The notes beneath the pieces were generated by a model. The model was not told the DNA's origin. It worked only from the letters and a program-made list of their open reading frames with translations, and searched no databases. Source: Actinomycetota bacterium (lineage in GTDB: Bacteria; Actinomycetota; Thermoleophilia; Solirubrobacterales; Solirubrobacteraceae). Taken from it: a stretch of 64,000 bases of DNA. The translations under genes and the position numbers were made by a program. Shown here piece by piece: positions 1 to 64,000 of the stretch. The first letter of the stretch is position 1, and each line of letters begins with the position of its first letter. Location of the stretch: NCBI GenBank assembly GCA_009699865.1, contig WLNJ01000008.1, forward strand, positions 1 through 64,000, written 5' to 3'.

Positions 1-143
1 GGCGTGATTGGCGTAATCAAAGAACAGGCCATTGAGGCAATGAGCACTCACCTGCCTGTCCGCTTTGAGCCTGCCGAGGCAAACCCTTGGATCAACGCGG
101 TAATGATCGAGCCCGCAAGCGCAAACGCGCCGGCGACGATCAC
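1..143 (-). CDS. possible start of a membrane glycosyltransferase, apparently frameshifted, runs off the window
   Basis: A GTG at 143-141 overlaps the stop of the upstream gene (GTGA) and opens a 31-codon frame. Its first part is hydrophobic and reads like a first membrane helix; it stops at 50-48. A second frame starts with GTG at 51-49, again as a GTGA overlap. It runs to the window edge without a stop and reads LNGLFFDYANHA, which resembles the first periplasmic loop of polytopic GT-C enzymes. The two pieces look like one protein split by a frameshift, but they could also be a tiny ORF followed by a separate gene. Too little is visible to decide. Confidence 0.25.
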
Positions 144-1669
144 GCAGGTCTTGCGCCCGGCTTCCTGACCGTCCAGTCATCGGACACGGCGACAAAGACC
201 GCCGGTAGGAACCAGACCAAGTAGGTGTAGAACCAGTAGACGGCTGAGAGCTCAACCGCAATGACAACGGCGGCGGCCAGCGCTGCCAAGCGGACTGGCG
301 TTCGACGATCGCCACGGGGCAGAAGTGTTGCGAGCAACACCAGCCCAGCCACACAAACGCGCCACCCCTGAAGCAGCCAGTGGGGCAAGTGCCACCAGCC
401 CCACGCGGAGAATGGCGAGTCGCGGCCATCCTGGAAGCCAACGGTGCGCTCCCAGACCTTGATCGGATCGTCGAGGTAGGGCAGGAGGACGATCGCGAAC
501 GCCACGGCTGCTGCCAGTACATAGACGAGCATGTCCCTTCGCCGTGATGAGTTCCTAACGCGGAGGAAGATCGGTACGAGGGCCAGTGTCGCCATCTTTG
601 ACAAGCCGCCTACGACCGCTGCGGCTCCCCGCAGGGCCGCACCACGGACACCGCTGACCGTGGCTGCCAGAAGCGCCAGAACAATGAGCAGCGCCGGCAG
701 CGTGTCGTTTGCAGCGCACATTGCCGTGTAGAGAGTGAATGGGCACGTAACCCACAGCCAGCTGAGTATCAATGCACCGGGAGGACCTCTCAGCCGCCAG
801 CCAAGGAGTGCTAGCAGCGCCAGCGCCAGCAGGTCCAGCACTACGGCAGCAGCCGCAGCTGCGGCCAGACGACCGTCATTTGAGTCCGCGTCAAAGATCA
901 GCGCGAAGGGCGCGTAGGCGGCCCATGTGACTGGCCCATAGGTGTCCCCTCGCTCAATCCTCTTTGGGAAGTGTCCATAGACCGCTGCTCCTGACGCAAG
1001 TCTGTTGCCCCCGATAACACTCGCCTCACCAACATCGATCACATTGCCGTCCGCGATTGTGAACGCGGCCCTGAAACCGATCAGGAACACGATCCCCACG
1101 ACCATCGCCTTGCTTCCAATCAATGTTCGGATCTGGGCTGTGTCCGGCTTGGGCCCCTTGATACCCCTCCACAACATTCGACACATCAACCACAGGAGCG
1201 GCGGGTACAGAGTGGGAACCGAGATGTCGAGTCTGCCTCTGTTGAACCCAGCAATGGACACCGAGAGGAGCGCCACGGCGGCAATATCTAAGTGGGCCAA
1301 AGAAGGCCGTCTGCGCGGCAGGAACGGCAGCATGAAGAGCGCCAGCAGCGGCAGCCAGACCCAGAGCGCAGAAGCATCCTTGCCAAACGCTCCTGGGTAG
1401 CCGCGAGCCATTGTCCAAGCAGCCTGGAACCCAGTCCACTCCTCCTGCACCTTGCCATCGGCCCGCGCGATGAATACCTCAACGACCAACTCACCCTTGG
1501 CAGACCAGAACTGCTCACGCCAACGCCCAGGCTGCTTGGTGAAGTCCCAGTGCCCTCCCTTGTGTGACCGAACCTCCGCCTTGACGGCAGGGAGCGCCTT
1601 TGTGATCCGACGGGCGTGGCTTTCGCTGATTGAAGCCAGGGCCGGTGATGCGGCGACCATCAGCACCAC
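140..1669 (-). CDS. polytopic membrane protein, GT87/DUF2029-like glycosyltransferase
   Basis: This 509-residue protein starts with a signal-like hydrophobic segment (residues 1-13). A soluble region of about 90 residues follows, containing a WDFTKQPGRW-type stretch and the strand-like segment GELVVEVFIARADG. About ten membrane helices then follow from residue 102. The loop with GNRLASGAAVYGHFP and TYGPVTWAAYAPF resembles the first catalytic-side loop of GT-C (mannosyltransferase-like) enzymes, which use polyprenyl-phosphate sugars at the outer membrane face. It lies 19 bases after the phosphodiesterase gene in the same direction, so the two are probably cotranscribed. The donor and acceptor cannot be read from the sequence. 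The soluble N-terminal domain before the helices is unusual for a plain GT87 enzyme. Confidence 0.6.
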   Translation of the reverse strand: MVLMVAASPALASISESHARRITKALPAVKAEVRSHKGGHWDFTKQPGRWREQFWSAKGELVVEVFIARADGKVQEEWTGFQAAWTMARGYPGAFGKDASALWVWLPLLALFMLPFLPRRRPSLAHLDIAAVALLSVSIAGFNRGRLDISVPTLYPPLLWLMCRMLWRGIKGPKPDTAQIRTLIGSKAMVVGIVFLIGFRAAFTIADGNVIDVGEASVIGGNRLASGAAVYGHFPKRIERGDTYGPVTWAAYAPFALIFDADSNDGRLAAAAAAAVVLDLLALALLALLGWRLRGPPGALILSWLWVTCPFTLYTAMCAANDTLPALLIVLALLAATVSGVRGAALRGAAAVVGGLSKMATLALVPIFLRVRNSSRRRDMLVYVLAAAVAFAIVLLPYLDDPIKVWERTVGFQDGRDSPFSAWGWWHLPHWLLQGWRVCVAGLVLLATLLPRGDRRTPVRLAALAAAVVIAVELSAVYWFYTYLVWFLPAVFVAVSDDWTVRKPGARPA

Positions 1670-1688
1670 GGCTACCGCCGCGAACGCT

Positions 1689-3170
1689 CTAAGAATCGGC
1701 TGGGACTTGGGAATCGAGATTGAAGTGCTCCCTCACTAGGCCGGCAACATCACGGATGCTCCACTCCTCGCGGGCGGAACGGCTGTCTGGACCGGTTCCC
1801 GCCCAAAGCAGCACGCCATGGCTGTCAACTCGATGCAGTGAACCGTGGCTGCCTCCACCCAGATGGGAGGAGCCGCCCCAGTCAAGGAACTCTGCTCCCG
1901 GGGCAGCTGAGAGCAGAACGTCGCCCGCGGTTGAACAGTTGAGGGCAGACCAGATCCGCCGCAGGGCATCCGGATAGTCCGGGGTGACGATCATTCCATC
2001 GGCAGTCTTCATCCCCAACACGCTGAGGTCGCCCTCAACGCTCCACCCGCGACCGTGTGCGTCGAGCAGATCTCCACCCGGTGCGAAGCGCAACTCGGAC
2101 CCCAGTCGGAGTACCCGTGCCTCGCCGCTGCCCAAGAGCATCGCTAGGTCAACCCCGGAAACCCGCAGAGCGTCAGCTGCTGCCCGCTCAGCCGTGTGCG
2201 TCGGGCTGTCGGACTTCAGGACATAGATCATCGCTGACCGCTGAGCCAGCCCAAGCGCGATCTCCTCGGCTTCAATCCCGCTGTCGCGAGGGGTTCGGAC
2301 CCACCACTCCGAGAACGCCGCCAAGAGGTCAACCCTCTGGGATACATGGTCATGCCCGTGGTCGGCCGCGACGATGATCCCGTAACGGTCAAGTAGCTGG
2401 TCCACTCCCCCGGCTGCGTCAGCTAACCGCGCTAGCTGACGGTCAGCCACGGCAACGGATTCAACCTGAGCTGCTGGGCCGTGCTTGTGTGAATGCGAGT
2501 CATTGTCCGGGAGCGAGAGCAGCAGAAAGTCGAACTCATCGGTGGCGACCAGTTCAGCGCCAACGCAGCCGGAATGCTGATCGCGAACGCCGGTCATACC
2601 CAGCTGTGAACGGCAGCCCATCGGCCTCGAAGCAAAAATATCCGCGTAGAAAAGGTCACCCGGGCCCTGGACTGATTCGCGGAAAAATGTGCTCGTCGCA
2701 AACCGAGCCAAGCGCGAATGGCGCGCGGGCTGATGCGTATGGCGTCCGCGGTAGATCAGGTATGTCGTTCCCGCGGTCCTCAGGCCCTCATCGTCAAGTG
2801 ATTCGAAGATTGTTGGGGTCGCTGGCGACAGGTGATCGCGGTTCATCGCATAGACGGTGTCACCAAGCGTGCGGGCTATTCGCTGCTTCCTCGCGGCAGC
2901 GAAGCTGGACCCGTACTCGACGTAGCGCCGCTCTTCTCGGTGGTACCAGTTCATCGACGGAATCAGGTGCTGGTCCGGTCCAACCCCAGTGGTGATCGAG
3001 GCTGCACATACAGGCGTCACCGAGGGAAAGGAAGCAACACAATCGTCGACATAAACACCCTCACCCATCAGCCGTGCCAAAACCGGCGCGGTGCCATCAG
3101 CAACGGCGCGCTCAAGCGCATCAGGACGGAGTCCATCGATCACGGCGAGTATCAGGCCACGGCTGCTCAT
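1689..3170 (-). CDS. type I phosphodiesterase / nucleotide pyrophosphatase family protein
   Basis: The 493-residue protein belongs to the alkaline phosphatase superfamily (PF01663), whose members hydrolyse phosphodiester or phosphonate bonds with two metal ions. Visible landmarks are the first metal ligand in AVIDGLRPD (Asp12), the nucleophile region SFPSVTPV (Thr52), the metal-binding stretch PDNDSHSHKHG (221-231), AADHGHDH (268-275), and a late His-rich GSSHLGGGSHGS segment. No signal peptide is evident, so it is probably cytoplasmic. It is the first gene of a minus-strand pair with the membrane glycosyltransferase-like gene, which hints at a nucleotide-sugar or lipid-phosphate substrate. 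That substrate is inference. The 85-base gap to the divergent aminotransferase probably holds both promoters. Confidence 0.8.
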   Translation of the reverse strand: MSSRGLILAVIDGLRPDALERAVADGTAPVLARLMGEGVYVDDCVASFPSVTPVCAASITTGVGPDQHLIPSMNWYHREERRYVEYGSSFAAARKQRIARTLGDTVYAMNRDHLSPATPTIFESLDDEGLRTAGTTYLIYRGRHTHQPARHSRLARFATSTFFRESVQGPGDLFYADIFASRPMGCRSQLGMTGVRDQHSGCVGAELVATDEFDFLLLSLPDNDSHSHKHGPAAQVESVAVADRQLARLADAAGGVDQLLDRYGIIVAADHGHDHVSQRVDLLAAFSEWWVRTPRDSGIEAEEIALGLAQRSAMIYVLKSDSPTHTAERAAADALRVSGVDLAMLLGSGEARVLRLGSELRFAPGGDLLDAHGRGWSVEGDLSVLGMKTADGMIVTPDYPDALRRIWSALNCSTAGDVLLSAAPGAEFLDWGGSSHLGGGSHGSLHRVDSHGVLLWAGTGPDSRSAREEWSIRDVAGLVREHFNLDSQVPADS

Positions 3171-3255
3171 CCTGACCGGTCACGGTAGCGGGAGACCGGA
3201 CAGCCGCCACCACTGACAGGACCCGGCAACCGGCTCCGGTACCGTCCCATGGGCT

Positions 3256-4644
3256 GTGAAGGACACAAACACCAACCCGCAGAAGCGCTCAGGCCGAGGC
3301 GACGCGGTCGCGATCGAGCGCTACGGAAAGCTCTTTGCGGCACGTACCCGCTCGATGACTTCCTCTGCGATGCGCGACCTGATGTCGATCACAGAGCGGC
3401 CCGAGGTCATCTCGCTCGCTGGTGGCCTCCCCGATACCTCGACCTTTCCCAAAGAATCCTACGCCGCGCTGATGAGCAAGTTGGCTGCTGAAGAACTGGC
3501 CAGTGCTCTGCAGTACGGGCCTACTGAGGGCTTGGCCGCCGCGAGAGAATGCATCCGCTTCGTGATGGCCGCCGAGGGCGTCACCGTCGATCCGGACGAT
3601 GTGATCGTCACAACAGGAGGCCAGCAGGTTTTGGATCTCGTCTGCAAAGTGCTGATTGACCCGGGCGATGTGATCGTCGCTGAGGGCCCAACCTATCCCG
3701 GTGCTGTCTCTGCCTTCACCTCTTACGAAGCCCGTGTTGAGCAGGTGCCGATCGATGCTGACGGCATGGACCCCGAGCTGCTCCGAGAGCGGCTGGTGCA
3801 ACTTGACGCTGAGGGTGCGCGTCCAAAGTTCATCTACCTGATCCCCAACTTTCAGAACCCCTCAGGTGTGACGCTGTCGGCCGAACGGCGCAAGGCCATT
3901 CTTGAGATTGCCCGGGAGTGGGAGATCCTGATCCTTGAGGACAACCCGTACGGGCTGCTCCGCTACGAGGAGGACCCAATCCCCTCAATCCTTGAGCTGG
4001 ACGGTGGTGAGTCAGTCATCTACCTGGGGACTTTCTCCAAGATCCTCTCGCCAGGAATCCGGCTCGGGTGGGTCACTGCGCCTCGGCCGGTGCTGGAGAA
4101 GCTCAACCTTGCCAAGCAGGCAGCAGATCTCTGCGCCTCATCGCTCGCTCAGCACTTCGTGGCCGCCTACATCGGTGGTGGCGGTTGGCCCGAGTACATG
4201 GCCAGCCTGCGGCGGATCTACCGCGACCGGCGTGATGTGATGTTGGAATCGTTGACCTCCGAGATGCCTGAGGGAACCACCTGGATTTCACCCGCTGGTG
4301 GCCTCTTCGTCTGGGCAACTCTCCCCGAGTACATCGACACGACTGACTTGCTCGCCCGAGCGCTCCGCGAGAACGTTGCGTTCGTTCCAGGTCGCGCAGC
4401 ATGGGTGAATGGGGACGGCGGTTCCTCCCTACGCCTGAACTTCTCTGGCGCTGGCTCCGACCGCATTCGGGAGGGCATCCGTCGAATTGGAATGGTCGTC
4501 GGAGAGCAGGTCGAGCTCTACGAAACAATGGTGGGCGGGTCAGCTGGGGCCGCATCCGTTGAAGTGAAGTCGGATCAGGTCGAGGGTGCTCGCGTTGTAC
4601 CTATCGCACCACGGAAACGCCGAGCATCCGGCAACCAAGGGTGA
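3256..4644 (+). CDS. PLP-dependent aminotransferase, class I/II (2-aminoadipate aminotransferase-like)
   Basis: The 462-residue protein is a fold-type I PLP aminotransferase of the LysN/MocR-catalytic-domain group. Motifs seen are ISLAGGLPD (about 52-60), GGQQVLDL, PNFQNPSG with Asn201, LEDNPYG with Asp229 for the pyridine nitrogen, and the PLP lysine in GTFSKILSPG (Lys262). The GTG start at 3256 leaves about 20 residues before the conserved region; an upstream in-frame alternative is not evident. No DNA-binding winged helix is present, so it is an enzyme rather than a MocR regulator. The C-terminal tail of about 40 residues (VEVKSDQVEGARVVPIAPRKRR) is extra and basic. The next gene, a D-Ala-D-Ala ligase paralogue, starts only 4 bases after its stop, suggesting joint work on an amino acid used in the wall or a dipeptide. 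Confidence 0.85.
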   Translation: MKDTNTNPQKRSGRGDAVAIERYGKLFAARTRSMTSSAMRDLMSITERPEVISLAGGLPDTSTFPKESYAALMSKLAAEELASALQYGPTEGLAAARECIRFVMAAEGVTVDPDDVIVTTGGQQVLDLVCKVLIDPGDVIVAEGPTYPGAVSAFTSYEARVEQVPIDADGMDPELLRERLVQLDAEGARPKFIYLIPNFQNPSGVTLSAERRKAILEIAREWEILILEDNPYGLLRYEEDPIPSILELDGGESVIYLGTFSKILSPGIRLGWVTAPRPVLEKLNLAKQAADLCASSLAQHFVAAYIGGGGWPEYMASLRRIYRDRRDVMLESLTSEMPEGTTWISPAGGLFVWATLPEYIDTTDLLARALRENVAFVPGRAAWVNGDGGSSLRLNFSGAGSDRIREGIRRIGMVVGEQVELYETMVGGSAGAASVEVKSDQVEGARVVPIAPRKRRASGNQG

Positions 4645-4648
4645 TGGG

Positions 4649-5584
4649 TTGAAGATCGCAGTCCTTGAGGGTGGTCGCTCGCTGGAGCGTGGAGTTTCGC
4701 TGCGCACGGGCGGCCGGGTCAAGGACGCGTTGGCACGGCTTGGTCATGAGGTAGTCAGCGTTGACGCTGACACTTCGATGATCTCCAACCTGCGGGCACA
4801 GAAGCCTGATGTGGCCTTCCTCGCCCTCCACGGCCGCGACGGTGAGGACGGGACCGTCCAACAGGTCCTTGACTTGCTCGAGATTCCCCACACTTCATCC
4901 AATGCAGCAGCCTCCGCCCGGACCGGCGATAAGGCCCTTGCTAAGCGGCGCTTCCGCGCAGCTGGTCTCCCGACCCCAGACTTCTATGTGCTCGACTCCA
5001 CCGCCGTACGTGAGCTGGCAGCCGTCGAGCTTGTGCCGACCATCGGGGAGCGCCTCGGCTGGCCGATGATCCTCAAGCCAGCGCTCCAAGGGTCGTCCTT
5101 AGGGGTTGCCTTGGCCCATAAGGAAGAGGATGTTCCCGGAGCACTGCTGTCAGCCCTCTCCTATGACGACCGGGTGCTCTTTGAGCAGTACTGCCCCGGG
5201 CGTGACTTGGCCGTAGCGGTAGTCGGGAAACCGGAAGGTGCTGTCGCCTGGCCGCCAGTAGAGGCAATTCCGGGGGGCGACCAATACGACTTTCAGGCGC
5301 GGTACGAAATTGGCTCAGCAAAGTTTGAATGCCCAGCGCGACTGGATTCGGCCACATACGAGCGCGCTTGCGAACTCGCTGTCTCCGCCTTTGAGGCACT
5401 GCAGTGCTCCGGCGTCGCCCGGGTTGACCTGATCCTCGGTGAGGACGGTGCCCTCACAATCCTCGAGATCGATTCAGTTCCAGGGCTAACGCAGACCAGC
5501 CTTGTGCCCCTTGCGGCTGAGGCCGCGGGGCTGGAGTTCGACGCACTGATCGAGCTGATGCTCGACCTCGCCGTAGCCGCCTAG
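4649..5584 (+). CDS. D-alanine-D-alanine ligase family ATP-grasp enzyme (divergent paralogue)
   Basis: The chosen start is TTG at 4649, with AAGGG seven bases upstream overlapping the aminotransferase end. It gives 311 residues, normal for Ddl; a longer frame from 4586 would overlap the upstream gene. Ddl signatures are visible: GGRSLERGVSL (8-18, Glu13), HGRDGEDGT (61-69), the ATP lysine region MILKPALQGSSLG, the omega-loop segment YDFQARYEIGSAKFECPA, and LEIDSVPGLTQTS (272-284). The usual metal-binding Asn of the ExNTxPG motif is Asp275 here. A second, canonical ddl lies at 32891. This copy may therefore be a housekeeping duplicate or may ligate a different dipeptide; the adjoining aminotransferase favours a specialised substrate (inference). 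Confidence 0.8.
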   Translation: MKIAVLEGGRSLERGVSLRTGGRVKDALARLGHEVVSVDADTSMISNLRAQKPDVAFLALHGRDGEDGTVQQVLDLLEIPHTSSNAAASARTGDKALAKRRFRAAGLPTPDFYVLDSTAVRELAAVELVPTIGERLGWPMILKPALQGSSLGVALAHKEEDVPGALLSALSYDDRVLFEQYCPGRDLAVAVVGKPEGAVAWPPVEAIPGGDQYDFQARYEIGSAKFECPARLDSATYERACELAVSAFEALQCSGVARVDLILGEDGALTILEIDSVPGLTQTSLVPLAAEAAGLEFDALIELMLDLAVAA

Positions 5585-5590
5585 AGCGCC

Positions 5591-6088
5591 CTAAGCGTCC
5601 TGGCCGCCGGCGAAGTCCTCGGGACTTACATCTTCGAGGAACTCCTTGAACTTCTCGACAACCTCGTCCGTGTCTTCGTTGTCATGCTCAAACTCGATCG
5701 AGGATTCCTCAACTACGTCCTCGGCGGCGAAAATTGGCGCGCCCGATCTGACGGCAAGAGCCAGAGCATCGCTGGGCCGTGAGTCGATCTCGATCTCGCG
5801 ACCGTCCGGTGTCTGAATTGTGATTGAGGCGTAGAAGGTGTTGTCACGCAGCTCGGTGATCGCCACCCGCGTGCACTGAGCGTCGAGTTCGCTGAGGGTC
5901 TCCGTGATCAGGTCGTGAGTCATCGGGCGAGGCGTTGAGGAGCCTTGGAGCTTCATCAGGATCGCGGCTGCCTCAGGATGACCAATCCAGATCGGAAGGA
6001 ACCGGTTGGTCTCAACGGCCTTGAGGAGCACAATCGGCTGCTTGCCGACCATGTCAAAGCTAACTCCGTAGATGACCATCTCCTGCAC
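5591..6088 (-). CDS. bifunctional nuclease family protein (DUF151)
   Basis: The 165-residue protein matches the DUF151/BFN family (PF02577). It has the N-terminal pattern VIYGVSFDMVGKQPIVLLKA, the PIWIGHPEAAAI segment, and the hallmark EIEIDSRPSDALALAVR (about 94-110). Plant and bacterial members have been reported to have RNase/DNase activity; the cellular role in actinobacteria is not settled. The tail from about residue 120 is strongly acidic (EFEHDNEDTDEVVEKFKEFLED), typical of actinobacterial members. It converges on the ddl paralogue with only 6 bases between stops and probably has its own promoter in the spacer next to tRNA-Ile. Confidence 0.88.
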   Translation of the reverse strand: MQEMVIYGVSFDMVGKQPIVLLKAVETNRFLPIWIGHPEAAAILMKLQGSSTPRPMTHDLITETLSELDAQCTRVAITELRDNTFYASITIQTPDGREIEIDSRPSDALALAVRSGAPIFAAEDVVEESSIEFEHDNEDTDEVVEKFKEFLEDVSPEDFAGGQDA

Positions 6089-6206
6089 GTGCGGCTCCTT
6101 GGGCGGTTATGTCTAAGGCTAGCGCCCGCCGCGCTTGTCACGGGGATCACTGCCTTCGGAGGATTCATTCTGTTTCGGCTGCCATCTTCCTTCACAGCCA
6201 AGCAAG

Positions 6207-6280
<74 letters not shown>

Positions 6281-6484
6281 CGCGAGGGCGGAAGTCTAAC
6301 GCCGCAGGCCGGGTTGGCGCTGTGAGGTGAAAGGGCCTTGCTCGGCAGCAGCAATAGGGCGTTGTCGCCCCTGTGCGATCCTCCCCCCGGTGAACGCGCT
6401 CTCTCTCACCGATCCGACCGCCGTCCTCGGGTGCGATCTCGCGGAACCGTGGGCGCCTGTATGTCCTGAGGATCGAGCTACTAG

Positions 6485-7414
6485 GTGTTGATCCTCGCCC
6501 TAGTCACTCTGCTCGCCACAATCGGCGGGGTTGCTGCCGAGCGCCGCTGGAAGACAGGCGCGCAGACCCTTGCGGGACACCTGCTTGAGGCTCTTGTCTA
6601 TGTCCTGATGCCGGTGATCATCTTCTTCGCGGTGATCGACCTTCACCTGACCGAGGCCGTAGGCGCGGGCCTTGCCTTTGGGTGGACGGAACGTCTAGTG
6701 GTCGTGGTGGCAGCTTGGCTGATTGGTTCACGGCTCCTGAAGCTGACGCGCCCTCAGACCGGCGCGCTAATGACCGTCGTCGCGGTCGCCAACACTGGAT
6801 ATTTGGGGATTCCACTAACCGCTCTGCTGCTTGGGCACGACAAAATCCCGCTCGCAGTTGCCTACGACAACGTGGTGAACTCGCCGATTGTTCTGCTGGT
6901 CGGCTTTGGGGTCGGAGCTGCCTTCGGCACCAAGGCGGGTAAGTCGGGGCGAGAGCGTGTGAAGGCCTTCTTCACACGGAATCCGCCGCTATACGCTCTG
7001 ATTCTTGCTCTGCTCGCACCGAAGTCACTCGCCCCTTCCTGGGGTCCTGACCTCGTGCACATAGTCGCAATGGGGATCGCGCCAGTTGGCTTCTTTGCCC
7101 TTGGCGTGAACTTGATGCTTGAGCACGATGAGACGGGTGTGCGCATCTTCCCGCCCCCGCTCACCTCTGCTGTCTTCACGGCACTAGGTCTGCGGCTCTT
7201 GCTCGCGCCCGCTGTGATGCTGGTGCTTTCCGGGATCTTGATTGCTACCCCTCACACCTTCCTGTTGGAAGCGGCCATGCCAGCTGGGATCAATGCCCTT
7301 GTCGTCGCGCATCTCTACGGACTGGACATGAAGATCACCGTCGGAGCGATCGCATGGTCAACGGCGATTGTGCTGACAGCAGTTACAGCGATAGAACTCT
7401 TCGGAGGTTTCTAA
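6485..7414 (+). CDS. AEC family transporter (auxin efflux carrier-like permease)
   Basis: The 309-residue protein is almost entirely hydrophobic, with about ten membrane helices. It carries the AEC/PIN-like fold pattern (PF03547): an N-terminal half ending in MTVVAVANTGYLGIPLTALLLG, then AYDNVVNSPIVLLVGFGVG, a short central hydrophilic loop (GTKAGKSGRERVKAFF) and a C-terminal five-helix repeat with EAAMPAGINALVVAHLYG. Family members export small carboxylates or other anions; the substrate here is unknown. It starts at GTG 6485 with only a weak GAGG upstream. It is a single-gene unit ending in a hairpin shared with convergent parB, and nothing ties it functionally to the origin block. Confidence 0.85.
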   Translation: MLILALVTLLATIGGVAAERRWKTGAQTLAGHLLEALVYVLMPVIIFFAVIDLHLTEAVGAGLAFGWTERLVVVVAAWLIGSRLLKLTRPQTGALMTVVAVANTGYLGIPLTALLLGHDKIPLAVAYDNVVNSPIVLLVGFGVGAAFGTKAGKSGRERVKAFFTRNPPLYALILALLAPKSLAPSWGPDLVHIVAMGIAPVGFFALGVNLMLEHDETGVRIFPPPLTSAVFTALGLRLLLAPAVMLVLSGILIATPHTFLLEAAMPAGINALVVAHLYGLDMKITVGAIAWSTAIVLTAVTAIELFGGF

Positions 7415-7430
7415 TCCCCCCGAAGAGCTC
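7394..7430. terminator. hairpin between convergent AEC transporter and parB
   Basis: GAACTCTTCGG (7394-7404) and CCGAAGAGCTC (7420-7430) form an 11-base stem with one mismatch and a 15-base loop that contains the transporter stop codon. There is no clear T-tract on either side. It could act as a bidirectional terminator or an RNA end stabiliser. Confidence 0.45.
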
Positions 7431-7444
7431 CTGTTCTCACTAAC

Positions 7445-8371
7445 TCAGGCAGCGCGCCTGTGCGATGAGAACTGCGCTGCAAATGTCGCTGCCTCGGCCA
7501 TTGATGCGAACTCGAAGCGCACGCGGCAGCCTTTACCTTTTGCCTTGACGCTGACTGCATCGCCGAAGGTTGCGGTCAGGGAATCAGCTACGTCAGTCAG
7601 GGCAACCTCGTGGTCAGCGTGAAGCTGCCTTGGAGCCGCTGGGGTCGATTCAGTGTCTCTAGCCCGCTCCTCTGTTGTCCGAACAGACCAACCCCGGCTG
7701 TAGGCCTCAGCAGCTAGATCGCGCCTCACGTCATGGCGCTTCACCATCAGAAGAGCGCGCCCGTGGCCTTCGCTCAGACGCCCGTCCTCGAGCATTTCCA
7801 GAGCCGTGTCAGGTAGGTCAAGGAGTCGGATTAGGTTTGAGACGGCTGCGCGGCTCCGGCCAACCCTGCGGCCGACCTCCTCCTTGGTGAGGCCGAGCTC
7901 GTCAACAAGCGCTGAACACGCCCGAGCCTCTTCGACTGGGTTCAGGTCTTCTCTGGCCATGTTCTCGATCAGTGCGACCTCAAGAGCGACCGCGTCATCG
8001 TCTTCGCGGATGACCGCAGGGATTTCAGTGAGGCCCGCGGCGGTCGCTGCGCGCCATCTCCGCTCGCCCGCGATCAACTCCCACCCTCCACCTGGTATCG
8101 GACGTACGAGGACTGGCTGAAGGACGCCGCGCTCACCAATTGAACCTGCCAAAGCGACTAGTGCGTTCTCGTCAAACTGGCGGCGAGGCTGCCTAGGATT
8201 AGGCTTGATTGAGCCGATTGGAATGGTCCTCAGGACTTCAGCCGAACCGTCCTCGCGGGGAACAACAGAGAGGAGTGCGCCGAGGCCCTTACCTAGCCCA
8301 CTGGGGCCCTTGGAAAGGCCGGATCCGAGACCTTTGCCGAGTCCGGGTGTCTTCTTTGCTGGTTCGCTCAT
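7445..8371 (-). CDS. parB: chromosome partitioning protein ParB
   Basis: The 308-residue CTPase and centromere-binding protein loads at parS and spreads as a DNA clamp to drive origin segregation with ParA. Visible are the NTP-binding motifs (LQPVLVRPI; the GERRWRAA box), the NPRQPRRQF motif, the ENMAREDLNPVEEA segment, and the helix-turn-helix region with VGRRVGRSRAAVSNLIRLLDL. The C-terminal dimerisation domain is short and basic. The N-terminal ParA-stimulating segment is duplicated: GLGKGLG occurs at about residues 11-17 and again at 27-33. The gene lies 33 bases downstream of parA, in one operon, and a parS-like site lies about 1.6 kb away at 9938. Confidence 0.96.
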   Translation of the reverse strand: MSEPAKKTPGLGKGLGSGLSKGPSGLGKGLGALLSVVPREDGSAEVLRTIPIGSIKPNPRQPRRQFDENALVALAGSIGERGVLQPVLVRPIPGGGWELIAGERRWRAATAAGLTEIPAVIREDDDAVALEVALIENMAREDLNPVEEARACSALVDELGLTKEEVGRRVGRSRAAVSNLIRLLDLPDTALEMLEDGRLSEGHGRALLMVKRHDVRRDLAAEAYSRGWSVRTTEERARDTESTPAAPRQLHADHEVALTDVADSLTATFGDAVSVKAKGKGCRVRFEFASMAEAATFAAQFSSHRRAA

Positions 8372-8404
8372 TTCAGTAATACCTCCGTTTTGTTTAAGTG
8401 GCTA

Positions 8405-9163
8405 CTAGACCCGCGCCGCAACCTCGCGAGCCAGGGCAACGTATGCCTCTGCGCCAGCGCAATGCGGGTCGTGATGAATAACCGGAAGGCCGTGGCTAGG
8501 TGACTCGCCAATCCTTACGTTCCGGGGGATTACGGTGTCAAATACAAGCCTAGGGAAGTGGGTTCGCAGCTCGGTCTCCACATCGCGAGAGAGGCGGGTG
8601 CGGGGGTCGTGCATGGTCAGGACAAGTCCGCAAACCGTGAGGGAGGGGTTCAGTTCGCGCTGGACAAGCTCCAGGGTCTCGAGCAGGCCCGCGAGGCCCT
8701 CCAGTGCGTAGTACTCAGACTGAACGGGGACGATCACCTCATCCGCTGCAGCTAGGGCGTTGACGGTAAGTGGTCCTAGTGATGGTGGGCAGTCGATGAT
8801 GATGAACTCGAACTGGTCGCGAACAGATTCGAGGGCTGCTTTGAGGATGTGTTGGTAGTCCTGATTCTGGGGGAGCTCAACACCGGCACCAGCAAGACCT
8901 GGTGTCGATGGGACGACAGAGAGGTTGTTGATACGGCTAGCTCTGATCGCCGCCACAGTGGGGGACTCTCCAGAGAGCACCTCGTAGATAGAAGGGGTGA
9001 GGTCCTTGGGGAGGCCAACGCCAACTGTTGCGTTTGCCTGTGGGTCTAGGTCAACGAGAAGTGTCGAGTACCCGGCCTCCGCTACGCAAGCGGCGAGGTT
9101 GACAGCCGTGGTGGTCTTGCCCACACCACCCTTCTGGTTTGCAACAGCAAAGATTCGTCCCAT
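8405..9163 (-). CDS. parA: chromosome partitioning ATPase ParA (Soj)
   Basis: The ParA/MinD-type ATPase has the deviant Walker A motif NQKGGVGKTTTAVNLA at the N-terminus, DLDPQANATVGVG (Walker A' region) and IIDCPPSLGPLTVNAL (Walker B). It forms ATP-dependent dimers on nucleoid DNA and is released by ParB. The start is placed at ATG 9163 (MGRIFAVANQKGG, 252 residues); a TTG two codons upstream is the alternative. It is cotranscribed with parB and follows rsmG after about 60 bases, the usual actinobacterial origin order. No unusual residue is seen. Confidence 0.96.
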   Translation of the reverse strand: MGRIFAVANQKGGVGKTTTAVNLAACVAEAGYSTLLVDLDPQANATVGVGLPKDLTPSIYEVLSGESPTVAAIRASRINNLSVVPSTPGLAGAGVELPQNQDYQHILKAALESVRDQFEFIIIDCPPSLGPLTVNALAAADEVIVPVQSEYYALEGLAGLLETLELVQRELNPSLTVCGLVLTMHDPRTRLSRDVETELRTHFPRLVFDTVIPRNVRIGESPSHGLPVIHHDPHCAGAEAYVALAREVAARV

Positions 9164-9222
9164 AGCCAAAAGGTAAACCTAGGCTCGGTCGGAATCCCCT
9201 GTCTATCTAGTGTTCTCGGGTC

Positions 9223-9945
9223 TCAAGAGCCGAGTGGGCGCTTGACTGCGATACCTGCGCGCCGAGGGAACCGGTCCGGTGTTGGGGCAATCTTCCTGCT
9301 CAAAACCAGTTTTCGCCTTCCGCCGCCGCGCCATGGCTCCACTTGGATCACCTCTGGCTCCGACATGCCGGTCAGCTCTGCCGCGACCGCGCCCTGGGCT
9401 TTCTCATCGCCTTCGAGCTTGCCTTTCCAAGCAACCATCAGCCCGCCCTCTCGCAGAAGAGATGATGAGTATTCGACAAGTACCGGGAGGCTTGCCATCG
9501 CCCTGGCCGTGACGAGATCACATATGCCATGGCCCGCGTCCCACTCCTCCGCCCGACTCCAAACAGTCTCGACGTTCTTCAACCCTGCTGCCTCGGCGGC
9601 GTTGGAGATGAACTCGCAACGGCGTTTCTGGGCATCAACGGCAATAACACGGGACTCCGGTAGAGCGGATGCCAGAACAAGCCCAGGGATGCCGCATCCG
9701 GACCCGAGATCCGCGATGGTCTTGGCGTTCTTCACGTCCTCTAGTCCCAATGCGGTCAAAGAGTCGGCGATGTGGACGTTGATGCCCTCGAGGGCATCCG
9801 TCACCGCTGTTGGGGCATGCTCTCCAGCAAGGCTCAAGAGGATTGACCGGAACTGGTCGAGATTCTCCTCTGAAAGGCCGTATTCGGCCTGTAATTCGAC
9901 TAAACGCTTGTTGACACGGGCGGGCAATTCGCCGGACCGTTCCAC
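9223..9945 (-). CDS. rsmG: 16S rRNA (guanine-N7) methyltransferase RsmG (GidB)
   Basis: The 240-residue SAM-dependent methyltransferase modifies the guanine equivalent to E. coli G527 of 16S rRNA. It shows the RsmG pattern: HIADSLTAL, the SAM loop IADLGSGCGIPGL (about 82-94), VIAVDAQKRRCEFI and DLVTARAMASLPVLVEY. Its GTG start at 9945 lies inside the parS-like palindrome, 9 bases after the jag stop, with no good Shine-Dalgarno. The basic C-terminal tail is short. Position between jag and parA matches the conserved bacterial origin order. Confidence 0.94.
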   Translation of the reverse strand: MERSGELPARVNKRLVELQAEYGLSEENLDQFRSILLSLAGEHAPTAVTDALEGINVHIADSLTALGLEDVKNAKTIADLGSGCGIPGLVLASALPESRVIAVDAQKRRCEFISNAAEAAGLKNVETVWSRAEEWDAGHGICDLVTARAMASLPVLVEYSSSLLREGGLMVAWKGKLEGDEKAQGAVAAELTGMSEPEVIQVEPWRGGGRRKLVLSRKIAPTPDRFPRRAGIAVKRPLGS

Positions 9946-9953
9946 GTGAAACG
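9938..9953. promoter_or_regulatory. parS-like ParB-binding site
   Basis: The 16-base palindrome CGTTCCACGTGAAACG matches the widely conserved parS consensus TGTTTCACGTGAAACA at 13 of 16 positions. The differences are both outer bases and one inner T to C, the latter also found in natural parS variants. It covers the jag-rsmG junction and includes the rsmG start codon. Proximity to parAB supports a genuine centromere site. Confidence 0.85.
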
Positions 9954-9954
9954 C

Positions 9955-10407
9955 TTAATCTTCGAGAGGCTCAACCACGAGATAACGCTCTGGTTCACGC
10001 CCCTCACTGGTTGTATCGACGTCCTCACGCTCACGGAGGTACTCATGAACCACACGCCGCTCCGACGCTGACATTGGCTCTAGCGAGACGCTCTTTCCTG
10101 CCTCGATCGCCTCATCAGCCGCATCATCGGCGATTTCACGAAGTTCAATGGCTCTGCGCTCACGCCAGCCGCCAGCGTCAACCTCAACCCGACGCATGTC
10201 GTCCCTGTCCACAGAAGCAGCCCGGTAGGCGATGTGCTGAATCGCGTCCAGTGTGTTCCCGTGTCGACCGATGATCTGGCCCATGTCGGGACCGTCGATG
10301 TCGACCTTGATTACTTCACCGTCATCAACAAGTTTGAACTCAGCATCAGGGTCAAGGGCCTCAACTACCGACCCAACCACAGTGCGTACGCGCTCTTCAA
10401 CACTCAT
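9955..10407 (-). CDS. jag: Jag/KhpB family RNA-binding protein (KH-R3H)
   Basis: The 150-residue protein has a type II KH domain with the GxxG loop in QIIGRHGNTLDAIQHI (about residues 44-59). A C-terminal R3H domain follows with MSASERRVVHEYLRE and GREPERYLVVEP. The N-terminal Jag_N domain of Firmicutes proteins is missing, as is usual in actinobacteria. Family members bind RNA and influence cell-wall growth and division. The start ATG overlaps the yidC stop (ATGA, 10404-10407), indicating coupled translation with the membrane insertase gene. Confidence 0.92.
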   Translation of the reverse strand: MSVEERVRTVVGSVVEALDPDAEFKLVDDGEVIKVDIDGPDMGQIIGRHGNTLDAIQHIAYRAASVDRDDMRRVEVDAGGWRERRAIELREIADDAADEAIEAGKSVSLEPMSASERRVVHEYLREREDVDTTSEGREPERYLVVEPLED

Positions 10408-11462
10408 CTTCGCCTCCCTGTCCGCTTCTTGTTATTGCGGGCTGGTGGAGGTCCACCCTTACCCTTCGGCTTCTTTACTTCAGGCTCTTCCTCTGCCTTG
10501 CTAGCGGCCCCGGCTTCCTTCACCTTGGCCAGAAAACCCTTCGTTTCCTTCTCTTCGGGCTCGGGGGTGACTGTTCCTCCCCCAGAGTCCGCTAGCGCCT
10601 TAGCTTGGGCGTGAGCACCTCCTGCTGAAAACCGTTTAACCACGTACTGCTGCCCGACAGTCCAGGTGTTCGTCGTGATCCAGTAGAGGATCAGGCCTGC
10701 AGGGAAGCTGAGGATGAAGAAGACGAAAACGAGGGGCATCGCCAGCATGATGTTGCGCTGGGTCTTGTCCATTGTTGTGGTCATCATCAGGCTCGAGCCC
10801 AACTGAGAGCCGACGTAAAGGACGATCAGCGTGACTAGAACGGCGCCGCTGGCCTTCGATGTCAGGTCTGGGATGAAGAGGAACTGTTGCCCAGTAGGTG
10901 GCACTGGGTGCCCAGGGAAGGCGGTGATGTCGCCGCATCCAGTAGTCGCGACCGTGATCTTGTGATGCGCATTGGCTGCCAAACCGTTCCACCACTGCAC
11001 ATACCCTGGGACCTTGTCCTGCCACGTGATGGTTGGGCAGATATCGGTCTTCAGCTGCTGCTGGAGTAGGTAGAACAATGAGATGAACACAGGCATCTGC
11101 GCGAGTAGGGGGAGGCACGATGCGAGTGGGTTGATCTGGTTCTCTCGGTAGAAACCCATCAGCTCTTCGTTTAGCTTCGCGCGCTTCTCAGTCTTTACCG
11201 CGGCACTATCACCAGGCTTGCCCTTGTACTTAGTCTGGATCGCCTTGATCTCAGGCTGGAAAAGCTGCATACGCTGCATGGATCGGATCTGTTTGATCGT
11301 GAGAGGAACCAACACAGCCCGTATGAGGAAAGTCATCAAGATGATGGACCAGCCCCATGACCCGATAACTGAGTGGATCACTACAAGGACTTCCCCGAAG
11401 AAGTCGATTAGCGGCTGAAGGGCATCGCTGATTACATTTGCGGTTATGAACAGGCTGTTCAC
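10404..11462 (-). CDS. yidC: membrane protein insertase YidC/Oxa1
   Basis: The 352-residue protein inserts and folds inner-membrane proteins. It has the five-helix core: SIILMTFLIRAVLVPLTIKQIRSMQRMQ (helix 2, followed by the cytoplasmic hairpin QPEIKAIQTKYKG), INPLASCLPLLAQMPVFISLFYLL (helix 3), and later helices ending FPAGLILYWITTNTWTVGQQYV. The conserved positively charged residue in the groove is in LIRAVLVP. A long hydrophilic tail follows, rich in Glu, Lys and Gly and ending NKKRTGRRR, likely to contact ribosomes. The large E. coli-type periplasmic domain is absent; instead a 50-residue loop with two cysteines lies between helices 3 and 4. Confidence 0.95.
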   Translation of the reverse strand: MNSLFITANVISDALQPLIDFFGEVLVVIHSVIGSWGWSIILMTFLIRAVLVPLTIKQIRSMQRMQLFQPEIKAIQTKYKGKPGDSAAVKTEKRAKLNEELMGFYRENQINPLASCLPLLAQMPVFISLFYLLQQQLKTDICPTITWQDKVPGYVQWWNGLAANAHHKITVATTGCGDITAFPGHPVPPTGQQFLFIPDLTSKASGAVLVTLIVLYVGSQLGSSLMMTTTMDKTQRNIMLAMPLVFVFFILSFPAGLILYWITTNTWTVGQQYVVKRFSAGGAHAQAKALADSGGGTVTPEPEEKETKGFLAKVKEAGAASKAEEEPEVKKPKGKGGPPPARNNKKRTGRRR

Positions 11463-11767
11463 AGTGGGTTGATCATTTCGTGTTGATTGTGGGTGCAGGT
11501 CTTCGAAGCGCGAAAGAGTCTTTGGTCGGCAACCTTGTCCACGCCGCCGTGGCTGAACGGATTACACCGAAGGACCCTCCAAGTAGTAAGGACCAGGCCA
11601 CGGAGTATGCCCAACTCCTCAATCGCTTGGATTGAGTAACGCGAGCAACTTGGCTCGTAGCGGCAACGTGGAGCGAGGGATGGTGAGATCCAATTCGACC
11701 AGAACCGGATAGGGAGTGTTACTAGATAACGAGGAATCCCTGCTATCCCTTGCGTTCTAGGCTTCAT
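11459..11767 (-). CDS. yidD: membrane protein insertion efficiency factor YidD
   Basis: The small cationic amphipathic protein (102 residues from ATG 11767) carries the family signature CRYEPSCSRYSIQAIEELGILRG and WRVLRCNPFSHGGVD. YidD homologues aid membrane insertion together with YidC. A GTG two codons upstream is also possible, but ATG has GAGGG five bases before it. The gene overlaps the end of rnpA by 11 bases and its stop overlaps the yidC start by 4 bases (ATGA), so rpmH, rnpA, yidD and yidC form a coupled chain. Confidence 0.93.
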   Translation of the reverse strand: MKPRTQGIAGIPRYLVTLPIRFWSNWISPSLAPRCRYEPSCSRYSIQAIEELGILRGLVLTTWRVLRCNPFSHGGVDKVADQRLFRASKTCTHNQHEMINPL

Positions 11768-12155
11768 CTCCACCCTCGGCGATCTTGTCTATCTGGGGGA
11801 GCGCGCCAGCCTGAGTAAGGAGTTCGTCCAACTGTCTAGCGACACCGTCAAGCCCTTCGCGATCGCAGAAATCAGAAGCTCCCGTCCTGGCAACCACGAC
11901 GATGTCTGTTCCAGCCTTGATCTCAGTCAGCTTGGCTGCGAAGGCCTCTTTCAAAAGACGCTTGACTTTGTTTCGCTCAACAGCCCCGCCTACCTTGCGC
12001 GATACAGAGAGCCCAAGCCGGGCTACCTCGTCGTCCCCGCGAGGGAACGCGTGGAGTACAAACAGCTTGGTTGCGTGGGAGCGACCGGACCTGTAAACAC
12101 GATCGAAGTCAGCACTACGGGTAATCCTCCCGCGGCGACCGGAACTGCCAGCCAC
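11757..12155 (-). CDS. rnpA: ribonuclease P protein component
   Basis: The 132-residue protein subunit of RNase P assists the catalytic RNA in 5' tRNA maturation. The basic RNR motif is clear in SRKVGGAVERNKVKRLLKEAF, and the N-terminal GRITRSADFDRVYRSGRS matches the family. The GTG start at 12155 overlaps the rpmH stop by one base (TAGTG). The acidic tail (KIAEGGDEA) is outside the core fold. Confidence 0.95.
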   Translation of the reverse strand: MAGSSGRRGRITRSADFDRVYRSGRSHATKLFVLHAFPRGDDEVARLGLSVSRKVGGAVERNKVKRLLKEAFAAKLTEIKAGTDIVVVARTGASDFCDREGLDGVARQLDELLTQAGALPQIDKIAEGGDEA

Positions 12156-12289
12156 TAGACGGTGAGGCGTCGGCGACCCTTGGCACGGCGGCGGGCAAGA
12201 ACCCGACGGCCAGCCTTCGACGACATCCGTTCTCGGAAGCCGTGCGTGCGTGCGCGTTTGCGCTTCTTGGGCTGGTAGGTGCGCTTCAT
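12155..12289 (-). CDS. rpmH: 50S ribosomal protein L34
   Basis: A 44-residue, very basic protein beginning [22 protein letters not shown] and ending GRRRLTV is a textbook bL34. The start is ATG 12289. Longer reading frames upstream extend toward dnaA but have no family support. It heads the minus-strand operon rpmH-rnpA-yidD-yidC-jag-rsmG-parAB and is divergent from dnaA. Confidence 0.97.
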
Positions 12290-12423
12290 TGCTTGGAGAA
12301 CCTTACCGTCCATCAGGCCTTGATGTCGTGCGGGAACTGAAAAGGCCGAAAAATGCGGGAAGTCCTGCTTTCTCACGACCAGCCCTCCACTAGTGTCGCG
12401 AGTCGTTGAAAAAAAGCACCTGA
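12290..12423. promoter_or_regulatory. rpmH-dnaA divergent intergenic region
   Basis: This 134-base spacer must carry promoters for the rpmH operon and for dnaA. It contains an A-run (GTTGAAAAAAAGC) just before dnaA, but I see no good match to the DnaA box TTATCCACA and no long AT-rich unwinding element. A good Shine-Dalgarno is absent before dnaA. It is therefore a weak oriC candidate despite its position. Confidence 0.45.
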
Positions 12424-13803
12424 ATGTCAATCACAGACCTCGAAACCACCTGGAACCGAATCCGCTCTGATCTGCGGGACGCTGTCAGCGACTCAACATT
12501 CCAGGTTTGGTTGGAGCCACTCAGGCCGGCGCTGATGGAAGACCACGTTCTGGTCGTCGAAGCTCCAGACTCAATCCGCCACTGGGTAGAAGGCCGTTTC
12601 ACAGACCTCATCGCACAGGCCGCGCAGCGAGTGACTGGTAGCTCTACAACAGTCGAGCTGACCGAGCCTGGCAAAGTCACTGACATCCGCGAGGTCTTAG
12701 GCTCAAGTACAACTCGAGGGTTTCAAAATGACTCCTTTGCAGCCCATTCCCCAACCCTCGACCTTGACCCGAAGCTTACGTTTGACCAGTTTGTAATTGG
12801 TGAAAGCAACCGACTGGCTCACGCGGCAGCGCTGGCTGTCGCCGAGCAACCGTCCCAGACTTACAACCCACTCTTCATATACGGCCCACCTGGAGTCGGT
12901 AAGACCCACCTCCTGCAGGCGATTGGAAACCTCGTCCGTGAGGCCCAACCCGACGCTCGTATCGAATACACGACAGCGGAAGACTTCACCAACGGTTTTG
13001 TCCACTCAATCCGCCAAGGCGACACGCGGGAGTTCAAGTCGAAGTTCAGGGATGTTGATCTCCTCTTGCTCGACGACGCCCAATTCCTTGCCAGCAAAAC
13101 CAAGACTGAGGAAGAGTTCTTCCACACCTTCAACAGCCTGATCAGTAGTGGCGCTCAGGTTGTAATCACTTGTGACAGGACACCAGCTGACCTTGACTCC
13201 TTAGAAGTCCGTCTTCGGGAGCGCTTTGCGGCTGGACTCGTCGCGAATGTTGAAAGCCCTGAGATACCTACGAGGCTTGCGATTCTCACTATGCGCGCAA
13301 ACCGAGACCAGCTCGGTGACATACCCCGCGAAACCTTGGAAGCCATTGCATCGCGAATCAAAGGCAACGTTCGGAGTCTTGAAGGCGCCCTCATCCGCGT
13401 TGTTGCCTATGCCTCGCTAACGGGCGTGAAGGTGACGCGTGAATTGACAACTCAAGTTCTTGATCAGCTCTACCCGGGCGCTACGAATGCGCCAGTCCGG
13501 AAGGGTGTTGCTGAGATCAAGACATTGGTAGCCAGCACCTATGGAGTAACCGAAGCTGACCTTGACTCTAGGTCAAGAGCGGCAGAGTTTGTTTGGCCCC
13601 GCCAGGTCGCTATGTATCTCTCCCGTGAGGTTGTTGGTGAGCCTCTGCCGTCCATTGGCAGGCAGTTCGGTGGCCGTAACCACTCAACAGTTCTCAATGC
13701 TTGCCGTCGTGTGGCAGACAGGATCTCTGTTTCACCAGAAGATGCTCTCGCTGTCCGCTCTTTAGAGCGCCTTGTTTCCGGTGAAGCCGACCGGGAAGAC
13801 TGA
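12424..13803 (+). CDS. dnaA: chromosomal replication initiator protein DnaA
   Basis: The 459-residue AAA+ initiator binds DnaA boxes and opens the origin. Domain I lies at about residues 1-85. The linker (domain II) is unusually short, about 30 residues. Domain III has Walker A GPPGVGKT at 154-161 and Walker [11 protein letters not shown]. Domain IV ends with the DNA-binding signature [15 protein letters not shown] at about 416-430. Compared with Streptomyces or mycobacterial DnaA, the short linker is distinctive. ATG 12424 follows GCACCTGA without a Shine-Dalgarno. The gene precedes dnaN with only 44 bases between. Confidence 0.97.
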
Positions 13804-13847
13804 AACGATCTTGAGTTATCAACGTAATCAACACAATCATCTGACCT
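13804..13847. repeat. short ATCAAC repeat in the dnaA-dnaN spacer
   Basis: The spacer contains ATCAACGTA, ATCAACACA and ATCATCTGA in direct succession (13818-13844), a 9-base period. TTATCAACG (13816-13824) differs from the DnaA box TTATCCACA at two positions. This could be a degenerate DnaA-binding cluster regulating dnaA/dnaN, or chance. Confidence 0.25.
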
Positions 13848-15020
13848 ATGTCCTCTACATCTGAAAAGGGAACAATTGGATTGAAGATTGAGCGGGATCT
13901 ACTGCTCGAAGGTCTTCAGTCCGCTACCCGCATCGCTTCCTCGAAGACGAGCATCACTGCTCTGAGTGGTGTCCAGCTTGCTGCGGGACCAGACGGTATT
14001 GAACTACGAGCAACAGATCTAGAACTTTCATTGAGGCTTCCTCTCGCCGGTGAAGTCACTTCCCCTGGTGAGGTAGTCCTCCCAGCCAGACTGTTCACGG
14101 ATGTTGTTCGTGCACTTCCCGCAGGACAAGTCACCCTCAAGGCAAGAGCCTCCCAGCAGGATGTAGAGATCACCTCCGGTTCGGCTACTTTCGACCTCAA
14201 GACCCTCAGGGCTGAAGACTTCCCAACACTTCCTCAGTCGAGCGGAGATTCGGTCGTTGTTCTCCCAGCGGAAGTTCTAGACGCAACGATTCGTCGGGTT
14301 GAACGGGCAGCAAGCATGGATCCCTCAAGGCCAGTCCTGACCGGCGTTCTAGTACAAGCCGAAGCCAGCACACTACGGATGGTTGCAACTGACTCCTACC
14401 GGCTCAGCGTCAAGGAAACAACGCTAGAGACACCACTGACGAATGGGTTTGAAGCAAACGTTCCCGCAAGGGCTCTCCAAGAGGCTGTACGTCTCTCGAA
14501 GGGAACGAAGGGCGACCCCGCCGCTGACGGCGAAGAGGCTCCGGCGAAGGGATCTGTCCGAATCGCAGTCCAGGAGAACCAGATTGTCTTCGACCTTGAT
14601 GGCACTGTTCTCGCCTCCCGGCTAATTGACGGACAGTTCCCTAAGTACAAGGAGCTCATCCCCGACAAGTTCGATCACGAACTCAAGTTCAATAGCGCTG
14701 AGCTCTCAGATGTTGTTCGACGGATCAGCCTGCTCGCCCAAAGGACCAAGCCACTAACACTCTCCTTCGAGAAGGGCTCACTGACTATCAGTGCTGAAAC
14801 ACCAGACATCGGCGAGGCCAGAGAATCGATTCCGATCAATTACGACGGTGAGGCGCTCGAGATCGGCTTCAACCCCGACTACCTCCGTGACGGGATCGAG
14901 AGCGCTGGTGACGAGGAGATCGTTCTCAAGCTTCTGACAGCCAATCGCCCAGGACTGATCGAGTCAGGATCCGAAGGCGGGTTCCTCTATCTGATCATGC
15001 CGATTCGCCTCGGCAGCTGA
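13848..15020 (+). CDS. dnaN: DNA polymerase III subunit beta (sliding clamp)
   Basis: The 390-residue protein forms the ring that tethers DNA polymerase III. All three clamp domains are present. Recognisable segments include LKIERDLLLEGLQSATRIASSKTSITALSG at the N-terminus, MVATDSYRLSVKE in domain 2, LIDGQFPKYKELIP, and the C-terminal LYLIMPIRLGS. Domain 2 carries a small acidic insertion (TKGDPAADGEEAPAKG) also known from other actinobacterial clamps. It starts 44 bases after dnaA and is followed 20 bases later by recF. Confidence 0.96.
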   Translation: MSSTSEKGTIGLKIERDLLLEGLQSATRIASSKTSITALSGVQLAAGPDGIELRATDLELSLRLPLAGEVTSPGEVVLPARLFTDVVRALPAGQVTLKARASQQDVEITSGSATFDLKTLRAEDFPTLPQSSGDSVVVLPAEVLDATIRRVERAASMDPSRPVLTGVLVQAEASTLRMVATDSYRLSVKETTLETPLTNGFEANVPARALQEAVRLSKGTKGDPAADGEEAPAKGSVRIAVQENQIVFDLDGTVLASRLIDGQFPKYKELIPDKFDHELKFNSAELSDVVRRISLLAQRTKPLTLSFEKGSLTISAETPDIGEARESIPINYDGEALEIGFNPDYLRDGIESAGDEEIVLKLLTANRPGLIESGSEGGFLYLIMPIRLGS

Positions 15021-15040
15021 TCAGGGACTAAGTCGACTGC

Positions 15041-16138
15041 ATGCGGGTCCTCGATCTGGATCTGCGGGACTTTCGTAGTCACCACAGGCTTCACCTCAAA
15101 CCAGGGGCGAGCCTGACAGTCATAGCCGGACCAAACGGGTCGGGTAAGACAAACATCCTCGAGGCGCTCCACTTTGGCCTGACGGGAACTTCCTGCAGGG
15201 CCGCAATGGATCGACAGACCATTGCCTGGAAGGAATCGACGACCAGGGTCGAGGTCGGTTTCGAGAACAAGTCAGTCGTCCACACAACAGCGGTGGCACT
15301 GCAGCGTTCAGGGGAGAAGTTGACGACCCTCGACGGAGCAGCACCCGAGCGCTTTGAGGCCGGATTGGACCGCCCCGCAGTCCTCGTGTTTCTACCTGAT
15401 CGCCTGAGCCTAATTACTGGGAGTCCAACTGAACGCCGGTCCCATTTTGATCAACTGACCGCATCACTAGACCACACCTCCGCAGCCATGAAAGCCTCAT
15501 ACACGAGGGCACTAACCCAAAGAAATGCATTACTGGGCTCAGCTCAGAGAAGCGGTTCAACACCAACCAGCTTGAGCGCTTGGAATGAACAGCTGACCGA
15601 GCTCGGGACTGGACTGATTCGTTCCCGCGACGAGACAGTCGAAGCGCTTTCGGAGCCAATAGCTGAAGCCGCTGTCTCGCTCGGGTTGACTGGTGAACTA
15701 GTTCTCACACACAGACCTGGTGGGGCCCGCGACCCAGATACTTTCCGAAGTGAGCTGGAGGAGAGAACCCAACAGGACATCAATCGTGGTTTCACGGGGT
15801 ACGGCCCACACCGCGCCGAGTTCATCTTCAAGAGGGAGGGACACGACCTCAAGTCGACCGGCTCCCAGGGCGAGAAACGGATGGCTCTTCTCTCACTCCT
15901 ACTTGCCGAGCGAGAGTTGATTACTCAACGAACAGGAACTACCCCATTGCTTCTCCTCGACGACGTGATGAGTGAACTAGACGCCGACCGTCGCCAGTTC
16001 CTGACCAACACCGTCTATGGGGTCGGCCAGTGTGTGATTACAGCAACTGAATTCGAGCATGTTCCAGCCCCAAAGGATGACGCGGTCGTCCTGATTGCTT
16101 TGGGGCAGCCACCGGAAGAGGAGTTACGAGCCGCATGA
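15041..16138 (+). CDS. recF: DNA replication and repair protein RecF
   Basis: The 365-residue SMC-like ATPase recruits RecOR at single-strand gaps. It has Walker A GPNGSGKTNILEALHFGLTG near residue 31, a coiled central part, the signature motif TGSQGEKRMALLSLLLAE, and Walker B PLLLLDDVMSELDADRR near the C-terminus. The ATG at 15041 fits the family start (MRVLDLDLRDFRSH). Its stop overlaps the start of the DUF721 gene (ATGA). Confidence 0.95.
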   Translation: MRVLDLDLRDFRSHHRLHLKPGASLTVIAGPNGSGKTNILEALHFGLTGTSCRAAMDRQTIAWKESTTRVEVGFENKSVVHTTAVALQRSGEKLTTLDGAAPERFEAGLDRPAVLVFLPDRLSLITGSPTERRSHFDQLTASLDHTSAAMKASYTRALTQRNALLGSAQRSGSTPTSLSAWNEQLTELGTGLIRSRDETVEALSEPIAEAAVSLGLTGELVLTHRPGGARDPDTFRSELEERTQQDINRGFTGYGPHRAEFIFKREGHDLKSTGSQGEKRMALLSLLLAERELITQRTGTTPLLLLDDVMSELDADRRQFLTNTVYGVGQCVITATEFEHVPAPKDDAVVLIALGQPPEEELRAA

Positions 16139-16431
16139 GACGAGGTAGGGAGCGACCACTCTCCGGGGCCATCAACCGCCTTGTGGACTCACTCGCCCCA
16201 ACGGACCCCGTCGCAAGGGTGGCAGGGGCTTGGCCGGACCTTGTTGGTGAGGCGATGGCGAAGCACACAAAACCTGTTGCGCTGAAGGGTGGAGAGCTTA
16301 AGATTGAGTGTGCGTCAAGCGTCTACGCACAGGAGTTGGACTTGCTCTCACGGAGGGTCATCAAGGCTCTCTCAGAGCGCATCCCGGACGCACCTGTGAG
16401 CAGTCTCCACTGCGTTGTTGCAAAGCGCTGA
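16135..16431 (+). CDS. DUF721 (DciA-like) protein
   Basis: The 98-residue protein belongs to DUF721, with the pattern VARVAGAWPDLVGEAMAKHTKPVALKGGELKIECASSVYAQELDLL. DciA proteins of this family load the replicative helicase in bacteria lacking DnaC/DnaI, and the fixed position between recF and gyrB is the actinobacterial arrangement. It is shorter than many actinobacterial homologues, lacking the long basic N-terminal extension. It overlaps recF by 4 bases. Confidence 0.88.
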   Translation: MRRGRERPLSGAINRLVDSLAPTDPVARVAGAWPDLVGEAMAKHTKPVALKGGELKIECASSVYAQELDLLSRRVIKALSERIPDAPVSSLHCVVAKR

Positions 16432-16514
16432 CAAAAGCCGCGAAAATCCCGCAAAATCAGGCTATTTGGGGGCAATTTGGACCCTTGTTCCGGGGGCCTG
16501 TGTGGTATCGTTAG

Positions 16515-19028
<2,514 letters not shown>

Positions 19029-19040
19029 GAGCGGAACAGC

Positions 19041-21668
19041 ATGGGCGTAGATCAGTTGGGCGGTGGCAACATTGAGATTCGGACGATCGAAGACGAGATG
19101 CGCGCCTCGTACCTCGACTACGCGATGTCGGTCATCGTTGGCCGTGCGCTTCCAGACGTAAGAGACGGTCTCAAGCCAGTACATCGCCGCGTCATCTATG
19201 TGATGAACGAGCTTGGCCTTCAGCCAAACCGCCGGTACGTCAAGAGCGCCCTGATTGTCGGCGAAGTAATGGGCAAGTACCACCCGCACGGCGACAGCGC
19301 CATCTACGACGCCCTCGTGCGTCTAGCCCAAGACTTCTCGATGCGCTACCCACTCGTCGACGGACAGGGCAACTTCGGCAATGTCGACGGCTACTCCGCC
19401 GCAGCCATGAGGTACACCGAGGCCCGCCTTGACCGCCTGGCCACAGAGCTCCTACGCGACCTGGATGCCGACACTGTCGACTACGCGCCGACCTACGACT
19501 CCTCACGCCAAGAGCCACTCGTCCTACCAGCCCGCTTCCCGAACCTGCTCGTCAACGGCTCGTCAGGCATCGCCGTTGGTATGGCAACAAACATTCCGCC
19601 GCACAACCTTGGTGAAGTCATAGGGGCCACCATCGCCTACATCGATGATCGGGAGATCACGACCGAGGGCATGATGGAATACGTCAAGGGTCCTGACTTC
19701 CCGACAGCGGGAACGATCCTTGGCCTGACAGGCATCCACGACGCCTACCGAACCGGCCGAGGCCGCGTTCGCATCCAGGCACGGGCTGGCATTGAGCCGA
19801 TCGGACAGGGTCGCGAGGCGATCATTGTCACGGAACTTCCCTACCAGGTCCGTAAGGGTGGCGAGGGTGGCCTGATCGTCAAGATCGCTCAGCTTGTCCA
19901 GGAGAAGAAGATCACTGAGATCAGCGATGTTCGCGACGAATCAGACCGCCACGGGATGCGGATTGTGATTGAGCTAAAGCGCGACTCCAACCCCCGCGTT
20001 GTGCTCAACAAGCTCTACAAGCACACGCAGATGCAGAGCACTTTCGGCGTCAACATGGTTGCCCTCGTTGACGGAGTACCCAAGACCCTTGGTCTCAAAG
20101 AGATCATCGTCCACTACGTTGAGCATCAGCGCGAAGTGGTCGTTCGCAGGACTAAGTTCGAGCTGCGGCAGAAGGAAGCCCGCGCCCACATTCTTGAGGG
20201 ACTGCTTATCGCTCTCGACCGGCTTGATGATGTCATTGAGCTGATCCGTGGATCCAAGGATCCGGATGTTGCGCGCGACGGTCTGATCAAGAACTTCGAC
20301 TTGAGCCGAGTTCAGGCTCAGGCAATCCTTGACCTTCGACTCCAGCGCCTCACAGCACTTGAGTCGGGCAAGATCCGCGGCGAGCACTCCGACATCATGG
20401 AACGCATTCGCGAGCTCCGCGACATCCTCGGCAATGAAGGTCAGGTAATGACCATCATCAAGGAGGAGCTTGCCGAGATCGCCGAGACCTATGGCAACGA
20501 GCGGCGAACTGACATCTCGCCGTCCGAGGAAGACCTTGACATTGAGGACCTCATCCAAGACCGCCAGATGGTTGTCTCCATCACCAACAGCGGTTACGTC
20601 AAGGCGGTACCGCTCGACACGTACCGCAAGCAACATCGCGGCGGTGTCGGCGTAACGGGCATGGGCACCAAGGAAGGCGATTGGATTGAACACCTCTTCG
20701 TCTGCTCCACACACGACTACCTTCTGTTCTTCACCAACAAGGGCAAGGTCTACCGGACCAAGGTCTACGAGCTTCCAGAAGGCACACGGACCGCCCGCGG
20801 CCGCGCGCTTGTCAACGTCTTGCCGCTCCGCGAGGGCGAGCGAGTGCAGTCCGTCCTTTCAACACGTGATTTCAAGGAAGGCAAGTACCTCGTCTTCGCA
20901 ACACGCGGCGGAATGATCAAGAAGACCGAGTTCCTCGCCTACAACACACCAATCAAGGCCGACGGAATCATCGCCATCAAGATTCGCGACGACGACGAAC
21001 TTGTGGCCGTTCGCCGAACCTCCGGTGAGGACGAGTTGATCATGGTCTCCAAGTCCGGCCAGGCGGTCCGCTTCAGCGAGGATCAGACACGCGCTATGGG
21101 CCGCGACACCAGCGGCGTCAAGGGCATGAATGTCTCCCAGAAGGGCAACGAGGTTCTCGCGATGGATGTCGCTGACCCAACCAAGGAGCTCCTCGTTATC
21201 ACGGAGAATGGCTATGGCAAGCGAACACCTATTGACCAGTACCGCGAGACCAAGCGCGGAGCCATGGGCGTTAAGACCATCAAGCTGACCGATGAGCGGG
21301 GCGGACTAGCCGGCGCACTTGTTGTCAAGGAACACCAAGACCTTGTCTTCGTCTCCCAGGGGGGCATGATTCAACGCACAAGCGTCCGCGGAATCAGCCA
21401 GCAAGGCCGCGCGACTCAGGGTGTCCGCGTCATGAAGTTCCGCGAGGATGACACTGTGGCAGCCGTTGCCCTAATTGCCGATGCCACGCCTGAGGACGAG
21501 CTCCTTGATGGCCAAGATGAGCTCACAGTCGAGGCCGGGGGAACCACGGAAGTTGATCTCGAATCAGTTGAAGAGAACGTCATCGAGCCCGCGGATGTGG
21601 ACGAAGAAGAGCTTGAGTCCGTTGAAGAAGACGTTGAAGAAGACTTCGACACAGAGGACGACGAATAA
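19041..21668 (+). CDS. gyrA: DNA gyrase subunit A
   Basis: The 875-residue breakage-reunion subunit has the catalytic tyrosine in [10 protein letters not shown] (Tyr125). The quinolone-pocket residues are Ser86 and Asp90, in [10 protein letters not shown], which is the type expected for quinolone-sensitive enzymes. The C-terminal beta-pinwheel has repeated blades (for example [37 protein letters not shown]). The DNA-wrapping GyrA box appears as [13 protein letters not shown] long acidic tail rich in Glu and Asp follows from about residue 830. The gene lies 12 bases after gyrB and ends before a strong hairpin. Confidence 0.97.
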
Positions 21669-21745
21669 CCGCCTTCTGTATCCCTCGGGGTCGAGTCCAC
21701 CGACGCGACCTGGTCAGAGGCCGTTCAAAACCAGCAGAGTAAAGC

Positions 21746-21771
21746 GGGCGTCTTCCCTCGGGAAAGCGCCC
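21746..21771. terminator. hairpin between gyrA and convergent pheA
   Basis: GGGCGTCTTCC (21746-21756) and GGAAAGCGCCC (21761-21771) pair at 9 of 11 positions around a CTCG tetraloop. On the plus strand the stem is followed by CTTCG-type bases rather than a T-run; on the minus strand it is followed by CTTTACTCTG. It is likely a bidirectional terminator. Confidence 0.6.
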
Positions 21772-21785
21772 TTCGTCTGCTCGGG

Positions 21786-22655
21786 TTAGCCGCGCTCTGG
21801 CGCGGCAGGATACGAACCGAGCATCGTCACGGCATCCGCCCGGGAGGCAAGTCCTTCTAAGGCCGACTCCACCCGCTCGTCGCCAACGGGACCATCAATG
21901 TCAGCAAAGAAGACATACGAACCAAGGCCATCCCGCCGAGGCCTTGACTCAATCCGGGTCAGATTCACATTCCGTCCAGCGAACTCTGAGAGGCAGTCAA
22001 CCAACCAACCCGGCTCCTCTGCGCCGGAGCCCCAGAAGACAATCGAGGTGCGGCTTTTCCCAGTTTCCGTTACTCCTGGGGGAAGGGGTGAGTCTTGGTC
22101 TGCGGAGAGCCAGACGAACCGCGTGGAGTTACCACCTTCGTCGACTTGATCAGCGATAACCGTGCAGCCGTAAAGCCGAGCGGCGAGATCGGTACCCAGA
22201 GCCGCTGCTGGGCCATCGCCATCGGCGACAGAGCGAACAGCATCGGCTGTTGAGGAGGCCGGAATGATCTTGGCAGTAGGCAGGTTGTCGCGAAGCCAAG
22301 GACCGCATTGGGCTGCAACGAATGGAAGTGAGTAGACCCGTTCAATGGCGGAGATCTCAAGTGCAGTCTTGGTGATCAGGCGATGTCGGACCGGGTGCAC
22401 CAGCTCGCCGACTATAGGGGTCATTCCTCCCCCGGCGACCAGCTCATCAAGCGTTGCCGCTACCCCGCCCTCGAGTGAGTTCTCCAAGGGGACGAGGGCG
22501 TAGTCGGCTTCACCAGAAGTGACGGCAGCAACAGCGTGATGAATCGTTGGCGTAAGCAGGGGCTCCACGGCGATCCCGGCTTTGGAGGCAGCGTCCTGCA
22601 GTGCTTCCTGGCTGACGGTGCCCTCCGGACCAAGACAGGCTACGCGGAGACTCAT
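21786..22655 (-). CDS. pheA: prephenate dehydratase
   Basis: The 289-residue enzyme makes phenylpyruvate for phenylalanine synthesis. The catalytic domain shows CLGPEGTVSQEAL at the start, ADYALVPLENSLEGGV, and the conserved NSTRFVWLS (with the TRF motif). A C-terminal ACT domain follows, containing VNLTRIESRPRRDGLGSYVFFADIDG for Phe feedback control. There is no fused chorismate mutase, as usual in actinobacteria. It stands as a single gene; its 96-base upstream gap adjoins the 3' end of a membrane protein gene read in the same direction. Confidence 0.94.
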   Translation of the reverse strand: MSLRVACLGPEGTVSQEALQDAASKAGIAVEPLLTPTIHHAVAAVTSGEADYALVPLENSLEGGVAATLDELVAGGGMTPIVGELVHPVRHRLITKTALEISAIERVYSLPFVAAQCGPWLRDNLPTAKIIPASSTADAVRSVADGDGPAAALGTDLAARLYGCTVIADQVDEGGNSTRFVWLSADQDSPLPPGVTETGKSRTSIVFWGSGAEEPGWLVDCLSEFAGRNVNLTRIESRPRRDGLGSYVFFADIDGPVGDERVESALEGLASRADAVTMLGSYPAAPERG

Positions 22656-22751
22656 TGGTGTAGATCCAGTTGCTGTGTGGACATAGGAAGATTCTGGGGC
22701 ATTGTTTGGCTCATCAGGGCCAAGGTTACGGTGATCCGGGGATTCAGCGGA

Positions 22752-23849
22752 TCAGGTGAACGTAACTGGGAAAGTCAGCGTGTTGTTATCGCCGTTTGAC
22801 TCTCCTGGAACGGTGGAGATCGTGACCGTAACTGTCACGGATTGCCCGATCGGTGGCGCGCTGCCGAGCGGCACCTGAATTGTCTGCTGCTGACCCGCCT
22901 TGCTCTGGGCAACAACCTTTGTCACCGTTATCGGCGCTGGACCACCCTCAACCTTGATTGTGATCTGGACGTTTGATTCGTCCGCACTGCCACCATTAGT
23001 GAAGGTCACGGCAAAGGCTGGTGGAGGGGAGCCAGGAATGCTGTTCTCCGTTCCGGCAGCTAGCTCTTGGCCTCCCGCTGAGACTGTGTCGAGGCTATGC
23101 CCGTGTGTTCCCGGCCCAGCAGTTCCAGCGCTTCCGGCAGTGGATCCGAGCTGGGCTGCCACATAGGCGGGGTCCAGCCATTGCCAGCTTGGGAGGAAGC
23201 TCGACTTGGCTACCTGTACGCCCCCTGCACCAACTGCAATTCCATCGCTGTCGAGTGCGGCGGTGATCGCACCGGCAACCTTCCACTGGTAGACGGCGTC
23301 AGATGCGTCAAAGGCGCGCATGTTGCCCGCAATGCTCTGAACAGCCCGCTGGCTGTCAGCTGAGTTACGCGACACGGCTGTCTGGAGGTCCCTAGCGATT
23401 GCCGCTATTCCGTCCCGGCGGAGTTCCATGACGAGCACGAGGTTGTCCCTCGCGGCCTTGAGGCTGTCCGGCGGATCAAGGCGTTGTGCCTGCTTGACCT
23501 GCTCCCCGGAGAGGACTGAGATCTGGTTCACGCTCTCCTGGAGAGTGGTGGGAGCTTTTGTTGTTGCGCCTTGAAGTTCCTTGAAGAATGCCTTGCCGAC
23601 CTGACTATCTGAGTCAGCAACGAGCTGGGCAGCTTTGCTGTTGAACTCTTTCAGTTGCGAGGTTGTGCGGGAGTCTGCGCAGCTCTTGACGGCGAAGACC
23701 ATGATCAGCAGGAGAACCACTGCACCGCCGGCTGCCATCAGGCGGCGTTGGACCACAGACTGTTGATCCGGCGAGCGGTTTGCACCCGACGATCGCGGGG
23801 ATGATTTGGCCGGTGCGGCTTCTGTGGGTTCGTCGTCGAAGAACGACAT
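22752..23849 (-). CDS. membrane-anchored protein with CARDB-like C-terminal domain
   Basis: This protein of 365 residues is not assigned a function. Three consecutive ATGs lie at the start; the third (23849) is chosen because AAGGA sits six bases before it. After an acidic/Ser-rich cytoplasmic stretch, one membrane helix (AGGAVVLLLIMVFAVKSCA, about 40-58) precedes an alpha-helical extracellular region of about 160 residues with heptad-like content. A Gly/Thr linker follows, and then a beta-rich domain (AFAVTFTNGGSADESNVQITIKV to NNTLTFPVTFT) resembling CARDB/Ig-like adhesion domains. It is divergent from the kinase operon across a 170-base gap and may be its partner in envelope sensing (inference). 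Confidence 0.75.
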   Translation of the reverse strand: MSFFDDEPTEAAPAKSSPRSSGANRSPDQQSVVQRRLMAAGGAVVLLLIMVFAVKSCADSRTTSQLKEFNSKAAQLVADSDSQVGKAFFKELQGATTKAPTTLQESVNQISVLSGEQVKQAQRLDPPDSLKAARDNLVLVMELRRDGIAAIARDLQTAVSRNSADSQRAVQSIAGNMRAFDASDAVYQWKVAGAITAALDSDGIAVGAGGVQVAKSSFLPSWQWLDPAYVAAQLGSTAGSAGTAGPGTHGHSLDTVSAGGQELAAGTENSIPGSPPPAFAVTFTNGGSADESNVQITIKVEGGPAPITVTKVVAQSKAGQQQTIQVPLGSAPPIGQSVTVTVTISTVPGESNGDNNTLTFPVTFT

Positions 23850-24017
23850 CATCATTCCTTGTGGCGGGAGTTTCCCACCGTCAGTTGCTGATTATGGCCA
23901 CCGTGACGGCGGCGGGCGTCTCTGCAAGCCCTCCTGCGATCAAATCTCAGGTCATTTGCCCGTGAGAAGGCGGTGTTTTGGGCAGGTAAGACCTTCTGGA
24001 CGGCGAAATTAGACCGG

Positions 24018-25841
24018 ATGGCCCGAACTCGGGATCAGAGTCCACCCCAAAGCACTGTCGTACTTGAGCGATACCGGCTCGTCGAGTCAATCGGCTCGGG
24101 CGCTTTCGGCACGGTCTGGCGGGCAGAAGACGAACACCTCCAGCGGGATGTTGCTGTTAAGGCAATTCCAGCTGATCTGGCTGGCGAACGGGCCGAGAGG
24201 GAGATCAGAGCGGCAGCCAGACTTTCTCACCCCGGCGTGGTGACACTGCATGAGGCCAGTAGCGATGAGACGCACACCTACCTTGTCTCCGAGTACGTCC
24301 GGGGTATGACACTTGGGCAGATCTACGCTGAGGGACGCTGTTCAGACCGAGACGTGGTCCGGATTGGGGCCGCCCTGGCCGCTGCCCTAGACCACGCTCA
24401 CTCCCAAGGCGTGATCCACCGTGATGTAAAGCCAGGGAACATTCTGATCCCAGATGCCCCAAAGTCTGAGGCGGGAATAGTCAAGCTCGCTGACTTTGGG
24501 ATTGCCCGCCTTAGCGGAGAGTCCTCACTGACCCGGACCGGGGATGTGATCGGAACCCTGGCCTACATGTCCCCAGAGCAGGCGTCAGCTCAACCGATCG
24601 GACCAGAGACAGACCTGTGGGCGCTAGCCATTGTGGTCTTCGAGGGACTGACCGGCTCCAACCCCGTGCGGGGACGGACGGCTGCGGAAACGGCACGTAA
24701 CCTCGCCTCCGGAGAGTTCCCGCTGCTGGTGGATGAGCGTCCGGACCTAGAGGAGCGTCTGGTTGAGGCGGTTGACCGAGCACTGGAGCCTGACCCCAAC
24801 GATCGCGGAACGCTTGCCGAGTTGGGCGAGGCGCTAGCCGCGGCCGTAGAGGGGACTGATGACGAACCGGGGACAATCGCGCCGGCGATCAGGCGTGGTG
24901 GAGAAGAGATCCGCATCAGGCGCAACACCCCGGAGGAGATGGAGCAACGAAGGGAGCCACTTGCGCCTCGACCCGGGGGCGACACGGTCATCGCGTCAGC
25001 AGCCGGCATTGGGAAGGCCCCAAGCCTTGGCTGGGTCCGAAGAGCGGTCGCTGCGACTGCTGCTGGGGGTGTCTCACTGCTTTGGAGTCTCGAACTCGCA
25101 CCCGCCTCAGAGCGTGCCTCGATCTGGATTGTTGCTGGTGTCGTTACCGCCTTGGTGGCAGTCTTCCCCCGAGCAGGCTGGTTTGCCGGAGTGGTAGGCG
25201 CCGTGATCGCGATGGCTGCTGCCGGTAAGACTGGCGAGGCCCTAGTGCTAGCCGCAGCACTCCTACCCTGTGCTCCTCTCCTGTGGAGGATGCCCGAATG
25301 GTGGTCGCTTCCCTCCCTGGCCCCACTACTGGGATCACCGGGCTTTGCGGGTGCCTGGCCAGCCTTCGCGGCGTTTGCGGGGAGCGCGTGGCTCCGCTTC
25401 GCAGCAGGCGCTGTTGGGGCATGGCAGATTGGCTGCGCTGAACTTCTTCTAAACCGGACACTGCTCGGAGGGCCACCAGCCAAGGCAGATGCTGCCGCGG
25501 TCTGGGCGCAGGATCCAGGTGGGGCAGTGACCCATGGTTTGATCCCCCTGTTGCAGGGCCCACTACCAGCGGTCGCTGGCGTTTGGGGACTTGGGGCGCT
25601 CGTGCTGCCGCTCGTAGTCAGGGGCGAGAATGCTGTCGCGGATGCTGTCTGTGGGGCTATTTGGGCGGGAGTAATCGGACTGGCAACAGCGACCGTCTCG
25701 GGCGGCCTCTCGCGGGGAGTTCTTGCCGGGGCGCTTGGTGGAGCGGCCATCGTGGTTGCCCTGAGGGGACTTCCCATCTTCGATTCTCGCGATGAGGACG
25801 ACGGACCTCGTACCATGATCAAAAGGTTGCGTGGCATCTAA
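24018..25841 (+). CDS. Ser/Thr protein kinase with polytopic membrane C-terminus
   Basis: The kinase domain occupies about residues 19-285: glycine loop GSGAFGTVW, VAIP-type lysine in DVAVKAIP, HRDVKPGN (134-141), DFGIARL, and the activation segment ending in YMSPEQ. The rest (about 335-585) is hydrophobic, with many predicted helices and an acidic end (DSRDEDDGPRTMIKRLRGI), instead of the single helix plus sensor domain of most Hanks-type kinases. The start is set at ATG 24018; a GTG 45 bases upstream would add residues with no homology. It is the first gene of the fhaA-fhaB-pstP operon; its TAATG stop/start overlap couples it to fhaA, so FHA proteins are likely substrates. Confidence 0.88.
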   Translation: MARTRDQSPPQSTVVLERYRLVESIGSGAFGTVWRAEDEHLQRDVAVKAIPADLAGERAEREIRAAARLSHPGVVTLHEASSDETHTYLVSEYVRGMTLGQIYAEGRCSDRDVVRIGAALAAALDHAHSQGVIHRDVKPGNILIPDAPKSEAGIVKLADFGIARLSGESSLTRTGDVIGTLAYMSPEQASAQPIGPETDLWALAIVVFEGLTGSNPVRGRTAAETARNLASGEFPLLVDERPDLEERLVEAVDRALEPDPNDRGTLAELGEALAAAVEGTDDEPGTIAPAIRRGGEEIRIRRNTPEEMEQRREPLAPRPGGDTVIASAAGIGKAPSLGWVRRAVAATAAGGVSLLWSLELAPASERASIWIVAGVVTALVAVFPRAGWFAGVVGAVIAMAAAGKTGEALVLAAALLPCAPLLWRMPEWWSLPSLAPLLGSPGFAGAWPAFAAFAGSAWLRFAAGAVGAWQIGCAELLLNRTLLGGPPAKADAAAVWAQDPGGAVTHGLIPLLQGPLPAVAGVWGLGALVLPLVVRGENAVADAVCGAIWAGVIGLATATVSGGLSRGVLAGALGGAAIVVALRGLPIFDSRDEDDGPRTMIKRLRGI

Positions 25842-26656
25842 TGAGCGTTCTAAAGACTCTTGAGAGCAGGATCGCAGGCCTCGTTGAGGGGACGTTTTCG
25901 CGCGCCTTCAGGTCCGAGGTCCGTCCGGTCGAGATCGCGAGGCGTCTGACTCGAGAGATGGACGAACACAGAGCACCACTCGTGTCGCGGGTCTATGCGC
26001 CGACCGACTACACAGTGTTCCTGGGGGACGAGGACTACGACCGGTTCGCACCACACGAGCTTGAGCTCAAAGAGGAGCTTTCGTCTTACCTACTCGAGCA
26101 TGCGCGTCGCGAGGATCTTGTCTTGAGCGAGACGCCCGTAATCACGATCGCCCGTGATTCAGCTTTGGGCCTTGGAGAGTTTGGAATCAAGACCACGCCC
26201 GTGGATCGGGAGGCCCTCGGTGAGCGGCGACGAGATCGACAGGAGCGTCCGCCGGCGCCGATCGCACCAGTCCCACCCCGGGTGACTCCGCCGCCAGCAG
26301 CGTTCACACCACCACCTGTAGCTGCGCCCGTTCCGATCCCAACACCGCCACCGGTACCCGCGGCCGCCCCGACGGTTGGGGGAGCAACCCTTTCGGCAGC
26401 AGGCCATCTGATTGAACTTGATCCCACTGGAACAGTCCTCGGGCGGAGCAGGTCATGCGATGTGGTCCTTGAAGATCCCAATGCTTCGAGGCAGCACGCA
26501 AAGCTGCAGATGACAGGAGCTGATTGGACAGTCGAAGACTTGGGTTCAACCAATGGAGTGGATGTCAACGGGTCAAGGATCTCTGGGCCGACCCGCCTAG
26601 CGACAGGCGACCTGATCCGGTTGGGCCACACGGACTTGACCTTCAAGGTGGGCTGA
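25841..26656 (+). CDS. fhaA: FhaA-like protein (DUF3662 and FHA domains)
   Basis: The 271-residue protein begins with the DUF3662 domain (LESRIAGLVEGTFSRAFRSEVRPVEIARRLTREMD, then VYAPTDYTVFLGDEDYDRF). A Pro/Ala-rich linker spans about 145-185, and a C-terminal FHA domain covers 192-270 (GTVLGRSRSCDVVLEDPNASRQHAKL, LGSTNGVDVNG). Mycobacterial FhaA binds phosphorylated MviN and regulates peptidoglycan precursor export. FHA domains bind phosphothreonine. This one starts at the stop of the kinase gene. Confidence 0.93.
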   Translation: MSVLKTLESRIAGLVEGTFSRAFRSEVRPVEIARRLTREMDEHRAPLVSRVYAPTDYTVFLGDEDYDRFAPHELELKEELSSYLLEHARREDLVLSETPVITIARDSALGLGEFGIKTTPVDREALGERRRDRQERPPAPIAPVPPRVTPPPAAFTPPPVAAPVPIPTPPPVPAAAPTVGGATLSAAGHLIELDPTGTVLGRSRSCDVVLEDPNASRQHAKLQMTGADWTVEDLGSTNGVDVNGSRISGPTRLATGDLIRLGHTDLTFKVG

Positions 26657-26657
26657 C

Positions 26658-27134
26658 ATGCTTGAACTAAGTTCACTGGCGCTTCAAATTGGTTTCTTGA
26701 CGGTTCTGTATGTGTTCCTCTTCTGGGTAGCGACCAGTGCATTGCGCGACGTCGCGCAAGCTGGACGACCGGCCGCGGCAGCTGACCCGGACGCAACCGG
26801 ACTCCACGCTGCAGTTGACTCAATGGCCGTGGCGTCCTCTGGAGCTGATGCCCAGCTCGTTGTCGTAGCTGCGCCAGGTCACGAGACTGGGTGGACCTAT
26901 GACATTGGTCCAGGAGCAACCCTGGGCCGCGGTGATGTCGAAATCCGACTCGAAGACCAGTTCGCCTCAAGCCGCCACGCAAGAATTGTTCGCCAAGGGG
27001 CAACCTTGGTTCTTGAGGACTTGGACTCCACCAACGGCACCTGGCTGAATGATTCACAGCTCGGTGGACCTACGCCACTCCATGCCGGGGACCGCATCCG
27101 GATCGGCGACAGTGAGTTCAGGTTCCAGCCATGA
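26658..27134 (+). CDS. fhaB: FhaB/FipA-like membrane FHA protein
   Basis: The 158-residue protein has an N-terminal membrane helix (LALQIGFLTVLYVFLFWVATSAL, about 6-28), a short variable linker, and an FHA domain from about 80 (GATLGRGDVEIRLEDQFASSRHARI, LDSTNGTWLND). The mycobacterial orthologue FipA interacts with FtsZ and is a substrate of the PknA/PknB kinases. It follows fhaA after one base, and its end overlaps pstP by four bases (ATGA). Confidence 0.93.
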   Translation: MLELSSLALQIGFLTVLYVFLFWVATSALRDVAQAGRPAAAADPDATGLHAAVDSMAVASSGADAQLVVVAAPGHETGWTYDIGPGATLGRGDVEIRLEDQFASSRHARIVRQGATLVLEDLDSTNGTWLNDSQLGGPTPLHAGDRIRIGDSEFRFQP

Positions 27135-28240
27135 GTCTCCGGGTCGTCGAGCACGCTGAGCGCAGCGACACTGGATTGGTCCGTGAAGCCAACGAGGACT
27201 CGTTCCTCGTTAGAGCCCCGCTCTTTGTGGTCGCTGACGGGATGGGCGGTGCGAGCGCTGGTGAGGTGGCCTCCAGGGCGGCGGTTGAGGAGTTCGCGGG
27301 AGGCCTACCTTCAGGCGACGACCCCGAGCAGCAGCTTGCGGCCGTTGTGGCACGAGCCAACCAGCGGATCAACAGTGAGGCTGCCGCTGACGACCGCCGC
27401 AAGGGAATGGGAACGACGGTTACCGCAGCGCTAGTCGGCGACGGGACAGTCTCCATTGCGCATGTCGGCGACTCGCGGGCCTATCTCATCCGCGGGGATG
27501 CGCTAGCCCAGTTGACCAGAGACCACACTTTGGTGGATGAACTCGTTCGGCAAGGCCAGCTGACCCCAGCCGAGGCTGCCGAGCACCCCCAGCGATCAAT
27601 CATCACGCGAGCGCTCGGGCCCGAACCACATGTCCAGATAGACACGCTCACTCAGGAGGTTGAGGACGGCGATGTGCTGCTCCTCTGCAGCGATGGCCTG
27701 ACCGGCATGGTGGATGACGCGACACTCGCGGCCACAGTGTCCGAAGCAGAGTCGCTCTCTGACGCAGCTAGGGACTTGATCACCAAGGCCAATGCGGCTG
27801 GGGGAAGGGACAACATCACCGTTCTGCTCCTCAGGATCAGTACCGGGACCACGGGCCGCGCTGCCGCCCTGCCCGGAGCAAACAAGACTCAGGTTGGCGG
27901 GGCTGCCGCTGAGCCCAGCGGCAAGAAGTCCCGACGCGGGCTTGCTGCTGCCGTCGTTATTACCGCCCTACTGGCACTGATTGCCGGAGCTGGCTGGGAA
28001 GCCTCTAGAGCCGTCTTCTTCCTAGGGACAGACGCCAACGGCACGGTGACTATTTACAGGGGGCTTCCCTACGAGTTACCACTGAGCTTGGACCTGTATC
28101 AGCGGTGGTACACGAGCGGTGTTCCTGCGAGCGTTCTGACCCCATCGCAGAAGACCAGACTCTTGGATCACAAGCTGCGAACCAAGCGGGATGCTTCTGA
28201 CCTGGTCGCAAGTCTTGAACGCGGTGACCTGACCAAGTGA
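27131..28240 (+). CDS. pstP: PP2C-type protein phosphatase PstP
   Basis: The 369-residue protein reverses Ser/Thr kinase signalling. The PP2C domain (about 1-240) contains the metal-binding motifs REANEDSF, VADGMGG, GTTVTAALV, AHVGDSRAYLIR, LLLCSDGLTGMV and GGRDNITVLLL. A membrane helix follows (AAAVVITALLALIAGAGW, about 276-294) and then a short external domain with TVTIYRGLPYELP. This matches mycobacterial PstP. It is coupled to the ftsW/rodA gene by a GTGA overlap. Confidence 0.94.
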   Translation: MSLRVVEHAERSDTGLVREANEDSFLVRAPLFVVADGMGGASAGEVASRAAVEEFAGGLPSGDDPEQQLAAVVARANQRINSEAAADDRRKGMGTTVTAALVGDGTVSIAHVGDSRAYLIRGDALAQLTRDHTLVDELVRQGQLTPAEAAEHPQRSIITRALGPEPHVQIDTLTQEVEDGDVLLLCSDGLTGMVDDATLAATVSEAESLSDAARDLITKANAAGGRDNITVLLLRISTGTTGRAAALPGANKTQVGGAAAEPSGKKSRRGLAAAVVITALLALIAGAGWEASRAVFFLGTDANGTVTIYRGLPYELPLSLDLYQRWYTSGVPASVLTPSQKTRLLDHKLRTKRDASDLVASLERGDLTK

Positions 28241-29538
28241 GCGATCGCAACCGCGAGCTGTTCGCGTTAGTCCCGGCCTCACTACTCCTAGTGGGCGGCT
28301 TCGCGGCAGTGTTCATTCAAGACTCGGCAACTCTAAGCAGCGTTTCCCTCAGTTACGGAGCCGTCTTTCTCGGGCTGTGTCTAGCTGGCCATGTCGTCGT
28401 TCGCGTAACGGTGCCGCACGCTGACCCGTACCTGTTCCCGATCGTCGCGGTTCTAGCGTCGGTCGGACTGGTAGTGATCTACCGGATTGACGCCGACCTT
28501 GCCCGGGCTCAAGCCCAGTGGTTCGTTGTTGCCTTGATCTTCTTCGCAGCGACCCTGATCTTCCTCCGCGACTATCGCAAGCTTGAGCGCTACCGGTACA
28601 CAATCGCCGCGGCCTCTCTGGCACTACTGCTACTCCCGAGAGTTCCTGGTCTGGGACAACAGGCCAACGGAGCCTTCCTCGGGGTGCGGCTGCCGGGCGG
28701 CATTGTCTTTCAGCCGACTGAGTTCGCGAAGATCGGAATCGTCATATTCCTCGCCTCGTACCTGAGGGACACAAGGCAGGTGTTGGTCCAAGGCGCGCGA
28801 CGGGTCGCGGGAATTACCATCCCAAAGCTCAAGCATCTGGGGCCGCTGTTGTTGATCTGGGGTGCAGCGATGCTGATGCTTATCTTCATCCGCGACCTCG
28901 GGTCGTCCCTGATGTTCTTTGGCGGCTTTCTAGCGGTTCTGTATGTGGCGACTGATCGGCTTAGCTTTCCCCTGATTGGGTTTCTGATGTTCTCGCTTGG
29001 CGCGTGGTTTCTGGCCACGCATGTGGGACATGTGCACGATCGAGTTGATGCTTGGCTGAACCCCTTTGATCCTGTGCTTTATGACCGGCCGGGAGGCAGT
29101 TATCAGCTTGCCCAATCGCTGTTCGCACAGTCAGACGGAGGGGTTTTGGGCAAGGGGTTGGGGGCATCTATCCTGACCCTGCCGGGCGGCGGGAATCTTG
29201 TGCCGGCACCACAGACAGACCTGATCTACTCAGTGATCACCGATGAGCTGGGCTTGACTGGTGCTTGTGGAGTGATCCTCTGTTATCTGCTCTTTGTAGC
29301 AAGGGGGTTCAAGATCGCAACGATCGCGAGGGACTCGTTCTCAACCCTCCTCGCAGTTGGGCTCACCTCGGTACTGGCACTCCAGGTCTTCGTGATTGTC
29401 GGTGGCGTGACGCGAGTCATTCCATTGACTGGCGTCACGCTTCCGTTCATTTCGTACGGAGGGTCATCGCTGGTTGCCAACTTCGTCCTGGCCGCACTCC
29501 TCCTTCTCATTTCTGACCGGGCGAGGAGACCAGCGTGA
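28237..29538 (+). CDS. FtsW/RodA/SpoVE family peptidoglycan glycosyltransferase
   Basis: The 433-residue SEDS protein polymerises lipid II. It has about ten membrane helices and the family signatures GVRLPGGIVFQPTEFAK and DLGSSLMFFGGFLAVLY. The large loop carries the catalytic-region sequence DRVDAWLNPFDPVLYDRPGGSYQLAQSLFA. The C-terminal signature is GVTLPFISYGGSSLVANF. In mycobacteria the gene in this operon position is rodA, but sequence alone does not separate FtsW from RodA. It starts with GTG in GTGA with pstP and overlaps pbpA by four bases (GTGA). Confidence 0.95.
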   Translation: MSDRNRELFALVPASLLLVGGFAAVFIQDSATLSSVSLSYGAVFLGLCLAGHVVVRVTVPHADPYLFPIVAVLASVGLVVIYRIDADLARAQAQWFVVALIFFAATLIFLRDYRKLERYRYTIAAASLALLLLPRVPGLGQQANGAFLGVRLPGGIVFQPTEFAKIGIVIFLASYLRDTRQVLVQGARRVAGITIPKLKHLGPLLLIWGAAMLMLIFIRDLGSSLMFFGGFLAVLYVATDRLSFPLIGFLMFSLGAWFLATHVGHVHDRVDAWLNPFDPVLYDRPGGSYQLAQSLFAQSDGGVLGKGLGASILTLPGGGNLVPAPQTDLIYSVITDELGLTGACGVILCYLLFVARGFKIATIARDSFSTLLAVGLTSVLALQVFVIVGGVTRVIPLTGVTLPFISYGGSSLVANFVLAALLLLISDRARRPA

Positions 29539-30980
29539 ATCGCCCGATCACCGGACTTTTTGCGATGTTCGTGATTCTGTTTGCCGTGCTGGTCGGCTTC
29601 ACATCGCGCTGGACTGTGTTCGAGTCCAAGAGCCTGCGCGACAACCCGCTCAACCGGCGAGTGCTGCTTGAGGAATTGGAGATCAACCGCGGTGAGATCA
29701 AGGCTCAGGATGGAACTGTTCTCGCCCATTCGGTAAAGGCTGCCGGCAAGACTTGGAAGCGGGAGTACCCAACCGGCGCGCTCTTCGCGCAGACCGTGGG
29801 CTGGTCCTACCCAGGCCAAGGCATCACTGACACAGGGACGGAGCTCTACCGCAGGGACGTCCTGCTGGGGAGGTCCAATTCGATCAGTTCGACGATTGGT
29901 CGAATTCAAGGGCATAAGAAGCAAGGAGGGTCCGTCAAGACCTGGCTTGACACTGAGGCCCAGAAGGTCGCGCTGCGCAGCCTTGCCGGCCGGGCAGGAT
30001 CGGTCGTGGCTATGGATCCACGGACAGGCGCGGTCCGGGTGATGGCAAGTGTCCCGGACTTCGCACCCTCACCGGCGAACCTGGCCCGAGCGGCCAAGTC
30101 AAGTGGGTCCCCGCTACTCAACCGTGTAACACAAGCCCGCTACCCACCCGGCTCCACCTTCAAGGTTGTGACGGCCGTCGCCGCTATCGATAGCGGCCAG
30201 TACACCCCTACCTCGACTGTCGACGGCAAGAGTCCGCAGGTGTTCTCTGGGGTGCCACTCAACAACGACGACAAGGTCAGCTACGACAATGTGGACCTGA
30301 CAACGGCACTGACCTTTTCAATCAACACCGCGTGGGCCAATGTGGCGAGCGATCTCGGCCGGGTGACTATGGCCAAGTACATGAGCCGGTTCGGCTTTGA
30401 CAGCAAGCCCCAGCTGGACTACCCCCCAAGGCAGATGACAGCCTCAGGCGCTCGAGTCAAGGGCTCAATCGTTCCCCCAACTGACGACAGGGTCGACTTG
30501 GCCAGGCTCAGCATTGGGCAGGACAAGCTCTTGGTGACGCCTATCCAGATGATGGAAGTAGCGGCAGCCGTCGCTAACCACGGGGTGCTGATGCAACCCA
30601 GGATTGGCGACCAGATCATCAACACCGACGGTCAGAGTTCACGGGTGTTGCCAGAGGAGCAGGGAAGAGTCATGCGCCCCTCGACGGCACTTGCTGTCAC
30701 CGAGATGATGAAGAAGGTTGTCCAGGAGGGAACGGGTACCGCCGCAGCACTGAGCGGCATCGAAGTGGCGGGTAAGACAGGCACGGCCCAGATCGATCCG
30801 CTCCAGAACTTGACCCAGCCTTGGTTTATCGCATTCGCCCCAGCGGACAATCCAACCATTGCTATCGCAGTAACCGTTGAGCGGAGTTTCGGAGGTTTCG
30901 GAGGAACGATTGCGGCTCCGATTGCGCGCGATGTGATGGAGGTTCTGCTGCGAAACAGCCCCGGGCGGCGGATTCCGTGA
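29535..30980 (+). CDS. pbpA: class B penicillin-binding protein (PbpA-like transpeptidase)
   Basis: The 481-residue bitopic protein cross-links peptidoglycan. A signal-anchor helix (about 5-22) precedes a short dimerisation/pedestal region with ELEINRGEIKAQDGTVLA. The transpeptidase domain has the nucleophile motif GSTFK (Ser207-Lys210), the SIN motif (262-264) and KTG (414-416). It pairs with the SEDS polymerase before it, the standard SEDS-bPBP synthase arrangement. No PASTA domains are present. It is 12 bases upstream of the PASTA kinase gene. Confidence 0.95.
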   Translation: MNRPITGLFAMFVILFAVLVGFTSRWTVFESKSLRDNPLNRRVLLEELEINRGEIKAQDGTVLAHSVKAAGKTWKREYPTGALFAQTVGWSYPGQGITDTGTELYRRDVLLGRSNSISSTIGRIQGHKKQGGSVKTWLDTEAQKVALRSLAGRAGSVVAMDPRTGAVRVMASVPDFAPSPANLARAAKSSGSPLLNRVTQARYPPGSTFKVVTAVAAIDSGQYTPTSTVDGKSPQVFSGVPLNNDDKVSYDNVDLTTALTFSINTAWANVASDLGRVTMAKYMSRFGFDSKPQLDYPPRQMTASGARVKGSIVPPTDDRVDLARLSIGQDKLLVTPIQMMEVAAAVANHGVLMQPRIGDQIINTDGQSSRVLPEEQGRVMRPSTALAVTEMMKKVVQEGTGTAAALSGIEVAGKTGTAQIDPLQNLTQPWFIAFAPADNPTIAIAVTVERSFGGFGGTIAAPIARDVMEVLLRNSPGRRIP

Positions 30981-30992
30981 CAATAAGCCGTC

Positions 30993-32894
30993 ATGCCTGA
31001 ACTAACAGAGGGAACAGTTGTCGGTGACCGCTATACGGTTGTCTCACGCCTTGGCTCAGGTGGCATGGCCGACGTCTACCTTGCCAACGACTCTGAGCTT
31101 GGCCGCAAGGTCGCACTCAAGGTCTTGCATCGTCGGTTTGCCAGCGATCCGGAATTTGTCGCACGCTTCCGGCTCGAGGCTGAAGCAGCCGCTGGACTCC
31201 AACATCCCAATGTTGTCTCCGTCTATGACCGCGGGGACTGGGAAGGAACTTCCTACATCGCGATGGAGTACCTCCCAGGTAGAACTCTCAAGGACCTGAT
31301 CCGGGAGGAGGCCCCGCTCTCTCCTGATCGCGCAGTCCACCTTGGAATCCAGATCACAAGGGCAGCCCAGTTCGCTCACGCCGGAAGCATTGTTCACAGG
31401 GATCTGAAGCCACAGAATGTGATGGTGTCATCAGAGGACCGGGCGACTGTGACCGATTTTGGCATTGCCCGCGCCGGAGCATCAGGGGTAACGGAAGCTG
31501 GGTCGATCATGGGTACAGCGCACTACATCTCCCCCGAGCAGGCTCAAGGGCAGGAGGCCGGGCCCGCTGCTGACATCTACTCAATCGGAATTGTGCTCTT
31601 CGAGATGCTGACTGGCAAGGTCCCCTTTGACGCAGAGTCCCCAGTTGCTATTGCGCTCAAGCAGGTGACCGCGGAAGCTCCCCCGCCAAGCTCCCTCGTT
31701 CCTGGTATTCCAGCTGACCTTGATGCTGTGGTCTTGTGGGCGTTGCGTAAGAACGCTGCTGATAGACCGGCTGACGCAGGGGAGTTGATCCAAGCCCTTG
31801 ACCAAATTGGCGAGCGGCTGCGCGCGGAGGGAGACCCCTCAGCGACCGTTGCCTTTGCAGGAGCCGCAGCTACCCGAGTTAGCTCATCCATCCCAGTTGG
31901 TGCCCCGGCCGGGGGTTTGATCGCCGGCGCTGCTCTGGGAAGTCGACGCGATAGAGGCGAGGATTCATCGAACGGTAATGGTGCTCAGCCACCTGACGAT
32001 GCTGAAGATGAGTCTCGGCGCAAGTGGCTGATCGCCGGTGGGGTGGCGGCTGCAGTCGCGCTGGCGCTCGGCGTCGCCGCAATGCTTGGGGCCTTTGACA
32101 GTGCTCCGCAGGTGACGATGCCCCTCGTCGTTGGACGTGATCTCCAGACGGCCACCACGATGATTGCCAACCAGGGCTTCACTGAGGCCCCTACCGTTCA
32201 GCGCGTTCAAAGTAGTCAGCCCAAGGATCGCGTCATCAAACAGAATCCTGATGCCTACGCTCGAACTGCCGCTGACAAGAAGGTGACATTGACGGTCTCG
32301 GATGGCCCAGGGACTGTGCAGATTCCAACTGTGGCGGACCTACTGGCGGCGGATGCCAAGCGAGTTCTCGAGAAGCTTGGCTTCAAGGTTGTTGTAAGAG
32401 AGAAGGCAAGCACTGATGTCAAGAAGGGCAATGCCATCTCAACTGATCCAGCTGCCGGGCTTTCGATCTTGAAGGGCAGCCAGATCACGCTGTTTGTTTC
32501 GTCCGGGGTTGATCAAGTGGTCGTGCAGTCCGTAATTGGCCAACTGTTCGGTGACGCCCGAAGTTCGCTTCAGGCACAAGGATTTGTGGTGCCAGCCGCT
32601 CAAACACAGGTCTCCAGCCAACCGCCCGGCACTGTCCTTTCCCAGTCCCCAGCAGGAGGAAGCAAGGCCGACAAGGGAAGCTCTGTACTCCTGACGATTT
32701 CGGCAGACTGGGTCACCGTGCCGAATGTAAGCGGTATGAGCCAAACGGCAGCAACTTCGGCATTGACCGCGAGCGGATTCAAGGTCAAGGTGGCGGGTAG
32801 CCCTGGACCGACAGCAACGGTTCTGACCCAAAGCCCTTCGGCATCCTCTGATGCTCCGAAGGGCTCCACGGTGACCATTACTCTCGCACCGTGA
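30993..32894 (+). CDS. pknB: Ser/Thr protein kinase PknB with PASTA repeats
   Basis: The 633-residue kinase has a Hanks-type domain (about 11-270; GSGGMADVY, HRDLKPQN at 135-142, DFGIARAG, YISPEQ). A juxtamembrane linker leads to a single membrane helix (WLIAGGVAAAVALALGVAAML, about 345-365). Four PASTA repeats follow from about 375 to the end, with typical stretches such as VTMPLVVGRDLQTA, VQIPTVADLLAADA and VTVPNVSGMSQTA. PASTA repeats bind muropeptides or lipid II, linking wall status to phosphorylation. A separate pknA is not adjacent. Its GTGA overlap with ddl places D-Ala-D-Ala supply in the same unit. Confidence 0.95.
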   Translation: MPELTEGTVVGDRYTVVSRLGSGGMADVYLANDSELGRKVALKVLHRRFASDPEFVARFRLEAEAAAGLQHPNVVSVYDRGDWEGTSYIAMEYLPGRTLKDLIREEAPLSPDRAVHLGIQITRAAQFAHAGSIVHRDLKPQNVMVSSEDRATVTDFGIARAGASGVTEAGSIMGTAHYISPEQAQGQEAGPAADIYSIGIVLFEMLTGKVPFDAESPVAIALKQVTAEAPPPSSLVPGIPADLDAVVLWALRKNAADRPADAGELIQALDQIGERLRAEGDPSATVAFAGAAATRVSSSIPVGAPAGGLIAGAALGSRRDRGEDSSNGNGAQPPDDAEDESRRKWLIAGGVAAAVALALGVAAMLGAFDSAPQVTMPLVVGRDLQTATTMIANQGFTEAPTVQRVQSSQPKDRVIKQNPDAYARTAADKKVTLTVSDGPGTVQIPTVADLLAADAKRVLEKLGFKVVVREKASTDVKKGNAISTDPAAGLSILKGSQITLFVSSGVDQVVVQSVIGQLFGDARSSLQAQGFVVPAAQTQVSSQPPGTVLSQSPAGGSKADKGSSVLLTISADWVTVPNVSGMSQTAATSALTASGFKVKVAGSPGPTATVLTQSPSASSDAPKGSTVTITLAP

Positions 32895-33925
32895 CCCGAA
32901 GCGCTCTCTCCGTCGCAGTTCTCGCCGGTGGCCGTTCCTCAGAGCGCGAGGTCTCCCTTCAATCGGGAGCATCAGTGGTAGCGGGGCTTACTGAGGCCGG
33001 GCACCTGCCCAAGCTCATTGAGATTTCAAGTGAGGGCCATTGGACACTCGAGGGCAGTCCGGTCTTGCTCACTCCTGGACAAGGACTCGAAGGGTTTGAT
33101 GTTGCCTTTCCCGTCGTACACGGCCCGTTCGGCGAGGACGGCACGCTCCAAGGCCTACTGGAGTCCGTTCGCATCCCCTATGTGGGCTCGGGGGTCGCGG
33201 CATCCGCGATCGTGCTCGACAAGATTCTCGCCAAACAACGGCTAGAGCAGGAGGGCATTCCACAGGTGGACTATGTGGGATTCACTGAGGCTGACTGGCT
33301 GTCGGCGAGGGAGGCCGTACTTGCCGCAGCCAGAAGCTTGGGATCTCCCGTCTGGGTCAAGCCAGCGCGACTCGGATCATCTGTTGGTATCTCCCGGGTG
33401 GACAACCCTGCCGACGATGACCTGATCGACGCGATCACCAACGCGCTCACGCACGATCCCCGGGTGATCATTGAGGCGTCCTCTTCGGGTCGTGAAGTCG
33501 AGGTCTCAGTGATCGAGAGGAGCGGCGAGGACGGAACAAGGACGCTCACGAGTTCATCCCCGGGCGAGATTCTGTTGCCCGACGCAGCGGAAGGGGAGTG
33601 GTACGACTACGACCGCAAATACAAAGCGGGAGGCATGGAGCTTGAGGTTCCCGCCAACCTCACTCCTGCTCAGGCAACAGCAGTAGGTGAGACAGCACGG
33701 CTGGCATTTGAGCGACTTGGCTGTGAGGGATATGCCCGGGTCGACTGCTTTGTTGAAGGGGACCGAGTCCTGATTAACGAGATCAACACCTCTCCAGGCT
33801 TCACAGCGACGAGCGTCTTTTCAAGGCTGTTCGGCGCTGACGGGATCGCCTACCCCGATCTGCTCGGTGAGCTGATCAACAGCGCGTTGGACCGTCATGC
33901 CAGCAGCGCTCGCTTCACCTTCTAG
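32891..33925 (+). CDS. ddl: D-alanine-D-alanine ligase
   Basis: The 344-residue ATP-grasp enzyme makes the D-Ala-D-Ala terminus of peptidoglycan precursors. Motifs are canonical: AGGRSSEREVSLQSG, HGPFGEDGTLQGLLE, WVKPARLGSSVGIS, the omega loop YDYDRKYKAGGMELEVPA, and INEINTSPGFTATS with the metal-binding Asn kept. It is the longer actinobacterial type with an extra segment near residues 45-70. It is probably the housekeeping Ddl, in contrast with the divergent copy at 4649. Its stop overlaps by four bases the stop of the kinase gene on the other strand. Confidence 0.94.
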   Translation: MTRSALSVAVLAGGRSSEREVSLQSGASVVAGLTEAGHLPKLIEISSEGHWTLEGSPVLLTPGQGLEGFDVAFPVVHGPFGEDGTLQGLLESVRIPYVGSGVAASAIVLDKILAKQRLEQEGIPQVDYVGFTEADWLSAREAVLAAARSLGSPVWVKPARLGSSVGISRVDNPADDDLIDAITNALTHDPRVIIEASSSGREVEVSVIERSGEDGTRTLTSSSPGEILLPDAAEGEWYDYDRKYKAGGMELEVPANLTPAQATAVGETARLAFERLGCEGYARVDCFVEGDRVLINEINTSPGFTATSVFSRLFGADGIAYPDLLGELINSALDRHASSARFTF

Positions 33926-35439
33926 CGGAAGAGCTTGACCTCGCTGAGCCGGACTTGCTCCTGATTAGGAGGAAGGGCGGTGATCCAGATCAGGTACCAG
34001 CGCTGATCTTCACTTGGCGAGGCTAGGCGTATAACGTCATTGCGGGTCACAGGCGCGGGCGGGCTGAGTCGTGTCCAGCCGACGGGCGGATCGGAGGACG
34101 ACGAGCCGCTCGTAGACCCCACTGCGACGGGGAGTTGGGCTGGAGCCGACCAGACGGACGCGGTGAAGCCTGGGGTCGTCGTGCTGATTCCAAGACCAGC
34201 CGCGATTGTCCCCGGTGCTGCGTCGAGCGCGACGCCGACGCCTGCCTTTCCGAAGCTGTTCCCGCCGTATGTCTCGGAGGCCCAAGCTGTATTGGTGTCA
34301 CCGTCGAGCATCAGGTGCGCCTGCGCGTCATGTTCTCCATCGGTTCCGAAAGGGTCGTAGGGGTGCGCTGCCGTGGAGGTAAGTGGAACTTGAGTCAGTC
34401 CCGAAGGAGTCCCCCCGCGCACCCCAGTGCCGCGGTGAATACCGGTCCAGGCCAGCAGACCAACGGCGGCCACCATCGTGACTAGCGCCCCAGCCCAGAG
34501 CAGTCGCCCTCGGGGAGTGCCTACGCCCAGGTGGGCCTTGCGTCGGGTTTCGAGCGGGAGACTCTTCAAGACGCTTGTCGCTTCTCCAGGGGCCATGCCG
34601 GAGCGGGACGCCTCCAGGGCTAGGGCACCTTCTAGGTCAGAGCCGAGGGTTTCGAACGATGAATATCGCGCCGACGGCTCTTTGGCCGTGGCCTTATCGA
34701 GAATCGCTGCCACGGTGGCTGATACCTCGGGCCTCATTGACCGAACGTCCGGCATGGGATCGCGCACATGGCACATTGCGACAGCAACCGGGCTCTCGGC
34801 CGAGAACGGCACCTCACCCGTCAACATCTCAAAGAGAACAACTCCAAGCGAGTAGATGTCTGACTCCTTACCGACCGACTCACCAAGGGCCTGCTCTGGA
34901 GAGACATAGTCAGTTGTGCCAATCACTCGACCGTCGGCTGTCAGCCCGTCCTCGTCCATTGACCGGGCAATCCCAAAATCCGTGACCTTCGCGCGGCCCT
35001 CAGTGTCGAGCAGGACATTCTGTGGCTTTACATCCCGGTGCACGATGCCGGCCCGATGAACGGCTGTTAGTCCCCGCGAGATCTCGATCGAGTAGGCGAT
35101 CGCCTCTGAGACATCAAGTCTCCCGTTTCGCCGAATCCGATCTTTGAGCGTTTCACCATCGACGTACTCAAGGACTATGTATGGCAGGCCCTGATCCTCC
35201 CCGGCATCGATGACTCCGACTAGGTGTGGGTCGCTCAGGGAGGCGACTGAGCGGGCTTCTCGGCGGAAGCGCTCGAGATGGTCAGCGTCGGCTGCAGTGC
35301 TGCGGTGCATCAACTTCACGGCTACGGGCCGTCTGAGCTTTTCGTCCAGTGCGCGGTGGACGGTTGACATCCCACCCGAACCGACTTGGGTCTCGAGTCG
35401 GTAGCGCCCGCCAATCAGTGTGCCGTCAAGGTGCGACAC
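33922..35439 (-). CDS. Ser/Thr protein kinase with discoidin-like extracellular domain
   Basis: The 505-residue protein has a kinase domain (GSGGMSTVH, HRDVKPQN, DFGIARSM, YVSPEQ). One membrane helix (LLWAGALVTMVAAVGLLAW, about 310-328) follows. A C-terminal beta-rich domain then shows the pattern DPFGTDGEHDAQAHLMLDGD and WASETY, seen in the C-terminus of mycobacterial MviN and in F5/8 type C (discoidin) folds, which bind glycans or lipids. This suggests a kinase that senses an envelope ligand other than muropeptides. It follows purM with 8 bases between, an odd partner. The gene is convergent with ddl. Confidence 0.9.
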   Translation of the reverse strand: MSHLDGTLIGGRYRLETQVGSGGMSTVHRALDEKLRRPVAVKLMHRSTAADADHLERFRREARSVASLSDPHLVGVIDAGEDQGLPYIVLEYVDGETLKDRIRRNGRLDVSEAIAYSIEISRGLTAVHRAGIVHRDVKPQNVLLDTEGRAKVTDFGIARSMDEDGLTADGRVIGTTDYVSPEQALGESVGKESDIYSLGVVLFEMLTGEVPFSAESPVAVAMCHVRDPMPDVRSMRPEVSATVAAILDKATAKEPSARYSSFETLGSDLEGALALEASRSGMAPGEATSVLKSLPLETRRKAHLGVGTPRGRLLWAGALVTMVAAVGLLAWTGIHRGTGVRGGTPSGLTQVPLTSTAAHPYDPFGTDGEHDAQAHLMLDGDTNTAWASETYGGNSFGKAGVGVALDAAPGTIAAGLGISTTTPGFTASVWSAPAQLPVAVGSTSGSSSSDPPVGWTRLSPPAPVTRNDVIRLASPSEDQRWYLIWITALPPNQEQVRLSEVKLFR

Positions 35440-35447
35440 GGGGAGGG

Positions 35448-36518
35448 TCAGCTACCCCGCAGTCCCGTCTCGTCGCCCACGATGCCCAGGCCAGGAACCG
35501 TCACGGCGCCCGACTCTGCGGTGACTTCGCCGATTACACGGGTGCCTGGGTGATGTTTGTCGAAGACCGCAACGGCGTCAGCGGCTTGCTCGGCGGCAAT
35601 GGTTATGGCGAACCCGCATCCCATGTTGAAGACCTCATACATCTCATGTACGGGAACGGCGCCCCGCTCAGCGATCAGCCCATAGACAGGCTGGGGTTCA
35701 AGCGGTTGATCAATTCGGTAGCCAATGTCAGTGCCAAGCCGGAGCAGGTTGAGCAGACCACCACCGGTCAGGTGGAACAGGCCCGTTGGGTCAAGATCGG
35801 AGCGGAGCAACTCCAGTGCAGCGCGAACATAGATAGCTGTTGGGACAAGGAGCGCCTCGGCGAGGCTGGCGCCACCGAGTACTTCGGGCCGCTCATGTGG
35901 ATCGCCGTTCTCGAGGAGGGCCTTCCGCGCAAGGGTAAGTCCATTGGAGTGAACGCCGCTCGAGGGAACGCCGATCAACACTTGCCCTGGGCTAATCCCC
36001 GAGCCATCAATGATCTTGTTCAGATCAACGGTGCCAACCGCGGCAGCGCAGAGGTCAAAACCCTCTGGTGACGGATGGCCGCGAATAAGTTCAGGGATCT
36101 GGGCGAGCTCGCCGCCTGGGATTTCAACGCCGGCAAGTTCGGCTCCGCGCCGCAGTCCTTCTGCGATCGCACCCAGGCGATCGGGGTCAGACTCCTCGAC
36201 AGCGAGATAGTCCACCAGCGCGATCGGCTCGGCTCCCACGCAGACGAGGTCGTTGACGTTCATAGCGACGCAATCAATCCCAACACTGTCAAGCATTCCA
36301 AGCTGTTCCGCGACTACAAGCTTGGACCCGACCCCGTCAGTGCAGATAGCTAGCCCAAGCGTGTCGGTCAGTTTGAGGACGGCAGCGAAGTGGCCGGGCA
36401 GCGGAACTACGCGGGAAGGTGAACCCGTGTTGATGCGCGCGAGGACAGAGACGATCGCCGCGACACCGGCATCGGCCTCACGGACATTGACCCCAGCATC
36501 TGAATAGGCGTCGCTCAT
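35448..36518 (-). CDS. purM: phosphoribosylformylglycinamidine cyclo-ligase (AIR synthetase)
   Basis: The 356-residue enzyme catalyses ATP-dependent ring closure in purine synthesis. The N-terminal YSDAGVNV and the motifs LAICTDGVGSKL, CVAMNVNDLVCVGAEPIALVDYLAVE, GVPSSGVHSNGLTLAR, FHLTGGGLLNL and EVFNMGCGFAI are typical of PurM. No other pur genes are in the window. Its ATG overlaps the stop of the UppP-like gene (36515-36518), so it is the third gene of a dedA-uppP-purM-kinase chain. Confidence 0.95.
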   Translation of the reverse strand: MSDAYSDAGVNVREADAGVAAIVSVLARINTGSPSRVVPLPGHFAAVLKLTDTLGLAICTDGVGSKLVVAEQLGMLDSVGIDCVAMNVNDLVCVGAEPIALVDYLAVEESDPDRLGAIAEGLRRGAELAGVEIPGGELAQIPELIRGHPSPEGFDLCAAAVGTVDLNKIIDGSGISPGQVLIGVPSSGVHSNGLTLARKALLENGDPHERPEVLGGASLAEALLVPTAIYVRAALELLRSDLDPTGLFHLTGGGLLNLLRLGTDIGYRIDQPLEPQPVYGLIAERGAVPVHEMYEVFNMGCGFAITIAAEQAADAVAVFDKHHPGTRVIGEVTAESGAVTVPGLGIVGDETGLRGS

Positions 36519-37336
36519 CGGTGGCCATCATCGCCGGTCGCGCGGATACGCAGAACCGTGACCGTCGCGAGGGCGGTCCTCCAGAGCGCCCATGGCCACA
36601 GTGGAGCGCCCATCTCCATCCGGGTGGCCATCGGCCTAGCTACGACCGCAGAGACAAAACCACCGGCTGCTGCAACGGCTAACGCTGGGAGATCCTGGCG
36701 CGGAATCCCTTCGCGGGCCAGTTGGACTCCTTCAAGTGAGGCGGCGGCGAGCGATGTGGCGACCAGACCGGATCTCGAAAGTCGAGCAGAGGCACCGCGG
36801 CTGAAGCCGAGCCAGCGCGCCGCCGTGATCGCCATCGCACTGCGGCTGACGCCGGGCCAGATCGCAAGGGCCTGCAGGCCGCCGATGGCAAGGCCGTCAA
36901 CAATGCTCGCGTCTGTGGCAGTTCGGGTGCCACGCGACCGATCGGCGGTGACCATGGCAACCGAGCCGGCAAGGAGACCGGCACTGATCGTGGCTGTGGT
37001 CCCCAGTTGGTCGCGGACTCTGTTGCGCCCTGCTAAACCGGCGACCGCGGTCGGGGCGAGCATCGCGCCGCGGAAGGCGAGGCCCTTCAAGCCCCGAGGG
37101 CCACCGCAACCCTCGGCTGGGGGGAACAGGAGTAGCGCAGCGGCTGTTCCTGCATGAAGGGCTATCTCCAATGGCTTGCGCTGCTGCGAAGGGGCTTTGG
37201 CGTAGTTGAGCCCAGCAAGCTCGCTGATCAGGGTTGTGTGACCAGACGAACTGATGGGAAGGAGTTCCGTCGGGCCATGAAGCGCTCCCAACAGCGCAGC
37301 GTCACCTAGACGGAGTGGTTCAGGCGCTTGGGGCAT
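36515..37336 (-). CDS. undecaprenyl-diphosphatase UppP/BacA-like protein with altered motifs
   Basis: The family shows in LLGALHGPTELLPISSSGHT near the N-terminus, several membrane helices, and PGVSRSAMAITAARWLGFSRG. UppP dephosphorylates undecaprenyl diphosphate to recycle the wall carrier lipid. Two family positions differ: the first Glu/Gln of the (E/Q)xxxE motif is His20, and the Thr of PGxSRSxxT is Ala. The second motif Glu24, the SSSGH histidine and the SR pair are kept. The start is placed at ATG 37336 (MPQAPEPLRLGD); a longer frame from 37372 would extend further into the DedA gene. Activity is therefore uncertain; a paralogue may supply housekeeping UppP elsewhere. Confidence 0.78.
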   Translation of the reverse strand: MPQAPEPLRLGDAALLGALHGPTELLPISSSGHTTLISELAGLNYAKAPSQQRKPLEIALHAGTAAALLLFPPAEGCGGPRGLKGLAFRGAMLAPTAVAGLAGRNRVRDQLGTTATISAGLLAGSVAMVTADRSRGTRTATDASIVDGLAIGGLQALAIWPGVSRSAMAITAARWLGFSRGASARLSRSGLVATSLAAASLEGVQLAREGIPRQDLPALAVAAAGGFVSAVVARPMATRMEMGAPLWPWALWRTALATVTVLRIRATGDDGHR

Positions 37337-37979
37337 TAGGGCCGGGCTGGTCGCCACGTCCCCGGCGAGCACGGATTACAAGCCAGACAACGCCGGCCAC
37401 AAGGCCTGCCGCCACCACGTAGTCCACGTACTCAAGGGAGTGCTTCCAGTGATCCCAGTTCTCCCCGGCCTTGACACCGGCATAGGTGAGCAGCAATACC
37501 CAGGGAATACAGCCAAGGGCTGTGTAGATAGTGAAGCGCCAGAAGGGCATCTTGGCGACGCCCGCTGGCAGGGAGATGAAGGTTCTTACGATCGGGAGCA
37601 TTCGTGAGAAGAACACTGTTGCCTCGCCGTGCTGGTCAAACCAGCGGTCGGCAATCTCAAGGTGGTGGGTTCTAATCCCGATTTTCTTTCCGTGCTTTTC
37701 GATCAGGTCTATGCGGCCTAGGTATCCAAGCCCGTAGCCCAACCATGAACCCACAACGTTCCCCGCGACACCTGCTGTGACTGCGGCAACGAATGTGAAT
37801 GACGGGTCGGGCTTGACGGTCGCGGCCCCCGCGAACAGCATTGTCGCCTCGGAGGGGATCGGGATGCACGCACTCTCAAGCAGCATTAGGAGGAAGATGC
37901 CGGCGGCGCCGAGATCGTTGATTACGCTGATCGCGAAATCCACAAGTGGCTGAGTCAGTGATGCGAGAACGAAGGTCAC
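37320..37979 (-). CDS. DedA family membrane protein
   Basis: The 219-residue (from GTG 37979) polytopic protein has the DedA/SNARE-associated (PF09335) core: LLESACIPIPSEATMLFAGAA, GNVVGSWLGYGLGYLGR, FFSRMLPIVRTFISLPAGVAKMPFWRF. A reentrant helix pattern is expected. Some DedA proteins (UptA) flip undecaprenyl phosphate back across the membrane, so the adjacent UppP-like gene gives a coherent lipid-carrier recycling context. TTG 37988 and longer upstream frames are alternatives; no Shine-Dalgarno supports any of them. It is divergent from the sugar aminotransferase gene. Confidence 0.9.
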   Translation of the reverse strand: MTFVLASLTQPLVDFAISVINDLGAAGIFLLMLLESACIPIPSEATMLFAGAATVKPDPSFTFVAAVTAGVAGNVVGSWLGYGLGYLGRIDLIEKHGKKIGIRTHHLEIADRWFDQHGEATVFFSRMLPIVRTFISLPAGVAKMPFWRFTIYTALGCIPWVLLLTYAGVKAGENWDHWKHSLEYVDYVVAAGLVAGVVWLVIRARRGRGDQPGPNAPSA

Positions 37980-38056
37980 GGTCGGCAAGAGGGTAGTAGG
38001 GATTGGGGATGCGCGGGTCCAGCGATAGCCGATGGTCTGACTACGGTTGTCATCAC

Positions 38057-39151
38057 GTGACCATTCCTCTCTTCGACACCAAGGCACCACTTCAGCCCCT
38101 GCGAGCAGCTATTGATGCCGCGGTCGCAGAGGTTCTTGAGGCCGGGAGGTTCATTCTCGGTCCCGAAGTAGCCGCGTTTGAGGCCGAGTTCGCTTCCGCG
38201 TGCGGCGCCAGTTCGGCTGTGGGCGTTGCCAACGGAACCGATGCTCTGGAGCTTGCGCTCAGGGGAGTAGGCGTCGGGCCCGGCGATGAGGTGATCGTTC
38301 CCTCGTTCACTTTCTACGCAACAGCGGAGGCCGTTCCTCCCACTGGAGCGGTACCCGTCTTCTGCGACGTTGACCCTGACACTGGCTGTGTCACCGCCGA
38401 CACGGTTAAGGAAGTGATGACGTCTAAGACGAAGGCCGTCGTCGCAGTCGATCTGTTCGGCAACGTCGCGCCAGTTCCGGAGATCGAGGCGCTCGGAGTC
38501 CCCGTGGTCGAGGATGCTGCTCAGGCAGCCGGTGCCACGCTCGGCGGCCGCCCAGCCGGCTCACTAGGCCTGGCATCGAGCTTCTCCTTCTTCCCCTCCA
38601 AGAACCTCGGCGCCTTCGGTGACGGTGGCGCGGTTGTCACATCAGACCCAGCCGTCGAGGACATGGTGCGGACCTTGCGGTTTCATGGGTCTCGGGACAA
38701 GAAGACATTCGACTTCATCGGCCGGAACAGCCGACTGGATGAGATCCAAGCCGCAATCCTCCGCGTGCTGCTTCCAGCGCTGACTGAGTGGACGGAAGGT
38801 AGACGGCGCGCGGCTGGGTACTACGAGGCTGCCGGCATAGCCGAGTTGGCTACACCCATCAGAGCTGTTGACGGTGCCGACCCCGCCTGGCATCTCTATG
38901 TAATCAAGCATGAGCGGGCAGATGAGCTTGCCATCGCGCTCAGCGAAGCTGGTGTTGAGGCTCGCGGTTACTACCGACTGCCCGTGCATCGGCAGCCAGC
39001 GATGAGGGAATGGGGCGCGGGCATCGACCTTCCCGGGACCGATCAGTTGGCCCGCACGAATCTTGCAATTCCGATTAGCCCAGTTCTCGAGGCAGGGCAG
39101 GCGGCGGAGGTCGTCGAACACCTGAGGAATGCCATTAATAACCTCGACTGA
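38057..39151 (+). CDS. DegT/DnrJ/EryC1/StrS family sugar aminotransferase
   Basis: The 364-residue (from GTG 38057) PLP enzyme transfers an amino group to a keto sugar nucleotide. Motifs are IPLFDTKAPLQPL at the start, GVANGTDALELALRG, PSFTFYATAEAV, VVEDAAQAAGA and the PLP lysine in FFPSKNLGAFGDGG. It is probably used for a UDP-4-amino sugar together with the CapD-type dehydratase at 40189, like PglE/PglF or WbpE pairs. A longer frame from 38003 has no family support at its N-terminus. No Shine-Dalgarno is seen. It is the first gene of the plus-strand glycan block. Confidence 0.92.
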   Translation: MTIPLFDTKAPLQPLRAAIDAAVAEVLEAGRFILGPEVAAFEAEFASACGASSAVGVANGTDALELALRGVGVGPGDEVIVPSFTFYATAEAVPPTGAVPVFCDVDPDTGCVTADTVKEVMTSKTKAVVAVDLFGNVAPVPEIEALGVPVVEDAAQAAGATLGGRPAGSLGLASSFSFFPSKNLGAFGDGGAVVTSDPAVEDMVRTLRFHGSRDKKTFDFIGRNSRLDEIQAAILRVLLPALTEWTEGRRRAAGYYEAAGIAELATPIRAVDGADPAWHLYVIKHERADELAIALSEAGVEARGYYRLPVHRQPAMREWGAGIDLPGTDQLARTNLAIPISPVLEAGQAAEVVEHLRNAINNLD

Positions 39152-40178
39152 AAGCGGCGCGGGCAGAAGGGCCTGGGTTGACCTGACCAACAGCCCCCAT
39201 GTGCTCGTGATGCGCCCGATGATCGAACTGCTGCGAGCCAAGGGATGGGAGGTCGAGGTCACCGCCCGGGACTTCGCACAGACCATTGGTTTGCTTGATC
39301 GATTCGGGATTGAGCACGAGGTGATTGGGCACCACAGGGGTGGAGGAAGAGGAGCCAAGGCTGTCGGGTTGGCCTCGCGGTCGGCTGCTCTGACCAGGTG
39401 GGCTCGTGGTCGCAAATTTGATCTTGCTTTGGGACACGGCTCAAACGACGTGACCATCGCCGCATGGCTACTGAGGATTCCGTGCAGTACCACCTTCGAC
39501 TACGAGTTCGCAACGGCTCAGCACCAGGTCAACTGCCGCCTGGCAAATGCCGTCGTTGTGCCTGAGCTGATACCGAGGGAACGAATTGAGCGGTTTGGGG
39601 CAGGAGATCGCCTCTACCAATACCCGGGGCTCAAAGAGGAGTACTACCTCGCTGATTTCGAACCTGACCATTCGGTCCCAGTCTCGCTTGGGATTGACGC
39701 GAGTCGGCCGTTCGTTGTAGTCCGAACACCGCCAGTTGTGGCTCTCTATCACCGGGTCGAAAACGATCTCTTTGGCGAGGCCCTGAATCTTCTCCGTGAC
39801 CACCAAGCAGTAGTGCTGCCCCGAACCGAGGAGCAGCGCGTGCAGTTGGCTGAGGTCCCGGGCTTGATCGTGCCCGAGGGAGCAGTAGACGCACAATCAC
39901 TGGTCGCCCTCGCTGATCTTGTGATCTCTGCGGGCGGAACGATGAACCGTGAGGCGGTAGCCCTTGGGACGCCGGTCCTGACCGTGTTTGCTGGACGGCT
40001 TGGAGCCGTGGACGAGCATCTCCTTGGCACGGGCCAACTCGGCCGTTTGACAGAGGCCAAGCAAGCGATTCCAGTCAGACGAGAATCCGGCGAGGTCTTT
40101 GAGCGGGTCCGCCGTGACCCAGAGGATTTCCTGCACCTGCTGATGCGGCCACTGGCCCCAACCCCGGCGCAGAGGTAG
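39129..40178 (+). CDS. DUF354 family protein (glycosyltransferase-like fold)
   Basis: The 349-residue protein belongs to DUF354 (PF04007), a family related by fold to UDP-GlcNAc epimerase/GT-B enzymes. Visible segments are WVDLTNSPHVLVMRPMI at the start, LALGHGSNDVTIAAWLLRIP, FDYEFATAQHQV, and the nucleotide-binding-like DLVISAGGTMNREAVALGTPVLTVFAG near the C-terminus. The biochemical role is not established; genome neighbours of DUF354 are usually polysaccharide genes, as here. Its only good start, ATG 39129, overlaps the end of the aminotransferase by 23 bases. Confidence 0.85.
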   Translation: MPLITSTESGAGRRAWVDLTNSPHVLVMRPMIELLRAKGWEVEVTARDFAQTIGLLDRFGIEHEVIGHHRGGGRGAKAVGLASRSAALTRWARGRKFDLALGHGSNDVTIAAWLLRIPCSTTFDYEFATAQHQVNCRLANAVVVPELIPRERIERFGAGDRLYQYPGLKEEYYLADFEPDHSVPVSLGIDASRPFVVVRTPPVVALYHRVENDLFGEALNLLRDHQAVVLPRTEEQRVQLAEVPGLIVPEGAVDAQSLVALADLVISAGGTMNREAVALGTPVLTVFAGRLGAVDEHLLGTGQLGRLTEAKQAIPVRRESGEVFERVRRDPEDFLHLLMRPLAPTPAQR

Positions 40179-40188
40179 GATCGCTTCG

Positions 40189-42093
40189 ATGCGCAGCGGG
40201 CGACGGACATTCCCCGTCCATCGGCATGCGATCCCACAGATCCTTGTCGATGCGACACTTGTGGCAGTCGCTTATCTGCTGGCGTTTGAGCTGCGCTTTG
40301 ACAGTGGGACCCCAATCCGATATCAGCATCTGTTCCACGCAACTTTGCCGTGGGTTGTTGGGGGAACACTCGTTGTCTTGGCCGCAACTGGCGTCTACCG
40401 GAGGGAAACTCGCTTCACGGGGCGACGCGACTATGAGGCACTTGCCCGTGGCGTAGTAGTGGCAACGGTCCTGACTATGGGGGCCGTGGTTCTGATCCAC
40501 CCGGTGGAGATCACATCCGCAAACGGAACGCGGGCTGCTGTGGGAATGCCAGCGGGTGTGATGGTGCTGTTCCTCCTCTTGGCGCTAGTCGCATTGGTCG
40601 CGTCTCGGGTGGCAGTCCACCTCTTTTTTGAGCGCAAGGTCAGGGGTTTCCGTTCCGGGCGGGGGTATCAAGACGTTCTGATCATCGGCGGTGGCGATGG
40701 CGGCCGGCTTGTCGTTCGTGAGATGGCTCGCAATCCGGATCTGCGGATGCGTCCGATCGGATTTGTTGACGATGACCCACGCAAGCGTGGACAGAAGGAT
40801 GAGTACGGGCTGCGGGTTTTGGGCGGAACTGACGAACTCGCTCGGATTCTCGATGAGACAGAGCCCGATGAGGTCGTGATCGCGATCCCGTCTGCCCCGG
40901 GTGATCTGAGAGCGAAGGTCGTTTCCTCCTGCCGGGAGAGAGCTATTCCTGTCAGAACATTGCCGACAGTCTTTGAACTCCTCCAACGCGGCGACGGACT
41001 GGTGCGGCAGGTGCGTGAGGTCCGGGTGGAAGATGTTCTCGGACGGGAGCCCATTCGCATGGAGCTTGAGCGGGTTGGGGCCTATCTCGCTGGCAAGACC
41101 GTGATGGTTACGGGCGCCGGAGGTTCAGTCGGATCAGAGCTGTGCCGTCAGATCGCGAGAGTTGCCCCCACTGCCCTGATTCTGGTTGACCACGCTGAGG
41201 ACAATCTGTTTGAGATCCTGCGTGAGCTGGAAGGAGAGCGCCATGTGCAGGGTGCTGTCCCAGTGCTCGCAGACTGCCGCGAGGAGGAGCGGATGCGGGA
41301 GGTCATGGCTGAACATCGGCCGTCGATCGTCTTCCACGCTGCCGCCTACAAGCACGTAGGAATGATGGAGCGCAACCCAATCGAAGCGGTCAGAAACAAC
41401 GCGCTTGCCACCCGGTTGGTCGCAAAGATCTGTGGAGAGATGGGCGTCTCTACATTCGTTCTTGTTTCCACGGATAAGGCGGTCAATCCAGCGACGGTCA
41501 TGGGTGCGTCCAAAGCTCTAGCCGAGTGGGCAGTGGAGGCAGCTGCTCATAAGTACCCGCAGACCTCGTTTGCGTCAGTGAGGTTCGGAAACGTGCTTGG
41601 TTCTTCGGGGTCCGTTGTCCCAATCTTCAGAAGGCAGATCGCGGCTGGCGGCCCAGTAACCGTTACGGACCCTCGGATGACCAGGTTCTTCATGACAATT
41701 CCGGAAGCAGTTCAACTTGTGATCCGAGCAGGCTCCTTGGATGATCGAAGCGGCGCCGTCTATGTCCTAGACATGGGCGAACCCGTCAAGATCATTGACC
41801 TTGCCGAGGCCATGATTCGCCTCTCAGGCCTTGAGCCGGGGAAGGACATTGCTCTTGAGGTTGTCGGCCGTCGACCTGGGGAGAAGCTTCACGAGGAACT
41901 GTTCAACGCGGAGGAGCGGCCGATACCAACGGCTGCTGAGAAAATCCTCCGCGCAGACCGTCCTCCGCTTGAACCTGGCTGGGTTGAAAGCACCTTTGAG
42001 GAGATCAATCTTCTCGCCCTAGAAGGCGATGCGGCAGCCCTTGCTTCCCGAGTCAGCGACCTCGCCGCAGCCGCCGCCCGCAGCAACGCCTAG
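40189..42093 (+). CDS. CapD/PglF-type UDP-sugar 4,6-dehydratase, membrane-anchored
   Basis: The 634-residue protein has four N-terminal membrane helices (about 15-150). A CoA-binding-like Rossmann segment (VLIIGGGDGGRLV, near 166) and a second Rossmann domain starting VMVTGAGGSVGSELCRQ (near 306-322) follow. The active-site region is LVSTDKAVNPATVMGASKALAEW, the SDK variant of the FlaA1/PglF group, with FGNVLGSSGSVVPIF and RPGEKLHEELF. It should remove water from a UDP-hexose (probably UDP-GlcNAc) to give the 4-keto-6-deoxy sugar. It sits directly downstream of the likely partner aminotransferase. Confidence 0.94.
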   Translation: MRSGRRTFPVHRHAIPQILVDATLVAVAYLLAFELRFDSGTPIRYQHLFHATLPWVVGGTLVVLAATGVYRRETRFTGRRDYEALARGVVVATVLTMGAVVLIHPVEITSANGTRAAVGMPAGVMVLFLLLALVALVASRVAVHLFFERKVRGFRSGRGYQDVLIIGGGDGGRLVVREMARNPDLRMRPIGFVDDDPRKRGQKDEYGLRVLGGTDELARILDETEPDEVVIAIPSAPGDLRAKVVSSCRERAIPVRTLPTVFELLQRGDGLVRQVREVRVEDVLGREPIRMELERVGAYLAGKTVMVTGAGGSVGSELCRQIARVAPTALILVDHAEDNLFEILRELEGERHVQGAVPVLADCREEERMREVMAEHRPSIVFHAAAYKHVGMMERNPIEAVRNNALATRLVAKICGEMGVSTFVLVSTDKAVNPATVMGASKALAEWAVEAAAHKYPQTSFASVRFGNVLGSSGSVVPIFRRQIAAGGPVTVTDPRMTRFFMTIPEAVQLVIRAGSLDDRSGAVYVLDMGEPVKIIDLAEAMIRLSGLEPGKDIALEVVGRRPGEKLHEELFNAEERPIPTAAEKILRADRPPLEPGWVESTFEEINLLALEGDAAALASRVSDLAAAAARSNA

Positions 42094-42106
42094 ACTCCAT
42101 TTCCAG

Positions 42107-43165
42107 ATGGGCTTTGTAACTGCGGTATCCATTTCGGGTCTCTTGGGGAACGTTTCGACCGTTGCCGGGATTGTCGCTGCCGTAGCTGTGGCAGTGCTGG
42201 CCACGCTTGTCCTTAACCAAGGTCGGGAGCTGCAAAGTCTCCGCGAGGATCTTGAGTTCGAGGAGGACCGCGCGTATGCAGCCGAAGGTGCGCTCGCCGC
42301 GCATGCCGCAGCGGTTCCACAGCAGGCAGCCGCAGCGCAACCCTCTGTTCCACCGGTGCAATCAGGCGCTGTGAAGGTCTCACCCGCGGCGACTGTCGCT
42401 GTTTCTGTCGCGCAGGCGGCCGTAGATGCAACTGAAGAGATTTCCTCCGGTGCGCCAGCGCTCGGTTCTGCCACCGCGGCTCCTTCTGTGGCAGCGCGGG
42501 CCGTAACGGCGCGAGTGACCACGGTTCCCGAACCTGCCACCCCTCCTGCCCCAACCCCACCAATCGTGATTGCCGCTCCAGCCGCGGCTACTCCAGCTGC
42601 TCGCACTGACGCGGCATCCAAAGTTGTTGGTGTTCCGACCACTGCTGCTGCCGGGGGAGCGACGCGGGCTCCGCGGCGTCCTTCGAGCCCAGAACCGTCT
42701 AAGTCACGGCGGAATCTTCTACCGATCGTTCTAGCAACGGTTCTTATCGTCGGTATCGCACTCTTGGCCGTGAACCAGTTCGGTGGGAACAGCTCTTCGA
42801 CGTCTGGCTCAACTAACCCGACGAGCACTGTCGGCGCATCCACAGGTACGTCTGGAACCGGCGCGATTGTGGCCGTGCTCAACGGGACTCCAGTCTCCGG
42901 CCTAGCTGGACAGGTTGCTAGCGAACTTAGTCAAGGTGGGTTCAAGCGAGGTCCTGTAACAACCGCCCGGGATCAGCAGACGAAGTCAACGATTGTTGCC
43001 TACATGCCAGGCCACGCGGTTGACGCGGAGGCCGTTGCCAAGCTGCTGGGCGTTACGACTCCAGTAGCTCCCGCTGACGACGCCACGCAAGCGATTGCGT
43101 GCCCTGACGCTGCAACTTGCACCGCTGAAGTGATCGTCACCGTGGGAGCGGACCGAACCCGCTGA
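42107..43165 (+). CDS. membrane-anchored protein with LytR C-terminal domain
   Basis: The 352-residue protein has an N-terminal hydrophobic segment (SISGLLGNVSTVAGIVAAVAVAVLATLVL) and a short coiled-coil (GRELQSLREDLEFEEDRAYAAEG). A long Ala/Pro/Val-rich region and a second membrane helix (LPIVLATVLIVGIALLAVNQFG, about 222-244) follow. A C-terminal LytR_C domain (PF13399) ends it: IVAVLNGTPVSGLAGQVASELSQGGF. In other actinobacteria LytR_C occurs alone or fused to the LCP domain that attaches glycans to peptidoglycan; here no LCP domain is present. ATG 42107 is used because longer frames overlap the CapD gene. Its location in a glycan locus suggests a role at the wall. Confidence 0.8.
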   Translation: MGFVTAVSISGLLGNVSTVAGIVAAVAVAVLATLVLNQGRELQSLREDLEFEEDRAYAAEGALAAHAAAVPQQAAAAQPSVPPVQSGAVKVSPAATVAVSVAQAAVDATEEISSGAPALGSATAAPSVAARAVTARVTTVPEPATPPAPTPPIVIAAPAAATPAARTDAASKVVGVPTTAAAGGATRAPRRPSSPEPSKSRRNLLPIVLATVLIVGIALLAVNQFGGNSSSTSGSTNPTSTVGASTGTSGTGAIVAVLNGTPVSGLAGQVASELSQGGFKRGPVTTARDQQTKSTIVAYMPGHAVDAEAVAKLLGVTTPVAPADDATQAIACPDAATCTAEVIVTVGADRTR

Positions 43166-43197
43166 CCGGCGAGTCAGCTGGAGGGGCACGACCGCCC

Positions 43198-44964
43198 GTG
43201 ACTCGAACTGCCCGAATAGCCTTCGCATTGGTTGCTGTCGCAGCCGTCGGGGGTCTCTATGTGGCCCAGAGGTTGAGGCACAGCGAACCGGTAGTTCTTG
43301 GTGTGCGCAGAACCGCGGCCTTCTCGCCGACTGGTTTGGGACCACGCCATGCCGCAGTGTCGTTCTACCTGAAGCGCTCAGATACGGCCGCGGTCTCAGT
43401 CGTTGACATCCAAGGTGACCAGGTTCGGTCCATCTCGCCCGGAACGAAGGTTGGGGCAAGACGGCGAGTCGTGTTTGTCTGGGACGGACGTGACTCCGCG
43501 GGTGAGATCCCAGCGGACGGGACTTATCGCTTCAGGATTGGGTTGGCCCGCCAGGGACGGTCGCTGACGGTGCCTAATGGAGTCAGGCTTGACACTAAGC
43601 CAGCCCAGCCCGTGGTAACCAGGGTGCTGCCTGCTCACGGTCCTGGCCCGCTCATTCTGCCCGGACCCAAGCAGGCCGTAGGGGTTGTCTCGGGGACCCC
43701 CGGTCACGATGTTGAGGGGTTCATCCTCAGGACTGACATCAGTCCTGCGAAGGTTGTTCGTCGGTTCCGTCTCCCAGATCGTCCAGCTCGCATCACTTGG
43801 GACGGGAAGGTGAACGGGCGACCAGCAGTTGATGGCACCTACCTGCTTGGCCTTACAGAGACTGACTCTGCCGGCAACCGGGGCAGCACGCCGCAACATC
43901 AATTTCCCGTTGCTGGTCCCACGCGAGGTCGGGCGGGCGTCACCGTGCGCCATCTGGGCGTGGCGGTGCCCCAGTTGCCCGCCAGACCAGGAGGCATTGT
44001 CAGCACGAGGGTTGATGCACGCGGGCGCGACTGGACCTGGTCGCTGGCCCCAGCGCTAGGTGGAAAGGTTCTGAAGAAGGGCAAGGGTCGCGGAAATGTC
44101 ATTCGACTGCGCGTTCCCCTCAAGGCCAGAGGCCTACTGACCCTTGCTGTGGCAGCCAAGCCCTATCGGGTAGAGGTTCCGATTGGGGTGGAGACTGGCC
44201 GCCGGCCACTCTTGGTGGTGCTTCCCGCAATCCGGTGGCAGGCCTTGGCACCCGTGGACGCAACGGGCGACGGACTCCCTGATTGGCTCGAGTTGGGTCG
44301 CTCGGTCGCCCTCGGTCGGCTGCTGCCACCCCTGTCTGGCGGGCTGAACGGGCTCAATAGCCAAGTCACTCCACTTCTACGCGCTCTCGCGGCCACGGGC
44401 TTGGCCTACGACGTAACCACTGACATTGCGCTCACCAAGGGCCGTGGACCACGACTGGAGGGGCACCGGGGAGTAGTGCTTGCAGGTGAGGAAACTTGGC
44501 TGACGGAGCCTTGCCTCAAGCGCCTCAGAGAGAGGGTTATTGCCGGCGGGAGACTGCTTGACCTAGGCATAGATGCGCTTCGCCGGACGGTTGTGATCAA
44601 GGGCGATGTTGTTTCCGCTCCAAGCCGGGCAACTGAGGCCAATGCCCTTGGGGCAGTGATCTCTGAGCCATCGGTCTCAGCTGACTACTTGTTGCAGTGG
44701 AAGGATGACCTTGGGCTGTTTGCGACGATTGGTGGAAGGGTGTTCGCTCCGGTTGGCTGGCGCGGGACCAGCCGTTTGATTGGCTCCACAAAGCTACTGT
44801 CAGCTGCCGGACCACAGTCGGGCATTTCGGGAATAGCAGCCTGGCGGCTTGGGAAGGGCGTTGTCATTCGGCCGGGCATTCCTGGCATGGCGGCACTCGC
44901 AGTTCAGGGCCCCACAGCGCTCGCGGTCCTCAGTCGCGCACTCGTGATCACAGCCGGGCGCTGA
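43198..44964 (+). CDS. envelope protein with FlgD-type Ig repeats and N,N-dimethylformamidase-like C-terminal region
   Basis: The 588-residue protein begins with a signal-anchor (ARIAFALVAVAAVGGLYVAQ). Two FlgD-type Ig segments are visible by the WDG...PADGTYRF pattern: WDGRDSAGEIPADGTYRFRI near 96 and WDGKVNGRPAVDGTYLLGL near 200. Farther on, a compact region (ALAATGLAYDVTTDIAL to the VVLAGEETWLTEPC and GGRLLDLGIDAL segments) resembles the glutamine-amidotransferase-like C-terminal domain of N,N-dimethylformamidase-beta-type proteins. The catalytic Cys/His set is not obvious. It is probably an exported surface protein whose role is unknown. Neighbours are LytR_C and an acyltransferase. Confidence 0.7.
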   Translation: MTRTARIAFALVAVAAVGGLYVAQRLRHSEPVVLGVRRTAAFSPTGLGPRHAAVSFYLKRSDTAAVSVVDIQGDQVRSISPGTKVGARRRVVFVWDGRDSAGEIPADGTYRFRIGLARQGRSLTVPNGVRLDTKPAQPVVTRVLPAHGPGPLILPGPKQAVGVVSGTPGHDVEGFILRTDISPAKVVRRFRLPDRPARITWDGKVNGRPAVDGTYLLGLTETDSAGNRGSTPQHQFPVAGPTRGRAGVTVRHLGVAVPQLPARPGGIVSTRVDARGRDWTWSLAPALGGKVLKKGKGRGNVIRLRVPLKARGLLTLAVAAKPYRVEVPIGVETGRRPLLVVLPAIRWQALAPVDATGDGLPDWLELGRSVALGRLLPPLSGGLNGLNSQVTPLLRALAATGLAYDVTTDIALTKGRGPRLEGHRGVVLAGEETWLTEPCLKRLRERVIAGGRLLDLGIDALRRTVVIKGDVVSAPSRATEANALGAVISEPSVSADYLLQWKDDLGLFATIGGRVFAPVGWRGTSRLIGSTKLLSAAGPQSGISGIAAWRLGKGVVIRPGIPGMAALAVQGPTALAVLSRALVITAGR

Positions 44965-44976
44965 CACTGCGTCAGC
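44960..44976. terminator. hairpin at the end of the FlgD-Ig gene
   Basis: GCTGAC (44960-44965) and GTCAGC (44971-44976) form a perfect six-base stem with a five-base loop, starting at the stop codon. The following bases (TTCCCTGGGCTTTAT) are only moderately T-rich. It is a plausible weak terminator before the acyltransferase gene. Confidence 0.4.
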
Positions 44977-45064
44977 TTCCCTGGGCTTTATCCGCGCTCG
45001 GATCTGGGGGGCAGAGCACCCGCCAATTGCGTATTGCCCTCGCAACTGACACTATTGGCCGACG

Positions 45065-47353
45065 ATGAGCACGCTCAAAGGCCTCCAGTCATTTCAGCAG
45101 CGTCTGACCAAGCGCCCCGATCTTCACGCTGGGCGTTTCCCATACATGGATTCACTGCGTGCTCTTGCTGCGTTCAGCATCGTGATCTTCCACTTCGCCG
45201 GCTACGCGGCATTGCCACCAGAGATGGACTGGCTGCGGCCACTTCAGGTCCGACTTGGCGCTGGCGTACTTGTTTTCTTCGTGATTTCCGGGTTCTTGAT
45301 CTATCGGCCTTTTGTTAGGGCCAATCTGGAGGGAGGCTCGCGTCCGGAGACAGCGGGCTACGCAAAACGCCGATTCTTGAGGATTGTCCCCGCCTACTTC
45401 CTTGCTCTCACGGTCACAGCGGCCCTGGCAGGCAAGTCGGATGTTTTTGGCCCCGATGGATTCCTCTACTACGGCTTTGCCCAGATCTACAGCCCGGGAC
45501 TTGAGCTACGCGGTCTCTCGGTCGCATGGTCGCTCTGTATTGAGGCCACGCTCTACGCCTTCCTCCCCATCTGGGCGCTCTTTGTAGGCCTGGTGCCAGC
45601 GCGTACAGCGGTTGAACGCCACCGCCGCGAAATCTCGATGCTGGTCCTCCTAATTGCTTTGGGAGTCGCCACCCGGATCATCCTGAGTAACACGCAGGGG
45701 AGGGTTGGAGCAGTGTCGATCCTCGCCTACCTAGACATCTTTGCGCTCGGCATGCTGCTGGCCTACTTTTCAGTGGCCTGGGAAGGCCGCAAGCTTCCGT
45801 CTTGGTTGGGGTGGCTAAACGAATACCCAGGGATTGCGTGGGCACTGGCTGCCCTTTGTATCTGGGCTATGGCAACGCAGACAGGTCCCAACCGCTCGGC
45901 TTTCCAGCACGCAATGACCAGCGACCTTTGGCTCCGACATGGACTCTCTGCGGCGGTTGGAGTCTTGCTTGTGATCCCGCTCGCTTTTGGTGATCAGACA
46001 AAGGGCACGCTTCGACGGGTACTTTCCCAGCCATGGTTCCTCTGGGCTGGCGTCGTTTCTTACGGTGTCTACCTCTTCCATCCGATTGTTCTCAAGAAGC
46101 TCAAGGACGCCGGGGCTTTCCCGACCCACCCCAACATTCTGGAGTGGTGGGGAATGCTGTTGCTGGTGGCAGCGATAACCGCCGGAATAGCAGCGATCTC
46201 GTGGCATCTTCTCGAGAGGCCCTTGATCAACCTCAAGAACACCCCGCTGCTCTCCAAGAGCCGCCCAGCACTCCCGCAGACCGCGCAGATAGCAATCGGA
46301 ATTGGAGGATTGGCAATGATCGCAACAGGCATATTTGGAACCGATTATGTGTTCATCGACTTTGTGCTTGTCGCCTCGGGCGCGGTTCTCGCAGCCGCAG
46401 CGCTGATCCCAGCCAATCGACCGCGTCCTGCCAGTAGCCTGCTCGCAGGTATTGGTGCGGTGGCGGTAGCGTTCGCGATCGTTCCTGGCCTGCTCACACT
46501 CAGCGCACCCGCGCCAGCGAAGGCGAGCACCTCGGCCTTCCCCCAGCGGGCGTATCTAGCCGGGACCGTTGGCAACGGGCGCATCCAACTCTTCCTCAAC
46601 GGCAAGGTCATCGCAAGCGGACCTGCTCCCAAGAACTTGAAGCCTTCTAAGTCCCCGTTCGAAATTGGCGGCGTTACTGGTGGCCATGGGTGGAGTGGCT
46701 CACTTGACTCAGTGGGTGTTTGGGACCAGCCATTGTCACAGGATGCCTTGCGCAAGCAGTTCCTTGTTGGCGCAAACGGCAAGACTGGGAGCGTCAAGTC
46801 TGTGATGCATGTTTCTGATGGCTTGGTTCGTTGGTACGGACTGGGTGACATCGGCAAGGGCGTCAAGGATCGTGCGAGCGGTACTCACGGCAAGGTTGTT
46901 GGAACAGTCGGTCAATCACCTAACCATGTTGCCCCTGGCGACCACGATGGGGGCGCCGCTAAGTTCCTGGGCAAGGGCCGAATCTCCACGCCACCTCTGC
47001 TCAACGTGAGCCCGTCGAATTTCACGGTCGCGACATGGGTCCAGACCGGGGCCTCGATCTCCGACCGAACGGTCGCTGGCGTCCAAGGCGCTTGGCTGTT
47101 GAAGACCGATATTTCCGGACATTGGACCTTCGGGGTCAAGCAAGGTAAGGCCGGATACACGGTTGTTAGCCGCCAGACAGCACAGCGATTTGTCCCGGGT
47201 GCCGCACAGCAGGCCCGGATCAAGGAAACACCAAGTGGGGTTTCTCTCGGTGGGCTGCTCGCAGGACTCCTCGTTCTCGGAGCAGGACTCCTGCTGATCC
47301 CATCGGTGCGCAGGCGAGTCGTTCGATTCACGGGCAGCCTCAGCAAGCGCTGA
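45065..47353 (+). CDS. acyltransferase 3 (OafA/YrhL) fused to LamG-like domain
   Basis: The 762-residue protein has an N-terminal acyltransferase_3 domain (about 25-390) with the conserved His in LRALAAFSIVIFHFAGY, the Arg motif YAKRRFLRIVPAYFLAL, and about ten helices. These O-acylate surface sugars. After extra helices (approx. 405-480), an extracellular region follows with GTVGNGRIQLFLNGKVIASG, FEIGGVTGGHGWSGSLDSVGVWDQPLS and PSNFTVATWVQTG. These are LamG/concanavalin-like strands, which often bind glycans. A final membrane helix (LGGLLAGLLVLGAGLLLIP) and a basic tail close it. The fusion suggests an acyltransferase that holds its glycan substrate. The upstream 100 bases have no Shine-Dalgarno. 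Confidence 0.88.
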   Translation: MSTLKGLQSFQQRLTKRPDLHAGRFPYMDSLRALAAFSIVIFHFAGYAALPPEMDWLRPLQVRLGAGVLVFFVISGFLIYRPFVRANLEGGSRPETAGYAKRRFLRIVPAYFLALTVTAALAGKSDVFGPDGFLYYGFAQIYSPGLELRGLSVAWSLCIEATLYAFLPIWALFVGLVPARTAVERHRREISMLVLLIALGVATRIILSNTQGRVGAVSILAYLDIFALGMLLAYFSVAWEGRKLPSWLGWLNEYPGIAWALAALCIWAMATQTGPNRSAFQHAMTSDLWLRHGLSAAVGVLLVIPLAFGDQTKGTLRRVLSQPWFLWAGVVSYGVYLFHPIVLKKLKDAGAFPTHPNILEWWGMLLLVAAITAGIAAISWHLLERPLINLKNTPLLSKSRPALPQTAQIAIGIGGLAMIATGIFGTDYVFIDFVLVASGAVLAAAALIPANRPRPASSLLAGIGAVAVAFAIVPGLLTLSAPAPAKASTSAFPQRAYLAGTVGNGRIQLFLNGKVIASGPAPKNLKPSKSPFEIGGVTGGHGWSGSLDSVGVWDQPLSQDALRKQFLVGANGKTGSVKSVMHVSDGLVRWYGLGDIGKGVKDRASGTHGKVVGTVGQSPNHVAPGDHDGGAAKFLGKGRISTPPLLNVSPSNFTVATWVQTGASISDRTVAGVQGAWLLKTDISGHWTFGVKQGKAGYTVVSRQTAQRFVPGAAQQARIKETPSGVSLGGLLAGLLVLGAGLLLIPSVRRRVVRFTGSLSKR

Positions 47354-47440
47354 CCCATCCGGATCGACCTGCCATGCTGAATAGTGCAAACGTTTCTAGG
47401 ATTCACTGGCCGGACTGGGACGCACGCGGGGGAACGTGAA

Positions 47441-48634
47441 ATGCACGGCCTGACAAGCACTCATTCAGACGAAGCCGCACAAGCGGCACCGGACGGAGAT
47501 TCCATCCACATCCTCGTGCTCACCGACCGTGACTGGACGCATCCGCAGGGTGGTGGAACCGGTACGCACTTGCACGAGCAGGTCAAGTTTTGGCTCGACT
47601 GGGGCCATAGCGTGACAATCGTTGCCGGTGGATATCCGGGCGCCCTTCCCATCGAGCGTGAGGGCAACCTGACCATCAAGAGAATTGGGAGCAGAACAAC
47701 CGTGTTCCCGAGAGTGATCATGAGGGGCCAGAAGTCCCTCGAGCCGCGGGCCGACGTCGCCCTTGAGGTCATCAATGGGATTACTTTCCTGACTCCCCTG
47801 TGGATGGACATCCCCCGGGTCGGCATGATCCACCACATCCACAAGGAGCACTACGTCCGCGAGATGGGTGGCGCCGGCAAGTTCGCGGCCGCCGCGTTGG
47901 AAACGATCCCTCTTAAGACGCTCTACCGAGACACCGCCTTCCTGACGGTCTCTGACTCAACTGCGGCAGAGATCGCAGAGCATGGGGTTCCTCGCGAGGC
48001 GATCCAGGTCGCCCACAATGGCGTAGATACCTCGTCGCTGCAACCTGGCCTGAGAGCTGAAGTTCCGACGATTCTCTACTTGGGCAGGCTGAAGAAGTAC
48101 AAGCGGGTTGAGTTCCTGCTTGATGCGCTCGACCTGGTTCCCGACGCGATTCTCGAGATTGCTGGTGATGGTGACAATCGCGAAGCAATCGAGGTTGAAG
48201 TGGCGCGCCGTGGGCTTGGTGCTCGAGTGCGCTTGCACGGCTTTGTAACTGAAGAGGAGAAGGTGGAGTTGCTCCAGCGTGCATGGCTGAATGTGACAGC
48301 GTCATCTGTTGAAGGTTGGTCTCTTGTGGCCTTGGAGTCGGCTGCCTGCTCAACCCCAACCGTGGCAATGCGAGTGGGCGGCCTTAGGGAAGCGGTCGTT
48401 GACCACGAGACAGGTTTGCTGTCCGACACAAGGGAACAGATGGCCGCCAACGTTCAGCGCCTTCTTCTTGATGATGATCTCCGAGCCCAGATGGGAGAGG
48501 CAGCGCGGTTACGATCCGCGACCTTTGCATGGGAGAGGACGGCAACTTTGACGATCGAGGCGTTCCGTGATGCCATGGCAGCTCACACGCCGAATGCCAA
48601 GTCCGGCGGGCTTGTTGGAAAGCTGCGAGGCTAA
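47441..48634 (+). CDS. GT4 family glycosyltransferase
   Basis: The 397-residue GT-B enzyme has an N-terminal acceptor domain (ILVLTDRDWTHPQGGGTGTHLHEQVKFW). The donor-binding domain has ILYLGRLKKYKRVEFLLDAL and the EX7E-type motif SSVEGWSLVALESAACSTPTVAMRVGGLREAV. It transfers a sugar from a nucleotide donor in the cytoplasm; the sugar is not predictable. ATG 47441 is chosen, with GGGGGA before it; a frame from 47384 adds residues without family support. The methyltransferase gene follows after 5 bases and is probably in the same operon. Confidence 0.92.
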   Translation: MHGLTSTHSDEAAQAAPDGDSIHILVLTDRDWTHPQGGGTGTHLHEQVKFWLDWGHSVTIVAGGYPGALPIEREGNLTIKRIGSRTTVFPRVIMRGQKSLEPRADVALEVINGITFLTPLWMDIPRVGMIHHIHKEHYVREMGGAGKFAAAALETIPLKTLYRDTAFLTVSDSTAAEIAEHGVPREAIQVAHNGVDTSSLQPGLRAEVPTILYLGRLKKYKRVEFLLDALDLVPDAILEIAGDGDNREAIEVEVARRGLGARVRLHGFVTEEEKVELLQRAWLNVTASSVEGWSLVALESAACSTPTVAMRVGGLREAVVDHETGLLSDTREQMAANVQRLLLDDDLRAQMGEAARLRSATFAWERTATLTIEAFRDAMAAHTPNAKSGGLVGKLRG

Positions 48635-48639
48635 TTGGT

Positions 48640-49380
48640 ATGACTGCCACGCCGAAGAAGCCACAGGGTCTGAACCGTTACCGCGAGTATTGGACGCTGT
48701 TTCGCAATGAACAGACTGACCCTGAGCCGTTCTACCGGCGGATGGCGTCGGACACGGCGGACACACTAGAGGCCCGCCATGGAAGTGTTGTTGGGAAGCG
48801 AATTCTGGATCTTGGATGCGGTGCCGGCTGGTACACAGCAGAGCTAAGGACCCGCGGCGCGGATGTGCTCCCAGTTGACCTTGATCCAGGGGAACTGGCC
48901 CTGGCAGGAGCGCCACCAGAGGGAGCGCTCGTAGCCGATGCAGCCGACCTGCCCTTGGAGGATCAGTCGATTGATGCTGTGCTCTGCTCGAACCTGCTCG
49001 AGCATTGCTCGAGGGCTCCAGTTGTGATTGATGAGATCGCGCGAATCCTTAAGCCGGGCGGATGGGCTTATGTTTCATGGACTAACTGGTACTCGCCATG
49101 GGGAGGCCATCTCTACGCCCCTTACCACTACCTCGGCCCACGCTTTGGTACCTGGCTCCATGATCGTCTCCACGGGACCCCGGACAAGAATGTGATCAAC
49201 GATGGCCTTTGGCCAGTTCATATCTCAACGATTCTTGCCAGGGTTAAGAGCCACCCTGAGCTTGTTATTGACCGGGTCGAGCCCCGCTATTGGCCCCGGC
49301 TAGCCTTTATCAGCCGGATCCCAGTTGTGCGCGAAGTTCTCTCGTGGAACTGCGTTATCCACTTGCGCCGCGCCGCCTGA
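48640..49380 (+). CDS. class I SAM-dependent methyltransferase
   Basis: The 246-residue protein has a Methyltransf_11-type fold with the SAM motif ILDLGCGAGWYTAEL, the acidic ribose ligand in VLPVDLDPGELAL, ADLPLEDQSIDAVLCSNLLEHC and the post-motif ILKPGGWAYVSW. Many members of this subgroup methylate sugars or lipid-linked glycans, which would suit the locus, but the substrate is unproven. It overlaps the oppositely directed AftD-like gene by 26 bases at the 3' ends. Confidence 0.88.
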   Translation: MTATPKKPQGLNRYREYWTLFRNEQTDPEPFYRRMASDTADTLEARHGSVVGKRILDLGCGAGWYTAELRTRGADVLPVDLDPGELALAGAPPEGALVADAADLPLEDQSIDAVLCSNLLEHCSRAPVVIDEIARILKPGGWAYVSWTNWYSPWGGHLYAPYHYLGPRFGTWLHDRLHGTPDKNVINDGLWPVHISTILARVKSHPELVIDRVEPRYWPRLAFISRIPVVREVLSWNCVIHLRRAA

Positions 49381-52300
49381 ATTTCTTCAGACGTACGGTC
49401 GCGCGGATGCGCCTGATGCTCCACCGGCCGGCGCGTGGATGGGTAGCCCAACGAATTCTCAGCGCGGTAAGAAAGGCCCCGGAGCCGGCTAGAAGGATCG
49501 CAACGGTGGAGATCCAATGTTCCCCAATCAGTTCGACCGCGTAGTAGAAGTTGCCGCCGTTCTTGTTCTTGGGGAGCTGTGCCAAGTAGCCGAGGGGTAC
49601 GAGGCACAGCGCCACGAAAGCCATTGTGTAGAGGCGCCGAACATTGACCCCCCATAGTCCGAGGAAGAGCGTAAGAAGGGCAATTGGAGGGGCAACTCGC
49701 AGAGCAAACAGGGCGGCGGCGAGGGCGCCGGCGAAGAGCGGGGCGGTCGCGGCAAAGCCTCGACGGGCATGAGCGAGCGGGTCGTTACCTGGAGCGTCGT
49801 GTGGGGTTGTCTCAATTGGCTCGGGTGCTCCGGCAAGGCGGCGCCGTCTGGTGGCCAAAAGGCTTGCCGACAGGATCAGGGCGAAGAGACCGGTGGCTCC
49901 TGCGGAGGCGATGTAGGCGTTGGTAGCCGTGGCTTGGGGAGCGAACGAGAATCGCGCGACGCGACATTTGCTCGAGACCGGCCAGCCAGCCGCAAAGCCA
50001 TCAACAACTCTCGGAACTCCAAGGTCGACCATGTGGTCACGGTCGGGACCGCAGAAGGCCTTCCAGCCAACGCTCATGCTCTCTCCGCGAACAAGCCAGC
50101 CAGGCCCGTCGAACTGGACATGGGCGTAGCCATCCTTATCCAGGTGTGGAGAGAGTGCTCTAGCACCCGTCTGGGCCACAGCCGGCTTTGGTGGCTTCGC
50201 AGTCAGCTCCAGGTGATCGATTCGCATCAGTGTTCCTTCCGGCGCAATGATCGCGTTGGGACCACCGATCAGAGGAATTGTCTTCCTTGCCCCACACGAG
50301 CTGAACTTCAGTGGCCGCGCGTTGTCGAGGTCATCGACGGTGCCGGTCACTCGTCCCTTAACCGAGCTGTCGTTGGCGTTGACGCGGAGCGAGCCGCAAG
50401 CGGTTGCGAAGGTCCCTCGCCTGCGGGGAGCAGGCGCCTTCATTCCAGGTACCACTACCTCGCGGATTGCCACTGCTGGGAGGAGACGGAATGAGGCTGG
50501 GCCGGGAGGAACTGCAGATTTCACTATGTCAATCCGAATATTGCGTGCCCGGATGGCGCGTGGCAGCGACACTGATCCGTTGGCACCAACTTTGACGAGT
50601 CCAGTCGCAAGACCATCAAATGTCACCTTGACGAGTGTTGCGCGCGCGTAGAGCGGAGAGTCGGGGACTAGCTTGAGTGACCGCACTAGGACAGGCTTAG
50701 GGGCTCGCCAAGCGAGCCAAGGCTTTATGCCCGTTCGGGATTCGCCGATCCAGGCGGTCCGCGGGTTGTGGTCAAAAGCGGAGGATGCTCGATGAATAGG
50801 CTGGCCTTCGAACCGCGGGGAGCCGCTGAATGTCCAGCCACCCTTCATGCCTACTAGTCGGTCAAATTTGGGGTCAGCTGCCCAGGGAGCACTGCTTGCC
50901 CAGCCAGCGGGAAGGAAGTTCCGGCTTGTGGGAATGCTGACGATCCGCTCGATCGACCGCTCAGCATCGAATGTGGCCTGAGGGTCACCAGTTGGTACCG
51001 GCCCGCCGTAGGCGCCTGACTCCCGGTACGGGTCCGGTGCGGTCTGCCTAGAGAGGAGAACTGAGATCGGATTCCGGGAGAGGTTCATACCGGCAGTGGC
51101 TTTCGACGCCCAGATTGGGGTGCGCAGCCACTCGTGGACGCTGACCCGGGGGATCTTGATCTCGTCAATACCGCCAAGGTCAATACCGCCGAAGGTGGAT
51201 GTGTGGGTGATTCGAACGCGGATTGTGCTGATCGGAATGGCACCCATTCCGACGCTGTTCCAACCTGGCATGAGCTTGATGTCGCGCTCTGGTCCACCGT
51301 TGACAGAGAGAGCGATTCTCGTGGTCTGAACTAGCCCATCACGGTGTGGGTGGATCTGGATTGCTTCCACTTGTACTGGCTTCTTTAGGCCGACCTCGAT
51401 CCATCTGCTGGCGGGGAGGAAGTTCGAAGGCGTCCAAGTGGTTCGGAGGTCACCGTCCATAGCTGCGTAAGGTCTTGCTTCTGGACGCAGGAGGAGCTGA
51501 GGGCCTTCTGGGTTGGTCACATAGTCGACGCCCGTGTAGACGGACACTGTCTGTTTGGAGTGTCCAATGCCCTCAAACAGTGCATAGGAGGGAACATCCG
51601 GGGCAATCTTGTCCCGCGTAGAGAGGACGGTTCCCTGGTCATGAGTTGTCCTGGTGGCAAGGACGGTCTGGCGGCGGTTTGTGTCGGTGATTACCAGCGA
51701 GGCTCCGTCGTGAACAAGGCTTTTGAGCTGCGCCTGCGATTGATCTCCTGTGAAGAGGATTGCCTTGGAGTCGGGCATTAGGTTTGCGGCTGCGAGCTCA
51801 GTAATCGCATTGGCATCACCGGTCACAAGGACAGAGCTCTTGCGCGAGTGCGCTCTGATCAGACCAGGTGAATTCGCTTCAGTCCCGGTGATCTTGTACC
51901 GGCGGATCGCTGGCAGTGAGACCACTGGCCCCCCTCGGCCGACTGCTGGGGGAACCAGAATGTTGGGGCCGTAGCTTTCCGCAGGCTTGTTCAGGTAGGG
52001 CTCTGTCTTGAATGCCTGAACCGCACTGGCTGCGTCAATTTCGCCTGAGCTCTCCGGCGTTCCGTCGGCCGACACAATGACTTGGTCCACACCGATCAGT
52101 CTGAGGAGCCGTCCAAGTTGTCCGGGGATCAGGCGTCTCTGCTGGACGAGGTTGTCAACTGCCGTCAGTAGCTGGGAGCTGTGTGCATCGGAGTAGCGGA
52201 CCGCATAGCGCTGCGCGACGGGCGCCTTGGTGATCGCCGGCGCGACCGGGTCAAAGGTCGCTCCCCACCGGTACACGCCGAACTGCTGACCGGGGAGGAT

Positions 52301-53875
52301 CATCGCTCGATACCCGGGCGCGGTCTTTGTGTTGAGGTCACTCGCCGCGGCCCTCCAATAGTCGGGGACATCCTTGTAGGCAAGCTGAGCATCAATGGCG
52401 TGACCCGTGAACATCGGCCACCCGAAGGCAATCGGAATGGCAATCAGACCCGCTGTCATTGCCCGCCGCGAAGCAGGGGTGCGGGCCCGCCTGAGCAGGT
52501 CGGCGCCGCCCGCGCCGACCAGACACGCCAGGGCTACAGAGAGAAGCGGTGCGGCTTTGTAGGTAGTCCTCAGGATCTGGAGGAGTGGGAATCCGTAGTA
52601 GGCCTTGATCAGAAGTGTGTAGAGGGGCTTGCCTGGAGGGAAGCCGACTGCCATGACCGTTGTTGAGAAAACGGCTAGGAGTACGAAGAAGGGGATATAA
52701 GGGCGTTTCCAGATACGGGACAGTGAGCCGAACGCCATCAGGGGAACTGCAAAGGTCGCAGCAACTAGGACCGGAGCAAACAGATAGACCGTGGTTGGTG
52801 GCACCACTGCGCGGCTTGCCCCGAATCCGATCTGGAAGTAGCTGATCCAATACCCCAAGAGCCGGAGTGACTCAGACACGCTGTTGGTCGCCCAAATGGT
52901 TGAGGGCTGCTCAGTGAAGGAGAGGAAGTCGGCGCCGTAACCGCTCTGGAGCCAAACTGGAATAGCCCACCAGATCGATAGTCCAGCGACGCAGAGCATT
53001 GTGCGCCAAAGGAATGACCAAGCAGCTTTACGCGATCGGCCGATCACAGCGACTTCGTAGAACATCAGGAGCAGTGGTGCCAGAAGTACCCAGAGGAGTA
53101 CGGCAGCGTTAACACCACCACCACCGACCGCTATCAGCATTCCGGCTGTTATCGGCCAACGCCAACGCCTCGGCTGGAGCACTCCCCGGTGAGCGGCGAG
53201 GAGCAGCCACGGAAGGACGGCATAGGCGAGCAGGGTGATCGTGCCTCGGTTGATCTGGGTGACGACATACGGGTTGAAGACGAAGACAAGTCCGGCCAAG
53301 AGGCGGGCCGTTCCGTCGTGCCGATCCCAAAGTGCGCCCAGCAGTCGGGAGATCCCAATTGCGCCCCCCGCGAGGATCATTGTTAGCCACAGCCGCTGGA
53401 CCATCCACATGGGGATCCCCAACTCGCTACCACCGGCATAGAAGGGAGCCATTGGGAAGAGGTAGCCGACGAACTGACCCGACTGGACGTGACCAAGGTC
53501 GTAGGTTGACGACCACACATCGGAGACTCGGCTGAGGAAGAGAGTGGGGTCAGCGGTCAGGTCGCTTCGTGAGTCAGTGAACACCAGGCCTGGGCGCTGG
53601 AGGAATGTCATTACCGCTGATGCGAGGAGGAGCAGCCACTCGGCTCTCTTTGGGAGTAGAGGCGTGCGTGGCTTTGTGAGGACCTCTTCGACTGTTGGGA
53701 CTGGCGCTGTGACCGGCGCTTGGATCTCGCCAATCTCGACTAGGTCAACGGTCTCAGTTGTACTTGAGTCGAGCAGCGGCTCTAGGCCTGCTGGAACCGG
53801 GGTTGCTACTTGGCTCTGTTCCTCTACCCCAGTTTCTGTGGTCTCCTCGTCACCAGTGCGTGGCGTTGTGCTCAT
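49355..53875 (-). CDS. AftD-like alpha-(1->3)-arabinofuranosyltransferase family protein (DUF3367)
   Basis: The 1506-residue membrane protein matches the DUF3367/AftD architecture. A Thr/Glu-rich cytoplasmic N-terminus (about 70 residues) precedes a GT-C domain of about ten or more helices (about 80-480). The likely catalytic loop includes DSRSDLTADPTLFLSRVSDVW. A very large extracytoplasmic part follows with discoidin/F5-8C-like segments (LRTTWTPSNFLPASRWIEVGLKKPVQVEAIQI near 800 and ASSAFDHNPRTAWIGES near 1060). C-terminal helices and a basic tail end it. Mycobacterial AftD adds arabinofuranose branches from decaprenyl-phospho-arabinose to arabinogalactan and lipoarabinomannan. The sugar used here is not shown. 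It starts one codon boundary after the GT-C gene (TAA-ATG) and is coupled to it. Confidence 0.9.
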   Translation of the reverse strand: MSTTPRTGDEETTETGVEEQSQVATPVPAGLEPLLDSSTTETVDLVEIGEIQAPVTAPVPTVEEVLTKPRTPLLPKRAEWLLLLASAVMTFLQRPGLVFTDSRSDLTADPTLFLSRVSDVWSSTYDLGHVQSGQFVGYLFPMAPFYAGGSELGIPMWMVQRLWLTMILAGGAIGISRLLGALWDRHDGTARLLAGLVFVFNPYVVTQINRGTITLLAYAVLPWLLLAAHRGVLQPRRWRWPITAGMLIAVGGGGVNAAVLLWVLLAPLLLMFYEVAVIGRSRKAAWSFLWRTMLCVAGLSIWWAIPVWLQSGYGADFLSFTEQPSTIWATNSVSESLRLLGYWISYFQIGFGASRAVVPPTTVYLFAPVLVAATFAVPLMAFGSLSRIWKRPYIPFFVLLAVFSTTVMAVGFPPGKPLYTLLIKAYYGFPLLQILRTTYKAAPLLSVALACLVGAGGADLLRRARTPASRRAMTAGLIAIPIAFGWPMFTGHAIDAQLAYKDVPDYWRAAASDLNTKTAPGYRAMILPGQQFGVYRWGATFDPVAPAITKAPVAQRYAVRYSDAHSSQLLTAVDNLVQQRRLIPGQLGRLLRLIGVDQVIVSADGTPESSGEIDAASAVQAFKTEPYLNKPAESYGPNILVPPAVGRGGPVVSLPAIRRYKITGTEANSPGLIRAHSRKSSVLVTGDANAITELAAANLMPDSKAILFTGDQSQAQLKSLVHDGASLVITDTNRRQTVLATRTTHDQGTVLSTRDKIAPDVPSYALFEGIGHSKQTVSVYTGVDYVTNPEGPQLLLRPEARPYAAMDGDLRTTWTPSNFLPASRWIEVGLKKPVQVEAIQIHPHRDGLVQTTRIALSVNGGPERDIKLMPGWNSVGMGAIPISTIRVRITHTSTFGGIDLGGIDEIKIPRVSVHEWLRTPIWASKATAGMNLSRNPISVLLSRQTAPDPYRESGAYGGPVPTGDPQATFDAERSIERIVSIPTSRNFLPAGWASSAPWAADPKFDRLVGMKGGWTFSGSPRFEGQPIHRASSAFDHNPRTAWIGESRTGIKPWLAWRAPKPVLVRSLKLVPDSPLYARATLVKVTFDGLATGLVKVGANGSVSLPRAIRARNIRIDIVKSAVPPGPASFRLLPAVAIREVVVPGMKAPAPRRRGTFATACGSLRVNANDSSVKGRVTGTVDDLDNARPLKFSSCGARKTIPLIGGPNAIIAPEGTLMRIDHLELTAKPPKPAVAQTGARALSPHLDKDGYAHVQFDGPGWLVRGESMSVGWKAFCGPDRDHMVDLGVPRVVDGFAAGWPVSSKCRVARFSFAPQATATNAYIASAGATGLFALILSASLLATRRRRLAGAPEPIETTPHDAPGNDPLAHARRGFAATAPLFAGALAAALFALRVAPPIALLTLFLGLWGVNVRRLYTMAFVALCLVPLGYLAQLPKNKNGGNFYYAVELIGEHWISTVAILLAGSGAFLTALRIRWATHPRAGRWSIRRIRATVRLKKFRRRGASG

Positions 53876-55216
53876 TTAGGATGCCGCCGCTGATTCAAGC
53901 CGTCGCCTGCGTACGGCAACCAGTTGGGCGATGACTGGCGAGGCCACGATTAGCAGCATCGGCTCGAGTGGAACGTGGTACCTGAATTGGCCGTAGAGGA
54001 CTACTGAGTAGAGCGCGGTGCTGAATGCAACATAGGTGAGGATGGCCCGCAGGACGCTGTTCCGCCAGACGCTTCGACCGAACACTGCCAGTGAGGCAAT
54101 GAACGCGGTGAAGAGGACGTACCAACCCATGTCAGCGATCGTTCCCAGCCGGTCGGCCCAAGCATGGTTGAGGGGTTTCTTCCCGTCTCCAGTCTTGTTT
54201 ACCCAGAAGTAGATGGATCCGCCATCGCCCTCAGTCAAACCGAGGAACCGCCAGGGGATTAGCGCTAGGTCTTGCAAAGGGTGGGCCTTAATCCAATTGG
54301 TAGCGTCCTTTTGCAGGAGCTTGCTCTGATCAATTTGGTAGAACCGGCCATTAGATGGACCTGCCTGTGCGGTCAGCGAGGGAGGCGGATAGCTCTGCTT
54401 GCCTGTCGCAGTTGGGTTGTGGCCTGACCAGAAGGTCGAACCGAAGTTTGTACTCACAGGTATGAACCGGTGGAAAGTTGAGTAGTTGCGCATGGTCCAT
54501 GGGACAACGCAGAGGATCGCGACACCCAACACGACTCCCAACCGCTCGGCTAGGACTCTGCGTGGAAGACGCGGGAACCATGCGGCTAGGGGCATCAGGA
54601 TCATCAACGGTCCTTCGCCTCGGGTGAGGGTCGCGACGCCCATCACAAGGCCGATCAGAGCAGCAGTCTGAATCGTCGGTTCGCGATGGGCGATTAACCA
54701 CAGCGTCGTCAGCAGGATCAGGACGAACAGCGGCTCGGACATAAGAACATCAGTGAAGAAGATCTGGGCTGGGAGAATTGCCATACCGATTGCGCAGATC
54801 CGCGCTTCGACTCGACCAAAGGTCCGCTCTGCGATGGAGTAGATCAGTGGTACGGCCGCGGCTCCCATAAACCCGTTCAGGAACTCCCCCGCGAGAGGGC
54901 TGGTTCCAGTGAAGCGATAAAGGACAGACAGGACGAACGGATAGCCGGGCGGCCACTGCCCGAAAGGCCTGCCGTCAAGGGTGGCGAAGCCCTTTCCGTC
55001 AGCGGCCATTGCCGCAACTGAGTGGTAGAAGAAGGCGTCGTTGAAGGCGAAATTATTGTGCCGCTGGACGCTGAGAATCATGATTGCGCGGAACAGAAAA
55101 GCGAGTGCCGTGACGGCAAAAAGGAACTGCGCATCCGGTCGGGCGGTAATCCGCCCGATTCTGCTGTTTAGGGCCCCTCCGCCCCCTGCCTGTGAAACGG
55201 TTCCCACTATGTACAA
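53876..55216 (-). CDS. GT-C (PMT/ArnT-type) membrane glycosyltransferase
   Basis: The protein (446 residues from TTG 55216, with GAGG seven bases before it) has an N-terminal helix, then the extracytoplasmic loop HNNFAFNDAFFYHSVAAMAADGKG with acidic residues typical of the GT-C catalytic site. PFGQWPPGYPFVLSVLYRFTG and about ten helices follow. These enzymes take sugars from polyprenyl phosphate at the outer face. GTG 55207 is another possible start; a longer frame to 55390 overlaps the divergent methyltransferase gene and is unlikely. It directly precedes the AftD-like gene in one operon, suggesting stepwise decoration of one glycan. Confidence 0.85.
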   Translation of the reverse strand: MYIVGTVSQAGGGGALNSRIGRITARPDAQFLFAVTALAFLFRAIMILSVQRHNNFAFNDAFFYHSVAAMAADGKGFATLDGRPFGQWPPGYPFVLSVLYRFTGTSPLAGEFLNGFMGAAAVPLIYSIAERTFGRVEARICAIGMAILPAQIFFTDVLMSEPLFVLILLTTLWLIAHREPTIQTAALIGLVMGVATLTRGEGPLMILMPLAAWFPRLPRRVLAERLGVVLGVAILCVVPWTMRNYSTFHRFIPVSTNFGSTFWSGHNPTATGKQSYPPPSLTAQAGPSNGRFYQIDQSKLLQKDATNWIKAHPLQDLALIPWRFLGLTEGDGGSIYFWVNKTGDGKKPLNHAWADRLGTIADMGWYVLFTAFIASLAVFGRSVWRNSVLRAILTYVAFSTALYSVVLYGQFRYHVPLEPMLLIVASPVIAQLVAVRRRRLESAAAS

Positions 55217-55249
55217 GCCTAGTCCTCGCAAGGGCTGGACGCGCTGGCC

Positions 55250-56065
55250 ATGCCGCCTGCTCGTACCGCTAGGATCGTCTTTCTGGTTGAAGGAAACGAC
55301 AGCACTGGGCACGTACCGACCCCCAACGACGGTTTTGCTTCCGCGTGGGCATCTGTTGATGGCGTAGAAGGCTGGATGACCGAAGGGCAAGCGCGCTTGC
55401 TTTGGGATGCAGCCAGTCGGGTTGCCCCAGGAGGAAAGATTGCTGAGATTGGCTCGTACCGTGGCCGTTCAGCGATAGTCATCGCCAAGGCAGCGCCTGG
55501 AGCTGGAGAGGTCGCTGCCATTGACCCTCACGCCGGCAACGATCGAGGCCCGCAGCAGATTGACGGAACCGCTGGTGAGGGTGAGGGCGACCACGAACTG
55601 TTCCACGCAAACCTCAAGGCTGCGGGAGTAGACGACAGGATTCGCCACGTCCGGCTGCCCTCACAGGGAGCGCACGCGGCAATCGAAGGCGGCTTGGACA
55701 TGCTCTACATCGATGGAGCCCACCGCTATGGACCTGCTGCAGCTGACATTCGGGACTGGGGCGCCCGGGTCAATGCCAACGGGACCATGTGTATCCATGA
55801 CTCGTTTGCCTCGGTTGGCGTGACTCTCGCGCAGATCCGCCTGCTCTTCTTCAGTCCGGACTGGCAGTACGTGGGCCGCTCGCGCTCGCTTGCCGAGTAT
55901 CGCCGGACTCCGATGTCTGGATCGGCGAAGCGGAGCAACGTCTTCAAGCAGATCAGAGAGCTTGGCTGGTTCGCGCGTAATGTCACCATCAAGGTTCTGC
56001 TTGTAGTGAAGCTTCGGCCTGTCGCCAAGTTGCTTGACGACGGCCGCGGCGAGTGGCCTTACTGA
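55250..56065 (+). CDS. class I SAM-dependent methyltransferase (Methyltransf_24-like)
   Basis: The 271-residue protein contains a SAM-binding motif GGKIAEIGSYRGRSAIVIAKA, the acidic ligand in VAAIDPHAG, a middle motif LDMLYIDGAHRYGPAAADIRDW, and the ANGTMCIHDSF segment. This is the pattern of Methyltransf_24 (PF13578), often found with sugar and cephalosporin-hydroxylase-type genes. The reaction is not known. It is divergent from the GT-C gene across about 34 bases, so promoters overlap or lie inside the coding sequence. Overlapping terminator-like hairpins follow its stop. Confidence 0.85.
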   Translation: MPPARTARIVFLVEGNDSTGHVPTPNDGFASAWASVDGVEGWMTEGQARLLWDAASRVAPGGKIAEIGSYRGRSAIVIAKAAPGAGEVAAIDPHAGNDRGPQQIDGTAGEGEGDHELFHANLKAAGVDDRIRHVRLPSQGAHAAIEGGLDMLYIDGAHRYGPAAADIRDWGARVNANGTMCIHDSFASVGVTLAQIRLLFFSPDWQYVGRSRSLAEYRRTPMSGSAKRSNVFKQIRELGWFARNVTIKVLLVVKLRPVAKLLDDGRGEWPY

Positions 56066-56138
56066 CCCACCGCGGCCGTGCACTTGGCCCCGTTGCCAGC
56101 TCAAGCGCTATTAGGTCCGGCGAGGGACTCCCGAAAGA

Positions 56139-56163
56139 GCCCAATGCGGGCCTTTTTACCCGC
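56139..56163 (+). terminator. two overlapping terminator-like hairpins
   Basis: GCCC (56139-56142) pairs with GGGC (56148-56151), with flanking AAAG/CTTT extending the stem, followed by TTTTT. Alternatively GCGGG (56146-56150) pairs with CCCGC (56159-56163), followed by another TTTTT. Both cannot form at once. They look like efficient intrinsic terminators after the methyltransferase gene. Confidence 0.75.
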
Positions 56164-56224
56164 TTTTTGCACTCTGTGAGCCGCATGACACCTAGTCAGC
56201 TCAAAAGCTCTAGTCTGCCGTTTT

Positions 56225-56548
56225 ATGACTGAACAACAGAATGAACATACCCCGGAGAAGGCAGCACCCGTGAACGCGGATGTAGCCATCAACGAGGAAA
56301 ATAACGATTCCGTCGATTCTGAGGGAGCAGTGGCGCCACTCGGTCGTCCACCACTCGCAAAGATCTTCTACGGCGTCCTTGCTGTAATCGCCACCGCAAT
56401 GCTTTGGGTTGGTGCGGGCGGCGTAAAGCAGCAGGCATGTATTGCGCAGGCAACTGCGAAGTACCCTGATTCTCAGGGTCAGTACGGGAAGTTGAACTCA
56501 GACCTTCGTAAGAAGGCTGCGATCAACTGCTCGTCAACGCCTTTCTGA
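56225..56548 (+). CDS. small single-span membrane protein of unknown function
   Basis: The 107-residue protein starts at ATG 56225. An acidic, Asn/Glu-rich cytoplasmic part (about 1-38) precedes one membrane helix (AKIFYGVLAVIATAMLWVGAGG, about 45-66). A short external tail follows, with two cysteines (QQACIAQ and AINCSSTPF), which could form a disulphide. I do not recognise a family. It is isolated between two intrinsic terminators, so it is transcribed alone. No clear Shine-Dalgarno is visible. It could be a regulator or accessory protein of the glycan machinery, but nothing shows this. Confidence 0.7.
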   Translation: MTEQQNEHTPEKAAPVNADVAINEENNDSVDSEGAVAPLGRPPLAKIFYGVLAVIATAMLWVGAGGVKQQACIAQATAKYPDSQGQYGKLNSDLRKKAAINCSSTPF

Positions 56549-56581
56549 GCCAGTCCAGACGGTTCTTGAGGTTTTGGTGGA

Positions 56582-56606
56582 GGGTGGGCCTGTCAAGGGC
56601 CCGCCC
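56582..56606. terminator. intrinsic terminator after the small membrane protein gene
   Basis: GGGTGGGCCT (56582-56591) and GGGCCCGCCC (56597-56606) form a GC-rich stem with G-T pairs and a five-base loop. On the plus strand it is followed by TTCATTCGTTTT. The convergent glycosyltransferase ends just beyond it, so it may act in both directions. Confidence 0.8.
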
Positions 56607-56622
56607 TTCATTCGTTTTAGGG

Positions 56623-57645
56623 CTAAATACCCACTCCGCGAAGCCGCTCACGGAACGGGGCCAGAAGTGTCGCCTCATTTTGAGTCAGCGCCCAAGCCCG
56701 CAGATCTGGATCACCAGTGTGGTTAGCCTGGCCAGCGCTCCGCAGCGCCGCAGTCCACTCAGCGGGAGTTGAGCAAACGGTTACTGCCTCGCTCTGGGTG
56801 AGTGGACCCTTAAGGGGCGGTACGAGAGTTCTGCGCCCGACCTTGGCGGCCTTGAGGATCCGCTGGGGTAGACCGGTGTCGTTGAACTCGTCCTCCCGGA
56901 ATGGGAGTAGGCAGACATCCGCGAGGCTGATCACGCGGGCGGCTGCTTCATCGGGGAGAGATCCAAGACAGACCGCGTTCGGCGCGGCGAGCACGGCCTT
57001 GAGGTCCTTGTCATCCGGGGTTTCATCTGCGTGGACTTCGCCGATCAATAGCAGTGTCAACTCCGGCAGGTCAGTCACAAGGCGATTTAGCAGCGCCCAG
57101 TCGGTCCTGCGGCCAAGATGCCCCATTGAGGCAGCGACGATCGCTTGAGCCGGGTCAGGTGCTGGGAATGCGTCGTGCGGCGGAGGCAGGACATCGCAGT
57201 CGCGGCCCGCCTCTCGCTCTAGGTCAGCAAGAGCCCCAGACACGGCAAAGCGCCAGTCAGCCCGGGCCGATGCCGCGGAGTGCATGGCTCCAACCCGCGC
57301 CCGTGTTCGCTCGTCGGCGTCTGGAGCACAGTCGTAGCGATCCCAAATTCCGTACCAGAGCTGGGCGCTCGGATTGCGGGCAAGCAGTGCGGCCGCCAAC
57401 GGCCACTGAACCGGGTGCATCAGAACGATTACCCCTAGATCTCCGTTGAGCTTGACGCGGCGCGCCTGCCGTGCGGCCTCAACCGAGGCGAGGGGCTTGG
57501 GTAGACGCATCAGAGCGCCGGCTGGCATGCGACCGGGTTCAAGCACCTCAACTCCTGCTTCTGCGGCCAGCGGCCGGACGAAGTCCTGGAGGATGAAGGC
57601 GTCCAAGGGACGAGGGAGCAGGAAGAGGGCAATCCGAGGGTTCAT
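56623..57645 (-). CDS. glycosyltransferase (GT-B fold, GT1/GT4-like)
   Basis: The 340-residue protein (from ATG 57645, MNPRIALFLLPRPLDAFILQDFVRPL) has a two-domain GT-B look. Its N-terminal half has PVQWPLAAALLARNPSAQLWYGIWDRYD and RFAVSGALADLERE, as in DUF1972/GT4-type proteins. The second half has ASMGHLGRRTDWALLNRLVTDLPELTLLLIGEV and VCLLPFREDEFNDTGLPQRILKAAKVGRRTLVPPLKG. The latter is the donor-site region with an acidic residue and a lysine. The sugar is unknown. It is divergent from the flippase gene across 46 bases, and the frame to 57729 upstream has no family support. Confidence 0.82.
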   Translation of the reverse strand: MNPRIALFLLPRPLDAFILQDFVRPLAAEAGVEVLEPGRMPAGALMRLPKPLASVEAARQARRVKLNGDLGVIVLMHPVQWPLAAALLARNPSAQLWYGIWDRYDCAPDADERTRARVGAMHSAASARADWRFAVSGALADLEREAGRDCDVLPPPHDAFPAPDPAQAIVAASMGHLGRRTDWALLNRLVTDLPELTLLLIGEVHADETPDDKDLKAVLAAPNAVCLGSLPDEAAARVISLADVCLLPFREDEFNDTGLPQRILKAAKVGRRTLVPPLKGPLTQSEAVTVCSTPAEWTAALRSAGQANHTGDPDLRAWALTQNEATLLAPFRERLRGVGI

Positions 57646-57691
57646 GCCCCGGGACGGTAGCCGCCCGCTCCCCCGGGTAGCTTCCTTGGGG

Positions 57692-59176
57692 ATGGCAGCA
57701 CAGGGATATCTGAGACGACTCCTGCGCACAGGGTTTGCCTATCAGGTCTCTGACCTTGTCTCCAAGCCTCTAGCGATACTCCTGCTGCCGGTCTACACGC
57801 GGCACCTGACCCGCTCTGATTACGGGACTGCAGAGCTGATTGGAGCCGGGGTTGTCTTTATGAGCATCGTCGTACGCCTTGGCATCGGCGAGGCCTTTGT
57901 TCGTTACCACTATGAGCAACGCGACACCGCAGGCAGGGACGCTCTTGCTCGCCGCTCAGTCTTGACGCTCTTCGCCGTCTCGACAGGTGTCTGTCTGGCC
58001 GTGCTCAGCTGCGCAGAGCCGATCAGCCGGCTCGTCTTGGGGAGTTCAGACCCGACGATTATCCGGATAGCAGCACTTGGTTTGTGGTCATTTTCCAACC
58101 TTGAACTCGCACAGGCCCTGCTGCGAGTGGAGGAGCGGTCAGTCCAATACGCCATCTGTTCGATTGCCAATGTTCTGATGACAGTCAGCCTGACCGTCTG
58201 GCTCGTCGTGGTGCAGGGCAAGGGAGCCAACGGCCTCCTGTTCGGTAACTACGCAGCCTCAACTGTTGTGTTGCTCGCACTTTGGTTCTGGGAGCGCGAA
58301 CGCCTCAGGGCCCAGCCGGGAGAGGCAAGTGGCCTGAGGACACTGCTCCGCTTCGGCCTACCAACTGTCCCTGCGGACGCGAGCGTCTTCGCACTCAATC
58401 TGATCGACCGGGCTTGGCTGTTCCACGGACGAGGTGGTGCTGCGTCAGCCGGCCTTTACTCACTGGCCGTGAAGCTGTCGGCCGGGATGATCGCTCTCGC
58501 CCGTGGCTTTCAGTACGCCTGGCCGCCACTCGCTTACTCGATCAAAGACGATCGGGTAGCGGCACGTCTTTATGCGTCAGTCACGACTTGGTACGCGGTG
58601 GTCACAGGGATGGCAGTCGCATCGCTTGTCCTCGGTGGCCGATGGATAGTCCGCCTCCTTGCCGCCCCTGCCTTCTATCCCGCGTACAAGGCGCTGCCCT
58701 GGGTTGCCTTGGGCTGGGCGCTCTACGGGCTGGTTCATCTGATGATCACCGTTGGTGGGAGGGCCAAGGTAACAACGCGCAACTTCCCGGCTGCCATCGC
58801 CGGCCTTGTGGCAAACGTGGCTCTGCTGGCGATTCTCGTGCCCTCAATGGGTATCGCCGGAGCAGGCATTGCGCTTGCGGGTGCCTATGTGGTGATGCTC
58901 GCGTCGCTGCGGCTGATGACGCGCAAACTGTTTGAGGTGGGATTCCAGTGGACCCGCCTGGTCTGGCTGACCGCCGTGGCCGGTGGAATCTCCGTGGCAG
59001 GCAACATCCTGCTTCCGACTGCTGGTTTGGTTGCTCTTCTCGAGCGGGCCGCAGTCTTCGCGCTGATCCCATGCGTGTTGGTGCTGAGCGGCTTTGTGAC
59101 TTCAGAGGAGCGCGAGGCTTTCTCCCGCGGGTTTGCTGCGGTCAGACTGCGGCTCTTGCCGACTCGCGCCGGTTGA
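57692..59176 (+). CDS. oligosaccharide flippase (Wzx/MATE-like)
   Basis: The 494-residue protein has about 14 membrane helices and the polysaccharide transporter (PF01943/PF14667) pattern: FAYQVSDLVSKPLAILLLPVYTRHLTRSDYGTAELI at the start, RLGIGEAFVRYHYEQRDTAGRDALARRSV in the early loop, and LLRFGLPTVPADASVFALNLIDRAW in the middle. It should move a lipid-linked glycan across the membrane, which links the cytoplasmic glycosyltransferases to the external GT-C and acyltransferase enzymes. ATG 57692 is used because the upstream extension overlaps the divergent glycosyltransferase. It overlaps the GT2 gene by 35 bases at the 3' ends. Confidence 0.92.
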   Translation: MAAQGYLRRLLRTGFAYQVSDLVSKPLAILLLPVYTRHLTRSDYGTAELIGAGVVFMSIVVRLGIGEAFVRYHYEQRDTAGRDALARRSVLTLFAVSTGVCLAVLSCAEPISRLVLGSSDPTIIRIAALGLWSFSNLELAQALLRVEERSVQYAICSIANVLMTVSLTVWLVVVQGKGANGLLFGNYAASTVVLLALWFWERERLRAQPGEASGLRTLLRFGLPTVPADASVFALNLIDRAWLFHGRGGAASAGLYSLAVKLSAGMIALARGFQYAWPPLAYSIKDDRVAARLYASVTTWYAVVTGMAVASLVLGGRWIVRLLAAPAFYPAYKALPWVALGWALYGLVHLMITVGGRAKVTTRNFPAAIAGLVANVALLAILVPSMGIAGAGIALAGAYVVMLASLRLMTRKLFEVGFQWTRLVWLTAVAGGISVAGNILLPTAGLVALLERAAVFALIPCVLVLSGFVTSEEREAFSRGFAAVRLRLLPTRAG

Positions 59177-60095
59177 AGGCCGCCGCCGCCTCGCGCAGTC
59201 CCTCACCGTCAGCAGGACGCATCGCAGCCCGGGCGTGGGCGCGGTAGCGCTGGGGGTCGTGGCCCGGCAGAGCTGTGGCTGCGATGGAACGGAGCAGGTA
59301 TGGAAAGGCGATCAGCGGACGCATTGCGAGCGATGTCAATGACCCGAGGTGAGTCCTTAGGTAGCGGTCGCGACCGCGGGCAAACTCCACAATGCGACGT
59401 TCAGCCGAGTCTCCTGTGGAGAGCCCCTCGTGGTGGACTGCTTCAGCTCCCGGAACGTAGAGAGTGGGCCTGCCCCGATCAGCCAGGCGCTTACAGAGGT
59501 CGGTCTCGTCCGAGTAGACAAAGTACGCCGGGTCGAGTCGGCCAATCGCTTCGACTGTGTCGGTTCGCAACAGCATTGCTGCGGACTGGGCCCAGTCGAC
59601 TCTTCGGGTCACAGCAGCGCCACCCGACTGCACGGTCACGAAGCGGTGCAGCAGCAGCGCTCCCGCGAGAACAGTTCCCCATGAGGGGAAGCGCCACGCG
59701 GACGGTTGCGCCTTGCCGGCTGGGTTGAGCAGACGGGCGCCTGCAGCGGCGGCGAGCGGGTCACCTTCAAGTGCGGCGTGAAGGGCCGCGGTGGCGCCGG
59801 GCTTGAGGAAGGCGTCCTCGTTCAGGAGCAGACAGAAGCGGCCGTGGGCAGCGCCGATTAGCTCACTGTCGTTCTCGGCCTTACCTCGCCTGCGCGGCAG
59901 CGCAATAACCCGGTCGACCGCAGGGTGGCTCTGCGCGAGCTCGGCTGAGCCGTCCTGGGAAAAGTTGTCAAGAACGAGTACTTCGGTCGTAAATGGCACT
60001 GCCGCTCGCTCACGCCCGACGGCATCCAAACACTCCGCAAGCTTGTCGCGCTGGGCTGTATTGACGATGCAGTAAGTGACTTCGATGTCGTTCAC
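59142..60095 (-). CDS. GT2 family glycosyltransferase (rhamnosyltransferase-like)
   Basis: The 317-residue GT-A enzyme has VTYCIVNTAQRDKLAECLDAV at the start, the nucleotide-binding acid in VLVLDNFSQDGS, the metal-site region FCLLLNEDAFLKPGATAALHAAL (the DxD-type motif appears as NED), and the catalytic-side segment YFVYSDETDLCKRLADRG. The ...DETDLCxR signature resembles rhamnosyltransferases. The sugar is not certain. The short C-terminal region contains a hydrophobic stretch (LTSLAMRPLIAFPYLLRSIAATALPG). It is convergent with the flippase and divergent from the GT4 gene at 60203. Confidence 0.9.
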   Translation of the reverse strand: MNDIEVTYCIVNTAQRDKLAECLDAVGRERAAVPFTTEVLVLDNFSQDGSAELAQSHPAVDRVIALPRRRGKAENDSELIGAAHGRFCLLLNEDAFLKPGATAALHAALEGDPLAAAAGARLLNPAGKAQPSAWRFPSWGTVLAGALLLHRFVTVQSGGAAVTRRVDWAQSAAMLLRTDTVEAIGRLDPAYFVYSDETDLCKRLADRGRPTLYVPGAEAVHHEGLSTGDSAERRIVEFARGRDRYLRTHLGSLTSLAMRPLIAFPYLLRSIAATALPGHDPQRYRAHARAAMRPADGEGLREAAAAFNRRESARAAV

Positions 60096-60202
60096 ACACG
60101 CAATGATCGCGCACAGGTATGCGGCAGGGTGCTGACCACGGGCACTGAGCGGGTCCGTGCGTCGGTACCGTTACTCAAACGAATGCCGGAAGTCGCCCGA
60201 TC

Positions 60203-61318
60203 GTGAAGGTCCAGCTCGTTGACCCGGCTGCTTATACGCCGCCATACGACCACGCCTTGGCACAGGCTTTGGCAGGCCGAGGGCTGACTGTAGAGCTCGC
60301 GACAGGCCCGTTCTCCTATGGCGATGTGCCTGACCCGGTTGGGTATACCCGGGAGGAACGCTTCTACCGAGGCCTACCCGGACCGGCGGGCTCAAAGCTG
60401 CTTCGGGGCGGGCGATTGCTGCGGCATCTCCCAGACATGCTCGCTTGGCGCCGATCAACCAAGTCCTTTGATGTTGTCCACGCGCAGTGGCTCGCAGTCC
60501 AAGGGCTCGATGTCCACCTGCTTCCGACCAAGACCCCGCTGGTGATGACAGCGCACGATGTGCTTCCAAGGGAGCCTCGGCCAGGGCAGCTTGCAGCGCA
60601 GGCCAAGATCTGGGGCAAGGCCGACGCGGTTGTCGTCCACACCCGACATGGCCGCGATCGCCTCGTCAACGAGGTAGGCCTTGACCCCGAGCGGGTTGCT
60701 GTTATCCCTCACGGCCCGCTGGATCACCTCGCAGGCATTGCCAACCCGATGCCACTTCCCCAAGAGCTTGTGGGGCCGGGCTCAAGAGGTGAGCGGCCAG
60801 TTGTCTTGAGCTTTGGGCTGATGCGGCCGTACAAGGGTCTCGACGTCCTCCTCGATGCTTGGGGAGATGTCACAGACGCAGAGCTTTGGATTGTCGGGCG
60901 CCCCCGGATGGATATTGAAGAGCTGCGCCGGCAGGCACCGGAGTCAGTCCGTTTCGTTACCCGTTTTGTAGACGATCGCGAAATCCCGGCGATCTTCGCA
61001 GCCGCAGCTCTTTGCGTCCTTCCCTATCTGGAGATCGACCAGTCAGGGGTCCTGGCCACCGCCCTCGCCTTCTCCACACCACTGCTCCTAAGTGACGTTG
61101 GCGGGTTCCCAGAGGTTGCTGCTCTCAATGCGGCGCGAACAGTGCCGGCGGGAGATCCTCAGGCATTGGCAGCTGGAATCAGCTCGCTGCTGCGCGACCC
61201 AGCTGCGCTGCAGGCACTCTCAGATGCGGGCCGGAGCCTAGCAACGGGCGACTGGTCGTGGGAGCGGATCGCAGAGCTCCACGAGTCCCTCTACCGGCAG
61301 GTCATCGCCCGGCGTTGA
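60203..61318 (+). CDS. GT4 family glycosyltransferase
   Basis: The 371-residue GT-B protein starts at GTG 60203 (MKVQLVDPAAYTPPYDHALAQALAGRG). The donor domain shows VVLSFGLMRPYKGLDVLLDAW and the C-terminal motif YLEIDQSGVLATALAFSTPLLLSDVGGFPEVAAL. The linker region VHAQWLAVQGLDVHLLPTKTPLVMTAHDVLP is typical. It presumably extends the lipid-linked glycan. The 107-base gap before it holds divergent promoters with the GT2 gene. Confidence 0.92.
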   Translation: MKVQLVDPAAYTPPYDHALAQALAGRGLTVELATGPFSYGDVPDPVGYTREERFYRGLPGPAGSKLLRGGRLLRHLPDMLAWRRSTKSFDVVHAQWLAVQGLDVHLLPTKTPLVMTAHDVLPREPRPGQLAAQAKIWGKADAVVVHTRHGRDRLVNEVGLDPERVAVIPHGPLDHLAGIANPMPLPQELVGPGSRGERPVVLSFGLMRPYKGLDVLLDAWGDVTDAELWIVGRPRMDIEELRRQAPESVRFVTRFVDDREIPAIFAAAALCVLPYLEIDQSGVLATALAFSTPLLLSDVGGFPEVAALNAARTVPAGDPQALAAGISSLLRDPAALQALSDAGRSLATGDWSWERIAELHESLYRQVIARR

Positions 61319-61354
61319 TCGGGCGGCCGACGCTGTGATCAAACTGGGGTTCAA

Positions 61355-62494
61355 GTGAACACTGCTCTCGAAACCACCTTCTGGCTCAGCGCGGGCCTGC
61401 TCGCCTGGAGTCAGGTTGGGTATCCGTTGCTGCTTGCCGCACTCCAGATGGTGATGCGGCGTCCTGGCGCACCAGCGCCGCTGGCTGACACCGACGCACT
61501 GCCCTCTGTGTCGATCGTGGTGGCTGCTTACCGTGAGGCGGGAGTGATTGCGCAACGGATCGAGAACCTTCGGGCTCTGGACTGGCCCGGCGGCGAACTT
61601 GAAATCATCGTCGCGTGTGACGGCTCCGATGACGGCACGGTGGAGGCTGCCCGTGCAGCGGGAGCTGACAAGGTCCTTGACCTTCCACGTGGAGGCAAGG
61701 TCCGCGCGCAGGATGCCGCTGTTAGAGGCTCGACCGCTGATCTGATCGCGTTCTCGGACGCCAACTCGAAGTGGCGCCCAACGGCCCTGCGCTACCTCCT
61801 CGCTCCGTTTGCTGACCCAGAGGTGGCGTATGTCTGCGGGCGGGTTCGGTTTGAGCGTGCTGATGGAACGAACCAAGAGGGCATCTACTGGCGGTTTGAG
61901 ATGTTCATCCGCGGGCTGGAGGCAAAGCTCGCCTCGGTTACGGCAGGTAACGGGGCTATCTACGCCGTTCGCCGAAGTGACTATGTCGAGGTAGACCCAG
62001 TGATGGGCCACGACCTCAAACTTCCGTCAACGCTCGTCAAGCTCGGCCACCTAGCCGTTGAGGCGCCCAGCGCGTCGGCAACTGAGCTGATGGTCCCCAG
62101 CCTTGAGGGAGAGTTCTCAAGGAAGCGCCGGATGATGAGCCACGCTTGGCCGATTGTCATCAAGGGCGGGCTGCTCTCACCCCGCGGCTATTCACCGCTG
62201 TACTGCTTGATGATCTTCAGCCATCGTGCGATCCGTTACGCGTCGCCGCTGCTGCATGCACTGGCCCTGCTCGCGAGCGCGCTGCTGGCCTCTGGCTCAA
62301 CATTCTGGACTGTGGTTGTGGGACTCCAACTGGCCGGGATCGCAGCGGCGATCCTCGGGGGACGAGTCAAGCTCAAGCCACTGCTCCTGATTCGCTATTA
62401 CGTGCTGATGACTGCGGCGATAGCCGCAGGCTGTTGGGACTGGGCGCGGCACGGAACAGAGGCAGGCTGGGAACCGCCAGAGGGAACGCGATGA
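61355..62494 (+). CDS. membrane GT2 glycosyltransferase
   Basis: The 379-residue protein has an N-terminal helix (FWLSAGLLAWSQVGYPLLLAAL) and a GT-A domain with SIVVAAYREAGVIAQRIENL, IIVACDGSDDGT, and IAFSDANSKWRPTALRYLL with the metal-binding DxN-type motif. SRKRRMMSHAWPIVIKG follows, where the QxxRW-type processive motif would be expected but is not conserved. C-terminal helices (approx. 290-365) follow. It is likely a non-processive or divergent enzyme. ATGA overlap with the phosphoglycosyl transferase gene shows tight coupling of initiation and extension. Confidence 0.9.
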   Translation: MNTALETTFWLSAGLLAWSQVGYPLLLAALQMVMRRPGAPAPLADTDALPSVSIVVAAYREAGVIAQRIENLRALDWPGGELEIIVACDGSDDGTVEAARAAGADKVLDLPRGGKVRAQDAAVRGSTADLIAFSDANSKWRPTALRYLLAPFADPEVAYVCGRVRFERADGTNQEGIYWRFEMFIRGLEAKLASVTAGNGAIYAVRRSDYVEVDPVMGHDLKLPSTLVKLGHLAVEAPSASATELMVPSLEGEFSRKRRMMSHAWPIVIKGGLLSPRGYSPLYCLMIFSHRAIRYASPLLHALALLASALLASGSTFWTVVVGLQLAGIAAAILGGRVKLKPLLLIRYYVLMTAAIAAGCWDWARHGTEAGWEPPEGTR

Positions 62495-63102
62495 ACACAG
62501 CCCAGAGAGGCATCAAGCGGACGCTCGATTTGCTTGTTGGCGGCGTTGCCGTGGCAGTGACGGCACCGGTAGTCGCGGTGTGTGCGATCGCTATCCGGCT
62601 CGACAGCAAGGGCCCGATCCTCTATCGCCAGCCGCGCGCTGGCCTTAACAGTCATGAGTTCGAGATTGTCAAGTTGCGGACCATGATTGTTGGAGCCGAA
62701 CACAGTGGTGCTGGTATGGCCGTGGATCACAACGACAGCCGGATCACTCGGGTCGGGGGCTTTCTGCGGCGCTGGTCGTTAGACGAACTGCCAAATCTGG
62801 TCAACGTAGTCAAGGGCGAAATGTCGCTGGTTGGCCCACGACCAACTTTGCTGGAACAGGTAGCCGAATATGACGAGCGGCAGCGTGGCCGCCTAAGTGT
62901 GCGACCCGGCGTGAGCGGTTGGGCTCAAGTGCAGGGCCGCGCCTCGCTCCCGTGGAGCGAACGCATTGAACTTGACCTTTGGTACATCGACCGTCAATCG
63001 CTCAGCCTTGACCTCAAGATCCTGATCGCAACGGTTCGGATGGTGTTCACAGGTGAGGGCCTTTACCGCGGTGAGCGTGGCGGCTGGGACAAGTCGGCCT
63101 GA
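62491..63102 (+). CDS. undecaprenyl-phosphate sugar phosphotransferase (WcaJ/PglC type)
   Basis: The 203-residue protein is a short monotopic phosphoglycosyl transferase. It has one N-terminal reentrant hydrophobic helix (LDLLVGGVAVAVTAPVVAVCAIAIRL), the basic segment FEIVKLRTMIVGAE, the catalytic acidic pair in RRWSLDELPNLVNVVKGEMSLVGPRP, and VRPGVSGWAQVQGRASLPW. It starts glycan assembly by moving a sugar-1-phosphate onto undecaprenyl phosphate. It lacks the four extra helices of full-length WcaJ. ATG 62491 has AGAGGGA before it and overlaps the GT2 stop. With a CapD dehydratase and DegT aminotransferase upstream, a diamino- or 4-amino-sugar substrate is plausible. Confidence 0.94.
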   Translation: MNTAQRGIKRTLDLLVGGVAVAVTAPVVAVCAIAIRLDSKGPILYRQPRAGLNSHEFEIVKLRTMIVGAEHSGAGMAVDHNDSRITRVGGFLRRWSLDELPNLVNVVKGEMSLVGPRPTLLEQVAEYDERQRGRLSVRPGVSGWAQVQGRASLPWSERIELDLWYIDRQSLSLDLKILIATVRMVFTGEGLYRGERGGWDKSA

Positions 63103-63119
63103 GTCTGGGGCGCTGCCGG

Positions 63120-63959
63120 TTAGGCGGCGGAGACAGCGCGAGGCTTGGCAGCACGCTTACGTGGAGCCCAGCACTGATCTACGAATTGCTTGATCTCGCC
63201 GGTTAGGCGTTCCGGACGGGAGCGGAGTTCCAGTACGGAGTTGGCCCGCAGGAGTTGTGAGTTCTTCAACTCACGGTTGAGCAGCCCAGCATCTGAGAAT
63301 GGGTGCACGGGGTCGCGCGGATGGCCGATGATCAGCGACGGGTGCTCAAAAGTTCGACGTTCCTCTCGGGGTGGCGCAACCCGACCGAAGAACAGTCCTT
63401 GCAGGACGGCGGACCCAGGCTCGGGGTCCTGCTCGATCCAGTCGAGTGCGATCTCGCCGACAAGTGGCACAAACCTGCGTGGCACAAGCCCAGCGATGCG
63501 TCCACTCGCGCGCATCAGCGGTGCCGCGAATGTCTGGGCGCACATCAGCGGAGTGAAGGCCATTGCGCAACCGAGTAGCGCGGATTCCAGAACTGGCATC
63601 TCAAGGATCATTCCCTTCAGCCGCTCGGGCGCCGCGCTGGCTACCTCAAGGGTTGTGTTGGCCCCAAGCGAGGCTCCGCCGACGACTGCTGATTCGATCT
63701 CAAGATGGTCAAGCAGGCCAATTACTTCCTGCGCGTAGGCGCGCATCGAGTAGTGCCACATCTCAACGGGCTTGTCTGACTCACCGTGCCCAAGTGGGTC
63801 CATGGTGATCACGTAGGCGCCCTCGTCGGCAAGTGACCTCGCAAGACCCTCGTGCATCCGTTGGCTTGTCAGTAGGCCTGGCAGCAGTACGCAGGCCTTC
63901 TTGCCAGAGCCGTGCTCGGTGTAGGCGATCCTCTGACCTTGGTGGGTGAAGTGGGACAT
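63120..63959 (-). CDS. alpha/beta hydrolase fold protein
   Basis: The 279-residue protein has the fold start IAYTEHGSGKKACVLLPGLLTSQRMH, the strand DPLGHGESDKP, the nucleophile elbow GGASLGANT, and a likely acid residue in GHPRDPVHPFSDAG. The catalytic histidine normally expected near the C-terminus is not evident in the last strand-helix region (NSVLELRSRPERLTGEIKQFV). It may be a divergent or non-hydrolytic family member. A Lys/Arg-rich tail (APRKRAAKPRAVSAA) is extra. ATG 63959 is used; an upstream GTG would add seven residues. It is convergent with the phosphotransferase, 17 bases apart. Confidence 0.85.
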   Translation of the reverse strand: MSHFTHQGQRIAYTEHGSGKKACVLLPGLLTSQRMHEGLARSLADEGAYVITMDPLGHGESDKPVEMWHYSMRAYAQEVIGLLDHLEIESAVVGGASLGANTTLEVASAAPERLKGMILEMPVLESALLGCAMAFTPLMCAQTFAAPLMRASGRIAGLVPRRFVPLVGEIALDWIEQDPEPGSAVLQGLFFGRVAPPREERRTFEHPSLIIGHPRDPVHPFSDAGLLNRELKNSQLLRANSVLELRSRPERLTGEIKQFVDQCWAPRKRAAKPRAVSAA

Positions 63960-64000
63960 CGGGGTGATGATCCTACGCACGGCAGCGGGCGGGACCGCAG

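What the first reader, a model, noticed from the sequence alone, without database searches (positions are those of the whole stretch)
45065..47353. Acyltransferase fused to a LamG-like domain
The protein joins a full OafA-type acyltransferase to an extracellular LamG-like region and a final anchor. Most acyltransferase 3 proteins end after the membrane domain or carry an SGNH domain. A glycan-binding tail would tether the enzyme to its substrate, and seems a rarely described arrangement.
Basis: partly seen in the sequence, partly recalled or inferred. Interest (0 to 1): 0.55.

Follow-up and report, generated by a model that had tools for sequence, protein, structure and literature searches.

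The report
Acyltransferase carrying a permuted lectin-like domain
A bacterial membrane enzyme that probably adds small acid groups to surface sugars carries a sugar-binding-type fold whose two halves are joined in swapped order and which is sewn into the membrane at both ends, an unusual build for this enzyme family.

Summary
Window 45065-47353 (+) encodes an AT3 acyltransferase core (PF01757, E 4e-26), three extra TM helices, an extracytoplasmic LamG-type domain and a last TM helix. Each half occurs once, so it reads as one circularly permuted LamG. A doubled LamG profile aligns co-linearly (E 4.7e-15). AlphaFold2 gives pLDDT 85.9, pTM 0.87. The best structural match is an engineered permuted glucanase (Z 10.5), though Foldseek alone had no hit at E <= 0.001. 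The domain is under purifying selection (dN/dS 0.044). The fusion was found in 3 of 4 genomes of one genus; the fourth has a contig break there. It sits in an AftD/GT4/methyltransferase cluster; 13 of 17 related loci outside the genus carry an AT3 without LamG. Glycan acylation with LamG as acceptor module is inferred. New variant of a known kind.

The parts
45065..47353 (+). whole gene: AT3 acyltransferase - 3 TM - circularly permuted LamG - TM (762 aa plus stop)
45140..46213 (+). AT3 (Acyl_transf_3) membrane core, residues 26-383, with R32-x10-H43, FFVISG (71-76), RFLR (103-106), SYGVYLFH (332-339)
   Evidence: Pfam PF01757, E 4e-26; motifs in 3 of 3 homologues, the last with one residue varying
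46283..46495 (+). three extra transmembrane helices (residues 407-425, 430-448, 459-477) that put the next domain outside
   Evidence: Kyte-Doolittle scan and charge counts in 3 of 3 homologues
46535..46762 (+). LamG C-terminal half, placed first (residues 491-566; Pfam match 497-560 to profile 83-148)
46763..46816 (+). new linker joining the old C-terminus to the old N-terminus (residues 567-584)
   Evidence: between the two profile matches; low-confidence patch in the model
46817..47212 (+). LamG N-terminal half, placed second (residues 585-716; Pfam match 638-703 to profile 5-73)
47243..47299 (+). last transmembrane helix (residues 727-745) with basic tail
47384..48634 (+). neighbour: GT4-type glycosyltransferase
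   Evidence: Pfam; recurs near AftD in relatives
48640..49380 (+). neighbour: methyltransferase (Methyltransf_11)
   Evidence: Pfam; recurs near AftD in relatives
49355..53875 (-). neighbour: AftD-like arabinofuranosyltransferase with CBM_AftD and F5/8C domains
   Evidence: Pfam
53876..55390 (-). neighbour: PMT_2-type glycosyltransferase
   Evidence: Pfam
55223..56062 (+). neighbour: methyltransferase (Methyltransf_24)
   Evidence: Pfam

Best explanation
It is an AT3-family acyltransferase that has gained three TM helices, one whole LamG (concanavalin A-like) domain in circularly permuted order, and a last TM helix. Shown by sequence and model: the AT3 core with its published motifs; the reversed order of the two LamG halves; one copy of each half between TM13 and TM14; a predicted compact ConA-like fold; purifying selection on the tail. 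Inferred: the AT3 core carries a short acyl group from acyl-CoA across the membrane and transfers it to a glycan made by the neighbouring AftD/GT4/methyltransferase genes. Also inferred: the LamG, stitched to the membrane at both ends, lies over or beside the outer face of the AT3 pore and holds or presents the acceptor glycan, the acceptor side that SGNH serves in AT3-SGNH enzymes, but without a catalytic triad. The permutation moved the chain ends from the usual N/C edge to the loop before the 'W-T-H-V' strand, so that the domain can be held as a loop between two TM helices with another face towards the membrane.
For: Reversed half order by Pfam and by a LamG profile built here, in 3 of 3 homologues. 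In profile-profile comparison the doubled LamG profile aligns co-linearly at 127-304 with score 105.8 against 89.1 for the single profile. AlphaFold2: pLDDT 85.9, pTM 0.87. VIA-align: best match 1ajo_B, an engineered circularly permuted glucanase (Z 10.5, rmsd 3.0, 149 aligned, model 2..208), then mainly concanavalin A-type lectins at Z about 7. dN/dS window against L001: LamG 0.044, AT3 0.062. AT3 motifs as listed in PMC7448272 and PMC9833829 (passages). Location: synteny with two relatives. An AT3 gene lies near AftD in 13 of 17 fetched loci outside the genus, all without LamG.
Against: No binding or enzyme activity is shown. Foldseek itself gave no match at E <= 0.001, and Z near 7 can be a common arrangement by the tool's own note. 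The model rests on rows taken from tandem canonical LamGs, so any such stretch might fold this way in silico; no control was folded, and with 2 rows only it failed (pLDDT 31). In the HMMER version of the doubling test the summed score of the tails did not rise (58.1 to 56.5 bits for the window copy). The N-half match alone is weak (21.3 bits, below Pfam's cut-off). The tree does not place the fused AT3 inside the AT3s of the related AftD clusters, so orthology with them is not shown. The tail diverges faster than the AT3 part between distant relatives (39% against 58% identity).
Confidence: 0.6

Rival explanations
1. The permuted LamG is a structural or docking module (contact with AftD, a glycosyltransferase or peptidoglycan-linked proteins), not the holder of the acceptor glycan. 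It works by keeping the AT3 enzyme in a complex.
For: No binding residues are known; LamG folds serve many roles (recalled). The neighbouring AftD-like enzyme is itself a large membrane protein with further domains, and gene order is kept.
Against: Only context speaks for it; no partner was tested.
Confidence: 0.25
2. The halves are remnants of two broken LamG domains, and the tail is a degenerate linker.
For: The N-half match is weak on its own.
Against: dN/dS 0.044 in the LamG region; the halves complement each other; confident compact model; order kept at 40% tail identity.
Confidence: 0.05
3. The reversed order is an assembly or frameshift artefact of a metagenome-assembled genome.
For: The three genomes are fragmented assemblies of 60, 69 and 200 contigs; L001, the named relative, is a MAG. 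Two partial LamGs elsewhere proved to be frameshifted canonical domains.
Against: Same intact reading frame and order in three genomes at 92% and about 50% identity with the same neighbours.
Confidence: 0.02
4. The protein does not acylate glycan; the AT3 core acts on another acceptor (lipid, protein or small molecule).
For: AT3 domains act on varied acceptors, and the AT3 fusion VanT has another proposed role (PMC9558356, passages).
Against: The gene lies among envelope glycan genes, and AT3 recurs in such clusters in relatives.
Confidence: 0.08

Closest known systems
AT3-SGNH acyltransferases (OafA, OafB, OatA)
   Same: AT3 core with R-X10-H, FFXISG and RXXR motifs; an odd number of extra TM helices that puts a C-terminal domain outside
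   Different: No SGNH domain; three extra TM helices instead of one; the outside domain is a permuted LamG and is followed by a further TM helix
AT3 proteins near AftD in related genera (L318, L321, L322, L325-L334)
   Same: AT3 core and similar neighbours (AftD, GT4, MT11 or MT24, PMT_2)
   Different: No LamG found in any of them; the tree does not group the fused AT3 with them
Laminin_G_3 (PF13385) domains
   Same: Sequence match over Pfam's cut-off; both halves of one domain present
   Different: C-terminal half precedes N-terminal half
Concanavalin A and engineered permuted beta-glucanase (1ajo, 1ajk)
   Same: ConA-like jelly roll in permuted chain order (ConA's natural permutation is recalled, not from a call); top structural matches
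   Different: Plant lectin or engineered soluble enzyme; no TM helices; about 10% identity
SucT of mycobacteria
   Same: Needed for succinyl groups on arabinan-bearing glycans (PMC10503756, passages); the AT3 nature of SucT is recalled, not from a call
   Different: No LamG known to me; not compared by sequence here

Membership tests
AT3 / Acyl_transf_3 (PF01757) | profile match over the curated cut-off | tested here: met
   92.3 bits against cut-off 31, residues 26-379
AT3 / Acyl_transf_3 (PF01757) | R-X10-H in TM1, FFXISG, RXXR near TM3 | tested here: met
   R32/H43, FFVISG 71, RFLR 103 in 3 of 3; motifs as given in PMC7448272 and PMC9833829
AT3 / Acyl_transf_3 (PF01757) | ten TM helices in the core | tested here: inconclusive
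   the hydropathy scan finds nine in the window copy and nine in L008, which misses TM1 but shows the helix at 256-274 that the window copy misses; together ten
AT3 / Acyl_transf_3 (PF01757) | acyl transfer activity | not testable with these tools
   needs an assay
AT3-SGNH fused acyltransferases | C-terminal SGNH hydrolase-fold domain | tested here: not met
   Pfam lists only Acyl_transf_3 and Laminin_G_3 at E <= 1
LamG (PF13385) | profile match over the curated cut-off | tested here: met
   50.5 bits, cut-off 27.6
LamG (PF13385) | canonical chain order (N-half before C-half) | tested here: not met
   reversed in 3 of 3
circularly permuted ConA-like domain | one complete domain in swapped order, continuous on a doubled profile, compact fold | tested here: met
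   by prediction, not by a solved structure; the HMMER doubling test was continuous only for L008
lectin / carbohydrate-binding module | binds a glycan | not testable with these tools
   needs a binding assay

The most novel reading that the evidence does not exclude
A natural circular permutation turned a LamG domain into a loop that can be stitched between two TM helices, giving AT3 enzymes a new kind of acceptor-side partner: a non-catalytic, double-anchored glycan-holding lid in place of SGNH. The permutation itself re-aims the binding face towards the acyl pore.
Probability: 0.35. Interest if true: 0.7.

Novelty: new variant of a known kind. Interest (0 to 1): 0.55.

Why it matters
How AT3 enzymes without an SGNH domain find and serve their acceptor is an open question raised in the AT3 review and the OafB model paper (PMC9558356 and PMC9833829, passages). 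A natural fusion to a lectin-like fold, permuted so that both ends can face the membrane, gives a system in which acceptor capture can be tested apart from acyl transfer. It also adds a natural case of circular permutation in the ConA-like fold, with a plausible reason (two-ended membrane attachment).

Tried and rejected
Structure of the tail from two rows (window and L001) failed: pLDDT 31, pTM 0.21. LamG half-fragments from viral contigs were misaligned by MAFFT in a local trial, 144 of 144, and were not sent. Instead 53 natural 'C-half, linker, N-half' stretches from tandem LamGs in viral contigs were used with the window and L001. A search for closer relatives of the tail in viral contigs gave none.

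Canonical LamG in other genera as a second case of permutation: of 39 loci checked (27, 12; several are the same place twice), only the two genus loci L157 and L158 showed the reversed pair with an AT3. L159/L009 and L162 showed only a C-half; their upstream frames hold the N-half, so they are frameshifted canonical domains.

Other AT3-LamG fusions: a full-length profile at E <= 1e-60 found 4 of 346 phylum genomes; none but the own gene extends into the tail. L310 and L312 have long frames, but the extra length lies before the AT3. The threshold is strict, so weaker fusions could be missed. The genome-contig scan found only L001. 44 plasmid records matched, none over 80% of the query; the 20 listed match the AT3 part only.

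Orthology with the AT3s beside AftD in other genera: expected, not supported. In the tree the three fused AT3s form their own clade (100/100), and 11 of 13 cluster AT3s sit in another (100/97). One cluster AT3 (L334, cut by a contig end) was left out of the tree, and L033 (a short AT3 match of G199) was not given to it.

Absence of the gene in G199: not evidence of loss, since its contig starts inside the GT4 gene next to where the fusion would be (L319).

In print: searches for acyltransferase 3 with LamG, circular permutation with LamG or laminin G, circularly permuted with concanavalin A-like or jelly roll (listing only), Acyl_transf_3 with Laminin_G_3 and acyltransferase with LamG domain, transmembrane, fusion gave no description of this fusion or of a permuted LamG that I saw. 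Only open-licence papers are held, so this is not proof of absence. PMC2824669 (passages) speaks of LamG-like domains with other proteins.

Full report
Observation. The ORF at 45065-47353 (+) encodes 762 residues without a break. Pfam finds Acyl_transf_3 at residues 26-379 and Laminin_G_3 over its cut-off. NCBIfam has no match at E <= 1, and phmmer against the PDB gave the tail no LamG match. The AT3 part carries R32-x10-H43, FFVISG at 71 and RFLR at 103, in 3 of 3 homologues; these are the motifs reported for characterised AT3 enzymes (PMC7448272 and PMC9833829, passages). After the AT3 core a hydropathy scan finds helices at 407-425, 430-448 and 459-477, and a last one at 727-745. The loops at 384-406 and 449-458 and the tail, which should lie inside, are basic, so residues 478-726 should lie outside. 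The core scan found nine helices in the window copy; the copy in L008 shows the helix near 256-274 that the window copy misses, while missing TM1 itself.

The LamG is circularly permuted. Residues 497-560 match LamG profile positions 83-148, and residues 638-703 match 5-73. A LamG profile built from 12 loci of the phylum gave the same reversed pair in 3 of 3 homologues: positions 127-195, 127-195 and 124-196 first, then 4-91, 4-91 and 3-91. Profile-profile comparison with a single LamG gave two separate pieces (127-197, E 1.3e-13; 2-106, E 3.7e-4). With a doubled LamG it gave one co-linear alignment (127-304, E 4.7e-15, score 105.8 against 89.1). In the HMMER version of the test the doubled profile did not raise the summed score of the tails (58.1 to 56.5 bits for the window copy), and only L008 became one continuous match; for 14 of 14 canonical domains doubling changed nothing but a loss of about one bit. 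Between TM13 (ends 477) and TM14 (starts 727) there is no space for a second N- or C-half, so the two halves can only complete each other.

Fold. With two rows AlphaFold2 failed (pLDDT 31.1, pTM 0.21). With 55 rows (window, L001, and 53 natural stretches from tandem canonical LamGs running from the C-half of one domain to the N-half of the next) it gave pLDDT 85.9 and pTM 0.87. The rows say nothing direct about packing between the halves, since in the tandem proteins these halves belong to different domains; but homologous tandem domains could still leak signal, and no control was folded. Foldseek against the PDB gave nothing at E <= 0.001; its first four rows are engineered circularly permuted beta-glucanases (1ajo, 1ajk), followed by concanavalin A-type lectins among unrelated rows. 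VIA-align 2 on Foldseek's 1000 best gave 1ajo_B at Z 10.5 (rmsd 3.0, 149 aligned, model 2..208), next 4qvs at Z 7.9 covering only the N-half (model 99..217), then mainly concanavalin A-type lectins at Z near 7. A ranking that prefers permuted ConA-like folds over ordinary ones is what a permuted jelly roll predicts. That concanavalin A is itself permuted relative to other legume lectins is recalled.

Selection. Between the window and L001 the LamG region has dN/dS 0.044, the AT3 core 0.062 and the whole gene 0.072 (NG86). The tail is not decaying. Against L008 the LamG region is 39% identical and the AT3 core 58%; dS is high or undefined there.

Distribution. With the tail as query 12 of 232 genomes of the order matched at E <= 0.001, 4 of 396 of the phylum at 1e-6 and 23 of 399 of the class at 1e-4; these sets overlap. 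The full tail was matched only in the own genus: G000, G198 and G200. Of 39 loci checked only the two other genus copies (L157, L158) had the reversed pair and an AT3. G199, the fourth genome of the genus, has no match, but its contig begins inside the GT4 gene next to the site, so nothing follows from it. In the genus LamG matches (PF13385, E <= 0.01) occur in no other protein apart from one weak match in G000. L001 lies in a Solirubrobacterales MAG named LacPavin.

Surroundings. Gene order is the same in L001 and G200. Upstream lie DegT aminotransferase, DUF354, Polysacc_synt_2, LytR_C and FlgD_ig genes; downstream GT4, methyltransferase, AftD-like, PMT_2 and methyltransferase genes, then a Wzx-type gene. 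The FlgD_ig neighbour is found in 182 of 232 genomes of the order. In 20 fetched loci around it (of those 182 genomes) no AT3 or AftD match at E < 1e-8 and no LamG-tail match at 1e-4 was seen by tblastn, so within that sample the AT3-LamG to methyltransferase block sits at this place only in the genus. AftD itself occurs in 43 of 146 family genomes at E <= 1e-40. Of 18 loci fetched around AftD, one is G199; of the other 17, 13 carry an AT3 gene within the stretch and none has a LamG. AT3 is thus a recurring member of these AftD clusters, but the tree does not place the fused AT3 among them, so the fused enzyme may be an independent recruit.

Mechanism. Shown: domain content, motif set, reversed LamG order, predicted fold, selection. 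Inferred from the AT3 literature: acyl-CoA is used from inside, and an extracytoplasmic hydroxyl is acylated (PMC9833829, PMC9558356, passages). Inferred from context: the acceptor is a glycan made by the neighbouring genes, possibly arabinan-bearing. In mycobacteria SucT is needed for succinyl groups on arabinogalactan and lipoarabinomannan (PMC10503756, passages), a parallel rather than a test. Inferred from the fold: the LamG holds or presents the acceptor next to the AT3 pore. The AT3 authors suggest that extra domains may relate to how the acceptor is presented (PMC9833829). The rival that it docks to a partner protein remains open.

Novelty. Published AT3 fusions are SGNH and alanine racemase, with others said to exist in eukaryotes (PMC9558356, PMC9833829). 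Searches showed no description of an AT3-LamG fusion or of a permuted LamG in the open-licence library. I rate it a new variant of a known kind.

Noticed in passing
window 49355-53875 (-): AftD-like arabinofuranosyltransferase (GT-C_AftD, CBM_AftD, F5/8C) in a small (1.7 Mb) genome; AftD matches in 43 of 146 family genomes, in 13 of 17 fetched non-genus loci with an AT3 gene near it.
   Followed up: partly
window 43198-44964 (+): Protein with a FlgD Ig-like domain, matched in 182 of 232 genomes of the order, next to LytR_C and Wzx-type genes; function not known to me.
   Followed up: partly
L318-L335, and window 47384-56062: A recurring family-wide cluster of AftD, GT4, methyltransferases, PMT_2 and AT3 whose gene order varies between genera.
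   Followed up: partly
L329: 1468-3785: Two AT3 genes side by side near AftD in G170.
   Followed up: no
L159 and L162: LamG genes broken by frameshifts in draft genomes, which look like half domains until the other frames are read.
   Followed up: yes
L040 (G000 C67: 59166-59435): Weak LamG match (16.8 bits, below cut-off) in a repeat protein of the same genome, probably chance.
   Followed up: no
L077-L156 (viral contigs): Tandem LamG arrays are common in these phage-type contigs: 21 of 91 LamG-bearing ORFs had two or more domains.
   Followed up: no
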